From: Ruminococcus sp.
GTDB lineage: Bacteria > Bacillota > Clostridia > Oscillospirales > Ruminococcaceae
DNA length: 64,000 bases
Direction of reading: 5' to 3'
Assembly (NCBI GenBank): GCA_015066815.1
Contig: SVNR01000005.1
Span: forward strand, 1-64,000
Position numbers and translations under genes: made by a program
Notes under the pieces: generated by a model
The model's input: only the letters and a program-made list of their open reading frames with translations
Database searches by the model: none
Told to the model about the DNA's origin: nothing
Part shown: positions 1 through 64,000 of the stretch, piece after piece
Layout of the letters: every line of letters begins with the position of its first letter
Numbering within the stretch: position 1 is the first letter of the stretch

Positions 1-248
1 TATTCAGCTTAGATTTTTTTGAGAAAACGTACTAATTTTACGTACTATCAAAATATTTTAATAGATTTTTTCAAAGATTTAAGTTCTTGTCTGGTAAAGA
101 ATTTTTCTGGAATTTTTACTTGAAAATTCGCTCCTGAAGCTCGGTGACCTTACACATTTCTCCTACCTCTTGAATATCCGGACGGAATATAATATAATAA
201 TTGTATAAGTGTCTCTATATCCAAAATCACACAAAGGAGGATTTGAGT

Positions 249-479
249 ATGAGCAGAACAATAAAATTAAATGACAATCGTTCGGTTACAGTTGTATCGG
301 CGGAAAGCTCAGAAGCAGCAATCACACCAAACGACGCTGAAATGGACATAAGAGCAAAAGAAGCTGTAAAATCCGCCATAAACAGGGCAAAAACCTGTAA
401 GAAACCTATTGCAAGATACGACAGAGAGAGCAGAAGGGCATATATCGAAACTGCTAACGGAGAAAAAATATATGTCTGA
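249..479 (+). CDS. small protein of unknown function, upstream of a decayed DUF3990-like gene
   Basis: ORF 201..479; ATG at 249 is preceded by a strong RBS (aaaggaggatttgag); stop overlaps the next ATG at 472. Confidence 0.55.
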   Translation: MSRTIKLNDNRSVTVVSAESSEAAITPNDAEMDIRAKEAVKSAINRAKTCKKPIARYDRESRRAYIETANGEKIYV

Positions 480-847
480 TAATAACACAATTACCTTATA
501 TCACGGCTCTGCATGAGCGTATATCGAAGATGGCTGAGGGATATGATACTATTGTCGGTTTTATCACAAACGATAGAATGTTCGTTGTGCTTGACAGGTT
601 TTTTAATGGTGAAATAACTGATACTGCCCTTGTCAGCTCTTAAACTTGGTAAGCAGTATGTTGCAATTACCGAAAAAGCTTGCAAAAACATAAAAATCAT
701 CAAGGAAACGACTTTGAGTAAACAGGACAGAGTACTTCTGAAAACAGAAAGCGAGCATAACCGCAGTGAGGAATTGCTCTTGCAGAAGAAATGTGCCGTA
801 AGTATCGACGTGACGGAGAGTACTTAGACGAAATTGAAGGACGGTAA
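472..847 (+). pseudogene. degraded DUF3990-like gene
   Basis: ATG at 472 encodes MSDNNTITLYHGSA*; then GFITNDRMFVVLDRFFNGEITDTALV, a frameshift, SALKLGKQYVAITEKACKNIKI, and in another frame CRKYRRDGEYLDEIEGR*. These fragments resemble a DUF3990 protein split by a deletion and frameshifts. Confidence 0.55.
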
Positions 848-852
848 ATAAT

Positions 853-1011
853 ATGTTTGGGCTGAAACTACAGCAAAGACAGCTTTGTGATATTCAAGGA
901 AGATTGTTTGAAATGGATTATTTTACAAAAACGCACGCGTGCGTTTTTAATAGAATCAGTCCCTCCGATAACCCGAAAGGACTGACTGATTTGGAATATG
1001 TACAGCAGTAA
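853..1011 (+). pseudogene. short (52 aa) possibly truncated ORF following the DUF3990-like remnant
   Basis: MFGLKLQQRQLCDIQGRLFEMDYFTKTHACVFNRISPSDNPKGLTDLEYVQQ*; contains a 22-bp perfect palindrome at 927..948. Confidence 0.3.
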
Positions 1012-1034
1012 ATTAAGGAGCAAAAGTCAGTGAA

Positions 1035-1763
1035 CTATCCAACTATTATATTTTCCAGAAGTTTTTTACTTTCTCTCCAGTCAGGAAGCATTATCTGTAA
1101 CAATGTGTAAAACTGCTTTGAATGATTAGGATGTATAAAGTGACAAAATTCATGATACACCACATATTCAATACAGTTTTTAGGAGCTTCAATAAGACGT
1201 TTATTGAGTGTTATAATGCCTTTGTCAGGAAGACAGCTTCCCCAGCGTGAAATCATATTGCGAAGTTTTAATTGTGGAAAAGCAATATTGTACGGAACAA
1301 ATTTTTTATAAACTTCTTCTGTTATCTCATTGAAAACAGTACTGCATTGTTCTCTAAGCCAATTATTCAACAGATTTTTCTTTCGATTATAATAATCAGG
1401 ACGCTTTACGTGAATGTACACGTAAACCCCATCGCAGCTGACATACTCCTGAGTGTCTTTAATTACATTGATACGCATGTTTTTGCCAAGAAACGTTATG
1501 TTTTCTCCGCTGATATACTGCTTCTCTGATTTTTGGATGTCATGTTTCCTGAAGCTATCGAGTGCATTATGTATATAATCACATTTGTCAGCAACAAACG
1601 CATCTACAGTTGCCTCAGGAACACATGGCGGAGCTGAAACAAATGCTTCTCCATTATGCTTTATTCTGAGATTAATGTTCTTGATATGTTTTCGTTCAAA
1701 CGTAAACACTATTTCACCAATGTCGGTCTGAACTTTTCTTATTTCTGCTGATATTATCTTCAT
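1035..1763 (-). CDS. YgjP/SprT-like (DUF45) zinc metallopeptidase, adjacent to hsdR
   Basis: 242 aa; HEFCHFIHPNHSKQFY HExxH motif and RNMISRWGSCLPDKGIITLNKRLIEAP, typical of the YgjP-like family; overlaps hsdR by one nt. Confidence 0.85.
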   Translation of the reverse strand: MKIISAEIRKVQTDIGEIVFTFERKHIKNINLRIKHNGEAFVSAPPCVPEATVDAFVADKCDYIHNALDSFRKHDIQKSEKQYISGENITFLGKNMRINVIKDTQEYVSCDGVYVYIHVKRPDYYNRKKNLLNNWLREQCSTVFNEITEEVYKKFVPYNIAFPQLKLRNMISRWGSCLPDKGIITLNKRLIEAPKNCIEYVVYHEFCHFIHPNHSKQFYTLLQIMLPDWRESKKLLENIIVG

Positions 1764-4700
1764 CAGAACCTCCTGAGTGCAATAGTTTTAACGTTGTCAA
1801 TTATTCTGTCCATTATCTCAAAGCTGAGAGCCCAGTTATTGTTATCACTGTAATCATAAAGCAGATCATCAAGAGCATGAGATATTTTTTTATGAATATC
1901 AGTGTTTGAAGTCCAATCCACCTTACTGAAATCCTTGATAATATTCGTAATATCAACTGATAGATCAGCTATTTGAGCCTTGTTTTCGGAAAGTGATATA
2001 ACCTCATCAAGCAAAGCTGAAACGACACCATAAAACGCCTGTGCATGAACATTGTCTTTTATTTTTTCAGGATATCTGAGCTCTGTTTTTCCACTTCTGA
2101 ATTCTTCCATTATCTTTGTCATTTTCATAAGATATTCAGCTTCGCTTATGACTTGTTTCTTATACAGTTCAAGAGCTTCTTTTATCTTCTTAGAAAAGTT
2201 ATCATAGTATGCAGGATTTTCATCATATTTTTCAGATATACTTTTCGTCATTCTTGAACGTATAGCATCAGCTTTTGATCTTGCTGTACCAAGTTCATCA
2301 AGCTGTTTTTCAAGTCCGTCTGAATCAAGTATATCAACCGGAGCTGCAATTATTTTAAGTCCCATTACAGAAAGATTCTGATCAAGGAGATTCTGCATTA
2401 TAGGCTCATATTCTTTGTTATCAATAGCATCAGCATATCGAAGCTTGACTGACTTTCTTATTTTTGAAAACATTATGAAGTCAGACTTATATCTGTTTAT
2501 TTCATCATACGGAACAGCTTCATAAGCCTTTTCCGAATTTACAACAATAGCAAGGTTTTTTCCGAATTTGCACAAAAGATTATAAAAATCATTTCTCAAA
2601 TCCTCATCGGCTAATTTGTCCTCGTATTCGTTAGTATCGTTTTTATTTTTGATTCCTATAAAAAGGTCACAAAGCTGAGAATATGACTCTCTGAGTTCAC
2701 CGACTATTGTTATTACATCAACAATAGCACCTGAAAGATCAGTTCCTTCATAGTTTTCAAGTCCTGCACCACTATACATATTCATAGCTGTATCAAGCTT
2801 CTGAATAAGTCCCCGATAATCAACTATCAGACCAAAATCCTTGCCTTCGTAAAGTCTGTTTGTACGTGCAATAGCTTGTAGCAAACCGTGCTCTTTTAAC
2901 TCCTTATCAATGTAAAGAACATGACATACAGGTGCATCAAAGCCTGTTAAAAGCTTACTGCAAACGATAAGTATATCTATCTCACCGTCACAGAATTTAT
3001 TTTTTATCGTTTCTTCATAGGTATCGGCATCTCCGTACTGCTTCATCATTTTGTTCCAGAAAGCCGTAACTTTGTTATCAGTTTCCGACAGCACGTCTTC
3101 TTCACCTTCACGCATATCAGGTGAGGAGATTACCACTGCACAGTTTAGTGTTCCAAGCTGTTCAAAAACTTCAAGATAACGAACAGCGTCACGTTTGAAA
3201 TTTGTCGCGAGCATAGCTTTCATACCTGTATTTTTTATGCTGTCCGTAAAATGTTCTTCAATATCGAGTGCAATCCTTCGTATTCTTGCATCAGTTGAAG
3301 TCAGACGTTTAATACTGCTCCATTTTTTCTTCAGATCTTCACGTTCACGCTCATTTAGTCGGCGGGTTGTTTTTTCAAACCACAGGTCTATATTTTCTTC
3401 ATCAACCTTCTGCTCCACAAATCGTCCCTCATAGATAAGCGGAACTATTGCCTTATCGTCAACAGCGTCTTTAATAGTATATTTATGGATATAATTATTA
3501 CCGCCAAAACGTCCTACTGTAGATCTTTCCTTTTTCATAAGCGGAGTCCCTGTAAATCCGATATAACATCCACATGGGAAAACAGTCCTCATTTTTGCGG
3601 CGAGAGAGCCATAATTACTTCGATGACTTTCATCTACAAGAACAAAAATATTTCTGTCGTTAATTTTTATCTTCTGATTTTCGGCAGTATTGAATTTATT
3701 TATGATAGTTGTCACAACATCAGCTTTACCGCTTTGAATAAGCTCCACAAGATGCTTTCCGCTTGTCGCTTTTGCAGGCGATAAACGGGTATGAGCAAAT
3801 GTCTTTGCAATCTGATTGTCAAGATCCTTTCTGTCGGTAACGATGATAACTTTAGGGTGATATTTTGTCAGCTCCATAAGGATATATTTAGCAAGCATCA
3901 CCATTGTCAGCGACTTTCCGCTGCCCTGAGTATGCCATATAACACCGCTCTGACGATTACCGTTTTCATCATCAGTGTTTACTGTATTTATAATACTGCG
4001 GATAGCAAAGAACTGCTGGTGACGGCAGATTTTCTTGATATTTGCGTCAAAAACAACAAAATATTTTGTAAACTCCATCAGTCTTTGCGGAGTAAAAAGC
4101 GATACGATATCCCTGTCCTGCTGAGTTATACTTCTGCCGGTGATATGTTGTCTGAGCTGTTCATCACGCCACTCTGTATCCTCTTCACGCCATACATTCC
4201 AGAATTTTTTAGCCGTGCCTGATGTCGCATACTTTACAGAATTTTTATTAGTCGCAGCTACTATCTGAGCAAATTTGAAAAGCTGCGGCGTATAGTCCTG
4301 CTTCTGATTACGTATAGTCTGCTCTACAGCCTGCTCCACAGATATAGTCGGAGCCTTGCACTCTATCACAGCAAATGGTATTCCATTGACAAAAAGAACA
4401 ATATCAGAACGGGTATCATGCTGACGGTCGGCACTGTGTACGGTAAATTCTTCTGTAACATGGAACACATTGTTTGAAATATTATCCCAGTCAATATACT
4501 TCATATTGAAGTTAATTGTTCTGCCATCAGGGAGAGTTTCGGGGTAACTTCTTCCGAGCATAATATCGTTATAGATTTTTTCGCTTGATACAACAAGGTT
4601 ATCGGAAAGCGGCTCATCGATTTCATTAATTGCTCTTTCGATGTTTTCATCGGAAAATTTGTACTTGTTGCCGCTGAAAGAATAGCTGTTAAGGCGGTGG

Positions 4701-4864
4701 AGCTGATTACGGAGAATATCTTTGAGTATTACGTTATAGAGTCCGTCACGATAAGTTTCACATTGTTTGGGTGGGATATATATGTAGCCGAGGTTTTGTA
4801 ATAATTCAAGTGCGGGGGATTGGCTTATTTTGTCTTCGAGGTATGCGTTTCCATTCATTTTCAC
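1763..4864 (-). CDS. hsdR: type I restriction endonuclease subunit R
   Basis: 1033 aa; DIVLFVNGIPFAVIECKAP nuclease region, TQGSGKSLTM Walker A, VDESHRS DEAH-like motif, GFTGTPL. Confidence 0.95.
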   Translation of the reverse strand: MKMNGNAYLEDKISQSPALELLQNLGYIYIPPKQCETYRDGLYNVILKDILRNQLHRLNSYSFSGNKYKFSDENIERAINEIDEPLSDNLVVSSEKIYNDIMLGRSYPETLPDGRTINFNMKYIDWDNISNNVFHVTEEFTVHSADRQHDTRSDIVLFVNGIPFAVIECKAPTISVEQAVEQTIRNQKQDYTPQLFKFAQIVAATNKNSVKYATSGTAKKFWNVWREEDTEWRDEQLRQHITGRSITQQDRDIVSLFTPQRLMEFTKYFVVFDANIKKICRHQQFFAIRSIINTVNTDDENGNRQSGVIWHTQGSGKSLTMVMLAKYILMELTKYHPKVIIVTDRKDLDNQIAKTFAHTRLSPAKATSGKHLVELIQSGKADVVTTIINKFNTAENQKIKINDRNIFVLVDESHRSNYGSLAAKMRTVFPCGCYIGFTGTPLMKKERSTVGRFGGNNYIHKYTIKDAVDDKAIVPLIYEGRFVEQKVDEENIDLWFEKTTRRLNEREREDLKKKWSSIKRLTSTDARIRRIALDIEEHFTDSIKNTGMKAMLATNFKRDAVRYLEVFEQLGTLNCAVVISSPDMREGEEDVLSETDNKVTAFWNKMMKQYGDADTYEETIKNKFCDGEIDILIVCSKLLTGFDAPVCHVLYIDKELKEHGLLQAIARTNRLYEGKDFGLIVDYRGLIQKLDTAMNMYSGAGLENYEGTDLSGAIVDVITIVGELRESYSQLCDLFIGIKNKNDTNEYEDKLADEDLRNDFYNLLCKFGKNLAIVVNSEKAYEAVPYDEINRYKSDFIMFSKIRKSVKLRYADAIDNKEYEPIMQNLLDQNLSVMGLKIIAAPVDILDSDGLEKQLDELGTARSKADAIRSRMTKSISEKYDENPAYYDNFSKKIKEALELYKKQVISEAEYLMKMTKIMEEFRSGKTELRYPEKIKDNVHAQAFYGVVSALLDEVISLSENKAQIADLSVDITNIIKDFSKVDWTSNTDIHKKISHALDDLLYDYSDNNNWALSFEIMDRIIDNVKTIALRRF

Positions 4865-5826
4865 TCCACCTTTACAAAATCAAATATTACATATTCTGTA
4901 TCTGCAATAGAGATATGTTTTTGTTTATTCTTATTTAATTTTATACACCATTGTCCATTATTTTCTGTTATTTGGGCTTCTACACACACATATCTATCAT
5001 TATGTTCAGTAATTATAGCATACATCTTAGAATTCTTTGCTTCTTCTACTATTATACTGAATTCTTTCTGGCTTGTAGCAATAGAATATCCAAAAAACAA
5101 GAAATACAACATAAACATTAATATAATAAAAGCAAATACTACTATAACATCAATTTTGGTGTTATTACTTTTTGAATTATTATCTATTTGGCTATTATTT
5201 TTTTCTTTATTTTTATTCTTTTTTATTTTCTTGTATTTTCTATTTGTAAAAAAGTTTAATATTTTAAACAAAATCACCCCAAAAACATGTATAACAACAA
5301 TTATAAATGTAAAGGCAAAAGAAATCTTTAAATTATTAATAAAATTAGAAAGACTTATACTTGTTGTAGCTGATATAAATATAAAAATGCTCATAAACAA
5401 AAATAAAAACGTGACCACTGAACCACAAATATGATTCCTTTGCCAGATTGATCTTAAAAAACATACAAAAACCAAAAGTATAATAGCACAGGCAACTGAT
5501 AGAGCTATACTTAAAATTGTCGATTGAGAAAAATCAACATACGATGATTTAATGTTAAAATATTCGAGATAACCAACTCTAAAAAGGTAATACATAAATC
5601 TTATCAAAAAATATAATGTTGCTGTAATAGCCGTGAAAGCCACAGTAGAAAGCGGTGGTATTCCTTTAAAAAATTCATACATAGGCTTTTTGGTAAATTC
5701 ATTAAATACATTTACATTTTCAGAAGTTTTAATTTCGTTACTTTCTTTAGCAGTTTCTTCTTTTATAGGTTTTGATGAAGTATTCATATTTTTATTAATG
5801 TTTTTATGCTTTTTATTTTTTCCCAT
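4861..5826 (-). CDS. multi-pass membrane protein of unknown function inside the R-M operon
   Basis: 321 aa; Lys/Asn-rich N-terminus, about five hydrophobic segments, C-terminal soluble stretch; overlaps hsdS upstream (14 nt) and hsdR downstream (4 nt). Confidence 0.8.
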   Translation of the reverse strand: MGKNKKHKNINKNMNTSSKPIKEETAKESNEIKTSENVNVFNEFTKKPMYEFFKGIPPLSTVAFTAITATLYFLIRFMYYLFRVGYLEYFNIKSSYVDFSQSTILSIALSVACAIILLVFVCFLRSIWQRNHICGSVVTFLFLFMSIFIFISATTSISLSNFINNLKISFAFTFIIVVIHVFGVILFKILNFFTNRKYKKIKKNKNKEKNNSQIDNNSKSNNTKIDVIVVFAFIILMFMLYFLFFGYSIATSQKEFSIIVEEAKNSKMYAIITEHNDRYVCVEAQITENNGQWCIKLNKNKQKHISIADTEYVIFDFVKVE

Positions 5827-7063
5827 CTATTATCCTAACCTTTCCTGTTAATAATAATTGCATCAAAGATTTTTTCTTTTGCTTTTCTTGATCAAGCTTA
5901 CGCTGATGAAGGGTGATAAGGTTGTCGAGGTTGCGGAAATAGGAGCCGATTTGCTGTTGTTCGGTACAAGAAGGAATACAATATATATTTTTCCCGTAAT
6001 CCTTAAAATAGATATGAGGAATAGTTGAGCCAGTATATGTTTTTCCTAAATCTGCTTTTGTGATTAACTGATATAAAAAATCTAAATCACTATTTCGGGG
6101 TGTTAAAGCACCCATAGTTCCCAAAAACATTGAATTTTTAGGTAATAATCTTGTTCGACCAACACCAGCACCATCTTTGATTATTGTAATATAATCTTTT
6201 TCCATACACCCTTTGTTTGTTTTGCCTATTAAAGAATTAGCATCATATAAATCATAACTTCCATCTTCATAAACATCTTTTGCAGTTAATGATGAAGAGT
6301 GATATTCGCATATATCCCCCAACTCACGCTGTTCCCAAGCATCAGTAAATCCTTTAAACCTCAACTCAGGATACTTACAACCTTTTTTCGGAAACATCTT
6401 TTGCAGATATCCTTTTTTCAATGTTTGCAACTGTTCAATCTTACGAACCTGTAATTCTATAAGCTTGTCTTGCGCCCCAAGTATTTCGGCAATTTTTTGT
6501 TGCTCGGGGAGAGGTGGGATAACAATGTCAAATGTTTTAAACTCTTGTGCATTTATTCCAGGTTGTCCAGAACGCATAGAAAAAACACGTACCCAATTAT
6601 CGTATCGTTCTGTAAGAGTTTGGCAAAAAACAAAAAATGAATTAAACTCTTTTTTGATATTTGCACGGATAAGGAAGCCTGCAAAATACATTTTTCCATC
6701 ACTAAGATTATATAGATACGTTTTTCCTGTACTTGCACCAGTACGTGCAAATAAAATATCATTTTCTTTGACTATATAAGCATCATCAAGTTGACAATCA
6801 GGAGATACCAAATTTGAATTATAATATTTATGAGAATCTTCATCAATATCAGTAATTCGTATATATTTGTTTTCTCCGTCATACTCTTTAGCCGCAGCAT
6901 TCATACCATAATCAAATCTAGTTGCGATTTCATCAAATCGTGCAATATCCCACTCCACCGGCACAATCCCAACTTTCGTTTTCTTATACCCTTCCGGAAC
7001 AATGCCATTATTAATTTTTTCAATCCTTTTCGCTATATCTTCTTTCATATATCCCTCACTCAT
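5813..7063 (-). CDS. hsdS: type I restriction enzyme specificity subunit S (two TRDs)
   Basis: 416 aa; two TRD/coiled-coil halves (IPPLPEQQKIAEILGAQDKLIELQ; CTEQQQIGSYFRNLDNLITLHQRKLD). Start could be 7048. Confidence 0.92.
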   Translation of the reverse strand: MSEGYMKEDIAKRIEKINNGIVPEGYKKTKVGIVPVEWDIARFDEIATRFDYGMNAAAKEYDGENKYIRITDIDEDSHKYYNSNLVSPDCQLDDAYIVKENDILFARTGASTGKTYLYNLSDGKMYFAGFLIRANIKKEFNSFFVFCQTLTERYDNWVRVFSMRSGQPGINAQEFKTFDIVIPPLPEQQKIAEILGAQDKLIELQVRKIEQLQTLKKGYLQKMFPKKGCKYPELRFKGFTDAWEQRELGDICEYHSSSLTAKDVYEDGSYDLYDANSLIGKTNKGCMEKDYITIIKDGAGVGRTRLLPKNSMFLGTMGALTPRNSDLDFLYQLITKADLGKTYTGSTIPHIYFKDYGKNIYCIPSCTEQQQIGSYFRNLDNLITLHQRKLDQEKQKKKSLMQLLLTGKVRIIDGKK

Positions 7064-7895
7064 TCCCCTTCAATTTCCTACATTCCTGCTCACGCTCAAT
7101 CTGTTTGATACTTTTATCAGGTGTAGGCAAATCTTCGGGCATTGTACCGCCAAGTTCTTCAATAGTCTGGCGTACCTTCTGACCAACTTCATAATGAGTT
7201 TTATTTGCTTCTGATTTACCTTTTATCTTCTCTCTTCGTAGTTTTTCCTCTGTTTGTGTAGCACGGAATAAATTAGCCGCAAGTTCAGTACTGCCCATAT
7301 AATCAAGAATGTCTTGATTCTTTTTAAGCCCTTTTCTCTGCTTTATATCCTTAGCTTTCAATCCATCATAAAGCCCCATATATCCATAGTTCTGAAATCT
7401 TGCATAGTCCAAAGATTTAACAATTCCTGCATCATGTGCCGCCGCAGCCAATGACGTGTTGTGACGTTTCATTTCATTTCGGATTGCAAGACGTTTCTGA
7501 TTTTCGGTTAATTCTTCATAATCGTCTATCAATTCTTGTTGTCGTGTTTTTACAGCAAAATAAGTTTGTCCTACTGCAATTACTTCTTTACGTGGATCAC
7601 CATTCTGAACAATCAGATAACAAGCGTAACGGGATAACTGAATATCAGATATTTTTCGTTCCGCACCTGAGCCTATGTCAACCATTTTGTTGACGTCAAC
7701 AAAATGGTCAGATACCTCATTATCGCTGTTTTCGCAAGATATCTTAGCTTTGGCAACTACCTTTAAAAAGTTTCTCCATTCACTGTATTCAAGTACATTT
7801 TGCAACTCTCTTGCAAACCAAAACTCCTGCCCATTTTCATTAATGTGTTTAATACTCTCAAATGTCTGTTCACTGTATACTTTTATATCACTCAT
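7056..7895 (-). CDS. dinD: DinD-like DNA-damage-inducible protein (BRO-like N-terminal domain)
   Basis: 279 aa; FWFARELQNVLEYSEWRNFLKVVAKAKISC...VSDHFVDVNKMVDIGSGAERKISDIQLSRYACYLIVQNGDPRKEVIAVGQTYFAVKTRQQEL is characteristic of DinD. Confidence 0.88.
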   Translation of the reverse strand: MSDIKVYSEQTFESIKHINENGQEFWFARELQNVLEYSEWRNFLKVVAKAKISCENSDNEVSDHFVDVNKMVDIGSGAERKISDIQLSRYACYLIVQNGDPRKEVIAVGQTYFAVKTRQQELIDDYEELTENQKRLAIRNEMKRHNTSLAAAAHDAGIVKSLDYARFQNYGYMGLYDGLKAKDIKQRKGLKKNQDILDYMGSTELAANLFRATQTEEKLRREKIKGKSEANKTHYEVGQKVRQTIEELGGTMPEDLPTPDKSIKQIEREQECRKLKGNE

Positions 7896-9423
7896 ATATA
7901 CCCAACTCCTTCAAAAACTCATCCATTTTCGCCTGTACCTCTGCAATTTCCTTTTCTGTAACCGCAATATCAGCTGTAACAGCCTCTATATCTATAGGTG
8001 CTTCCTCCTCAAAAGTATCAACATATCGTGGAATATTAAGGTTATAGTCGTTTTCCTTTATTTCTTCTTTTGAAGCAAGATAGCAGTATTTTTCAATATT
8101 TTCACGGACCTTATATGCTTCGACAATTCGGGAAATATCACATTCACGCAGCAAGTTCTGATTTTTTCCTTTTTCGTAGTTTCCATCACCGCTTGCATCA
8201 ATAAACAGCACGTCACTTCTGCCTCTGTTCTTCTTGAAAACAAGTACGCAAGCAGGGATTCCCGTACCATAGAATAAGTTAGCAGGAAGACCTATCACAG
8301 CATCAAGAAGATTAAACTCAATTATCTGTTTACGTATCTTACCCTCGCTTGCACCTCTGAAAAGAACACCATGAGGAAGTACAACTGCCATACGTCCGCC
8401 ACTCTCATCAAGACAGTGGAGCATATGCAGAACAAAAGCATAGTCACCCTTTGATGAAGGTGGAACTCCCCATGTAAAACGGTTATATTTATCAAGAGAA
8501 GCTGACATCTTTTCTTTTTTCTTGTTTTCATCAGTAATAGCCGACAAGAAACCACTGTCCCATTTATCAAGTGAGAAAGGCGGATTTGCTACGATACACT
8601 GAAACTTCATAAGCTTATCATCCTTGATATTCTGCGGATTTGCAAGAGTATCACCCTGCCATATAACAGCGTCATCAACGCCATGCAGAAACATGTTCAT
8701 TTTACAAAGTGCCCAGGTCTGATTATTGACTTCCTGACCGTAAACTGCCACCTTATGAGATGATATCTTGTTATAAGCTTTAAGCAGTAAACCTCCGCTT
8801 CCGCAGGTGGGATCATATATGCGTTCATTTTCCTCAGGTGCTACCAGTTCCGCTACAAGCTTTGATACCTGACTTGGTGTGAAAAATTCTCCACCTTTCT
8901 TGCCTGCGTCCGAAGCAAAGTTAGCAATCATATATTCATAAGCATCACCGATAATATCCGCACTGTCAAGCTGAGACGGACTAAGATCAAGATTATAAAA
9001 GTCCTCAAGCAGATTGCGGAGTATAGCGTTTTTATCTTTTGTTTCACCGAAGTCTACTGTAGAATTAAAGTCAATTGCACGGAAAACATTCCTGAGTTTT
9101 TCGCTGTTGTTATTTTCGATTTCAGCAAGTGCGATATTTATCTTCTGTCCGATCTCATTATCTGTACGGCTCTTATACAGATAATCAAAAGTTGATGTTT
9201 CAGTAAGAGTGAAACGTTCGTTGCGCATAGCACGTTCAACACGTCTTTCATCACCTTTGTATTCGGTAATATACTTTGCTTTTGTTTCGTTATAAACATC
9301 ATTAAGATATTTTACAAAGAGCATAGCCAGAATATAATCCTTATAACGGGAACTGTCTATCTTATTTCTGAAACTGTCACAAGCGTTCCAGAGCACCTTT
9401 TCGATATCATTTTTTGTAGTCAT
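7888..9423 (-). CDS. hsdM: type I restriction-modification DNA methyltransferase subunit M
   Basis: 511 aa; GGEFFTPSQVSKLVAELVAPEENERIYDPTCGSGGLLL and VANPPFS (NPPF) motifs. Confidence 0.96.
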   Translation of the reverse strand: MTTKNDIEKVLWNACDSFRNKIDSSRYKDYILAMLFVKYLNDVYNETKAKYITEYKGDERRVERAMRNERFTLTETSTFDYLYKSRTDNEIGQKINIALAEIENNNSEKLRNVFRAIDFNSTVDFGETKDKNAILRNLLEDFYNLDLSPSQLDSADIIGDAYEYMIANFASDAGKKGGEFFTPSQVSKLVAELVAPEENERIYDPTCGSGGLLLKAYNKISSHKVAVYGQEVNNQTWALCKMNMFLHGVDDAVIWQGDTLANPQNIKDDKLMKFQCIVANPPFSLDKWDSGFLSAITDENKKKEKMSASLDKYNRFTWGVPPSSKGDYAFVLHMLHCLDESGGRMAVVLPHGVLFRGASEGKIRKQIIEFNLLDAVIGLPANLFYGTGIPACVLVFKKNRGRSDVLFIDASGDGNYEKGKNQNLLRECDISRIVEAYKVRENIEKYCYLASKEEIKENDYNLNIPRYVDTFEEEAPIDIEAVTADIAVTEKEIAEVQAKMDEFLKELGIYE

Positions 9424-9434
9424 TTTTATTTACC

Positions 9435-10001
9435 TCACATTCTGTTTATTTTGTTTATAAGCGACTTATAATAAATTTTCTTCTGCCTGATTAATTTTTC
9501 AAGCAGTTCTATTTCGGAGCGGGAAATATCATATAGGTCAACAACCTGTTTCTGACGTTCAAGTGTCGGTAATCTGATCTCGGTTTCTGCGACTGTACTT
9601 GGCTTGATTTGTTTCAGAGTTCCCATACAACTCATACGAAAAGCTTTTTTTATACACTCCTTGTTCAGATACCATGCTATGTATTTAGGAAGTACCAAAT
9701 TCTCATCTGCACGGATTATAACAAAATGAGAAGGTATAACAAGTCCTGTATACTCTTCATTGATGTATATGGCTGTATACGGATCAGATGTTTTTACAAT
9801 TACATCTCCTTTCTGAGTAAGATAATTGTTCGATAATTTTTCTGAAGCATAAAATTTTATAGTATGTTCTAATTCTATAGCATTATCGGAAACTGCTTTT
9901 AAATTTAACTGCCTGTATTCATAACCTTCGCTGCTGTTTTTGGTTTCCTTACGTGATAACACGAGTCCTGTTTTCACCGAAGCGATTTTATTCAGCTTCA
10001 T
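9435..10001 (-). CDS. HsdS-like protein with a single TRD
   Basis: MKLNKIASVKTGLVLSRKE...LPTLERQKQVVDLYDISRSEIELLEKLIRQKK; internal start at 10001 follows a good RBS (aggaggagtt on the minus strand), better than the 10181 start of the ORF track. Confidence 0.8.
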   Translation of the reverse strand: MKLNKIASVKTGLVLSRKETKNSSEGYEYRQLNLKAVSDNAIELEHTIKFYASEKLSNNYLTQKGDVIVKTSDPYTAIYINEEYTGLVIPSHFVIIRADENLVLPKYIAWYLNKECIKKAFRMSCMGTLKQIKPSTVAETEIRLPTLERQKQVVDLYDISRSEIELLEKLIRQKKIYYKSLINKINRM

Positions 10002-10244
10002 AACTCCTCCTAAAAATATTTTGTTTTGGTTTATATGTAACTTTTCGAGTTTAGTATAACACATAAAAAAAGATATGTCAATTATTTTCCGGAAATATTT
10101 CTGGTTATATTTATAATACAGAACAACACCCCATAACTTTTTAATAGTCACAGATGCAGTTTTCAACAAAATTACACACAAACTGTTGACAATGCTATAT
10201 CATAATGTTAAAATATAAAAAAACAAGCAGAACGGAGGATTACC

Positions 10245-13145
10245 ATGATTCACATTAAAAAAATCGCTTCTGCTCTTATCAGCACAGCTCTTATGCTTCA
10301 GTGTGCAGCTTCATTTCCGGTATCGGCTGTCGGAGAAAACGGAAATACAGTTACACATATAACTGCAGACTCTTACGGACAGATAGTCAGCGGAGCATTC
10401 TACAGAATCTCGCCGTGCAACAGTGAAAAGTATATAACGGCGGCTTCAGACAATACAGTGTGCCAATGGGAAGCGATTGCAGACAACACACAAAAATGGC
10501 AGATAATCAGCACGGGGAACGGATACTGCAAAATATTATCCGCTTCTTCTCCGTCACTTGCTGTAACTGTTGAAAATCAGGACAGCACAAACGGAAACAG
10601 GATGATACTTACCGAATACAGCGGGAAGCCTTCTCAGCATTTCCGGCTTAACCGTACAGGCAGCTGCTACTATATAACTGCCGAATGCTCAGGCAATGCC
10701 GCACTTGACGTATACGGACAAAGCAGTGAAAACGGCGCAGTTATCGACCAGTGGGACTACTGGGGCGGACAGAATCAAAAATTCTACATAATACCTGACG
10801 GCAGTGAAGGCGTTGTTTCGTTCGGGGATATGAACGGAGACGGAAAAACAAATATCATAGACAGAATTCTTCTTGAAAGCGGCTGTCAAAACGGATTTGA
10901 CGATATTTCTGCCTCTATAGCAGATCTTAATAACGACGAAGAAAACGATTTCAAGGATATAACTGCCATGAACGAATATTTTTTCGGAATAACAGGGGCA
11001 GTAAACAGTACGTTTGAAACAAAAAAAGATCAGACTGCGTATCTGTTTGCATATTTTCTCGGAAACGATCCGTCACAGGAAAGACTGTCATATGCTGTAA
11101 GTACCGACGGATATAACTTCAAAGCACTCAATAACGGAAACGCTGTATGGAAATCCGATGTAGGCACAGGCTGTATAAGAGACCCTTACATCTTCAAGGG
11201 AGAAGACGGCTTTTACTATCTGCTTGCAACCGATATGAAATCCTCTCTCGGCTGGAGCAGCAACAGAAATATTATAAGCGCAAAATCAACCGATCTTATA
11301 AACTGGACAGATGTCACTCTTATCGAAATATCCGGCAAATACCCCTCCATGATGGGTGCAGACAGAGCATGGGCTCCTCAGGCAATATACGATCCTGAAA
11401 AAAATTCGTACATGATCTACTGGGCAAATCGTTCTTCCGAAACAGGAAGCAGAACAATAATGTACTATGCATACAGCAGTGATATGAAAACCCTGGATAC
11501 CCAGCCTTCTCTTCTTTTTGCCCCGGCAAACGGAGACTGTGCAATAGATTCGGATATAATTTTCCATAACGGAAAATATTATATGTATTATAAAAACGAA
11601 ACAAACAAAAGAATATATCTCGGAACCTCCGAGCATGCAAGCGGTCCGTATACCGAGGTAAAACAGATATCCGAAGGAAACCTCGGCGTTGAAGGTCCGA
11701 ACATATACAACATTGTCGGAACAGACAGCTGGCTCCTTATGTCTGACGCATACGGAAACGGCTACTATGTGATGCAGAAAACAGATGACCTTGAAAACTT
11801 CACTTCAGTAAGCAGAAACGACTACAGCTTTGACTTTACGCCAAGACACGGTTATGTTATACCTATAACAAACGAACAGTACACAGAGCTTGTAAAAGCA
11901 TTTCCTTCATCATCAGTAACACCGCACAGCATAGAAACAGAAACAGCAATGATCACAGCAGACATCGGTGAAACAGTATCTCTTCCTGAAGAGGTAACAG
12001 TAAAATACTCCGACGGAAAAGAAATCGGATATCCTGTAGAATGGAACCATGATGAGCTTTCAAAGATAAATAAAAATAAAAAAGGAATATATACTGTTTC
12101 AGGAAATGTACAATACAAAAACTATAACGACCCGTTCATAGAGGAACGTGCAGACCCTTATATAGTTGACGGGGAAGACGGGTATTATTATTTTACAGCC
12201 TCATATCCTGCCTTTCAAAATGCCGATAACGGATATGACCGTATAATACTCAGAAGAAGCAGTACTGTCGAAGGGCTTGCAAAGGCAGAAGAAAAAACGA
12301 TATGGAAAGCACATAGCAGCGGAATACTTGCCAAGCACATATGGGCTCCCGAAATGCACAGGATAAACAACGTATGGTATATGTTCTTTGCGGCAGGAAG
12401 CAGCAGTAATGTATGGGCAATAAGGCCATATGTCCTGAAGTGTGACGGAGACCCATACACAGGCAACTGGACAGAATGCGGTCAGATGCAGGCGTCATAC
12501 GGAGATACTGAATCTTTTGCAAACTTTTCTCTTGATATGACTTACTTTGAGCACAACGGAAAGCACTATGTGATATGGGCAGAAATAAAAGGGGATTCGT
12601 CTCTTTTTATGGCTCAGATAAATCCTGATGAACCATGGAAGCTTATATCTAAGCCTGTTTTGCTGACTAAACCCGAATACAGCTGGGAAAAAGTAAATAA
12701 CAGAGTAAACGAAGGAGCGGCTGTACTGAAAACAGATTCAAAGATATATGTCTTTTTCTCTGCATCAGGAACGGGCTCAGAATACTGCGTAGGAAGACTT
12801 GAAGCAGATACCGGTTCAGAGCTTATGAATGCTTCAAGCTGGAAAAAAATCACTTCACCGGTACTTCAGACTTCAGATCTTGACGGACCAACAGGACCCG
12901 GACACAACAGCTTTGTTACGGATGAAAACAATAACCTTCTTCTTGTTTACCATGCCCGTCCGTCTTCTCACGATTCAGAACAATGCGGCTCATACTGTAA
13001 AGATCCGCTCTATGATCCATGCCGTCATACACGAATAAAAAAAGTTTTCTTTGATAAAAACGGTGTGCCTGTTATAAACATGAGCACACAGAAAGAGCTT
13101 GCCTCAGCACACCGGACTGTTACAGCAATTATAAAAATAGGTTAA
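10245..13145 (+). CDS. secreted multidomain glycoside hydrolase: signal peptide, ricin-B/CBM13-like, dockerin, two GH43-like domains
   Basis: 966 aa; signal peptide; QW repeats (CQWEAI, IDQWDYWGGQNQKFYI); dockerin GDMNGDGKTNIIDRILLES..ADLNNDEENDFKDITAMNEYF; GH43-like blocks CIRDPYIFKGEDGFYYLLAT and ADPYIVDGEDGYYYFTASYP..HIWAPEMHRINNVWYMFFAA. Confidence 0.88.
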   Translation: MIHIKKIASALISTALMLQCAASFPVSAVGENGNTVTHITADSYGQIVSGAFYRISPCNSEKYITAASDNTVCQWEAIADNTQKWQIISTGNGYCKILSASSPSLAVTVENQDSTNGNRMILTEYSGKPSQHFRLNRTGSCYYITAECSGNAALDVYGQSSENGAVIDQWDYWGGQNQKFYIIPDGSEGVVSFGDMNGDGKTNIIDRILLESGCQNGFDDISASIADLNNDEENDFKDITAMNEYFFGITGAVNSTFETKKDQTAYLFAYFLGNDPSQERLSYAVSTDGYNFKALNNGNAVWKSDVGTGCIRDPYIFKGEDGFYYLLATDMKSSLGWSSNRNIISAKSTDLINWTDVTLIEISGKYPSMMGADRAWAPQAIYDPEKNSYMIYWANRSSETGSRTIMYYAYSSDMKTLDTQPSLLFAPANGDCAIDSDIIFHNGKYYMYYKNETNKRIYLGTSEHASGPYTEVKQISEGNLGVEGPNIYNIVGTDSWLLMSDAYGNGYYVMQKTDDLENFTSVSRNDYSFDFTPRHGYVIPITNEQYTELVKAFPSSSVTPHSIETETAMITADIGETVSLPEEVTVKYSDGKEIGYPVEWNHDELSKINKNKKGIYTVSGNVQYKNYNDPFIEERADPYIVDGEDGYYYFTASYPAFQNADNGYDRIILRRSSTVEGLAKAEEKTIWKAHSSGILAKHIWAPEMHRINNVWYMFFAAGSSSNVWAIRPYVLKCDGDPYTGNWTECGQMQASYGDTESFANFSLDMTYFEHNGKHYVIWAEIKGDSSLFMAQINPDEPWKLISKPVLLTKPEYSWEKVNNRVNEGAAVLKTDSKIYVFFSASGTGSEYCVGRLEADTGSELMNASSWKKITSPVLQTSDLDGPTGPGHNSFVTDENNNLLLVYHARPSSHDSEQCGSYCKDPLYDPCRHTRIKKVFFDKNGVPVINMSTQKELASAHRTVTAIIKIG

Positions 13146-13149
13146 AAGA

Positions 13150-13187
13150 AAAACGCAGAGTCATAAAAATCTGACTCTGCGTTTTTT
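13150..13187 (+). terminator. Rho-independent terminator
   Basis: aaacgcagagtca-taaaaatc-tgactctgcgtttttt hairpin with T-tract. Confidence 0.85.
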
Positions 13188-13189
13188 GT

Positions 13190-13909
13190 TTATATTCCTT
13201 CTTTGAGCTGCACGTTCTCAGTAAGTGAATCAAGGTCCACATATCCCTCGTCAGGGTCTGACGGATTTACGTATACTGTAACATATGAGTTTATATACAG
13301 TGTAAGATCGTCAAACGATGATTCTGAATAATATCTGTGTACTGCACCGGTATATTCGTCTTTTATTTCGCATATTAGCATAAGCGGATTATTGCCATTT
13401 ACCTCAAGACTTGTGTCAAAGTCATATCCTGTTATAAGCGCCTGACTTACTATACCTTCTTTTTTAAGAAACTTTTTTCTGTTTGATTTTTTAACTGCAC
13501 CTACTGTAAATCCGACTCCGAGAGCAGTAAAAACTACTCCGATGAGAACCATAACTATCTCTGTAGTATACTTTTTGGTTTTTATCTCTCCCGGACGATC
13601 AGGGTTATAGTGTATCTTTACTACATCTCCTTCGTTCATGGATGATGTATAATAATTAAGCTTTGCTTTTTCCTTATCTCCGTCTTCGGTTCTGTAGGAT
13701 ATATAGACATCATGATATTTTTTGGATTTGCCGTTAGAATAACTTCTGTGGCTCTTGATCTCCGTTATGATCGCCTCTGTCTCCGGCATAGTCTTGTTAA
13801 AGTCTATGTGTTGTTTGAACTGTACTATTCCTATTACTGATAAAACAAGCCCAACCAACAGAAACACTACCAAAACTATAGACATAGAACCAACTTTTTT
13901 GATTTTCAT
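13190..13909 (-). CDS. DUF3592-like membrane protein
   Basis: 239 aa; N-terminal TM, EAIITEIKSHRSYSNGKSKKYHDVYISYRTEDG..GDVVKIHYNPDRPGEIK is typical of DUF3592. Confidence 0.7.
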   Translation of the reverse strand: MKIKKVGSMSIVLVVFLLVGLVLSVIGIVQFKQHIDFNKTMPETEAIITEIKSHRSYSNGKSKKYHDVYISYRTEDGDKEKAKLNYYTSSMNEGDVVKIHYNPDRPGEIKTKKYTTEIVMVLIGVVFTALGVGFTVGAVKKSNRKKFLKKEGIVSQALITGYDFDTSLEVNGNNPLMLICEIKDEYTGAVHRYYSESSFDDLTLYINSYVTVYVNPSDPDEGYVDLDSLTENVQLKEGI

Positions 13910-14033
13910 AATTAAAATATCTCCTTTTCTTTTGTATGTATATTTTTATAAACATAAGTTATTATATCACATTGCCGACTCAAAAATCAATATTTTTACA
14001 AAAAAACTGCCGAAAAAATCCGGCAGTAATTTT

Positions 14034-15344
14034 TTATGATTCAAATTCGCATGAAAGCTTTTCGCTTAACTTTTCCTTTAACTCTATAACTGCATTTGCA
14101 ATAACAGGATCGAAGTGTTTTCCGGAATCTTTTTTTATGATTTCCAGTGCTTCTTCAACAGGAAACGCATCTTTGTAGCAACGCTTTGAAACCAGTGCGT
14201 CAAAAACATCGGCTGCTGCCATTATCCTTGCGCACAGAGGTATTTCTTCTCCGGCAAGGCTTTTCGGGTAACCGCTTCCGTCCCATTTTTCATGATGTCC
14301 GATAACAACGTTTGTTATAATATCACGGTATTCGGGTCTTTCAAGCTGAAGCTTTCCAAAGATTTTCCTTGTCATCTTTTCGCCTTCGGTAGTATGGGTT
14401 TTTATTATATCAAACTCCTCAGGTGTAAGCTTTCCCGGTTTTCTCAGTATGCTGTCCGGAATAGCTATCTTTCCGATATCGTGCATAGGTGCCGCTCTTT
14501 CGAGCATATCAATAAATCCGTCTGTTATCTCATCTGTATAGTGTCCGGTTTCTCTGAGATGTACAGCTATCATTTTTACGTATTCGCTTGTACGCTGAAT
14601 ATGATTTCCTGTGTCATTATCACGGGTCTCGATAACTGAAGCCATACCTCTTACGATAATATTGAGGTTTTGTATCTTCTGCTCCTTTTCAGCTATTATG
14701 CCGGATGCGAGCGTTTTGTTTCTTTCCTCAAGATCCTTTGATCTTTTTATATCTTTAATATATGAACTGGTTCTCGAAAAAACCATAAAGAAGTTAAGTA
14801 TCAGAAAAGTATATGCATTAAACAGTACAGGAGTTCCGTAGGTTGATTTTATTACCGGAGACATTATCAGCATAGTAGCCGTCTGAAGAAGAGCTATACT
14901 TACCGGGCATATATGAAACACCAGAATAGTAATCATTGAAACACATGTAAAAACCATATATGCGTTTATCGGATGATGACTTCCGTAACACAGAAATATA
15001 CATTCACAGAACATAAAAGAAAACGTAGTATAAGCAGCAATGTTTTTGTGAAGCTTCGGAAGTTTATCCTTTGTTATTTTTCTGATATACAAAAGAGCAA
15101 ACAAACAATAAGTGGCAAGCGTAGCATAATAAAAGCAGTCCGCTCCGCTCATTGCAACACAGGTCATGAGTTGTGCTCCTGTCACATAGCACAGCAGATA
15201 AATAACACAGCATATGAACGAAAAAATAAAGAGCGGTATCAGAGCAACCTTAAGATACCTGAAGTTCTGTTCAGCTACTTCTTCGGAAAATTCGTCGGGC
15301 ATGCGATATTTTTCTCTGTATTTTTTTTTGTATTTTTCTAACAT
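14034..15344 (-). CDS. membrane-anchored HD-GYP-type phosphodiesterase
   Basis: 436 aa; multiple TM N-terminus, then DNDTGNHIQRTSEYV..PMHDIGKIAIPDSILRKPGKLTPEEFDIIKTHTTEGE..GHHEKWDGSGYPKSLAGEEIPLCARIMAAADVFDAL. Confidence 0.92.
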   Translation of the reverse strand: MLEKYKKKYREKYRMPDEFSEEVAEQNFRYLKVALIPLFIFSFICCVIYLLCYVTGAQLMTCVAMSGADCFYYATLATYCLFALLYIRKITKDKLPKLHKNIAAYTTFSFMFCECIFLCYGSHHPINAYMVFTCVSMITILVFHICPVSIALLQTATMLIMSPVIKSTYGTPVLFNAYTFLILNFFMVFSRTSSYIKDIKRSKDLEERNKTLASGIIAEKEQKIQNLNIIVRGMASVIETRDNDTGNHIQRTSEYVKMIAVHLRETGHYTDEITDGFIDMLERAAPMHDIGKIAIPDSILRKPGKLTPEEFDIIKTHTTEGEKMTRKIFGKLQLERPEYRDIITNVVIGHHEKWDGSGYPKSLAGEEIPLCARIMAAADVFDALVSKRCYKDAFPVEEALEIIKKDSGKHFDPVIANAVIELKEKLSEKLSCEFES

Positions 15345-15471
15345 ATCAAATTGTGTTCTTCACAAGTCACTCCCCTCGCGATTTCTCTATGATATATACA
15401 TATTTTATCACAAAAAAAAACGATAGTCAACAAAATCGACAAAATTAGATTAAATTTTAAAGATGGATATT

Positions 15472-15508
15472 TATAGTGAACTCAAAAAAATATTTTTCGT
15501 TTACTATA
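15472..15508. repeat. palindromic intergenic repeat, copy 1
   Basis: tatagtgaactcaaaaaaatatttttcgtttactata. Confidence 0.75.
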
Positions 15509-15518
15509 TTTCTGTCAC

Positions 15519-18500
15519 TTATACCTCCAGATAGCCTGTCTTTCTGAAATACTCAATGTATTTTTTCAGATATGAAAAATCAATGTCACTCCATTCAAAG
15601 CCAAGCTTCTTAAGATACTCAACCGTAAAATCATTTTCAATACGAATATTGCTGTCATAGCTTAGCTTTTCGTTTTCATCCATATCATTGATAAACGTTT
15701 CAAAAATATGCTCCATATCACTTTGCACTGCAGCAGACCTGAGTGCCTTGCCAAACGTTTCACCGCTTACGATCCTGAGCTTAATGCCGAGCTTTGTGAG
15801 ATGATCATAGAGCTTAAACATATACACGACTTTTACACTGTTTATATGGAAAACTGTCTTCCTGCTGTCAAAGCTTCTTGCAATAGTCATCACTGCTTGT
15901 GCAGCTTCATCAACAGGAGTAAACTCTGCATATAAATCCATAAGATAATCAGGTATCATGCCAAGCTCAAGAACCGAACGTACTCTTTTCAAAAATGCAT
16001 TTGATTCATGATTTTTCTGGAATAAACCATCTGAAAAACGATTTGTGAGATTACCCATTCTCATGATATTTGCCTGCAAACCGTCTGCAACAGCTTCAAG
16101 TACTTCAAGCTCAGCTATAAACTTACTGCGTGAATACACATTTTCAAGCGGCTGTCCTATATACAGACTGCTTTCTGAAAAATGCTTTACAGTTTCGCTT
16201 ACGTAACCGTCAAACTCATCTGCAAAAGAGTTACCCGAAACACTGAGCGTCGAAATATGTATAAGTCTTGCATCTGATTTTTTACAGAACTCTATAAGCT
16301 GTTTTGTCGTTTTTACATTTGTATCATAAAAATATGTATATAAACCATAATGCTTTACGCTTGCCGCTGAATTTACAACAGTACTTACAGAGCGGCCAAG
16401 CTTTTCATATTCATCATCAGACAAGCCGAATTTTTCTTTCTGAAGATCTGCGCAGATAACTTCTATACGCCTGTTATTAAGATACTTATCATCAAAGTAA
16501 AACTCAAGCAGCTCATCAAGACGTTTTTTACTGTCATCAGTATTGTTTCCACGCACAAGACAATAGGCCGTGCCTGTATCATTTTCAAGAAAATCAGAAA
16601 GTATATGAATACCAAGATAGCCCGTTGCGCCTGCAAGAAGAAGATTGCCGACTTCTGTTTTTTCCGGCTCTGTTATAAGCTCAGTCCTGTTCTTTTCAAG
16701 CACAGAAGAAATCTTTGAAAAATCATAATCTGCAAAAGATATTTTTTCTCTTTTACTATTCTGAATGAATTCACATAACTCTCTGACTGTCGGATAATCA
16801 AACACATTCTGAAGACTAAAGTATATTCCTTCATTATGCGCCGCTGATACATATTCGATAGCTCTCAGACTATCTCCGCCTATATCAAAGAAATCATCTG
16901 TAACACCGGTTTTTTCAACTTCAAACAGCTGTGCAAGTATGTTGCAAAGCTTGATCTCTGTCTCAGCTGCAGGTGCGATATATTCCTGATGTGATACTGT
17001 AAAATCAGGCAGCGGCAGATTCCTTCTGTCCGTCTTTCCGCTTGCTGTCACCGGAATTTTATCAAGGTGCACAAAGTAGCCCGGAACCATATATTTCGGA
17101 AGCTTTGCCGATAAATACTGACGTAATGATTTTTCATCAATTTCTGTTTTAGCTGTGTAATATCCGACAAGATACTGCCTGTTTTTTTCGTCACGCTTAT
17201 CTGTAACAGCCGTCATGTTTATACCGTCAAACGCACTCATAATACTTTCTATTTCGCCAAGCTCGATACGAAGTCCGCGGATTTTTACCTGTGTATCAAT
17301 TCTGCCGAGATACTCGATATGTCCGTCAGCTCTCCAACGTGCAAGGTCTCCTGTGCAGTACATAATTTTGCCTGATGACGGATTTAATTTTTCGTCATAG
17401 AACGGATTCTGAATAAACTTTTTGGCTGTAAGCTCAGGTCTGTTCAGATACCCCTTTCCGACACCGGCTCCGGAAATACATAACTCACCCGCAACGCCGA
17501 CAGGGAGGGGGTTTTTATGCTGATCGAGAATATAGACCTGAGTGTTTGCAATAGGTCTGCCGATGGTAATATCAATGTTATTTACATAAGAATTTGTTGA
17601 CCAGACTGTTGTTTCTGCAGGACCATAAATATTATAAATCTCTGCTTCTGTACAGCCTGATAATTCCTCATACAGATCAGCCGGTAACGCTTCACCGCCA
17701 AGAATAATAGTTTTCAGTTTCTTAAGATAATCAAGATTATTTTTGTCAAGCATATATCCGCGCATTTTTGTGGGCGTTGTCTGCATTATGTCAATCTGAT
17801 TGTTTTCAATTAATAAAGCAAGCTTATTCTGTGAAGCTGCTTCGTCGTCATTTGTAAAATAAACGGTCAAGCCATGTAAAACAGGCACTATGCTTTCAGT
17901 TACAAAAATATCAAACACAAAATTTGTGACCGAAACAATACTCTCCTGTCCTTTATCGAGTATGTTTTTAAAAACTATATTTTTCGAATTTTTATCTGCA
18001 TAATTTCTTACAGCAAAATGAGTCTGCATCGTCGCTTTAGGTTTGCCTGTAGATCCGGATGTTGTAATGAGATAACACAGATCATCCGGTGTATTGCAGT
18101 TTTCCAAAGAATATGTATTTTTACTGTAGTCAAAGGTTTCAAGTGCTGTTGTGTCTGTTATGATTTTTTCCTCATAGCCGAAGGTTAAAGCAGTCTTTGC
18201 ATCAGCCTCTTCAAGCATAAACAGAATTCTTTCCTGAGGATATGACGGATCAACAGGCATATATGCACCGCCGGCTTTTAATATACCAAGCATAGCTACG
18301 ATGATATGCCAGCTTCTTTTGGCGATAACCGGCACAATATCGTTTGGCATTATATCCTTTTCATTACGCAGATAATTCGCAAGGGAATCAGACATTTTAT
18401 CAAGATGCTTATATGTAAACTGCCTGTCCTCAAACACAAGAGCTGTTTTGTCAGGTGTTTTTGCTGCCTGTTCCTTAAAAAGCTCATGAATACATTTTTC

Positions 18501-21500
18501 ATCAGGATGATCAACGTCTGTATCATTAAAATCAAAGATCACCTTCTTGTATTCCTCATCATCAAGAATAAATATATCAGAAATATTCTCCGTTTCAAGC
18601 TGTTCAAGTATCAGAGTATATGCTTCAAAGAGCTTGTTTATCAGTATTTCCTCATACTTTCCGCTGTTGTATTCAATTCTTACAGCACAACCGTTTTCAA
18701 TCGGAGTCATCTCAAATGTAATATCAAACTTTGATGTGTGAGTATCAATAAACTCAGGAACAAGCTCTGTTTCACCCATATACAGCTTCTTTTCGCCGTC
18801 CGCCTGATACACAAAAGAGGTGTTTATGACAGATTTGTCCGTCATTCCTGTATCCTCTGCAATCTCTGTAAACGGCAGCTCCTGATACTCAAACATATTA
18901 AGCAGGGTATCTCTGAGCACTTCAAAAAACTCTGACGTTTTACCGGATGCATTCATAAACACCGGAAGCGTATTTACAAACATTCCGACAATATCCTGTG
19001 TTTCCTTATGAGTACGGTTTGTCAGCATAACGCTTGTGAGAACTTCAGGTTTTGCTGTATATTTTGAAAGAAGTATTCCGAATGCACCGAGAAACAGCAT
19101 TGTATCGGTAAGTCCGTTTTTGTGTGCGTATCTTTTTGCGTTTTCAAAAACAGCCTTGCTGATGCTGTAGATTTTTGAAACACCCTCAGAGTCTGTCTTA
19201 TTTTTCTTTTCCGGCAGTACTATCGGCTCAGGATCATATTTTAACATACTCCTGTAAAACGCTTTATGCCCGGAAAAATCAATGCTTTTAAAATATTCCG
19301 CATAATCTGCATACCTGATTTTTTCTGAAGCTGTTTCTGTTCCGATATACAGCTTTGCAAGGTCACTCAGAATAATATTCAGAGATTCACCATCTGCGAC
19401 AATATGGTGCAGATCAAACAGCATTGAGGTTTCTGTAAAGCCGATACGCATAAGCGGCGCCTGTGACAAATCAAACGGACGTACAAAATCCATATAGTTT
19501 TCATCAGTATATTCTTCAAAAACAAGCTCTGCATTTTCATTGATGATACCGAAAATATTCCCGGCTTCTGCTGAAATATATGTACGCAAGGAACTGTACT
19601 TTTTAATGATTTTTTCAAAGCAGGCCTTGATTTTATCCCTGTCTGTGTCCGGAGGGATAAAAATACGTGCCGGCATATTATAGGTCAGAGTGTGGTTTTT
19701 TTTACTGCACACAGCATAAATTGCCTTTTGCTGCGGAAGAAGTGAATATTTGTTTACGCCTGCTGAGGTAATTTTACCCGGTTTCTTTCCGGATTTTTCA
19801 ATGCATTCTGCAAGATTTTCAAGCACAGAATTTTCAAGAATATCCTTCATTGAGACATTGACATTAAACTCGTTTTCGATATAGCCAAGCAGTGTGATCG
19901 CCATAAGGCTGTCACCGCCAAGCTCATAAAAATCATCGTACCTTCCGACTTTTTCAAGCTTCATAAGTGTACTCCAGAGCTTTGAAAGTCTTATCTCCGT
20001 TTCAGTTTCAGGAGCAGCATATTCTTCTTTTGATACAGTAAAATCAGGCACAGGAAGATTTTTTCTGTCCGTCTTACCGCTTGAGGTCAGAGGCACTTCA
20101 CTCAGATGAACAAAATAGTTCGGTATCATGTACTTAGGCAGTTTTGCTGATAAGTGCTGACGCAATAACTTTTCATCTATCTTTGTTTTTGCTGTGTAGT
20201 AACCTACAAGATACTGCCGGTTGTTTTCATCACGCTTGTCCGTAACAGCTGTCATGTTTATTCCGTCAAACGTACTCATAACGCTTTCGATTTCTTCGGG
20301 CTCAATTCTTAAACCGCGAATCTTGACCTGTGAGTCAATTCTGCCGAGATACTCGATTTCTCCGTCTGCCCTCCAGCGTGCAAGATCACCTGTACAGTAC
20401 ATGATTTTTCCTGCTGTCGGATTTGTTTTTTCGTCATAAAAAGGATTTTTGATAAAACTTTCTGCTGTGAGCTCAGGTATGTTAAGATAGCCCTTTCCGA
20501 CTCCGTCACCCGAAATACACAGCTCGCCTGCAATTCCGACAGGTAAAGGCTTTTTGTACTTATCGAGTATATATATCTGTGTGTTTGCAATCGGTCTGCC
20601 GATTGTAATATCTGTTTTATCTGTAATTTTTTTAAACGAAGCACCTATCGTTGTTTCAGTTGGTCCATAGCCGTTATAAATTATTGCGTTTGTATACTTC
20701 GAGATAGTGTTATATATCTCACCTGTAAATACCTCTGCGCCAATCATAAGCACCTTAAGCTTCCTTACGGCCTTCTGAAAATTTTCATTATTCAGAAACG
20801 TAAGAAATTTTGTTGGTGTGCTGTGAACAACATCAATGTCATTTTCTATAATTAGCTTCGCCAACAATTCAGCTGACAGATTTTCTTCTTCATCAGACAG
20901 AACAACCCTGAGTCCATTGATAAGAGACAGAAAAATCTCAAAGACTGATATATCAAACGAAAATGTTGTCAACGCCAGAACTGTATTGCATAAATTTACC
21001 ATATCCCGCTGATAAACATTGCTCTGATTATTTTTATCAACGAAGTTGCTCAGATTGTTATGAGAAATCATTACAGCTTTAGGCTTGCCCGTTGAACCAG
21101 AAGTAAACAGAACGTAGCATTTATCATCCGGATAGTTTATGTTTGTGACAGCTTTACAGAAGCTATTGTAATCAAAAGCCTCAAGACAGATAGCCTCAAC
21201 CGGAAGGTTTCCTGTATATCCGCATACAAGCGCTACCTTTGCACCTGCTTCCTTGAGCATATATTCTATTCTGTCTGACGGATATGACGGATCTACAGGC
21301 ATGTATGCACCGCCTGCTTTCATAACACCGAGCATCGCAGTTACGAAGTGCCGGCTTCTTTTTGAAATAATCGGTACAATATCATTTTGTCTGATTCCTT
21401 TTTCCTCACGCAGATAATGCGCAAGAGAATCTGACATCTCATCAAGCTGCTTGTAGGTAAGCCTCTTATCCTCAAAAACAAGTGCTGTTTTCCCGGGAGT

Positions 21501-22874
21501 TTTCATTGCCTGCTCACTGAACAGCTCATGAATACACTTATCCCTTTTTGATTCTGAGGATGTGTCATTAAAAGCCAGGACAACCTTCTGATATTCTTCC
21601 TCCGGAATAATATCGATATCACAAACAGTAATATTATGATTTTCTATAATCTGATCGATTATCAGCATTAATCTGTCGGTCAGCATAGAGATTTCTTCTG
21701 AATCAGGAAATACTTCTGTCTGATAATCAGCATTCAACGTATAGCTCTCCGCACTGTCACGATTGTCAATATGCAGAGAAAACGGAATTTCGCTGTAGCC
21801 ATTTGAAAACCACCGGGTTTTTATATCTTCGTCTGTTTTCGCATTCTGAAAGCTTACAACTACATCATACATGCTTCCTTCAAACTGATGCTTCTGACGA
21901 ACCTGTGAAACGATCCTGCTGTAAGGGTATTTCTGATGTCTGAACAACCTGCTGTGCGTATCGGTTATCCTTCTGATTAACTCATAAGCTGTATCTCCGG
22001 CACTGATATCAATAGTAAGCGGTATTGTTGAAATAAACATACCTACTGTTGATTTTTCTCTTTTGTTCTTACGGTTCAGCACCGGAACACCGATTGTGAT
22101 ATATTTGTTTTCGGGATTTATCTTCGACAGATATACCAATACCGCTGTTTCAAAAAGTACTGCCTGTGAAATCCTGCTTTCATTGCAGTATGTATTTATT
22201 TTCGCAGTTTGTTCAGGGGATAAAAGCTTTGTGAACCTCCGGGCCTTTGGTACTGCAGCAGATGTATTTTTCATCTTAACCGGACTGCTTTCAGGTTTGT
22301 CAGAGTATACTTCGTTCCAGTAAACTTCATCTTTTCTGAATCTTTCAGAATCGAGATATTCCTTTTCTGAATTTACAAATTCAGCATAATCATACATCTG
22401 ATTTTCGGATAATGTACCTTTTTCAAATTCAAGAATTAAATTATATACTCCTTTTGCAAGCAGGCTGAATGTCCAGGCATCTGAAATCAGATGACTCAGG
22501 CACGACAGGATCCCTGATTCTCCATTCAGTTCAAAAATAACAAAACGATACATAGAAGAGTTTTTCATTTCAAATGGCGTCAACGCAAAGCTCTTAGCAT
22601 ATGTTTCAAATTCTTCTTTGCTTTTAAACTGAATAAAAGTGTAATTTTTATCAGTATATTCTTCCGTATACTGACATACTTCACCGTTTATCTCATCAAA
22701 CTGCATCCTCATTCCTGCCTGCAGCTCTATGAATCTGTTCAGTGCCTTCCTTGAAAAATCAGCATCAATTTTTCTTCCGAAAAAAACTGCTCCGCACAAG
22801 TTTGATATGCTTGTATTCCCGAACGTTTTCTGCAGATTCCATATGTTATGCTGTGGTGTTGTCAAACTATACAT
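15519..22874 (-). CDS. dimodular nonribosomal peptide synthetase C-A-T-C-A-T with terminal thioester reductase
   Basis: 2451 aa; C1 SHLISDAW, A1 LFTSGSTGKPKAV, T1 LGGDSLMAI, C2 HHIVADG, A2 TTSGSTGKPKA, T2 IGGDSLRAI, R-domain LLLAGATGYLGIHIL and YSRSKF (YxxxK). Confidence 0.95.
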   Translation of the reverse strand: MYSLTTPQHNIWNLQKTFGNTSISNLCGAVFFGRKIDADFSRKALNRFIELQAGMRMQFDEINGEVCQYTEEYTDKNYTFIQFKSKEEFETYAKSFALTPFEMKNSSMYRFVIFELNGESGILSCLSHLISDAWTFSLLAKGVYNLILEFEKGTLSENQMYDYAEFVNSEKEYLDSERFRKDEVYWNEVYSDKPESSPVKMKNTSAAVPKARRFTKLLSPEQTAKINTYCNESRISQAVLFETAVLVYLSKINPENKYITIGVPVLNRKNKREKSTVGMFISTIPLTIDISAGDTAYELIRRITDTHSRLFRHQKYPYSRIVSQVRQKHQFEGSMYDVVVSFQNAKTDEDIKTRWFSNGYSEIPFSLHIDNRDSAESYTLNADYQTEVFPDSEEISMLTDRLMLIIDQIIENHNITVCDIDIIPEEEYQKVVLAFNDTSSESKRDKCIHELFSEQAMKTPGKTALVFEDKRLTYKQLDEMSDSLAHYLREEKGIRQNDIVPIISKRSRHFVTAMLGVMKAGGAYMPVDPSYPSDRIEYMLKEAGAKVALVCGYTGNLPVEAICLEAFDYNSFCKAVTNINYPDDKCYVLFTSGSTGKPKAVMISHNNLSNFVDKNNQSNVYQRDMVNLCNTVLALTTFSFDISVFEIFLSLINGLRVVLSDEEENLSAELLAKLIIENDIDVVHSTPTKFLTFLNNENFQKAVRKLKVLMIGAEVFTGEIYNTISKYTNAIIYNGYGPTETTIGASFKKITDKTDITIGRPIANTQIYILDKYKKPLPVGIAGELCISGDGVGKGYLNIPELTAESFIKNPFYDEKTNPTAGKIMYCTGDLARWRADGEIEYLGRIDSQVKIRGLRIEPEEIESVMSTFDGINMTAVTDKRDENNRQYLVGYYTAKTKIDEKLLRQHLSAKLPKYMIPNYFVHLSEVPLTSSGKTDRKNLPVPDFTVSKEEYAAPETETEIRLSKLWSTLMKLEKVGRYDDFYELGGDSLMAITLLGYIENEFNVNVSMKDILENSVLENLAECIEKSGKKPGKITSAGVNKYSLLPQQKAIYAVCSKKNHTLTYNMPARIFIPPDTDRDKIKACFEKIIKKYSSLRTYISAEAGNIFGIINENAELVFEEYTDENYMDFVRPFDLSQAPLMRIGFTETSMLFDLHHIVADGESLNIILSDLAKLYIGTETASEKIRYADYAEYFKSIDFSGHKAFYRSMLKYDPEPIVLPEKKNKTDSEGVSKIYSISKAVFENAKRYAHKNGLTDTMLFLGAFGILLSKYTAKPEVLTSVMLTNRTHKETQDIVGMFVNTLPVFMNASGKTSEFFEVLRDTLLNMFEYQELPFTEIAEDTGMTDKSVINTSFVYQADGEKKLYMGETELVPEFIDTHTSKFDITFEMTPIENGCAVRIEYNSGKYEEILINKLFEAYTLILEQLETENISDIFILDDEEYKKVIFDFNDTDVDHPDEKCIHELFKEQAAKTPDKTALVFEDRQFTYKHLDKMSDSLANYLRNEKDIMPNDIVPVIAKRSWHIIVAMLGILKAGGAYMPVDPSYPQERILFMLEEADAKTALTFGYEEKIITDTTALETFDYSKNTYSLENCNTPDDLCYLITTSGSTGKPKATMQTHFAVRNYADKNSKNIVFKNILDKGQESIVSVTNFVFDIFVTESIVPVLHGLTVYFTNDDEAASQNKLALLIENNQIDIMQTTPTKMRGYMLDKNNLDYLKKLKTIILGGEALPADLYEELSGCTEAEIYNIYGPAETTVWSTNSYVNNIDITIGRPIANTQVYILDQHKNPLPVGVAGELCISGAGVGKGYLNRPELTAKKFIQNPFYDEKLNPSSGKIMYCTGDLARWRADGHIEYLGRIDTQVKIRGLRIELGEIESIMSAFDGINMTAVTDKRDEKNRQYLVGYYTAKTEIDEKSLRQYLSAKLPKYMVPGYFVHLDKIPVTASGKTDRRNLPLPDFTVSHQEYIAPAAETEIKLCNILAQLFEVEKTGVTDDFFDIGGDSLRAIEYVSAAHNEGIYFSLQNVFDYPTVRELCEFIQNSKREKISFADYDFSKISSVLEKNRTELITEPEKTEVGNLLLAGATGYLGIHILSDFLENDTGTAYCLVRGNNTDDSKKRLDELLEFYFDDKYLNNRRIEVICADLQKEKFGLSDDEYEKLGRSVSTVVNSAASVKHYGLYTYFYDTNVKTTKQLIEFCKKSDARLIHISTLSVSGNSFADEFDGYVSETVKHFSESSLYIGQPLENVYSRSKFIAELEVLEAVADGLQANIMRMGNLTNRFSDGLFQKNHESNAFLKRVRSVLELGMIPDYLMDLYAEFTPVDEAAQAVMTIARSFDSRKTVFHINSVKVVYMFKLYDHLTKLGIKLRIVSGETFGKALRSAAVQSDMEHIFETFINDMDENEKLSYDSNIRIENDFTVEYLKKLGFEWSDIDFSYLKKYIEYFRKTGYLEV

Positions 22875-22929
22875 AGTTTTGCCTCTTCATTATTAATCAC
22901 GATCTTTTTTAATCTGACATAAATATAAG

Positions 22930-23008
22930 AAAAAAGCTGCTGTCTTTTCTTCATAATATGATGAAAAATAATCATATTATGAAGAACTCACAGACAGTAG
23001 CTTTTTTT
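22930..23008 (-). terminator. very long inverted repeat/hairpin between the 23.1-24.4 kb gene and the NRPS
   Basis: aaaaaagctgctgtcttttcttcataatatgat - gaaaaata - atcatattatgaagaactcacagacagtagctttttt; ~33-nt imperfect arms, 8-nt loop, terminal T-tract when read on the minus strand. Confidence 0.75.
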
Positions 23009-23088
23009 TATAGTAAACGACAAATAAACCTGTCGTTTACCATCAGCCTATATGCACGCAGCCTTCATAGTCAGCAGATATGCCGGGG
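23009..23088. repeat. palindromic intergenic repeat, copy 2 (extended ~80-bp form)
   Basis: tatagtaaacgacaaataaacctgtcgtttacca + tcagcctatatgcacgcagccttcatagtcagcagatatgccgggg; aligns gaplessly with 63719..63798. Confidence 0.75.
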
Positions 23089-23128
23089 AGATTACAGTGA
23101 ACGAAAAAATATTTTTTTCACCGTAATA

Positions 23129-24361
23129 TTACCTTCTTGCATTTGCGAGCATAAGCTTTATTCTGTTTTCCTGGTTTACCTTGGTAGCACCCGGATCATA
23201 GTCTATAGCTACTATATTTGCGTCGGGGAACGCCTGTTTTATTACTCTTGCCATTCCCTTTGCAACTATGTGATTCGGAAGACATCCAAAAGGCTGTGCA
23301 CATATGATATTCTCTGTACCGGATGCGGCAAGAGCTGCCATTTCGGCAGGAATAAGCCAGCCTTCGCCCATTTTTACGCCCTGATGTATATACTTGTCGC
23401 ACTCACTTCTCAGATGCTCAAAATCATGAGGCGGTTCAAAAACACCATGTTTTTTTATTATGCTTATCATCTGCTTCTGTTTTGCATAGATAACGTCATA
23501 GCCTATCTTAAAAAGCCTTGTTGTCTTGTTCTTGAAGCCGTATATCCTGCCGTCGTTTACTGTATTTACTGCACAGTAAAGCACAAAATCAAGAAGTGAC
23601 GGAACAACCGGCTCACAGCCCTCGCTTATAAGAAAATCTTCAAGATGATTGTTGGCAAGAGGAGAATATTTTACGTATATTTCTCCTACTATTCCTACTT
23701 TTATTTTTTTCTTCTTGCTTCGTTTTATTTTTGCAAAATCATCGAGTATGAGCTTGTAGTTCTTCGCAGTACCCATAAACTTGTTGCCTGAAAAGTTTTC
23801 GTTAAGAATATTTTCCCACTTCTTAAGTACCTTGTCGGATTCGCCGGGAATAAGCTCATACGGTCTGCACTGATTATAGAGAAGCATCAGGATATCTCCG
23901 TAAAGAACGGCATACAGAAGCTTCATGATTATAGGAGCATTCAGCTTGAAGCCGCCTTCCTTTTCGAGTCCGCTGAAGTTCAGTGATATAACAGGAACCT
24001 GAGGATACTTTTCCTTCAGAGCTTTTCTGAGAAGATGGATATAGTTTGAAGCACGGCATCCGCCTCCGGTCTGAGTGAGCATAAGAGCTGTTTTATCAGG
24101 ATCATATTTGCCGCTGTTTAATGCCTCCATAAACTGACCTATAACAAGCAGGGCAGGGTAGCATGTATCGTTATGAACGTTTTTCAGGCCTTCGTCTATA
24201 ACCGTCTGTGTAGATGTACGCAGAAGCTCCATTTTGTAGCCGCTGCTGCGAAGAATACTTATGATGAGACTGAAGTGTATAGGCAGCATATCAGGGACGA
24301 GAATAGTATGCGTTGCCTTCATATCATCAGTAAAAATAGGGTACTTTGCCAATTTGCTCAC
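23129..24361 (-). CDS. 2-hydroxyacyl-CoA dehydratase-like protein (activase-associated family)
   Basis: 410 aa; DTCYPALLVIGQFMEAL, GGGCRASNY, CAQPFGCLPNHIVAKGM resemble the family that partners large acyl-CoA dehydratase activases. Confidence 0.75.
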   Translation of the reverse strand: MSKLAKYPIFTDDMKATHTILVPDMLPIHFSLIISILRSSGYKMELLRTSTQTVIDEGLKNVHNDTCYPALLVIGQFMEALNSGKYDPDKTALMLTQTGGGCRASNYIHLLRKALKEKYPQVPVISLNFSGLEKEGGFKLNAPIIMKLLYAVLYGDILMLLYNQCRPYELIPGESDKVLKKWENILNENFSGNKFMGTAKNYKLILDDFAKIKRSKKKKIKVGIVGEIYVKYSPLANNHLEDFLISEGCEPVVPSLLDFVLYCAVNTVNDGRIYGFKNKTTRLFKIGYDVIYAKQKQMISIIKKHGVFEPPHDFEHLRSECDKYIHQGVKMGEGWLIPAEMAALAASGTENIICAQPFGCLPNHIVAKGMARVIKQAFPDANIVAIDYDPGATKVNQENRIKLMLANARR

Positions 24362-24369
24362 TCCTTAGT

Positions 24370-27288
24370 TTATTCGGATGCTGCCATAAGGCTTCTGAGT
24401 CTTATTTTTGCCGCTCCGAGATTGCTTATCTCGTCTATCTTAAGCTGTGTGTACAGCTTGCCTCTTTTTTCAAGAATAGCTCTTACCTCATCTGTAGTTA
24501 CAGCGTCTATGCCACAGCCGAATGATACAAGCTGAACAAGCTGCATATCATCGTTTCTGGTAACATACTCGGCAGCCCTGTACATTCTTGAATGGTAAGT
24601 CCACTGATTGAGTACATCAAGGTCAGGCATATTTCCGAGCTCGCATATACTGTCCTCTGTGACTACTGCCATGCCGAGACTTGTTATAAGCTTGTTTATA
24701 CCGTGGTTTATTTCCTTGTCTATATGATATGGTCTTCCGGCAAGAACTATTATCTTTTTTCCTTCCTCACGGGCTCTTGCGATTATTCTGAGAGCTTCTG
24801 AAGAAACATCCTTACGGAATTTCATAAGAGCCTCAAAACCGCTTTCGAGAGCCGCGAGAGTCTGCTTGCGGGAAATACCGTACTCCTTAAGTAAATCAGC
24901 CATAACAGCCGCAACGTGTTCTTTTCTGTTAGGATCAATGTATGGATTTTTGAAGTTACTGTCGTTAAGCTCCGGAATATTTGCCTTGAGAAGCTCAGGA
25001 TAATATGCTACCACAGGACAGTTGTAGTGATTGTCTGTTTCCGGCTCTTCAATGTTGTAGCTCATACACGGATAAAAAATAAAATCAATATTTTTTTCGA
25101 GAAGATCGGAAATATGTCCGTGAACAAGCTTTGCAGGATAACATACCGTATCTGACGGAATAGTCTGCTGTCCCTTATAGTACATATCTCTTGAGCTTTC
25201 ATCAGAAATAATCACTTCAAAGCCCAGTGAAGTAAAGAACTTAGCCCAGAGAGGAAGCTGTTCAAAATAACTTAAAACCATAGGTATGCCTATTTTTGCT
25301 TTTGGAGCTCCCGCAGGCTTTAAGGAGGTTTTCATAATAAGATCATGCTTATACTCATAAAGACATATATCGTCAGTTGTACGTTTCTTTCCTGCACCCT
25401 TTTCACACTTGTTTCCCGAAATATGCTTTTCTCCGTTGGCAAATGTGACCATGTTAAGATTGCACTTTGCAGTACAGCCGCCGCACTGAAACGCCTTTGA
25501 CTTATATGAAAAGCTTTCTATTTCACTGCTTCCTATTATCGAGGAGCCGCCGTGTGTATTTTCCTTCGCATAGAGCGCTGCTCCGAAGGCACCCATAAGC
25601 CCTGCTATAGCAGGACGTGTTACATTTCTTCCGAGTTCCTTTTCAAACGAACGAAGAACTGCATCGTTTAAGAAGGTACCGCCCTGAACTACTATGTTTT
25701 CACCAAGATCCGAAGGGGACTTGGCTCTTATAACCTTGTATATGGCGTTTTTGATTATCGAAGAGGAAAGTCCTGCTGATATATCCTCAACTGTTGCTCC
25801 GTCCTTCTGAGCCTGCTTTACACTGCTGTTCATAAACACGGTACATCTTGAACCGAGATCTACCGGATTTTCTGCAAACAGACCAAGGTTTGAAAAACGT
25901 GCAATATCATATCCGAGTGCCTGCGCAAATGTCTGTATAAACGAACCGCATCCCGATGAGCATGCCTCGTTTAACATTATACTGTCAATAGCACCGTTTT
26001 TTATCTTGAAGCACTTGATATCCTGACCGCCGATATCTATTATAAAATCAACATCAGGACAGAAAAATGCCGCTGCCTTATAGTGAGCAACTGTTTCAAC
26101 AATACCGTGATCTATATGCAGACCTGCCTTTATAAGCTCTTCACCATAGCCTGTTACTGCTGAACCGGCTATTTTTATACGGTCTCCTGAAAGCCTGTAT
26201 ATCTCTCCGAGTTTTTTGGATATCCTGTCAAGCGGCTGCCCCTTGTTTGATGCATAGTACTGATAAAGAAGCTTTCCCTCAGGAGTGATAAGAGCGATCT
26301 TTGTTGTCGTAGAACCCGCGTCTATTCCGAGATATGCGTCTCCCGTATAGCTCTCTATGCTTTCGTACTTAAGATCGTTCTGAATGTGACGCTCTATAAA
26401 CTTTTCGTACTCTGCTCTGTTTACAAAAAGTCTTTCACCGGTTACAACGTTCTCAGTTGTCTTTGCGTTTTCTATACGGTTTATTATTTCGTCCGCGGTA
26501 AGACGTCCGCTCTCGCTTTTTTCGGCAAAAAGTGCTGAACCAAAGGCTACAAAAACAGGTGCTTCTTCCGGAAAACAAGCTGTCCTGTCATCAAGAGACA
26601 GAGTTTTTACAAAAGCGTTTCTGAGTCCCTTCTGGAAGAAAAGCGGTCCTCCGAGAAAAAGTACGTTTCCGCTTATTTTTCTGCCCTGTGAAAGTCCTGC
26701 AACAGTCTGGTCCACAACAGCCTGAAATATACTTGCGGCTATGTCCTCACGCTTTGCTCCCTGATTGAGAAGAGGCTGGATATCTGACTTTGCAAACACA
26801 CCGCATCTTGAAGCGATAGGATACACCTTCTGAGCGCTCAGTGCAAGCTTGTCAAGCTCGTCAGTAGTTATTCCGAGAAGAGTTGCCATCTGGTCTATAA
26901 AAGCACCCGTACCTCCTGCACAGGAACCGTTCATTCGCTGTTCAACTCCGCCTGTGAGAAAAATTATCTTTGCGTCCTCGCCACCGAGCTCTATTACTGC
27001 ATCAGTATCCGGATAGCTCTCTTTAACTGCTATAAAAGCAGCGTTTACCTCCTGAACAAAAGGGAGATCTGCAGCGTTTGCAAGTCCGAGACCTGCTGAA
27101 CCTGTAACTGCAAGTCTGAAGGCTGCGTCAGGGTATTTTTCTTTTATTATTTTTATCTGTTCCGAAACAGTTTCTCTTACTTTGGAAAAATGTCTCTGAT
27201 ATTTTGAATAAACTATCGTTTTGTTTTCATCCGTTATTACAGTCTTAACAGTAGTAGAACCTACGTCTATTCCCAAAGAATAATTCAT
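24370..27288 (-). CDS. large acyl-CoA dehydratase activase-like protein (two BcrAD/BadFG ATPase domains plus DUF2229-like region)
   Basis: 972 aa; two actin-fold phosphate-1 motifs LGIDVGSTTVKTVI and LGIDAGSTTTKIAL, NGSCAGGTGAFIDQMA and NEACSSGCGSFIQTFA; C-terminal VPSDTVCYPAKLVHGH-like region. Confidence 0.9.
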   Translation of the reverse strand: MNYSLGIDVGSTTVKTVITDENKTIVYSKYQRHFSKVRETVSEQIKIIKEKYPDAAFRLAVTGSAGLGLANAADLPFVQEVNAAFIAVKESYPDTDAVIELGGEDAKIIFLTGGVEQRMNGSCAGGTGAFIDQMATLLGITTDELDKLALSAQKVYPIASRCGVFAKSDIQPLLNQGAKREDIAASIFQAVVDQTVAGLSQGRKISGNVLFLGGPLFFQKGLRNAFVKTLSLDDRTACFPEEAPVFVAFGSALFAEKSESGRLTADEIINRIENAKTTENVVTGERLFVNRAEYEKFIERHIQNDLKYESIESYTGDAYLGIDAGSTTTKIALITPEGKLLYQYYASNKGQPLDRISKKLGEIYRLSGDRIKIAGSAVTGYGEELIKAGLHIDHGIVETVAHYKAAAFFCPDVDFIIDIGGQDIKCFKIKNGAIDSIMLNEACSSGCGSFIQTFAQALGYDIARFSNLGLFAENPVDLGSRCTVFMNSSVKQAQKDGATVEDISAGLSSSIIKNAIYKVIRAKSPSDLGENIVVQGGTFLNDAVLRSFEKELGRNVTRPAIAGLMGAFGAALYAKENTHGGSSIIGSSEIESFSYKSKAFQCGGCTAKCNLNMVTFANGEKHISGNKCEKGAGKKRTTDDICLYEYKHDLIMKTSLKPAGAPKAKIGIPMVLSYFEQLPLWAKFFTSLGFEVIISDESSRDMYYKGQQTIPSDTVCYPAKLVHGHISDLLEKNIDFIFYPCMSYNIEEPETDNHYNCPVVAYYPELLKANIPELNDSNFKNPYIDPNRKEHVAAVMADLLKEYGISRKQTLAALESGFEALMKFRKDVSSEALRIIARAREEGKKIIVLAGRPYHIDKEINHGINKLITSLGMAVVTEDSICELGNMPDLDVLNQWTYHSRMYRAAEYVTRNDDMQLVQLVSFGCGIDAVTTDEVRAILEKRGKLYTQLKIDEISNLGAAKIRLRSLMAASE

Positions 27289-27438
27289 TTACTTACCTCT
27301 TTAAAAAAATATTTTAAATCAACTTTTATTATAACATTTATTTTTCGAGTTTTAAAGTGTTTTTTCAAATTTTTCAGTATTTGCTTTTAAATAAAATTTA
27401 TGGTATCATATAAAAACAAAAAAGAAAGCGGTGATAAT

Positions 27439-28209
27439 ATGAAAGTCAGTTTTTTCAGTATAAAAACCGGTAAGATCAAAAATAACGCCGGATTCAGAAT
27501 AGTACATCTTTCAGATCTCCATAAAAAACAGTTCGGCGAGGACAATTCAGAGCTTTTTGAAAAGATCTGTTCACTCAGACCGGATGCTGTTTTTATAACA
27601 GGGGATATGATCAGCCGCTCGACTCAGAGCCTTGAAGTAATAAAAAGCCTTTTAAAAAGGCTTTCAGACGTATTTCCGGTATATTACTCACTGGGAAACC
27701 ACGAAACAGATACGAAAACAACAAACCCCGTAATCTATAAGGAGCTTACAGAATACGCACTCGGGCTTGGCATACTTCTTGACAACAAAACCGTAAGGAT
27801 AGAAAACGAAAACCTTTTGATACAGCTTTCCGGACTTACGATATATGACGAGTGCTACAAAAAAGACGGACGCTACAAGAATCTCCGCAGTATCAGTGCT
27901 GCTGAAGTAAAAGCGCTTCTCAAGACAGAACCGCAAAAAAACTGTATAAACATTATGCTTGCTCACAATCCTGTTTTTTTTGAAGCGTATTCGGACTACG
28001 GCAGTGATATAATCCTGTCGGGACATATACACGGAGGCTGTATCAAGCTTCCTTTTATCGGCGGACTTCTTTCTCCGGAACGAAAGTTCTTTCCGAAGTA
28101 CTTTTCCGGTCTTTACAAACGAAAAAATTCCTCCATGATAGTTTCCTGCGGTCTCGGAAAATTCAGACTGTTCAACCCTTCCGAAATAGTAGTTTTAGAG
28201 CTTTCATAA
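27439..28209 (+). CDS. metallophosphoesterase
   Basis: RIVHLSDLHKKQFG, FITGDMI, YSLGNHE, LSGHIHGG metallophosphatase motifs; ATG 27439 follows an RBS. Confidence 0.92.
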   Translation: MKVSFFSIKTGKIKNNAGFRIVHLSDLHKKQFGEDNSELFEKICSLRPDAVFITGDMISRSTQSLEVIKSLLKRLSDVFPVYYSLGNHETDTKTTNPVIYKELTEYALGLGILLDNKTVRIENENLLIQLSGLTIYDECYKKDGRYKNLRSISAAEVKALLKTEPQKNCINIMLAHNPVFFEAYSDYGSDIILSGHIHGGCIKLPFIGGLLSPERKFFPKYFSGLYKRKNSSMIVSCGLGKFRLFNPSEIVVLELS

Positions 28210-28267
28210 CAGCGAAAAAAATTTTTTTCTATGCTTACTGTTATTTAAAAAAAAATGCAGATAATAC

Positions 28268-28300
28268 ATAGTAAACGACAAATAATTTTTCGTTTACTAT
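28268..28300. repeat. palindromic intergenic repeat, copy 3
   Basis: atagtaaacgacaaataatttttcgtttactat, immediately upstream of spoVAC-like gene. Confidence 0.75.
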
Positions 28301-28325
28301 ATTTTCCAGAAAGGAAAAGATCTGT

Positions 28326-28763
28326 ATGAACATCACTCCAAAACAATATAACCGTATGGCAGCAGAGGCATCACCAAAATCAAAAAGCTATATAAACATA
28401 CCGGTAGCCTTTGCAGTAGGAGGACTAATATGCGTCCTTGGACAGATTATCACAAACACTTTTAAGAACATGGGCTTTGATAAGGATATATCAGGCATAT
28501 GGACCTCTGTAATACTTGTTTTCCTGAGTGCAGTCCTCACCGGTACAGGACTTTATGAAAAGCTTGCAAAGCATGCAGGAGCGGGAACACTCGTCCCCAT
28601 AACAGGCTTTGCAAACGCAGTCGTTTCTCCTGCACTCGAATCCAAAACAGAAGGCTTCGTTCTCGGCGTAGGTGCAAAACTATTCACAATAGCAGGCCCT
28701 GTGATCCTGTACGGAACTGCGGCGGCTTTTGTTTACGGGATAGTTTATTATATTATCTCCTGA
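28326..28763 (+). CDS. spoVAC: SpoVAC-like stage V sporulation protein (SpoVAC/SpoVAEB family)
   Basis: 145 aa; AFAVGGLICVLGQ, GAGTLVPITGFANAVVSPALESKTEGFVLGVGAKLFTIAGPVI is highly characteristic of SpoVAC. Confidence 0.88.
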   Translation: MNITPKQYNRMAAEASPKSKSYINIPVAFAVGGLICVLGQIITNTFKNMGFDKDISGIWTSVILVFLSAVLTGTGLYEKLAKHAGAGTLVPITGFANAVVSPALESKTEGFVLGVGAKLFTIAGPVILYGTAAAFVYGIVYYIIS

Positions 28764-28806
28764 CACAACAAATGCGGGATATTTTTATGAAAACACCGCT
28801 AAAACA

Positions 28807-28856
28807 AAAAAAATCGTACACAAAAACTTTTTATAAGCTTTGTGTACGATTTTTGT
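28807..28856. terminator. bidirectional terminator between spoVAC-like and gyrA
   Basis: aaaaatcgtacacaaa ... tttgtgtacgattttt with A/T tracts on both sides. Confidence 0.85.
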
Positions 28857-28875
28857 TTTTAATCAGAAACTCCGT

Positions 28876-31446
28876 TTAATCCTGAGCTTCGTCAGTGTCA
28901 TCGGGATCGGTTTCTTCTTCGATAACTTCGTTTTTTTCCTCTTCAGAAGCTCTCTGCTCTTCTGCAAGAACCTCCTCATCGGAAAGTGTTTCCACAGCCT
29001 CTATCTCTGCAGATTCGTCATGCTCTGCACGTGTAAACGTAACTACTCTGTCATCGCCTGTGACCCTCATTACCTTTACGCCTGTTGCATAACGTCCCAT
29101 TATCCTGATATCACTTGTTCTTATTCTGATAACTACACCATCAAGTGAGATAAGAATGATATCGTCTGTTTCATCAACGACCTTGATTCCGCATACATAT
29201 CCCTTTTCATCAGAAACCTTGTAGTTAAGCAGACCATATCCGCCTCTGTTCTGAATACGGTAGGATGAAAGCTCTGCTCTTCTTCCAAGACCCTTGTCTG
29301 ATACGGTGAGAACAGTAGCACCCTCACGGACTCTTGCTATTGAAACAACATAGTCACCCTCACGGAGCTTTATCGCCTTTACACCATGAGCCGCTCTTGA
29401 AAGCGGACGTACAGTAGTCTCATCTATGCGTATAGCAAAACCGTTTCTTGTTGCGATAAGAAGATGTGCGCTGCCGTCTGTCATACGTACTCCTGCTATC
29501 TCGTCGCCTTCATCAAGACCTATTGCAATAAGTCCGTTCTTGCGGACGTTCTTGTAAGCAGAAAGCTTCGTACGCTTTATCTTACCGTTCTTTGTAACGA
29601 GTATGAGGTATTTTCCTTCGTCAAAGTCCTCGGTCTTTATCATAGCCGCTATCTTTTCATCTTCCTGAAGAGGAAGAAGGTTTACAGCGTTAAGACCTCT
29701 TGAAGCCTTCGAGCCTTCAGGTATCTCATAGCACTTGAGCTTATACATGATTCCCTTTGTTGTGATAAAGAGGATATTGTCGTGTGTGGAGGCAACGAAC
29801 ATTTCGTTTACCACATCCTCCTCACGCTGTTTCATGCCTATGACGCCTTTTCCGCCGCGCTTCTGCGTCTTGTATGCGTCAAGTGCCATACGCTTGATAT
29901 ATCCTATGTTTGTATACGTAAGTACACAGTCCTCTACAGGGATAAGATCCTCGATATCAACTTCACCGCTGACGTTTTCTATCTTGGTTCTTCTCTCATC
30001 ACTGAATTTTTTTCTTATCTGTGCAAGCTCTGTCTTTATGATTTCCTTTACCTTGTACTCATCAGCAAGTATTGCTTCATACTCTGCTATCTTGATATTG
30101 AGAGCAGCCAGTTCATCAAGTATCTTCTGTCTTTCCATGTTGGAAAGCTGATAGAGCTGCATTTTTGCGATAGCCTCAGCCTGTATATCGGTAAGTCCGA
30201 ATCTTTCACAGAGTCTTTCTTTTATCTCTGTTATATTTTTCGAGCTGCGGCATATCCTGATAACCTCATCGATATTATCTGCTGCAATAACAAGACCTTC
30301 AAGTATATGAGCTCTTTCCTTCGCCTTACGAAGCTCAAAAAGAGTTCTCTTTGTAATAACCTCAACCTGGAACTCGATATATTTTTCAAGCATCTGCTTG
30401 AGAGTGAGTATCTTAGGCTCTCCGTTTACAAGAGCAAGCATAATTACGCCAACAGTATCCTGAAGCTGAGTATATGAGTAGAGCTTGTTGAGTATTATCT
30501 GAGGTACAGCGTCCTTCTTGAGCTCGATAACGATTCTCATACCTTCTCTGTCAGACTCATCCCTGATAGTGTGTATACCCTCAACTCTTTTTTCTTTTAC
30601 AAGGTTTGCTATGTTTTCGATAAGCCTTGCTTTGTTTACCATATAAGGAATCTCTGTTACTATGATACAGTTTCTTCCTTTTATCTCTTCTATGCTTGTT
30701 TCGGATCTTAGAGTTATTTTTCCGCGTCCTGTACTGTATGCAGCTCTCATTCCGGCACGGCCCATAATAACACCGCCGGTAGGGAAGTCAGGAGCCTTTA
30801 TGAATTCCATTATCTCATCAAGCGTACATTCAGGGTTATCTATAACAAGGTTTATACCGTCTATTACTTCTCCGAGATTGTGCGGAGGAATATTTGTAGC
30901 CATACCTACCGCAATACCTACAGAACCGTTTACGAGAAGATTCGGAAATCTTGAAGGAAGTACAACCGGTTCCTTAAGTCTGTCGTCGTAGTTTGACATG
31001 TAGGGGATAGTTTCCTTGTTGATATCTGTAAGCATTTCGACGGCCATTTTTGTCATCTTTGCTTCAGTATAACGGTAAGCAGCCGGAGGGTCTCCGTCTA
31101 CGCTACCGAAGTTTCCGTGACCGTCAACAAGAGGATACCTGAGTGAAAACTTCTGTGCCAGTCTTACGAGTGCGTCATATACTGACGAGTCACCATGAGG
31201 ATGATAACGACCAAGCACAGCACCGACTGTATCGGCACACTTTCTGTATGCCTTGTCAGGAGTAAGTCCGTTTTCATGAAGTGTATACAGGATTCTTCTG
31301 TGTACAGGCTTGAGTCCGTCTCTTACATCAGGCAGTGCACGTGAGACGATTACCGACATAGAATAGTCAAGGAATGATTTTTCCATTTCGTTTTCTATAT
31401 TTCTCGGAATAATCTTCGTGTTGGCATTTGCTAATTCAAAATCCAC
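28876..31446 (-). CDS. gyrA: DNA gyrase subunit A
   Basis: 856 aa; [49 protein letters not shown], acidic C-terminal tail. Confidence 0.98.
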
Positions 31447-31452
31447 CTTTTA

Positions 31453-32094
31453 TCATTTCCTTTCCTCTATAAACTTAGCTTTTCTGAAGCTATCGGTCAG
31501 TATTTTTATTTCGTCGGCACTGAAAATATTTTTCGGTACAACGTAGAACATTCTCTTTACAAGATAGATGATATAATAATCCTTTTTTTCAAGTATCTTA
31601 ACATCATCGTTCACAAAGTCAATGACTGTTTTCACCGTTCCGGCAGGTACGTTTTCCTCTTCCTTATCGGCAAAAAAATCATCTTCCTCGTCTTTTTCCG
31701 GAACAGCATCTTCCGTCAGAGCTTCATCTGTATTTTCTTTGCTTTCAGAAGATATTTCGACAGTACTTATGCTCATACCGTTTTCAAAAAGACAAGCTAT
31801 GTACTTATCTCCCTGTATACCCTCTATTGAATTCATAAGGTTTTTGCGTATCATCAGTGTGTTCAGCCATATTCCGGCTATAAGAAAAACACATACGATT
31901 ATTATCATAACGCATATGGAATTTGAAGGGTCCTTGATAAGCGGAGGAATATAAGACGCTCCTATAAAACCGAAAGCCAGCGTCATCAGAATATTTTTCG
32001 GATATGCAAATTTTTTCTGAAAATCCTTAAAAGCATCTCCGAACATCTGAAGCGTTATGCTGTATTCTTTTGACAGTAATGTTTTTTCGTCCAT
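31453..32094 (-). CDS. YcxB-like membrane protein
   Basis: 213 aa; two TM segments and C-terminal YYIIYLVKRMFYVVPKNIFSADEIKILTDSFRK, typical of YcxB-like domains. Confidence 0.65.
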   Translation of the reverse strand: MDEKTLLSKEYSITLQMFGDAFKDFQKKFAYPKNILMTLAFGFIGASYIPPLIKDPSNSICVMIIIVCVFLIAGIWLNTLMIRKNLMNSIEGIQGDKYIACLFENGMSISTVEISSESKENTDEALTEDAVPEKDEEDDFFADKEEENVPAGTVKTVIDFVNDDVKILEKKDYYIIYLVKRMFYVVPKNIFSADEIKILTDSFRKAKFIEERK

Positions 32095-32120
32095 ATCTTT
32101 TTTTGGTGCTGTCAGGCAGA

Positions 32121-34103
<1,983 letters not shown>

Positions 34104-34358
34104 CTATATACTTGTTTTTGCCCGTTTCAGAAGCGTATCCGCCGATATCTGGGATATGTAGACGGTTTCTGCGTTCTTTTCATTGCAAACGATAAAGCTT
34201 TTCGGCATTTCAAACGACACGTTAACAACACTGTCGTCATCAGTTGCTCTTTTTAAAAACTGTCTTGTATCGTTTCCGAGCGAAGTATTTTCTATATCAA
34301 ATATTCCGATAATCCCTTTGTCGCTTATAGAAATTTCATTTCCGAGATGAATATACAT
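34104..34358 (-). CDS. RemB/YaaB-like DUF370 protein
   Basis: 84 aa; MYIHLGNEISISDKGIIGIFDIENTS..FIVCNEKNAETVYISQISADTLLKR between recF and gyrB, the same context as yaaB/remB in Bacillus. Confidence 0.8.
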   Translation of the reverse strand: MYIHLGNEISISDKGIIGIFDIENTSLGNDTRQFLKRATDDDSVVNVSFEMPKSFIVCNEKNAETVYISQISADTLLKRAKTSI

Positions 34359-34389
34359 AAAAAAATCCCTTTTTTCTTCAGAAAAAGCC

Positions 34390-35508
34390 TCAGTTTATCA
34401 GCTTTCCGCCATGCATTTCAAAAATATTGTCACACTGATGGATTATAGCCCTGTGATTGCAGGTAGTTATAAAAACCTGCATATCAGCTATAATACCACA
34501 GACAAATCTCTGTCTGTTCTCGTCAAGCTCTCCCATAACATCATCAAGCAGTATAACCGGAGACTCTTTTTTTTCATCGCTGTATATCTGTGCCTGAGCA
34601 AGTCTCATAACGAGTGCTGTGCTTTTTCGCTGTCCCTGTGAGCCATAGTCCTTTACGCTCAGATCGTTTATTTTCAGTAAAATATCGTCACGCCCAACTC
34701 CGGTATGTGTATAACCGAGCCTGAGATCATCCGGAATTCCTTTTTTAAGCTTGTTGTAGTAAAGCTCTGACATTGTGGTGTCAGGAGCATCTGGATAACT
34801 GTAGTCCTGCGGAAAAATATTTGACTGATACGAAACTGTAAGCAGTTCTTTTCCGTTGGCTATTTTACTGTATAATTCTTGACAATATCTGTTAAGCTTA
34901 ATCACATAATGATTTCTCATATACGAAATATACGAACCTGCAACTGCAAGCTGCCTGTCCCATATATCAAGCTCTTCTTCGTCTGCCTTACCCATGATGA
35001 TATTTTTTATAACGGCGTTCCGCTGGTTTATAAGCTGATCGTATTTTCTGATGTAGCTCATGGACTTCGGCTTAAGCTGAGAATAACACAGATCAACGAA
35101 GCTTCTTCTTTTTTCCGGAGTGCCCTTTATGAGCTCAGTATCCTCCGGAAGAAAGGCTATGCACTTGAAGTTTTCAAAAAGCCTGCTGCTGTTTTTCTGA
35201 ACCACGCCGTTAAGGGTTATAAGCTTGTTCTTCATGTTTTTACGGATCATACGGTAGCTTATTTCCTGAGTTCTCAGCTCATCTTCAAAAATTATCTTTA
35301 TGTCAAGCTCATCACCGTCAAAAGAAATATAATCCTTTTCCTTTGAACTGCGAAAGCTTCTGCAGCCTGTTGAGATCCATATTGCTTCCAGCAGATTTGT
35401 CTTGCCCTGTGCGTTATCTCCAAAAATAATATTAAAGGATTTTCCGGGCACAAGGTCAATGTCCTTAAGGTTTTTGAAGCCGTTTATAGTGATCCTTTTT
35501 ATATACAT
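34390..35508 (-). CDS. recF: DNA replication and repair protein RecF
   Basis: 372 aa; NGFKNLKDIDLVPGKSFNIIFGDNAQGKTNLLEAI, VILLDDVMGELDENRQ. Confidence 0.96.
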   Translation of the reverse strand: MYIKRITINGFKNLKDIDLVPGKSFNIIFGDNAQGKTNLLEAIWISTGCRSFRSSKEKDYISFDGDELDIKIIFEDELRTQEISYRMIRKNMKNKLITLNGVVQKNSSRLFENFKCIAFLPEDTELIKGTPEKRRSFVDLCYSQLKPKSMSYIRKYDQLINQRNAVIKNIIMGKADEEELDIWDRQLAVAGSYISYMRNHYVIKLNRYCQELYSKIANGKELLTVSYQSNIFPQDYSYPDAPDTTMSELYYNKLKKGIPDDLRLGYTHTGVGRDDILLKINDLSVKDYGSQGQRKSTALVMRLAQAQIYSDEKKESPVILLDDVMGELDENRQRFVCGIIADMQVFITTCNHRAIIHQCDNIFEMHGGKLIN

Positions 35509-35518
35509 ATCCGGCTTG

Positions 35519-35737
35519 TTAACGTACGTTTATGATGCAGCCTTCATATTCGACTGTATCACCGGGACGTACTTTTTTGCCTCTCATAGTACATACCTCT
35601 CCGTTATAAAGCACTTCGCCGTTCTGAACAGCTTCCTTTGCGATGCCTCCTGTTTCGGCAGCACCCGAAAACTTCAGAAGTGAATCAAGCTTTATGAACT
35701 CTGTGGTTATTTTTATGTCTATCGAATTTTTTTCCAT
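35519..35737 (-). CDS. S4-domain RNA-binding protein (YaaA-like)
   Basis: 72 aa; [51 protein letters not shown]; between dnaN and recF. Confidence 0.9.
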
Positions 35738-35754
35738 TTTTTTGAACCTTCCTG

Positions 35755-36918
35755 TTAATTCTTGAGCTGTATCGGCATGAGAAGATATATGAAGCTCTCG
35801 CCGACAGTCGGGATGATTTTTACAGGTCTGTTAGGAGCAGTAAGCTGGATTTTTATTTTGTCCGTTTCGCACGCCTTCAGCGCATCAAGCAAAAACTTGT
35901 TGTTGAAGCCTATCTCTATTGACGGGCCGTTAACCTCTGCAGGGATAGAATCGTTTAATTTTCCGATGTTGGTTTTGCAGTCTATTCTGAGTATTCCGCC
36001 GTCAAAAATACATCTTACCGGACGCTTGTTCTTTTCGTTGATAAGAAGTGAACAGCGTTCAATACTATCAGAAAAGTCCTTTGTTTTAACAATAACTTCT
36101 GTTGTAAAGCTACTTGGAAGACTTGCTTTATAATTGTGAAATTCACCTTCAAGAAGTCTTGAAACAACAATATATCCGGAAATCTCAAATATTATGTTCT
36201 TAGCACTTGTATATATTTTACAGGTTTCATCAGAAGTTGTTTTTGCATCGTTCTGTTCCTGTCCGGAGTCGTCAGAGGAAGACTTTGCCATATCACCCTT
36301 AGCAAGAAGTTTTGATATTTCGTTAAGAGTTTTTGAAGGAACAACAAAGCTTGTCTCTTCTGCTCCCGGCGCAGGTTCTGTTCTGACTGCGAGTCTGAAT
36401 CCGTCAATTGCTACCATACGGAAGATATTGTCATAAATATCAAAAAGCTCACCTGTCAGGATCGGCTTACTGTCGTTTATTGATACGGCGTGGTTTGTGT
36501 GCTCGATCATGTTTTTGAGGATATACTGAGGAATCTCGAAGTATTTTTCATTGTCAATAACAGGAAAAGCAGGGTATTCATCCGGAGGCATAGCAGAAAT
36601 ATCGTATGTTGTATCGTTGCCTGTAATGTTAACGTTCAGTTTTTCGTCAATAGTAACAGTAACTTCATCGGAAGACATTTTTCTGATGATTTCACTGAAC
36701 AGTCGTGAATTAATTACTAATTCACCTGAGCTTTCTGAGTTAACTTCCAGATTTGTGCGGATACCTAATTCAAGATCAAAGCCTGTAAGCTCGAGATTGT
36801 TTTCTGTCAGTTTAAGCTTCATTCCTTCAAGAGCTGCTATGTTGGATTTTGTAGCAACTGCTTTTGAGACATTTGTTATTGCGTCATGCAATCGGTTCTT
36901 ATTGCATATGAATTTCAT
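35755..36918 (-). CDS. dnaN: DNA polymerase III beta sliding clamp
   Basis: 387 aa; N-terminus [25 protein letters not shown]-terminus [12 protein letters not shown], adjacent to dnaA. Confidence 0.96.
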
Positions 36919-37374
36919 TTTTTATAAACCGGACCTTTCTTTCAAAAATGAAGACGTTAACCTTCCGAAATAAATAATATAATTAATAAAAAAGTTAACA
37001 GTCGCAGTAGTAGGGGGTGTGGAGTTGTTGAAATGAACGTTAACCTCTGATGGATTCTTGTTTCTTTAATCAACAATGCTCCGTGGATTTTTTGTTTGGG
37101 ATTTTTGAAAACTTTTGTTGATGTTGAGAGCGTGGAATGTTGTGGAGTTGAATTGGAAAATTTGTTGAGAGTTTTCTTGAAAACATTGTTTTTACACAAT
37201 TGATTTTTCTGGTTTTTCTGTTAAAACCGTTGAGGGTCTGTTGGAAAGCTGTTAACATCCTTTCGAAGAAAAGCTTTAAGACAAGCTATTTTCTGAAGAA
37301 TGTTGTGTTTAAATTTTTAAACGGGTTTTCAACAGAGTGTTGAAATGTTTGTGGAGAAACTGTTGGCCGGATGT
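36919..37374. other. putative oriC segment (dnaA-dnaN intergenic region)
   Basis: Non-coding AT-rich gap between dnaN and dnaA with TGTGGAG/CGTGGAT-type sequences at 37018, 37082, 37141, 37350 (DnaA-box-like core TGTGGA). Confidence 0.55.
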
Positions 37375-38730
37375 TTATTTGCCTTTATCACGGATATTTT
37401 TTATGATGTCGTCAACTGTTTCCTTAAGGCTTACATCCTTTTTCAGATTGTGTTCTACGTTGTTTATTGCATATACTATAGTAGAATGATCTCTTCCGCC
37501 GAACTCTGTTCCTATTGCAACAAGGGACATCTGGGTTATCTCTCTTACTACGAAGATAGCTATTTTTCTTGCGTTTGATATCTGTGCTGCTCGCTTGTTG
37601 GAGCGTATGTCATCCGGAGTTACTCCGTATACGTTTGCTACTTCGGCGATTATTTTTTCAACAGTTATCGGGATCGGCTGATCGTCGTTGAGAATATCCC
37701 TGATAACGCTTTGTGCCATTGCCATTGTCGGAGGGCTTCCTGCGAGATGCTTTAACGCTTTGAGTTTTTTTACTGCGCCTTCGAGCTGACGGATGTTTGT
37801 TTTCAGTCTGTTTGCTATAAACTCTGAAACCTCGTCGGGGAGATTCAGGTTGAGAAGCTCTGCTTTTCTTCTTATTATTGCGATTCTTGTTTCAAAGTCC
37901 GGAGTGGATATATCAGCGATAAGTCCCCACTCAAACCTTGTTCTTATTCTGTCCTCGAGAGTTTTTATGTCCTTTGGCGGTTTATCTGATGTAAGAACTA
38001 TCTGTCTTCCGTCCTTGTGAAGCTCGTTGAAGGTGTGGAAAAACTCTTCCTGTGTACTTTCCTTGCCGGCTATGAACTGAACGTCGTCTACAAGAAGTAC
38101 GTCGGCGTTTCTGTATTTTTCGTGGAACGTCGTTGTTTCTTTTTTCATTTTTATGGCATCAATAAGCTCGTTGGAGAAGGTTTCTCCTGTTACATATATA
38201 ATGTTGATACCCGGACGTCTTTCTTTCATTTCGTTTGCTATAGCAGTAAGGAGATGGGTTTTTCCAAGTCCTGAAGGACCGTGTATGAAAAGCGGATTGT
38301 ATGTACTTCCGTTGTTGTCCTTTGCTACCGCTGTACATGCTGCATATGCAAATTCGTTGGATTTTCCTACTATAAAAGTATCAAAGGTATAGTCGTATTC
38401 TGCTCCCTCGAAGCTTTTTTCAAGCTGCTGGTGCTTTTCGTCTATTTCGTCCATATCTACCTTAGGGGCAGAATTCTGGTTGTCCTGTATTGTTACAACT
38501 ATCTCCGCATCTATTCCGGTTACTTCCTTAAAAGCTTCCTTGAAAAGCTTTTCGTAGTTGTTTAAGAATGTATCTTTCTGAAATTCGGTAGGGAAGAACA
38601 GGATTATCTGTTTTCCGTCAAAGCCTTTTGTTTGTATTGGCTTTATCCAGAGATTGTATGCCGTTTCCTGTACTCCGCCGGATTCTACGCAATGCTCTTT
38701 GACCTTGTCAAAAAGTTCTTCAAAGGACAT
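37375..38730 (-). CDS. dnaA: chromosomal replication initiator protein DnaA
   Basis: 451 aa; YTFDTFIVGKSNEFAYAA, NPLFIHGPSGLGKTHLL, GGRDHSTIVYAI. Confidence 0.98.
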   Translation of the reverse strand: MSFEELFDKVKEHCVESGGVQETAYNLWIKPIQTKGFDGKQIILFFPTEFQKDTFLNNYEKLFKEAFKEVTGIDAEIVVTIQDNQNSAPKVDMDEIDEKHQQLEKSFEGAEYDYTFDTFIVGKSNEFAYAACTAVAKDNNGSTYNPLFIHGPSGLGKTHLLTAIANEMKERRPGINIIYVTGETFSNELIDAIKMKKETTTFHEKYRNADVLLVDDVQFIAGKESTQEEFFHTFNELHKDGRQIVLTSDKPPKDIKTLEDRIRTRFEWGLIADISTPDFETRIAIIRRKAELLNLNLPDEVSEFIANRLKTNIRQLEGAVKKLKALKHLAGSPPTMAMAQSVIRDILNDDQPIPITVEKIIAEVANVYGVTPDDIRSNKRAAQISNARKIAIFVVREITQMSLVAIGTEFGGRDHSTIVYAINNVEHNLKKDVSLKETVDDIIKNIRDKGK

Positions 38731-39092
38731 ATTTTCTTCATCCTCCTGTAAAAATTAAGAATCTTTGGTTCTTTTGCTGTTGTTGTTTTAAAGCGACGTT
38801 AACTTCTGCCGCAATTGCAATTATCATTAATTATAGCATATTTTAAATTTTATTTCAAGTAAGATTTCACGCATCAGCTTCTATATTTTGAGAGTGGTTT
38901 TTATGCTTTATTGCTGTTTTGTTGTTTTTCAGAGGCTGTCTGATTGTCAGACACCGGGAAATATCAGCAGAGATGGGAGCGAATTTTTTTGTTAACCTTC
39001 TTTTGTTTTTATGCATTTGTGTTATATAGTATAGTTTTTGACCCTGTTAATTGTGGATTTGATAAATTAATTTTAAAATTTATTAAAAAGAC

Positions 39093-39122
39093 TTGACACA
39101 GACAATTGTATTGGGATATAAT
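39093..39122 (+). promoter_or_regulatory. sigma-A type promoter of rpmH
   Basis: TTGACA (39093-39098), 18 nt, TATAAT (39117-39122). Confidence 0.75.
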
Positions 39123-39281
39123 TTATTATTGCAGGGTTATGTTATTTATTCATTATTCATTTTATTTTCATGAATATGATGATAGGCTGCTTATTGTAGT
39201 TTTATTATTGAATAAAAACTGTAGGCTCTCTGTTAATGAGTGCCTTGAATATCTATCTATTAAAATCGGAGGTAATTAAAA

Positions 39282-39416
39282 ATGAAAAGAACTTATCAGC
39301 CAAAGAAGCTTCACAGAAAGAAGGAACATGGTTTCAGAAAGAGAATGTCTACACGCAACGGACGTAAGGTTCTCGCTCGCAGACGTTTAAAGGGCAGAGC
39401 AAGACTCTCTCACTGA
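39282..39416 (+). CDS. rpmH: 50S ribosomal protein L34
   Basis: [44 protein letters not shown] (44 aa), RBS aaatcggaggt; below the length cut-off of the ORF track. Confidence 0.98.
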
Positions 39417-39430
39417 TTTTTTTGAATGAA

Positions 39431-39464
39431 GCTTGTCAGTGACGGAATTTCCGTTGCTGACAGC
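39431..39464 (+). terminator. hairpin after rpmH
   Basis: gcttgtcagtgacggaa-tttccgttgctgacagc; followed by A-tract rather than T-tract, so termination is uncertain. Confidence 0.4.
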
Positions 39465-39642
39465 AAAAAAATTTATCAGCCGGTATGCACGAAACTGACT
39501 GAGTTATCAGATGTGCAGGGCAATAAGAATAAAATTATTATAGTGAAGGTCAGTTTTTTTCTGGCGTTCAATATAATTATGTCAGGAAGACCACAATTAT
39601 TATTTTTTTGTGGTCTATTTAATTAAGAAAACAAATATTTAT

Positions 39643-40005
39643 ATGCTTTATACTGAGGTACTGAATAAAAACAAGGATTTTCTTAATCTGTACCGCAGAG
39701 GGAGATCGATAGTCTCAAGGACTGTCGTTATTTATTTCAGGAAAAACGGCCTCCCCTGTAACAGATTTGGCATAACTGCGGGAAAAAAAGTAGGAAACGC
39801 AGTTATGAGAAACCGTGCAAAACGAATAATAAGACAGGCTTATCGAGAAAATGAACTTTTGTTTCCGCTGGGAATCGATATTGTTTTCGTTGCCAGAAGG
39901 CAAGCTGCAGAGGTAAAGGAAGACAAGCTCAGTGAATATCTTAGAAAATATGCTGTTGAGGAGATCAATGCATATCTGGCTTCTTCGGAGGAAACAAAAA
40001 TATGA
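39643..40005 (+). CDS. rnpA: ribonuclease P protein component
   Basis: [60 protein letters not shown]. Confidence 0.95.
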
Positions 40006-40274
40006 AAGCTTTTATAAGAAGATTATATCTGTTTCCAGTAATACTTTACCGGAGATTTATTTCTCCTCTTAAACCACCCTGCTGCCGTTTTACTCCTACC
40101 TGCTCTGCTTATACTATAACGGCAATCGAAAGATTCGGTATAATAAAAGGAACTGTGCTTGCGCTATGGCGTATTCTCAGATGCAATCCGTTCTGCAAGG
40201 GCGGAATAGATCCTGTTCCTGAGAAATTCAGTTTCTTTGATGAAAAAAGAAAAAATGGAGGAGATAATACTTGA
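40002..40274 (+). CDS. yidD: membrane protein insertion efficiency factor YidD
   Basis: [58 protein letters not shown]. Confidence 0.96.
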
Positions 40275-41443
40275 AGATTTTAGGTTATCCGCTTGGATTA
40301 ATAATGTATGGGATCTATTACTTCTGCAAAAGCTACGGATTATCACTTATCATATTTGCGATACTTACAAAAGCTCTGCTGCTTCCTCTCAATATAAAAA
40401 GCCAGCAAAGCGCTGCAAAAATGAGAGCGTTGAACCCTAAGCTTGAAAAAATAAGAAAAAGCTTTGCAAACAACCCTCAGCGAATGCAGGAGGAACAGAT
40501 GAAGCTTCAGGCAGAAGAGGGCGTAAGTCCTATGTCAGGATGTCTTCCTGCTCTTATCCAGTTCCCGATACTTTTCGGTATCGTTGACGTAGTTTACAAG
40601 CCGCTTACACATATTGTGAGAATAAGCAAGGATACCATCGATGCTGCTGTAAAGCTTATGGAAAAAATCCCGGGGATATCAAAAACTGATTTGTCAGTAA
40701 ACTACCGTGAGCTTACACTTCTGAAGTATGCCTCTGATCCTGAGTACACAAGTTATTTTTCTGATATGGGATCTGATTTCATGTCAAAAATAGCTGATTT
40801 TAACTCCAGCAACATGTTCTTAGGCTTTATAAACCTCGGAACAAAGGCAGATTTTCATCCGGAAAAATGGACAGCGGGAGCTATAGCTCTTATAATGATT
40901 CCGGTTCTTTCAGGTCTTGTGAATCTTTTATCAACTATTATTTCACAGATCCATCAGAAGAAAACAAATCCCGCTGCTGCAAGTATGGGAAGCATGAATC
41001 TCATGATATACGGTATGTCTGTATTTTACATCTGGGTTTCCTTCAGTATTCCTTCAGGTGCCGCTTTTTACTGGACAGTTTCAGGAATACTCGGACTTAT
41101 ACAGATGATAGTGTTCAACAAGTACTATACGCCGGAAAGATGTGAGGCTATTCTCGCAGCGGATAAGGAAAAGAACAAGAACAAAAAGCCGGACTTCATG
41201 CAGCGCCTTATGGCTCAGCAGCAGGAAATGCTGGCTCAGCAGAACGGACAGGGAGGCGCCGGAAAAAGAGGCGATCTTTCAAGATCCGAATATAACGAAA
41301 TAAACAGAAAAGCCATAAACCAGGCAAGAAAGATAATAGACGCAAAGTACACTGACGTTGGTGAGGACGACGATCTTCTCAACCTTGCAAGAAAACGTAT
41401 GGCTCAGAAATACGGCGATGATTTTGCCGAGGAAAATGATTAA
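40271..41443 (+). CDS. yidC: YidC/Oxa1 membrane insertase (TTG start)
   Basis: 390 aa; [59 protein letters not shown]. Confidence 0.95.
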
Positions 41444-41482
41444 GGATTATTGTACTTTTACTAATAAAAAGGAGTGATTGGA

Positions 41483-42379
41483 ATGAAGAACATATTTGTC
41501 GGAAAAACAATTGATGAAGCTAAGATGAAAGCTTCTGAGGCGTTTGGGGTTCCTGTGGAGGATATCACCTTTACTGTACTTGAAGAACCTAAGAAGGGGC
41601 TTTTCGGACTTATAAAGAGTGAGGCTAAGATAGAAGCGGAGTATGTTTCAGGTGATACATCAGAAGAAGCTGTTTCAGATAATTACACTGCTGAAGTTCC
41701 TGAAGCGGATGCGTCAGGTACAGAAGAAGCCGGAGCTTCAAAGACTAAGTTTGAGGGAAACAAGGCTGAAGCTGCTGTAAATTATGTTTTCAACATCTTT
41801 GATAAGATGGGTGTAAAAGCAGAATATACTTTTGAAGAAGCTGAAGACGGAGTTATCATTAATCTCAACAGTGAGGATACAAGCTTTATAATAGGAAGAA
41901 GAGGAGAAAACCTCGACGCTTTACAGTATCTTGCATCAATGTTCTGCAACAGACTTGATGATGAATATTACAGAGTCGTTCTTGACAGCAACGGATACAG
42001 AGAAAAGAGGAAGAAGACTCTTGAGGATCTTGCAAAGAAGATCGCAAAGAACGTACTCAGATCGGGACGTTCAACAGTTCTTGAACCGATGAATCCATAT
42101 GAAAGAAGAATCATTCATTCAATGATCTCTGAGATCGAGGGTGTTTCTTCACGTTCTGTAGGTGAAGAGCCTTACAGAAAGATCATCATTTCATCACTCA
42201 ACAAAAAAGATAACAGACATGGCGGCAAAAAAGGCGATAAGCGCAGAGGTGACGGCAGAAGAAACAGAAACTTTGAGCCCAGATCCCTTGACCTTAAGAC
42301 AAGCTTTGAAAAGGACTACAAAAAGCCAAAGCCGGAGGATGACCTTAAGGCCGGTCTGTACGGAAAAATAGAAATATAA
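41483..42379 (+). CDS. jag: RNA-binding protein Jag/KhpB (Jag_N, KH, R3H)
   Basis: KNIFVGKTIDEAKMKASEAFGVPVEDITFTVLEEPKKGLFGLI; FIIGRRGENLDALQYLASMFCNR; MNPYERRIIHSMISEIEGVSSRSVGEEPYRKIII. Confidence 0.95.
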   Translation: MKNIFVGKTIDEAKMKASEAFGVPVEDITFTVLEEPKKGLFGLIKSEAKIEAEYVSGDTSEEAVSDNYTAEVPEADASGTEEAGASKTKFEGNKAEAAVNYVFNIFDKMGVKAEYTFEEAEDGVIINLNSEDTSFIIGRRGENLDALQYLASMFCNRLDDEYYRVVLDSNGYREKRKKTLEDLAKKIAKNVLRSGRSTVLEPMNPYERRIIHSMISEIEGVSSRSVGEEPYRKIIISSLNKKDNRHGGKKGDKRRGDGRRNRNFEPRSLDLKTSFEKDYKKPKPEDDLKAGLYGKIEI

Positions 42380-42442
42380 AAGAATCTTCCCCGGTGAACC
42401 TTTTTTTCATCGGGGAAATAATTTAGGTGGTGCTGAATATAT

Positions 42443-43807
42443 ATGTCAACGGTTGCAGCGATATCAACGCCTAACGCTATAGGCGGAATATCTGTAATAA
42501 GGATCTCCGGACCTGACTCTTTTTGTATCTGCGATAAGGTTTTCAGAGCGTATAACGGAAAAAAAGCTTCAGAGATGGAGGGCTATACATGTGCATACGG
42601 AGAGATTTCTGAAAACGGAGAAAAGCTTGACGATGTGGTTCTTACTGTGTTCCGTGCGCCGAAAAGTTATACCGGCGAGGACGTGGCGGAGATATCCTGT
42701 CATGGCGGAATGTATATAACAAGACAGATCCTGAGGCTTGTCACAGCATCGGGAGCGGAGCTTGCCGGAGCAGGTGAATTTACCAAAAGAGCGTTTCTGA
42801 ACGGCAAAATGTCCCTTACTCAGGCAGAGGCAGTAATGGATGTTATTTCATCAAACAGCAGAAGCGAACTGAGATACGCTGTCGCACTCAAGGACGGAGC
42901 CATGTTCAGAAGAATATCATCTGTCAGGGAAAAGCTTCTTAAGGTTCTCGGAGATCTTGCGGCATGGGCAGATTATCCTGAGGAAGAGGATATTCCTTTT
43001 GTTGAGCCTCAGAAGCTTGACGCAGATCTTGAGGACATACGTGCAGAGCTTTCCGGACTTTCTTCTACATATGACTATGGAAAAATAATAAAAGAAGGCA
43101 TAAACACAGTCATAGTAGGAAGACCGAACGTTGGAAAATCAACTCTGATGAACTGTCTTAGCGGATACGAGCGGAGTATTGTGACGAACATAGCCGGAAC
43201 TACAAGAGACGTAGTTGAAGAGTATGTAAAAGTAGGCGAGCTTACGATAAGGCTTTCGGATACTGCAGGCATACGAAGCACCGATGATTGTATAGAACAA
43301 AAAGGAGTAGAGATAGCATACGGAAAAATAAAAGAAGCGGATCTTATACTTGCTGTATTTGATTCATCCGAAGAGTTATCTGATGACGATAAGAAAATAA
43401 TTGATTCCTTGTCAGAAAAAAATGCTATAGCGCTTCTGAACAAATCAGACAAGGAGCGCAAGGCGGATACCGGATATCTTGAAGCTCACTTTAAGTATGT
43501 CATAGAAATATCTGCAAAGCATTCGGACGGAATAGAAGGACTTGAACAGTGTCTTGAAAAAATGTTTATAAACGAAGAAATAGATGCTCAGGGCGGAATA
43601 ATTGCAAACGAACGCCAGAAGCTCTGTCTTGAGATGTCGCTTTCATCTGTAAACAATGCAATATCGGCACTCAGAGCCGGTGAAAGTCTTGATGCTGTTA
43701 CTGTTCTTATAGATGAATCACTTGCCGGGCTTCTCAGGCTTACGGGTGAAAACGTTGCAGACAGTGTAGTAAATGAAGTGTTCTCACGTTTTTGTGTGGG
43801 AAAGTAG
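42443..43807 (+). CDS. mnmE: tRNA modification GTPase MnmE
   Basis: 454 aa; [46 protein letters not shown]-terminal FCVGK. Confidence 0.97.
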
Positions 43808-43823
43808 GAAAGGAAAGTTTTTG

Positions 43824-45704
43824 ATGGAATATGTAATGGGAAGCTATGATGTCATAGTTGTCGGAGCAGGTCATGCCGGAGTAGAAGCTGCTCTTGGAGC
43901 TGCAAGACTCGGCTGTTCGGCTGCGCTGTTTACTATTTCTCTTGATACGATAAGCAATATGCCTTGCAATCCCTCTATAGGCGGAACAGCCAAGGGACAT
44001 CTTGTGCGTGAGATAGACGCTCTCGGCGGTGAAATGGGAAGAGCGGCAGACAAATGCTTCATACAGAGCCGTATGCTCAACAAGGGACGAGGTCCCGCTG
44101 TACACAGTCTGAGAGCACAGGCAGACAGAAAGCTTCTTCATCAGTATATGAAAAACGTTTGTGAAAATCAGGAAAACCTTGATATAAAGCAGGCGGAAGT
44201 AACCGCTGTTATAACAGAGGACGGAAAAATAACAGGAATAAAAACTCATCTTGGTGCTGTATATCATGCAAAGGCAGTTATCATAGCCACAGGCACATAT
44301 CTCAGAGGAAAGATACACGTTGGTGAAAGCTCCTACACAGGAGGACCTGATGCTATAATAGCTCCGATGAGTCTTACTGATTCTCTTAAAGAAAACGGAA
44401 TAACTCTCAGACGCTTTAAAACAGGTACGCCGTGCCGTGTACACCGCAGAAGCATAAACTTTGATATTCTCGAAAAGCAGGATGGGGACGATGATATAAC
44501 CCCGTTTTCCTTTGAGACAGACAGGAGCGGACTGAAGAATCAGGTAAGCTGCTATATTTCATATACAAACGCAGAGACTCACAGAGTAATAAAAGAAAAT
44601 CTTCATCGTTCTCCTCTCTATGGAGGCAAGATAGAGGGTGTTGGTCCGAGATACTGTCCTTCTATCGAGGACAAGATAGTAAGATTTGCAGATAAGGAAA
44701 GACATCAGCTTTTTATAGAGCCTATGGGACTTGATACTGACGAATATTATCTTCAGGGAATGTCATCATCTCTTCCGGAGGATGTACAGCTTGCTTTTTT
44801 AAGAACTATAAAAGGCCTTGAAAACGTAGAGATAATGCGTCCTGCATATGCTATCGAATATGACTGCTGTGATCCTACTGAGCTTCTTCCTACGCTTGAA
44901 TTCAAAAACATCAGCGGACTTTACGGAGCAGGTCAGTTCAACGGAACAAGCGGATACGAGGAGGCAGCAGCGCAGGGACTTGTTGCCGGAATAAACGCAG
45001 CCTTGAAGATACAGGGAAAAGAACCTCTTATTCTTGACAGAGCAAGCTCATATACAGGAACGCTCATAGACGATCTTGTTACAAAGGGATGTGACGATCC
45101 TTACAGAATGATGACCTCAAGGAGTGAATACAGGCTGCTTCTCAGACAGGATAACTGTGATCAGCGTCTTACACCGATAGGTCACAGGATAGGTCTTATA
45201 AGTGATGAACGTTTTGAAAGACTAAAAATAAAAGAAAAACAGATAGCTGAGGAGTTTGAGCGTGTAAGTACTCTTAACATCGCTCCGAGTGAAGAGCTGA
45301 ACAGATTTCTTGAGGAAAACGGAACGACTCCTATGTCTACAGGCTGCAAGCTGGTAGATCTTATGAGAAGGCCGCAGCTTAACTATTTTATGCTTGAAAA
45401 ATTTGATAAAAACAGGCCGTCACTTGATTTTTACGTGTGTGAGCAGGTAGATCTGAAGATAAAGTATGACGGTTATATCCAGAAGCAGATAGCACAGGTC
45501 GAACAGATGCGTAAGCTCAACGATAAGGTTCTTCCGGAGGATATAGATTATAAGGAGATAAAGGGCTTAAGACTTGAAGCAGTTGAAAAGCTTTCAAAAT
45601 TCAGACCCTTCAGTATAGGTCATGCTTCAAGAATATCCGGTGTATCGCCTGCTGATATTTCCGTTCTGCTTATATGGCTTGAACAGACAAACAGAAAAAA
45701 ATGA
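43824..45704 (+). CDS. mnmG: tRNA uridine-5-carboxymethylaminomethyl modification enzyme MnmG
   Basis: [47 protein letters not shown]; start taken at internal ATG 43824. Confidence 0.97.
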
Positions 45705-45722
45705 GAATAAGGACGGTGTCAT

Positions 45723-46427
45723 ATGTTACCCGAATACAGCGAATGCCGAAAAGTTTTTGAAGAAAACGGACTCGTGCTTACAGAGGAGGTTTATGAAAAG
45801 CTTGACATATATGCTGAGTTTCTTGTTGAAACAAACAAGGTCATAAACCTCACTGCTATAACTGAGCCTTCGGATATTCTGATAAAGCATTTTGCGGACA
45901 GCATATCGATAACAAAGTATGTTGATTTTTTTGACAAAGCAAGAGCGATAGACGTAGGTACAGGAGCAGGCTTTCCGCTTCTTCCTGTAAAAATATATAA
46001 GCCGGATATAAGGATAACACTGCTTGACGGAAACAACAAAAGAATACGTTTTTTGTCGGAGCTTTGTGAAAAAATATCAGTGGACGCCGAATGCATCCAT
46101 GAAAGAGCAGAGCTTCTGGCACGCAGGGATGAATACAGGGAGCAGTATGATATTGCAACCGCAAGAGCTGTCTCAGCGATGCCTGTTCTTAGCGAATACT
46201 GTATGCCGTTTGTGAAAAAAGGCGGTATATTCTGTGCTATGAAGGGACCTTCAGAGGATATAGCTGCCGCACATAATGCAATAAAGCTTCTCGGAGGGGA
46301 GCTTCAGAATGATATAAGCTATGAAATAAACGGTGAACAGAGAAGAGTTGTACTCGTAAAAAAAATATCCCGGATTTCGCCAAAATTCCCCAGAGCTTCT
46401 GGTAAAATAAAATCAAAACCGCTGTAA
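45723..46427 (+). CDS. rsmG: 16S rRNA (guanine527-N7)-methyltransferase RsmG
   Basis: LVETNKVINLTAITEPSDILIKHFADSISITKY, AIDVGTGAGFPLLPVKI. Confidence 0.95.
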   Translation: MLPEYSECRKVFEENGLVLTEEVYEKLDIYAEFLVETNKVINLTAITEPSDILIKHFADSISITKYVDFFDKARAIDVGTGAGFPLLPVKIYKPDIRITLLDGNNKRIRFLSELCEKISVDAECIHERAELLARRDEYREQYDIATARAVSAMPVLSEYCMPFVKKGGIFCAMKGPSEDIAAAHNAIKLLGGELQNDISYEINGEQRRVVLVKKISRISPKFPRASGKIKSKPL

Positions 46428-46446
46428 AAACAGCGGTTTTTGTTTT
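46415..46446 (+). terminator. Rho-independent terminator after rsmG
   Basis: aaaaccgctg-taaaaa-cagcggtttttgtttt. Confidence 0.85.
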
Positions 46447-46643
46447 ATCATAACGAAAAACGTCGAAATGTTTTTATAGAAATTATTTCCAGAATAGGTT
46501 ATAATACAGTTAACGAGGTTATGGTAAATATAGTAAATGAAAAAATGTTTTTTTCGTTCTGTATTATACTGTTTCTTTAAACTGAAAATACATACGTCTA
46601 AAGTCTGAAAAAAGTTCGTCAAAAATAAAAAGGAGTTATTAAC

Positions 46644-47456
46644 ATGGGAGCGTTTTTGAGTTTTACAAAAGAAAAGCAGATAAACAAGGTAGTTCAGATA
46701 GATATTTGCGATATATCGCCGAATCCTCATCAGCCGAGGACTGAGTTTGAACGCGGAGATATTTTTTCGCTTGCAGAAAGCATAAGACAGAACGGCATAC
46801 TTCAGCCGCTTACAGTAAGAAAGTCAGATGACGGTTATGAGATAATAGCAGGAGAAAGAAGACTCAGAGCGGCAAAGCTTGCAGGACTCCTGAGTGTTCC
46901 GTGTATAATAATGAACATAAGCGAGAGAAACTCAGCTATACTTGCACTTGTTGAAAATATCCAGCGCCAGGATCTGTCGTTTTTTGATGAGGCAGCCGCA
47001 ATTGAAAAGCTTATAAACTACTACGGAATGACACAGGAGGATGCTGCAATAAAGCTCGGAAAGGCTCAGAGCACTATTGCAAACAAGCTCAGGCTTTTAA
47101 AGCTTTCTGAAGAAGAAAGACGTGTAATAACAAGATATGAGCTTACTGAACGTCATGCAAGAGCACTGCTTAAGCTTGGTTCTTCTGAGGACAGGCTTCT
47201 GATAATAAACAGAGTAGTGAAGGCTAAGCTCAACGTAGAAAAAACAGAGCAGATAATCGAGGAATACATATCAAAGAACAAGCTCAAGGAAAGCTACCGT
47301 AAGCGCAGCAAGGTGTTTGCAGATGTGAGGCTGTTTGTAAATTCGATAAACAAGGCGGTTGAAACAATGAAAGCCGCTGGTATATCCGCAGATTCATGTA
47401 AGATACAGTATGATGATTTTGTTGAATACAGAGTAAGAATACCTCTTGAAAAATAA
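46644..47456 (+). CDS. noc: ParB/Noc-like nucleoid occlusion protein
   Basis: 270 aa; ISPNPHQPRTEFERGDIFSLAESIRQNGILQPLTVRKSDDGYEIIAGERRLRAAKLAGL..GKAQSTIANKLRLL, between rsmG and parA. Confidence 0.88.
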   Translation: MGAFLSFTKEKQINKVVQIDICDISPNPHQPRTEFERGDIFSLAESIRQNGILQPLTVRKSDDGYEIIAGERRLRAAKLAGLLSVPCIIMNISERNSAILALVENIQRQDLSFFDEAAAIEKLINYYGMTQEDAAIKLGKAQSTIANKLRLLKLSEEERRVITRYELTERHARALLKLGSSEDRLLIINRVVKAKLNVEKTEQIIEEYISKNKLKESYRKRSKVFADVRLFVNSINKAVETMKAAGISADSCKIQYDDFVEYRVRIPLEK

Positions 47457-47473
47457 AAACTCTCTCCTAAAAA

Positions 47474-47507
47474 AAACAGATGTTCCACGTGGAACATCTG
47501 TTTTTTT
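47474..47507 (+). terminator. hairpin/terminator whose stem is a parS sequence
   Basis: aaacagaTGTTCCACGTGGAACAtctgttttttt. Confidence 0.8.
47481..47496. promoter_or_regulatory. parS-like site
   Basis: TGTTCCACGTGGAACA: perfect 16-bp palindrome differing at one position from the B. subtilis parS consensus TGTTnCACGTGAAACA. Confidence 0.8.
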
Positions 47508-47539
47508 AAGGAGATTCAAGGATATTCTGTAAAAATATA

Positions 47540-47568
47540 TTGAAACCCTGAGTGTTTTGTGATATACT
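47540..47568 (+). promoter_or_regulatory. sigma-A type promoter upstream of the 47621 gene
   Basis: TTGAAA (47540), 17 nt, TATACT (47563). Confidence 0.55.
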
Positions 47569-47620
47569 ATGATAAACCCATTCTGTTTTACAGACAAAAT
47601 AAAAAAGGAGACAAAACACT

Positions 47621-48163
47621 ATGATCGAAACTTATGAAACAGGACTCAAGGAGCTTACAGACAGCGATATAGTAAGTACGCTGCAGGCCACAAGTATAGG
47701 AACGCTTGCTGTGTCAGTACTTATAATACTGGTAATAGGGATTGTTGCACTGGTATCGTTTGTCAGAAACAAATCAGGAACAAGGACAGGAAGAAAATCC
47801 GACAAGGCAGCGTTTGTTATAATGATTATTATATTTACGCTGATGCTCGGACCGGGTACGGTAAACTCGGCGATAACTCTTGCAAATCCGGATAACTACA
47901 GCGTTCAGACTGTTTCTGTAACACACATGAATACCAAAACAAGAACATCCAGAAGAGGCAGCAGAAGAAGGAGATCAAAAAGCTACTATATAAAAGTAAG
48001 CGGATATAATAAGAAGCTGAAAGTAACCCAGGGAATGTATGAAAAGCTGAGTGTAGGAGAGCAGGTCTATGTTGTAAAGAACGAAAACATAAGACTTCCC
48101 GGCAAGGCGCTTTATGACTGTGTCTGGGAAAAGAGCGAATACAGGTATACAGGAAATAAGTAA
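47621..48163 (+). CDS. membrane protein of unknown function
   Basis: 180 aa; two hydrophobic segments; Arg/Ser-rich stretch (TRTSRRGSRRRRSKSYYIKVSGYNKKLKVTQGMYEKLSVGEQVYVVKNE); RBS aaaaggag. Confidence 0.7.
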   Translation: MIETYETGLKELTDSDIVSTLQATSIGTLAVSVLIILVIGIVALVSFVRNKSGTRTGRKSDKAAFVIMIIIFTLMLGPGTVNSAITLANPDNYSVQTVSVTHMNTKTRTSRRGSRRRRSKSYYIKVSGYNKKLKVTQGMYEKLSVGEQVYVVKNENIRLPGKALYDCVWEKSEYRYTGNK

Positions 48164-48201
48164 GCTTGTTTTTAAAAGAAGGTTTATATTTCAGAAAGAT
48201 A

Positions 48202-48242
48202 AAAAAATCCTCTGTGAAATTTATCACACAGAGGGTTTTTTT
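48202..48242 (+). terminator. Rho-independent terminator
   Basis: aaaaatcctctgtg-aaatttat-cacacagagggttttttt. Confidence 0.85.
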
Positions 48243-48331
48243 CTTTACACCGGTTGTAACCTCTCAGTCAGCTTTGCTGACAGCTCTCTGAAAGAAGAGC
48301 GTATTTTCCGCTGTTTTTATCTTGTAGAAAT

Positions 48332-48376
48332 AAATTATAGTGAACGTCAAATTTATTTTGACGTTCACTATAATTT
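48332..48376. repeat. palindromic intergenic repeat, copy 4
   Basis: aaattatagtgaacgtcaaatttattttgacgttcactataattt; near-perfect 45-bp palindrome. Confidence 0.8.
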
Positions 48377-48386
48377 ATGGTATAAT
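48358..48386 (+). promoter_or_regulatory. candidate parA promoter partly formed by the palindromic repeat
   Basis: TTGACG (48358-48363, inside repeat right arm), 17 nt, TATAAT (48381-48386). Confidence 0.65.
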
Positions 48387-48430
48387 AATAGTTGGCAAAA
48401 ATTTTTTTGAAACAGAGAGGAGGAGACGGA

Positions 48431-49243
48431 TTGGGTAAGGTGATAGCAGTCGCCAATCAAAAGGGCGGAGTAGGAAAATCAACTACCGTAATAAATCTTG
48501 CCGCGTTTCTCGGCAGCAGAAACAAAAAGATCCTCTGTATAGATCTCGACGCTCAGGGAAATGTAACGAGCGGCTTCGGGATAAGAAAAAAAACAGTCAG
48601 ATTTTCTTCATACGATCTGCTTATAGGCAGGGCGAATGTTCAGGAAACTGCCGTATATACCGAGTTTGAAAATATTTCTGTGGTTCCGTCAACATCCGCA
48701 CTTGCAGGTGCAGAAATAGAAATAATGGAGCTGGAAGGCAGACTTAAAAGACTTAAGATGCAGATACTTTCATGCAGACATGAGTATGACTATATATTTA
48801 TTGACTGTCCGCCGTCATTGAGTCTGGTAACTCTTAACGGACTTGTTGCTGCTGACAGTGTGATAATTCCGCTTCAGTGTGAATTTTTCTCGCTTGAGGG
48901 ACTTTCACAGCTCAGCGAAATAATAAAGCATGTCAAGTCAAAGGAAAATCCTTCACTTGAGATAGAAGGACTTCTGTTTACAATGTATGATCCTCGTCTT
49001 AATGTCACAAACATGGTTGTAAATGAAGTAAAAAAAGTTTTTCCGGATTCGGTTTTTGAAACTACTATACCACGTAACGTAAGACTTTCCGAAGCACCTT
49101 CATACGGCATGCCTGTCATGTACTATGATAAGAACTCAAAGGGTGCGGAGGCTTATGCAAGACTTGGAATGGAGCTTCTCGGAGAAAAGTACGAGGAAAA
49201 ACCAAAGAAGAAGTTTTCACTCGGCATAAAAAAGAAAAAATAA
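48431..49243 (+). CDS. parA: chromosome-partitioning ATPase ParA/Soj (TTG start)
   Basis: GKVIAVANQKGGVGKSTTVINLAAFL, LDAQGNVTSGFG, DCPPSLSLVTLNGL. Confidence 0.95.
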   Translation: MGKVIAVANQKGGVGKSTTVINLAAFLGSRNKKILCIDLDAQGNVTSGFGIRKKTVRFSSYDLLIGRANVQETAVYTEFENISVVPSTSALAGAEIEIMELEGRLKRLKMQILSCRHEYDYIFIDCPPSLSLVTLNGLVAADSVIIPLQCEFFSLEGLSQLSEIIKHVKSKENPSLEIEGLLFTMYDPRLNVTNMVVNEVKKVFPDSVFETTIPRNVRLSEAPSYGMPVMYYDKNSKGAEAYARLGMELLGEKYEEKPKKKFSLGIKKKK

Positions 49244-49256
49244 CTGAAAGGAAGTG

Positions 49257-50108
49257 ATGTGCTTGGCAGTAAAAAAAGGCGGTCTTGGAATGGGGCTGGA
49301 GGCGTTATTCAGTGACAATACCTCTGAGATACAGGTAAAGAAAACGCTGCGTACTTCAGAGATAGAACCGAACAGGTTACAGCCGAGAAAATCTTTTGAT
49401 GAGGACGGCATTGCTTCTCTTGCAGAATCAATAAAAGAACACGGTCTGATACAGCCGCTGCTTGTTCGTCCGTACAACGGCGCATATCAGATAGTTGCAG
49501 GTGAGAGACGTTGGAGAGCGGCAAAGGTCGCTATGCTGGAAGAGGTCCCTGTTATCATCAAGGAGCTTTCCGACTCGGAAACCATGCAGCTGGCTCTTAT
49601 AGAGAACCTGCAGCGTGAAAATCTTACTCCGATCGAAGCTGCATCGGGACTTAAGGAGCTTGTGGATACATATGGCATGACACACGAAAACATCTCACGT
49701 ATAGTAGGTATATCAAGGTCATCCGTATCAAACACAATAAGACTTCTCGGTCTGCCCGAAGAGGTAAAGGAGCTCATAGGACAGGGTCTTGTTTCTATGG
49801 GACATGCCAAGGTTCTTCTGTCGGTTGAAGACGAGGAGCTTATAAAGGAGCTTGCAGCGAGAGTTGCTGAAGGTAATCTTACTGTAAGGTCACTTGAAAC
49901 ACTGGTTGCAGGACTTAAGTCGGACAAGAAAAAAAGCTCAGACACGAAGCCTTCTGACAGTTACTTTAAAGAGATGGAAATAAGTCTTAAGGAGCGGCTT
50001 GGCAGAAAAGTAAGTGTCAAGCATAAGAACAACGATAAAGGAACTCTGGTTCTGGAGTTTTATGATAAGGCGGATCTGCTGTTTCTGGCAGATAAGCTTG
50101 CAAAATAA
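49257..50108 (+). CDS. parB: chromosome-partitioning protein ParB/Spo0J
   Basis: KKGGLGMGLEALFSDN, IEPNRLQPRKSFDEDGIASLAESIKEHGLIQPLLVRP, AGERRWRAAK; start 49257 or TTG 49263. Confidence 0.95.
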   Translation: MCLAVKKGGLGMGLEALFSDNTSEIQVKKTLRTSEIEPNRLQPRKSFDEDGIASLAESIKEHGLIQPLLVRPYNGAYQIVAGERRWRAAKVAMLEEVPVIIKELSDSETMQLALIENLQRENLTPIEAASGLKELVDTYGMTHENISRIVGISRSSVSNTIRLLGLPEEVKELIGQGLVSMGHAKVLLSVEDEELIKELAARVAEGNLTVRSLETLVAGLKSDKKKSSDTKPSDSYFKEMEISLKERLGRKVSVKHKNNDKGTLVLEFYDKADLLFLADKLAK

Positions 50109-50137
50109 AAAAATATTGAAAGAGAGTACATAGTAGT

Positions 50138-51421
50138 ATGCTGGATATCAAATTTGTCAGAGAAAATCCCGATATAGTAAAACAGAACATAAAAAACAAG
50201 TTTCAGGACAGCAAGCTTCCTCTTGTTGACGAGGCTATAGAGCTTGACAAGAGAAACCGTGCGATAAAGCAGGAGGTAGAAGCTCTCAGAGCTGACAGAA
50301 ACAAGCTTTCCAAGCAGATAGGTGCACTCATGGGTCAGGGTAAGAAGGATGAGGCTGAGCAGGTAAAGGCTCAGGTAAAGACTCAGGCTGACCGTCTTGA
50401 CGCTCTGTCAGCAGAGGAAAAGGAAGTTGAAGAGAAGCTCAGAAAAACAATGATGGTAATACCGAATATCATCGATTCTTCTGTTCCGATAGGCAAGGAT
50501 GATTCGGAAAACGTTGAGATAGAAAAGTTCGGCGAGCCTCGTGTTCCTGACTTTGAGGTACCATATCACACAGATATCATGGAGAAGTTAAACGGTATAG
50601 ACCTTGAGAGTGCAAGAAAGGTTGCAGGAAACGGCTTCTACTATCTTATGGGTGATATAGCTGTGCTCCATTCATCAATACTTGCATACGCAAGAGACTT
50701 TATGGTGCAGAGAGGCTTCACATACTGTATTCCTCCTTTTATGATCAGAAGCGACGTGGTAACAGGTGTTATGAGCTTTGCCGAAATGGACGCTATGATG
50801 TATAAGATAGAGGGTGAGGATCTGTATCTTATAGGTACAAGTGAGCATTCCATGATAGGAAAGTTCATAGACACAGTAAATCCTGAGGAAAAGCTTCCGT
50901 ATACTCTTACAAGCTATTCACCATGCTTCCGTAAGGAAAAGGGTGCTCACGGACTTGAAGAGAGAGGCGTTTACCGTATTCATCAGTTTGAAAAGCAGGA
51001 AATGATAGTAGTCTGCAAGCCTGAAGAGAGTAAGGAATGGTTTGAAAAGCTCTGGAAGAACACTGTAGATCTTTTCAGAAGCCTTGATATTCCTGTACGT
51101 ACAATAGAATGCTGCTCAGGAGACCTTGCTGACCTTAAGGTTAAGTCAATAGACGTTGAGGCGTGGTCACCAAGACAGAAAAAATACTTTGAAGTAGGAA
51201 GCTGTTCAAACCTCGGCGATGCACAGGCAAGAAGACTCAAAATAAGAGTACGCGGCGAAAACGGAAATTATTTTGCACATACACTCAACAATACAGTTGT
51301 AGCTCCTCCGAGAATGCTTATTGCTTTCCTTGAAAACAACCTCAACGAGGATGGTTCGGTAAATATTCCTGAAGCACTCGTTCCTTATATCAGAAAGGAA
51401 AAGCTCACACCTGATGCATAG
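50138..51421 (+). CDS. serS: seryl-tRNA synthetase
   Basis: 427 aa; MLDIKFVRENPDIVKQNIKNK, GTSEHSMIGKF, GAHGLEERGVYRIHQFEKQEM. Confidence 0.97.
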   Translation: MLDIKFVRENPDIVKQNIKNKFQDSKLPLVDEAIELDKRNRAIKQEVEALRADRNKLSKQIGALMGQGKKDEAEQVKAQVKTQADRLDALSAEEKEVEEKLRKTMMVIPNIIDSSVPIGKDDSENVEIEKFGEPRVPDFEVPYHTDIMEKLNGIDLESARKVAGNGFYYLMGDIAVLHSSILAYARDFMVQRGFTYCIPPFMIRSDVVTGVMSFAEMDAMMYKIEGEDLYLIGTSEHSMIGKFIDTVNPEEKLPYTLTSYSPCFRKEKGAHGLEERGVYRIHQFEKQEMIVVCKPEESKEWFEKLWKNTVDLFRSLDIPVRTIECCSGDLADLKVKSIDVEAWSPRQKKYFEVGSCSNLGDAQARRLKIRVRGENGNYFAHTLNNTVVAPPRMLIAFLENNLNEDGSVNIPEALVPYIRKEKLTPDA

Positions 51422-52142
51422 TACAAGTTCGGAAACAACAGATGAAAAAAGAGTACGTTTTTACGAGTGTGACAGTCTGAAGCGCTTCAAGCTGTCAGAA
51501 ATACTCAGGTATGCGTCAGAGCTTGCCGGGTATGACTATACGCAAAAAGGCTTCTCACATGAGTATCTTATGAAAAACGATATGGTTTTTCTCGTTTCAA
51601 AGGTAAGCTTCAGGATTTTTAAAACCCCTGTCGACCAGCAGATGCTGAAAGCTTCAACATGGGAAAGAGAAATAAAGGGTGCGGTTTTCATGAGAGGCTT
51701 TGAGATAAAGGATGCCTCAGGAGAGCTTCTTCTCCAGGGAGAAAGCGGCTGGATACTCGTAAATCCTACAACACGCCGTATTCTGAAGCCGTCAGCCTAT
51801 GACTTTGGTACTGAAAAATTTCCTGAGAGGACCGTTCAGTGTGTACCGAACGGAAAAATAAAGCCCGGAGAGCTTACCTTCGCCGGCAGACGAGAGGTAC
51901 GCAGATCAGACATAGATGCAAACGGACATGTTTACAATGCAATATATGCAGATATGGCTCTCGATCATATCTCCGAAGATTTTTTCAAAAAAAATCCCGA
52001 AAACTTCAGGATAAACTACATAAGCGAAGCAAAGCTTGGCGATATAATAGATATATATGTATCTTATGAGGGGAAAAAAGCATTTGTTATTGGGACTACA
52101 GATGAAAAAACCTGCTTTGAAACAGAGTTCATCTACAGTTAA
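51414..52142 (+). CDS. acyl-ACP thioesterase-like protein
   Basis: 242 aa; two hot-dog halves (YECDSLKRFKLSEILRYASELAGYDYTQKGFSHEYL; RREVRRSDIDANGHVYNAIYADMALD); overlaps serS. Confidence 0.85.
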   Translation: MHSTSSETTDEKRVRFYECDSLKRFKLSEILRYASELAGYDYTQKGFSHEYLMKNDMVFLVSKVSFRIFKTPVDQQMLKASTWEREIKGAVFMRGFEIKDASGELLLQGESGWILVNPTTRRILKPSAYDFGTEKFPERTVQCVPNGKIKPGELTFAGRREVRRSDIDANGHVYNAIYADMALDHISEDFFKKNPENFRINYISEAKLGDIIDIYVSYEGKKAFVIGTTDEKTCFETEFIYS

Positions 52143-52160
52143 AGTTATTATTCTGTGCCA

Positions 52161-52244
52161 AAAAATAAATCCATAAAAAATTAATTTTTTTTATAAGCGA
52201 AGGTGCAGGGCGACCGCAAAGCCCTGCAAAAAGCCTTCAGAGCT
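52161..52244. repeat. direct repeat with internal hairpin, unit 1
   Basis: aaaaataaatccataaaaaattaattttttttataagcgaaggtgcagggcgaccgcaaagccctgcaaaaagccttcagagctt. Confidence 0.85.
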
Positions 52245-52266
52245 TCAGAATCAGAAACAAAAACCT

Positions 52267-52352
52267 AAAAAATAAATCCATAAAAAATTAATTTTTTTTA
52301 TAAGCGAAGGTGCAGGGCGACCGCAAAGCCCTGCAAAAAAGCCTTCAAAGCT
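52267..52352. repeat. direct repeat with internal hairpin, unit 2
   Basis: Near-identical second copy; hairpin gcagggc-gaccgcaaa-gccctgc inside gaagg...ccttc. Confidence 0.85.
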
Positions 52353-52402
52353 CCATATCCACAAGAATAATAACAATAAATAAGAAATTTCATCCATTAT
52401 AC

Positions 52403-52431
52403 TTGACAAACATTTTAAAATAGAGTATTCT
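52403..52431 (+). promoter_or_regulatory. sigma-A type promoter of guaB
   Basis: TTGACA (52403-52408), 17 nt, TATTCT (52426-52431). Confidence 0.7.
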
Positions 52432-52436
52432 AATAG

Positions 52437-53945
<1,509 letters not shown>

Positions 53946-53955
53946 TTCAATAATC

Positions 53956-53995
53956 AAAAAGACTCTGCACGCTCCGGTGGGCAGAGTCTTTTTTT
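53956..53995 (+). terminator. Rho-independent terminator after guaB
   Basis: aaaaagactctgc-acgctccggtgg-gcagagtcttttttt. Confidence 0.85.
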
Positions 53996-54178
53996 AATAC
54001 GTGGCATATAATATAACCACGGAGTATTTTTGCGGCTCTCAGAAAAGCTGCGTTCTCCGGTTATGGAATATGTAAGGGAATTTTTAACGGGATTTTTATT
54101 TTTCTGATTAAAAACTGTTTCTATGGTAATAATATATACAGAAAATATACACAGTAAAAAAGGGGTGTAACAGAAAAC

Positions 54179-54532
54179 ATGTCAGTCAGACGAGGAGAGA
54201 TATATTATGCGGATCTTAGTCCTGTGGTAGGTTCAGAGCAGGGCGGAATAAGACCGGTACTTATAGTTCAGAACGATATAGGAAACAAGCACAGTCCTAC
54301 TGTTATTGCAGCTGCAATAACAAGTCAGAGGGATAAAGCAAAGCTTCCTACTCATATTGAGCTCAATGCTCTGCAGTATGGTCTTGCCAAGGACAGTGTT
54401 GTGCTTTTAGAGCAGATACGCACTATCGATAAAAGAAGACTCAAGGAGCGTATGGGAGAGCTCGATAATACATCTATGCATAAGGTGAACGACGCATTAT
54501 CAATAAGCTTCGGGCTTAATAACATAGTGTAA
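54179..54532 (+). CDS. mazF: MazF/PemK-family endoribonuclease toxin
   Basis: 117 aa; [64 protein letters not shown]. Confidence 0.95.
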
Positions 54533-54538
54533 AGATAA

Positions 54539-54585
54539 AAGGAGAATACGCTTTCAGATTTTCTGAAAGTGTATTCTCCTTTTTT
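54539..54585 (+). terminator. Rho-independent terminator after mazF
   Basis: aaggagaatacgctttcag-attt-tctgaaagtgtattctcctttttt, ~19-bp stem. Confidence 0.88.
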
Positions 54586-54666
54586 GCAGCATATCTTCTT
54601 CCGTATATCCATAAAAATTATTTTACTGCCTTTTCGATGAGGGATTCGTGCTTTTGGGTTTATTTA

Positions 54667-54900
54667 TTATAGTTGATTCCCACAAGCAGAATTTCGCTGC
54701 TGTATGCTCATAAGATCTGTAAACTGCTCGTTTGTATCATTATCTTTGGCAACAACCTCTGTATGATAATCCTGTTTATGAGTGATGTTGAAATCAATAA
54801 CATTTATACATATCGTTCTCTTCGGATTATCATATGATTGTCCGCTTTCAATCCTACTTATATTATATATCTTGTTTACAAAAAATGCAAGTATTAGCCG
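54667..54900 (-). pseudogene. remnant of an Rpn-family / PD-(D/E)XK nuclease transposase-like gene
   Basis: Within ORF 54667..54975: VNKIYNISRIESGQSYDNPKRTICINVIDFNITHKQDYHTEVVAKDNDTNEQFTDLMSI resembles the conserved 'Y..LKR.I.I.ILDF.....YHS.......LTD..E' core of that family; no complete protein. Confidence 0.5.
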
Positions 54901-55085
54901 GAGCTTAAGGAGTGTAAAAACAGCAGATAGGGTAGTGTGGTTGGGGCATCTGCGGCAGATGATAAAAACCTGCATGGATGTGCAGTGTTATACTGACGGT
55001 TCATGCAGGTTTTTATTTTAGAAGAATGTTAATAAGAACAATAGATTTGTTTTGCGGATAATGTTCTGCTGTAAGTGATCTGAGA

Positions 55086-56069
55086 TTAGCCTATTGATGT
55101 TATCTTGTTTGAAATATACTGCTTAAGCCTTGCAAGATCAGAGATGTTTACAGTGTCGTTGCCGTCTATGTCTGCAAGTGATGACTGTTCTGAAGTAAGC
55201 TCTGTATCTCCGAGGATAGCGAGGCTGAGAAATGACAGATCGTTCAGATCGATGATGTTGTCGTTGTTGAGATCTCCGATAGTTTTATCTGTTGTCTTAG
55301 GCGTATATACGATACTTGACAGCTCTCTGGATTCGGAGACATCTGTTGGACAAATAAATTCGACATGTTCTGACCGGAAAAATTCCAGAAGCTCATTGAA
55401 GTATTCTTCATTTTTCAGATTTGACACAGGATTTTCTTTCGGATATCCGACATAGCTGTAAGTTTTTCCATGTATTACTTTTTCTTCGGGTGATATTTCA
55501 AGATTGAACTTTTCAAACTTTTTTGTCAGTTCCTCGGCAGACAGCTCATCTGTGAAATATGCCCTCATAAAAGTTGCCTGTTTGGTAATCGCAACAGTTG
55601 AACATTCGGTTATGGATTTAATATTATCATATCCGAATAAAATATCGATAACGTCCTGCTTATCAGTATCTGTATAGGATGAGATACTTATCTGATAAGT
55701 GTTTTCCATGTCTGATATTTTATACAGTTTGTTGTTTTTATTTTTGAGCTTCTCATTGATTTCTTCAATAGGAAGTTCTGTGTCGTCACTGACCGCAACA
55801 ACCAGTCTGCGATTATATTCCTCATAATAGTGTGCACCTGTTTTATCTAAGGTCGTAAAGCCTTTGCGATATTCATCTTCGTATTTCGTAGCAACAGTCT
55901 GACCATCGTTTTCCATAAGCTCTTCAATTGATTGTGAGGTAACGAGAATAGAGTAAATATGATTATCTTGTTTAACGGAAGTTTCAGCTGAAACCTTCGT
56001 CATGGGCAATGTTGCTATAAGTATGGATGGTATTATTATTCGTGATAAAATCTTCTGAGTTTTTTTCAT
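55086..56069 (-). CDS. secreted dockerin-containing protein, N-terminal region of unknown function (paralogue A)
   Basis: 327 aa; signal peptide; C-terminal dockerin GDLNNDNIIDLNDLSFLSLAILGDTELTSEQSSLADIDGNDTVNISDLARLKQYIS. Confidence 0.85.
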   Translation of the reverse strand: MKKTQKILSRIIIPSILIATLPMTKVSAETSVKQDNHIYSILVTSQSIEELMENDGQTVATKYEDEYRKGFTTLDKTGAHYYEEYNRRLVVAVSDDTELPIEEINEKLKNKNNKLYKISDMENTYQISISSYTDTDKQDVIDILFGYDNIKSITECSTVAITKQATFMRAYFTDELSAEELTKKFEKFNLEISPEEKVIHGKTYSYVGYPKENPVSNLKNEEYFNELLEFFRSEHVEFICPTDVSESRELSSIVYTPKTTDKTIGDLNNDNIIDLNDLSFLSLAILGDTELTSEQSSLADIDGNDTVNISDLARLKQYISNKITSIG

Positions 56070-56141
56070 AAAATCACCTCATTGAGTTAAACGTGGATCA
56101 GATAAATAAAAACGTAACGTGAATTATATTTAAAGTGAAAC

Positions 56142-56177
56142 TATAGTAAACGACAAATATATTTGCCGCTTACTATA
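56142..56177. repeat. palindromic intergenic repeat, copy 5
   Basis: tatagtaaacgacaaatatatttgccgcttactata between the two dockerin paralogues. Confidence 0.75.
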
Positions 56178-56250
56178 AGTACATTAAATCACGTCAGACA
56201 GTTTACTTATCTGTTTTATTTTTTTACTTTCCGGTCAGTTTTTCAAGTCA

Positions 56251-57264
56251 TTAATTTATTGTATTATCATTTCTGGATATATATCTTTTAAGCTTTGCAA
56301 GGTCTGAGAGATTGATTTTTCCGTCAGCATTTATGTTAGCTGAGATCTTCTGAATGTCGTTGAATTCGTTATCGCCGATAAGATAGAGAGAAAGCAGTGA
56401 GAGGTCGGACATATCGATACAGAGGTCACGGTTTATATCTCCGTATAACAATTCGTGGGATTCTTTCTCATAGACTATGGTTGCGAAGGATTCGGAATCA
56501 GGGATTCTTTCAGCTGCCCAGAATTCAACAAACACATCATCATTTTTCAGAAGCTTCTCAAGCTTTTCGCAGTATTCCGGATCAGACATGTTTGTTATCG
56601 TGTTTTTTCCCCAATCTGCTAAATATATGTGCTTTCCATCATCTTCTCCGTATGATGATGGACGCAGATTTAAATCAAAGTAATCGAAATTATACTGTTC
56701 TTCTACTTCTTCTATGGAGAGAGGACTTTTTATTTCGACATGTCTGATTCCACAAAGAGTATTAGTCCATATCTCCACGGTTTCTGTGATAAGTGATGTC
56801 TGATCATATGAGGACAATACTTCAAGGGCGTTCTTGCGAGCATCCAAAGAATCTACACTGACAGTATACACATTTCTGTCACCGTTCTTTTCTGCCTTTT
56901 TAAGAGTATATGGTGCTATCTTTTCATTGATCTCATCTACGGGCAGTTCTTTTCCCGGAATTGTTTCAACAGTAAAAATGTATCTTTTTTCGGCATATGA
57001 GTTTATGTAAGGATTATCGGTTTCGGAATCTACACCAATTACGAACGTTGTATATCCTACGATACTCGACCAGTAATCTTTAAAAACGATTTTTGGTCCG
57101 GGGATTCTGTCTATGAGTTCTTCAACCTTTACATTCCAGTTTATGTCTATGTAGTACGGTGGATTGTATTCAGCCGCCGATACAGCAAACGAACCGGTGC
57201 TTGCGGCAAGTATGAAGAGTGCGGATAATGCTGCGGTTAGTTTTTTCATTGTTTTAGTTTTCAT
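56251..57264 (-). CDS. secreted dockerin-containing protein, N-terminal region of unknown function (paralogue B)
   Basis: Signal peptide MKTKTMKKLTAALSALFILAASTGSFAVSA; dockerin GDINRDLCIDMSDLSLLSLYLIGDNEF..ANINADGKINLSDLAKLKRYIS; start at internal ATG 57264. Confidence 0.85.
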   Translation of the reverse strand: MKTKTMKKLTAALSALFILAASTGSFAVSAAEYNPPYYIDINWNVKVEELIDRIPGPKIVFKDYWSSIVGYTTFVIGVDSETDNPYINSYAEKRYIFTVETIPGKELPVDEINEKIAPYTLKKAEKNGDRNVYTVSVDSLDARKNALEVLSSYDQTSLITETVEIWTNTLCGIRHVEIKSPLSIEEVEEQYNFDYFDLNLRPSSYGEDDGKHIYLADWGKNTITNMSDPEYCEKLEKLLKNDDVFVEFWAAERIPDSESFATIVYEKESHELLYGDINRDLCIDMSDLSLLSLYLIGDNEFNDIQKISANINADGKINLSDLAKLKRYISRNDNTIN

Positions 57265-57630
57265 AATGATCCCTCCGATATGTGTGTATTTAAAAATCAG
57301 TACTGCCAATGAGATTCGTTTTTTAAGCCTTCATATATATAATATTTTAAGGCATGAAAATGTTTGAGTTTGATTGCAAGTTTGGAGAAACTCACAATTT
57401 TAGCTCGAAAAATTGTTATATATATCCATCTGATACACCCCCCTATCCATAATTATTATCTGAAACAGGAAAAGCGTTCCGCTTTTTGTCCCTGTTCATA
57501 AATAATAACAATGCAGGTGTTCAAATCCTGACATAAAAATCTGATTTAAAAGTGAGTTCTACTTTTTTTATAAATTTAGTAAAGTTAAATAGTGAGTTTT
57601 TAACAAAAATCAGTTAAATAAATGTTAATA

Positions 57631-58305
57631 TTATTCTGACTTCTTTATGGAGTTTGCTACATCCAATAATAGTTTTTTTCCGGAGTTTGTTCTTAGTGTA
57701 AATATATAATCACCATTCTCCCATATTAAGTGATAAAAATTATGATTATCTACATAATGCATTGCTTCAAATCCGTTAATAATTATAGTTTCAATATCTG
57801 CATCTTCTGTATTCTTATTGATAGTAATATCTTTTGTGTATTGACAAAAATAAATGCTTACATCTCCCTTTGCATACTCAATCGTATTTCCGGTTGCATC
57901 CAATATTTCATAAACCACTTCATAATCACTCAGATCATAAGTAATCTCATATACCTCCTCAATGGTCTCCGGAAACCCTTCTTGTTCCGGTGAACGTATA
58001 ATCGAAAACTTTTCAAGTATATACACATAAAAATTCGCAAGAGTCTCACCGATAGCATCTACCTTAGTCACAGTTATAGACGACAGAACGATCACTACGC
58101 CTAATATCCATGCAGTTCTCTTCACCCCTGTGTTTATCAGCGGATAATAAGATTTTCTGCGGCGGCTGATAAGCTTTTTCATTTTTCGTTCAAACTTTTT
58201 AGAAAAGATATGCTCTTCAGGAGCTTCCGGCAGGGCGTCTGTGTATTCGGGAAGTAGTGCTTCTGCCACAGCTTTTTTGAAAATATTTTCAGATGTACTG
58301 CTCAT
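57631..58305 (-). CDS. membrane protein, anti-sigma-like with DUF4367-like C-terminus
   Basis: 224 aa; single TM near residues 70-90, extracytoplasmic C-terminus (FEAMHYVDNHNFYHLIWENGDYIFTLRTNSGKKLLLDVANSI); overlaps the sigma gene. Confidence 0.75.
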   Translation of the reverse strand: MSSTSENIFKKAVAEALLPEYTDALPEAPEEHIFSKKFERKMKKLISRRRKSYYPLINTGVKRTAWILGVVIVLSSITVTKVDAIGETLANFYVYILEKFSIIRSPEQEGFPETIEEVYEITYDLSDYEVVYEILDATGNTIEYAKGDVSIYFCQYTKDITINKNTEDADIETIIINGFEAMHYVDNHNFYHLIWENGDYIFTLRTNSGKKLLLDVANSIKKSE

Positions 58306-58825
58306 CCTTATCCAGCTCCTCTCTGAGCATTTTTTTACCGCGTTCTATCCTTTTCCGTACTGCATCAGTGGAAATATGGAGTGAATCTGCGATTTCTTTG
58401 CATTCGAATCCTAAAACATAATACAGAACAAAAACGTCCTTGTACGTCTGCGGAAGACCTGAGATAATATTTATGAGTCTCTGATATTCGTATTTTTCAA
58501 GAATATCATCGTCTATAGATATGTTCTCATTAAGCGCAGTACTGCGCTCGGCAGTTTTTTTATTTTTATTGTAAATGTTTATAGAATGGTTCCTGATAAT
58601 AATAACAAAGTAAGCCTCTGTTTCGTGACATGAAAACGAAGAAATTTTTTTAAAATTATTTGCAGCAGCGAGAAAAGCCGTCTGGACGGCATCCTCGGCG
58701 TCATGTGAATTGTTCAGAATCCTGTACGCAGCCGCATACATACGCTGTCTGTATTTATAATACAGCTGTTCAAACCTTTGCTTATCGTTCTCATCATCAA
58801 TAAGCGAAAGACATATTCCTAACAT
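58289..58825 (-). CDS. ECF-type RNA polymerase sigma factor
   Basis: 178 aa; sigma-2 RMYAAAYRILNNSHDAEDAVQTAFLAAANNF, sigma-4 LPQTYKDVFVLYYVLGFECKEIADSLHISTDAVRKRIERGKKML. Confidence 0.93.
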   Translation of the reverse strand: MLGICLSLIDDENDKQRFEQLYYKYRQRMYAAAYRILNNSHDAEDAVQTAFLAAANNFKKISSFSCHETEAYFVIIIRNHSINIYNKNKKTAERSTALNENISIDDDILEKYEYQRLINIISGLPQTYKDVFVLYYVLGFECKEIADSLHISTDAVRKRIERGKKMLREELDKDEQYI

Positions 58826-58957
58826 GAAAAAACCACCACCTTATTATATTTACGATATAATATATTATCGGCTTTGTCAATAGTTTTTTTTAAACTGTTG
58901 CAAGAGCACAGGGAGAGCATCTATAATGGTCCGGCTCAGTACTTACCGACAAAAAAC

Positions 58958-58994
58958 AGCCGGCCACGGTATATATATCCGTGACCGGCTGATA
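58958..58994 (-). terminator. hairpin downstream of the small 59082..59252 ORF
   Basis: cagccggccacgg-tatatata-tccgtgaccggctg inverted repeat. Confidence 0.6.
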
Positions 58995-59081
58995 TATGAA
59001 TATTCATGTGAACTAAGGAACCGACGTGTACCGGAAGGCTGGTCAGTTAATGGTCAGACTCCGGTTCGATTCGGAATAATT

Positions 59082-59252
59082 TCAGATAAGAGAGTATTCG
59101 AGGTTCTCCCATACAAGACAGCTTCCGGTATCGGTGCCCGGCGGAAGCAGAGCGAGAGCGACGAGTATGGTATCTCCGGTGCCGGTGTCTGTTCTCGTGA
59201 GAACGGCATATTCTCCGGTTATATCGGTTACCTCATAATAGTATGGTCCCAT
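59082..59252 (-). CDS. 56-aa small protein, DUF3006-like (not in the ORF track)
   Basis: MGPYYYEVTDITGEYAVLTRTDTGTGDTILVALALLPPGTDTGSCLVWENLEYSLI*; strong RBS aaaaggaggatcaaaaac before ATG at 59252. Confidence 0.75.
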   Translation of the reverse strand: MGPYYYEVTDITGEYAVLTRTDTGTGDTILVALALLPPGTDTGSCLVWENLEYSLI

Positions 59253-59328
59253 GTTTTTGATCCTCCTTTTTTGCGTGTCGTGCTGATAAAGTTATTTTAC
59301 AGCAGCTGTATGCAAAAATCAAGAGTTT

Positions 59329-61968
59329 TTAACATATTTTTTTACTTGTGTTGAAAAAACTGCTTATAACAGGCATAACAGCAGCAAAGAGAAGGGAGGT
59401 GACAAGCTGTTTACTGTTGAGTGCGACGGTTGAAAAAACAGGCTGTGCAACAGGAAGATATACTGCAGCAGCTATTGCGGCAGCAGATATCAGTACAGCG
59501 CCGATAAGCTTGGGGTTGTTAAAATATTTTACAGTAAAGATGTTTCGTGTTTCGGATTTGCACTCAAAAACATGAAGCAGCTGAGAAGCTACAAGGGTAA
59601 CAAGCGCAGCTGTTCTCGAATGGGAGAGACTGCCTGTCATACGCATGACAGTCGAGAAGCTTCCGAGGGTGCATAGTCCTATCATAGCGCCGCGGAACAA
59701 TATTTTTCCGAGAAGTCCGCCTGCAAAAAAGCTTTCGGATGATTTTCTGGGCGGTTTTCTCATTTCTTCCTCGTCGAAGGGCTCCACACCGAGAGCTATT
59801 GCCGGCAGACCGTCGGTAACGAGGTTTACGAGCAGAAGCTGTATAGGCAGAAGAACTATCGGATACCCCATAAGTATTCCGAGAAACATGGTCAGTACCT
59901 CGCCTATGTTGCAGGAAAGAAGATACCGGACAAACTTTCGTATGTTTGAGTATATACAGCGCCCCTGTCCGACAGCCTTTACGAGTGTTGCGAAGTTGTC
60001 GTCAAGAAGTATCACATCAGCTGCCTGCTTTGTAACGTCTGTTCCTGTCAGTCCCATAGCAACTCCTACGTCTGCTTCTTTTATTGCAGGTGCGTCGTTT
60101 ACTCCGTCACCGGTCATAGTAACTATATGACCTTTTTGTTTGTAGGCTCTTACAAGACGGAGCTTGTGTGCAGGAGTTACCCCTGCAAATACAGAATAGT
60201 CTCCTATAGTTTCAAGCAGAGTGCTGTCGCTTAACAGATCAAGCTCTTTTCCCGTTATAGCTTTTTTGTTACGAAGGATTCCTGCCTTGCCTGCAATGGC
60301 AACAGCTGTGTTTTTCTGGTCTCCCGTTATCATTACGGTTTCTATGCCTGCGCTTCGGCAAAGCTTTATGGCTTTTTTTGCTTCCTTGCGGACAGGGTCT
60401 ATCATTCCGGTAAGACCTGCAAAAACCATTCCGCTGTCAGAGTTTTCAACGCCTACACAGAGCTTTGTTGAAAAAGCAAGAACTCTCAGAGCGTTATCGG
60501 AAAACTCAGTTATTTTTTCTTCTATGCTTTTTCTGATAAGGCCGGTCATCGGGATCACACCTCTGTCGGTTTCTACAAAGGCACATCTTGGCAGAATAAC
60601 ATCAGGAGCACCCTTTGATATGATAAGCTTGTTTGAGTTGCTGCTTCCTACAGTAACCGTCATAAAGCGTGTGCTTGAATCAAACGGGATCTCGGAAAGC
60701 TTGCTGTATTCATTTTTTAAAGCGTCTGCATGAATATTTCCCTTTGCAGCTGCGATGAGAAGGGCTGTTTCGGTCGGGTCTCCGGTTACCTTCCACTTGC
60801 CGGAGGAACGTACAGAAGCCCGGTTTCTGCTGTTTACAGGCTCAGAAGCCGATATAGATGCGTTGTTGCACAGTACACAGGCTGTGAGGAGCTTCTTCAG
60901 TGCCGGACATGAGGAGGAGTTTATTGTTCCGGAGTCTGCTTTTTGTATGCTTCCCGACATGCTGTAGCCTGTTCCGTCTACACTGAAATCCTCCATTCCT
61001 GCAAAAATATTTGTAACAGTCATACGGTTTTCTGTTATAGTACCTGTTTTATCGGAGCATATGACCGATGTACAGCCAAGCGTTTCAACAGAATGAAGTC
61101 TGTTGACAAGTGCTTTTTGTCTGAACATACGGTTTACTGCAAGTGCAAGCGCTATGGTAACAGCTGCAGGAAGTCCCTCAGGTATGGCGGCGATAGCGAT
61201 TGTTATTCCGGTCATAAGCATATCGAAGACATCTTCTCCGCGCAGTACGCCTGCAAGAAATACTGTTATACATACGGCAAGGCATATTATCGCAACAACC
61301 TTTCCGAGTTCTGCAAGGCGTATCTGGAGAGGCGTCATTTCGTCGTCTATGTCTGATATCATACCGGATATCATGCCTATCTGAGTGTTTTTTCCGGTAG
61401 CTATTACCTTTGCTGCAGCGTGCCCTGTTGTTATGACCGTACCTGCATATATGACAGTGTCCTTACCGAGCCTGTTGTCTGTATCCGCTTCACTTCCGGT
61501 ATGTTTTGAAACCGAATCAGACTCACCTGTAAGAATTGATTCGTCAGCGTGAAGGCCCTGTGCGCTGATCAGAACACAGTCGGCAGGTACCTTGTCGCCT
61601 GCTTCGACCTCTATGATGTCAGAGACAACAAGCTCTGCCGCATCGATGACGGAAAGCTTTCCGTCCCTGTAGGTCCTGGCGGTAGGTGATGTCATTTTTT
61701 TCAGCTCTTCAAGTGTTTTTTCAGTTTTGTATTCCTGTAGAAAACCAAGCACGGCGTTCAGAAGAACTATTGTTATGATAGTTACAGAGTCGTATATTTC
61801 TCCAAGAAACACAGATATGAGTGTTGCGGCAAGAAGTATAACAACCATGATGTCTCTGAACTGGTTTATGAATATTTTCAGAGGCCGTGCCTTTTTTTCT
61901 TCTGAAAAAGTGTTGTATCCATTTTGTTCAAGCAGCTTCCGAGCTTTTTCTGTAGTCAGTCCTGTCAC
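59329..61968 (-). CDS. P-type cation (calcium)-transporting ATPase
   Basis: 879 aa; CSDKTGTITENRMTV, TGESDSVSKH, MTGDGVNDAPAIKEADVGVAMG, PEGLPAAVTIALALAVNRM. Confidence 0.95.
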   Translation of the reverse strand: MTGLTTEKARKLLEQNGYNTFSEEKKARPLKIFINQFRDIMVVILLAATLISVFLGEIYDSVTIITIVLLNAVLGFLQEYKTEKTLEELKKMTSPTARTYRDGKLSVIDAAELVVSDIIEVEAGDKVPADCVLISAQGLHADESILTGESDSVSKHTGSEADTDNRLGKDTVIYAGTVITTGHAAAKVIATGKNTQIGMISGMISDIDDEMTPLQIRLAELGKVVAIICLAVCITVFLAGVLRGEDVFDMLMTGITIAIAAIPEGLPAAVTIALALAVNRMFRQKALVNRLHSVETLGCTSVICSDKTGTITENRMTVTNIFAGMEDFSVDGTGYSMSGSIQKADSGTINSSSCPALKKLLTACVLCNNASISASEPVNSRNRASVRSSGKWKVTGDPTETALLIAAAKGNIHADALKNEYSKLSEIPFDSSTRFMTVTVGSSNSNKLIISKGAPDVILPRCAFVETDRGVIPMTGLIRKSIEEKITEFSDNALRVLAFSTKLCVGVENSDSGMVFAGLTGMIDPVRKEAKKAIKLCRSAGIETVMITGDQKNTAVAIAGKAGILRNKKAITGKELDLLSDSTLLETIGDYSVFAGVTPAHKLRLVRAYKQKGHIVTMTGDGVNDAPAIKEADVGVAMGLTGTDVTKQAADVILLDDNFATLVKAVGQGRCIYSNIRKFVRYLLSCNIGEVLTMFLGILMGYPIVLLPIQLLLVNLVTDGLPAIALGVEPFDEEEMRKPPRKSSESFFAGGLLGKILFRGAMIGLCTLGSFSTVMRMTGSLSHSRTAALVTLVASQLLHVFECKSETRNIFTVKYFNNPKLIGAVLISAAAIAAAVYLPVAQPVFSTVALNSKQLVTSLLFAAVMPVISSFFNTSKKIC

Positions 61969-62090
61969 GTCAAATTCCCTCCGGATTCAAAAACATAAGA
62001 AGGCATATGTCTTTTTTATAATTTTTTTCTTTAGTAAGATATATTCATAAAAAACTGCAAGTATAACAAAAAAGCTGTTCTGAACAAAAC

Positions 62091-62122
62091 AACCGCCTCA
62101 AAGAAATTGCTTTGAGGCGGTT
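62091..62122. terminator. hairpin
   Basis: aaccgcctcaaag-aaattg-ctttgaggcggtt. Confidence 0.65.
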
Positions 62123-62139
62123 GAATAAACGCTGAATAT

Positions 62140-62174
62140 TATAGTGAACGAGAATATTTTTTTCGTTTACTATA
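62140..62174. repeat. palindromic intergenic repeat, copy 6
   Basis: tatagtgaacgagaatatttttttcgtttactata. Confidence 0.75.
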
Positions 62175-62344
62175 AATTTTTCGGTTACTGTTAAACTTTT
62201 AAAACTCTGTTGAAAAGTGTGTGGAAAGTGTGGAAAAGACTCTTGAAAACAGCTTTTTCAGGTACAAAATGCATATATTTTATGTTAAAATCAGGACAGA
62301 TACTGTATAAAAATCAGTTAACGCACATAGTATATGTTGAAAAC

Positions 62345-63154
62345 TTAATTTGTGATGCCAAGGATCTGCATTGCATTTTTATAAAAGATCATATCTTTTT
62401 CCTCGTCAGAAAGAGGAAGCTCGTTTATCATGGATATTTCGTTTGTAGGGTCGTCCCACGGACAGTCGCTGCCGAAGAGTATCCTGTCTGCACCGTGTGC
62501 ACGGATTATGCGTAACAGCTGATCTTTTGGTATTTCACTTGCAATAACAGAAACGTCAAAGTAAAGTCTGCCTTTTTTCCCTGCGAGGTACTTTTCAACA
62601 TTATCCCAGTCACGCATACCTCCGCCGTGAGCAAGTATCAGGGTCATATCCGGTACAGCGTCAAAAACCTCCGATGCCTGTTTTGCTCCGCAGTGGAAAA
62701 GATCGGGGGATACAGGATCAAAGCCTGAGTGGATAAGTACGGGAAGTCCGAGCTCTGAGCATTTTTTATATACAGGAATCATAAACTCATCGTTTACCAT
62801 AAAGTTCTGATAATCCGGATGAAGCTTTACACCAAAAAGTCCGAGAGCTTTTATTCGTTCGAGTTCTTCGAGCCTGTCCTCTGCAAGAGGATGAATACTT
62901 CCGAACGGATAGAAAAAGCCGTCTGAAACCTCAGCCGCCCAGTTGTTTATGGTAGTCTGCTGAGAAGGCTTCGTAGCGATAGGGAGTATAACTGCTTTTG
63001 AAACGCCGCAGCTTGTCAGGCGTTTGCGGAGTCCTTCGGTCGTACCGTCAGTAACAGGCCGCATATTAAAGCCGGCGGCGGTAGTTGTAAGAGAGTCCAT
63101 TGCACGTTTTGCAATACTGTCTGCAAACGAGTGTGTGTGAAAATCTATATACAT
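62345..63154 (-). CDS. amidohydrolase family 2 (TIM-barrel metal-dependent hydrolase)
   Basis: 269 aa; MYIDFHTHSFAD, GVKLHPDYQNF, LILAHGGG, ILFGSDCPW. Confidence 0.9.
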   Translation of the reverse strand: MYIDFHTHSFADSIAKRAMDSLTTTAAGFNMRPVTDGTTEGLRKRLTSCGVSKAVILPIATKPSQQTTINNWAAEVSDGFFYPFGSIHPLAEDRLEELERIKALGLFGVKLHPDYQNFMVNDEFMIPVYKKCSELGLPVLIHSGFDPVSPDLFHCGAKQASEVFDAVPDMTLILAHGGGMRDWDNVEKYLAGKKGRLYFDVSVIASEIPKDQLLRIIRAHGADRILFGSDCPWDDPTNEISMINELPLSDEEKDMIFYKNAMQILGITN

Positions 63155-63390
63155 AGAGTTTTCGCTTCCTTTCAGTAAAAAGAGATATTTTTTTGTCCAC
63201 TATAATTATAAATAAAAAAAAGCAAATTTTCAAGCTGTCAGTTTTTTCGGAAAGAACGGTAAACCCTGTGAGCTTTTCTGAAGTTGCCTTTGTTATGTCG
63301 GTTTTTTTGGCGAAAAATAAATTTTAAAATACTATTGCTTTTTTTATAAATTACTGATAAAATTATATTGATGGATATTTGAGTTTTTAA

Positions 63391-63594
<204 letters not shown>

Positions 63595-63624
63595 TATCAG
63601 GCGAACAGATATTTTTAAAAAGGG

Positions 63625-63657
63625 ATTAAAGACCGTGGGGAAACTGCGGTCTTTAAT
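63625..63657 (+). terminator. Rho-independent terminator after the ferredoxin
   Basis: attaaagaccgtgg-ggaaac-tgcggtctttaatttt. Confidence 0.75.
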
Positions 63658-63718
63658 TTTTCTGCCATACTATTGAATTATATATAAAAAAATGTTAGAA
63701 TGTATATATATTGATTTT

Positions 63719-63798
63719 TATAGTGAACGACAGATTTATTTATTGTTTACTATTAGCCGATATGCACAATGTTTTTTGCAGTCAGCAAATGTGCGTGG
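63719..63798. repeat. palindromic intergenic repeat, copy 7 (extended form)
   Basis: tatagtgaacgacagatttatttattgtttacta + ttagccgatatgcacaatgttttttgcagtcagcaaatgtgcgtgg; gapless alignment to 23009..23088. Confidence 0.75.
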
Positions 63799-63836
63799 CA
63801 ATAAAAATAATGACTGATACTATGGAGGTTTCTTAT

Positions 63837-64000
63837 ATGAAAAAAAGAACTATGGCGCTTGTGCTTGCCGGACTTATGATAATGGCTTGTACTGCAGGCT
63901 GTGACAAAAAAAAGAGTTCAACAACTATTGTTGATTCAGAAACAAAGCATACGGAGGCTCCTGTAGTGACTCTGGCACCCGGTGAAAAGTTCAAGGCAAA
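63837..64000 (+). CDS. lipoprotein, truncated by the window end
   Basis: MKKRTMALVLAGLMIMACTAGCDKKKSSTTIVDSETKHTEAPVVTLAPGEKFKA...; lipobox-like TAGC; RBS tatggaggt. Confidence 0.8.
   Translation, partial: MKKRTMALVLAGLMIMACTAGCDKKKSSTTIVDSETKHTEAPVVTLAPGEKFKA

Follow-up and report, generated by a model that had tools for sequence, protein, structure and literature searches.

Non-ribosomal peptide synthetase (NRPS) products known from the gut include the N-acyl Leu-Glu aldehyde ruminopeptin as well as N-octanoyl-Met-Phe-al (PMC8518294, PMC12327764). The acyl dipeptide aldehydes of gut Clostridia have so far been known as protease inhibitors, and, according to a review, the aldehyde may be stabilised by an N-acyl tail (PMC8210680). 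The window analysed here, a stretch of 64,000 nucleotides from Ruminococcus sp., carries a dimodular NRPS gene which, as judged from its sequence, probably makes an N-acylated dipeptide aldehyde. The kind of product is thus already known, and the gene would encode a further acyl dipeptide aldehyde synthetase.

The gene is a single intact ORF of 2451 aa that runs from ATG to stop on the minus strand; the plus-strand reading is riddled with stop codons. Pfam detects two Condensation, two AMP-binding and two PP-binding domains and one NAD_binding_4 domain, every score being far over the cut-off. Together with the motifs, these matches bear out the C-A-T-C-A-T-R order in one ORF given by the initial annotation. 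Its coordinates are exact, and the minus strand is added here. The features of the gene are as follows.

15519..22874, minus strand: dimodular reductive-release NRPS, C-A-T-C-A-T-R, 2451 aa (ORF, Pfam/NCBIfam domains, motifs)
21582..22874, minus strand: C1, starter-type condensation domain, SHLISDA (C-domain trees, 98/94 and SH-aLRT 95)
20055..21521, minus strand: A1, adenylation domain, code DIFHMGGIGK (Pfam; code by motif alignment)
19785..20012, minus strand: T1, carrier domain, LGGDSL (Pfam, motifs)
18594..19754, minus strand: C2, LCL-type condensation domain, HHIVADG (trees; best PDB matches TycC and LgrA)
17016..18512, minus strand: A2, adenylation domain, code DITQIGIVWK (code by motif alignment)
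16770..16982, minus strand: T2, carrier domain, IGGDSL (Pfam, motifs)
15522..16697, minus strand: R, terminal thioester reductase with Thr-Tyr-Lys motifs (NAD_binding_4 3.3e-44, alignment, motifs)

A motif scan located SHLISDA of C1 at residue 127 and the canonical HHIVADG of C2 at residue 1156, both as initially read. Both A-T modules keep their A motifs and intact carrier serines (LGGDSL at residue 985 in T1, IGGDSL at residue 1998 in T2). The protein ends, without a thioesterase, in an R domain that retains its cofactor and Thr-Tyr-Lys motifs: GATGYLG at residue 2082 and YSRSK at residue 2247, which correspond to the GATGYLG and YxxxK noticed earlier, and STLSV at residue 2208. The A1 and A2 domains are 61% identical in protein sequence, with DNA stretches 75-78% identical, a likeness that points to gene conversion or to duplication within the gene. 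The A1 code could not be assigned to a substrate, and the residues of the product are not predictable with confidence. The A2 code, which is identical at loci L026, L027, L090, L093 and L095, resembles the published glycine code and gives a weak prediction that A2 is Gly-like.

Since C1 is of the starter type and C2 of the LCL type, an N-acyl dipeptide aldehyde is the likeliest product. In the proposed route, a PPTase encoded elsewhere in the genome would arm both T domains, and C1 would attach a fatty acid, drawn from CoA or ACP, to the amino acid that A1/T1 has loaded. C2 would then join the acylated residue to the amino acid loaded by A2/T2, and R would reduce the thioester with NAD(P)H, releasing an aldehyde whose capped N-terminus would keep it linear, without closure to a pyrazinone. 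An Sfp-type PPTase of 237 aa is encoded on contig C34 of the same genome. The initial interpretation stands in part: the dipeptide aldehyde formed by reductive release is backed by the domain order, the motifs and the relatives, and the acyl cap, raised there as a side remark, is the better reading, while the pyrazinone-type product is not favoured because, with a starter-type C1, the ring-closing amine is probably acylated.

The types of the two C domains were assigned by phylogeny, a check that the initial annotation had proposed, which places C1 on the starter-type side and C2 on the LCL-type side. In a tree of 46 C domains from relatives, obtained by a careful search, C1 nests among C domains that are N-terminal or stand-alone (98/94), and C2 groups with internal domains. 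A quick search on 97 C domains including references repeats the split: C1 lies with starter-type N-terminal domains (SH-aLRT 95), and the structurally solved starter domain RzmA-Cs joins the side of C1, the LCL domains TycC-C6 and LgrA-C that of C2. RzmA forms a long branch in the 97-domain tree, and its placement alone is therefore weak proof. When C1 is compared with PDB entries by plain similarity, its nearest matches are the LCL domains of TycC and LgrA, not starter domains. The stronger argument for a starter type is position, as the closest kin of C1 are N-terminal domains that have no upstream carrier in the chain. They include single modules from the same genus, in which C-A-T is fused to PlsC and the C domain is N-terminal, with no upstream module in the protein.

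In C1, a serine replaces the first histidine of HHxxxDG. The same variant recurs in relatives, as SHLI(A/S)DAW in L093, L094 and L095 and as SHLISDAW in the C-A-T-PlsC proteins of L026 and L027, and is not a mark of decay; the idea that C1 is inactive was set aside because the variant is conserved. In other C-A-T-C-A-T-R proteins of the same family (L064, L065, L068, L071), the N-terminal C domain clusters with internal domains, and these proteins probably receive their chain from another protein. Because the N-terminal C domains split in the tree, the C-A-T-C-A-T-R architecture comprises two kinds, and the window gene belongs to the acyl-starting kind.

The C-A-T-PlsC proteins of the window's genus (L026:7960-11736, L027:7746-11630, L028:7185-11069) each consist of a single module fused to a PlsC-type acyltransferase (PF01553). 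Their A code equals that of the window A2 in L026 and L027 and differs by one residue in L028. Such synthetases possibly make N-acyl amino acid lipids, perhaps of glycine, by an NRPS-type route.

Relatives were found by a contig search with R-domain alignment; a single-protein query had given none. The full-length relatives L093 and L095, both from Lachnospiraceae MAGs, match the domain order along the whole protein, and in both an AMP-ligase gene lies directly 3' of the NRPS, an arrangement that fits acylation; L093 has a PPTase gene there as well. AMP-ligases also stand beside the NRPS in L089-L092. No AMP-ligase or acyl-ligase gene adjoins the NRPS in the window. The description of the gene as stand-alone thus holds for biosynthetic genes, as the NRPS adjoins neither a PPTase gene nor one for a transporter or a tailoring enzyme. 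The closest relatives, however, have AMP-ligase and/or PPTase neighbours, and the description overlooked an HD-GYP gene immediately downstream.

Ligase homologues occur in the window genome on contigs C27, C79 and C83 among others; the best candidates are distant, and two lie beside stand-alone C domains. A second NRPS able to feed the N-terminus was not found in the window genome, whose only other C-domain matches are the two stand-alone domains on C27 and C79. These two proteins (G000:C27, L003 and L177; G000:C79, L004 and L178) are starter-like and adjoin AMP-ligases, and C27 also encodes a carrier protein. Among the other loci, one Oscillospiraceae MAG carries tandem reductive NRPSs of 3452 and 2425 aa that are separated by an AMP-ligase (L090:824-11179 and L090:13801-21075). 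A further reductive NRPS contig (L143) is assigned to the archaeon Candidatus Methanofilum arcanum, which may reflect transfer or misbinning.

Two features were recorded downstream of the NRPS.

14034..15344, minus strand: membrane protein whose C-terminal part is an HD-GYP domain (motifs HDIGK and GYP); candidate functional partner (Pfam HD_5 4.4e-35)
15402..15430, minus strand: promoter-like site TTGACT-17-TAAAAT with extended -10, upstream of the HD-GYP gene (consensus match; the scan overall is not above chance)

The HD-GYP gene begins 175 bp downstream of the NRPS on the same strand and encodes 436 aa. The N-terminal half of the protein is hydrophobic and probably spans the membrane, and the HD and GYP motifs are intact. 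Congeners match this protein mainly in its HD-GYP part, and for its 235-aa N-terminal sensor region the 298 other family genomes contain no homologue. AlphaFold modelling from one sequence gave a mean pLDDT of 44 and no usable fold. A palindrome present in both NRPS flanks was considered as a common operator and rejected as a dispersed repeat: the A/T-rich GTRAACGAAAAAWATTTTTT at window positions 15481-15504 has 143 genome matches with at most 2 mismatches, against 1 in a reversed control.

Upstream of the NRPS, the gene pair at 23129-27288 is 77-93% identical in congeners. In six congeners, some of them with short flanks, no gene of the window interval 1035-22874 was found beside this pair, and the NRPS and HD-GYP genes therefore lie in a variable region. 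The same region contains type I restriction-modification genes accompanied by an additional specificity-like ORF (9435-10181), a GH43 gene (10245-13145) that includes a ricin-type lectin and matches dockerin weakly, and DUF3592.

In relatives, the gene after the NRPS very often encodes a 7TM-sensor histidine kinase (PF16927), followed by a response regulator with HD-GYP output. The association was counted across Clostridia at loci with at least 3 kb of downstream sequence, a kinase and/or HD-GYP gene being scored within 6 kb. It was present at 26 of 29 loci with a starter-type C1 as opposed to 2 of 33 whose NRPS begins with an LCL-type domain or with an A domain (Fisher 6e-12, kinship ignored). 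Within the window's family, an HD-GYP gene stands at the NRPS in 8 of 9 starter-type genomes (0.12 expected) and in none of the 11 genomes with other reductive NRPSs. In G281, G130, G206, G183 and G129 it is the sole HD-GYP gene of the genome; in the ninth starter-type genome, G197, the contig stops just past the kinase. No report linking HD-GYP proteins or two-component systems with such NRPSs was found in a literature search whose scope excluded most subscription journals.

The pair of 7TM kinase and response regulator with HD-GYP is conserved downstream of the starter-C reductive NRPSs of L096-L124, L133, L147 and L072-L081, where an AMP-ligase is often present too, at some loci on the opposite strand.

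At the window NRPS, the PF16927 kinase is not among the neighbours, and the sensor region of the window protein has no detected homology to the 7TM region of the kinases. Both kinase and HD-GYP are absent at L090, L091 and L093, the nearest relatives with enough flank, so the link is only suggestive for the window.

There are two accounts of the biological role of the product. The chances are about even that it mainly inhibits proteases of a host or competitor and that the HD-GYP neighbour is a coincidence of the variable region. This account concerns function, not product, and is compatible with an acyl dipeptide aldehyde. Known compounds of this class inhibit cathepsins and proteasomes (PMC8518294), the NRPS and HD-GYP genes are unshared with congeners, and the three close relatives named above have no HD-GYP gene. 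Coincidence is harder to reconcile with a genome that has only two HD_5 genes, one of which adjoins the NRPS, since the chance of an HD-GYP gene as immediate NRPS neighbour is then ~0.002, and with the association of the HD-GYP class with starter-C reductive NRPSs across Clostridia.

The other account, which we regard as possible but favour less, is that the neighbouring HD-GYP protein, a predicted c-di-GMP phosphodiesterase, senses the product or acts together with it. By analogy, starter-C reductive NRPSs, that of the window included, might make fatty-acyl dipeptide aldehyde signals read through HD-GYP, an NRPS counterpart of DSF/RpfCG quorum sensing; this broader proposal is put forward equally tentatively. 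The window would represent a one-component version, with a membrane sensor fused to HD-GYP. The window combines a starter C domain with HD-GYP, but the missing kinase, the unrelated sensor and the three negative relatives keep a signalling role at this locus below an even chance. That HD-GYP proteins are tightly linked to the acyl-starting subtype of reductive NRPS suggests a testable role inside the producers, namely c-di-GMP control. If this is true, a class of molecules studied for what it does to the host would prove to be a signalling system of bacteria.

As to the product itself, it is improbable that C1 is vestigial and that, as in the case of AusA, the dipeptide aldehyde is released uncapped and closes to a (dihydro)pyrazinone. 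Many gut dipeptide aldehydes do cyclise (PMC8210680), C1 has SHLISDA in place of HHxxxDG, and AusA is the best NCBIfam match by score (1468.8 bits). That score, however, is far under the curated cut-off of 2500, C1 is full length and groups with starter-type domains, its variant motif is kept in relatives, and ring closure needs a free amine, which the acyl cap would remove. Four-electron reduction is known for some R domains of the superfamily, such as that of MxcG, which is also among the NCBIfam matches of the protein. Two successive reductions by R, releasing an N-acyl dipeptide alcohol, are nonetheless the least probable outcome, as the characterised gut enzymes of this kind yield aldehydes (PMC8518294, PMC12327764).

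The N-acyl dipeptide aldehyde reading places the window NRPS alongside the ruminopeptin synthetase (rup) of Ruminococcus bromii and BGC0001686, which makes N-octanoyl-Met-Phe-al, both N-acyl dipeptide aldehyde NRPSs of gut Clostridia (PMC12327764, PMC8518294). Likened by description rather than by sequence, all three would begin with an acyl group, add two amino acids and release the product by reduction, and the window A codes lend no support to Leu-Glu, as in rup, or to Met-Phe, as in BGC0001686. AusA/PznA, the aureusimine synthetase, is likewise dimodular and ends in an R domain through which a dipeptide aldehyde is released (PMC8210680). That aldehyde goes on to form pyrazinones by cyclisation. 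The window NRPS has an N-terminal C domain and scores well short of the AusA cut-off, and AusA is not known to have an acyl-loading start.

The Clostridia loci L080, L101, L106 and L110 resemble the window in their starter-type C1, reductive release and nearby HD-GYP. They carry a 7TM kinase and a response regulator with HD-GYP, in contrast to the window, which has neither kinase nor receiver domain and whose HD-GYP is a one-piece membrane protein with a sensor region unrelated to their kinases. In the DSF system, a kinase (RpfC) and a response regulator with HD-GYP (RpfG) read a fatty-acid signal. By analogy rather than homology, with an NRPS in the place of the synthase RpfF and the window having no kinase, the related loci would likewise pair a fatty-acyl product with a sensor kinase and a response regulator with HD-GYP, as RpfF/RpfC/RpfG do for DSF.
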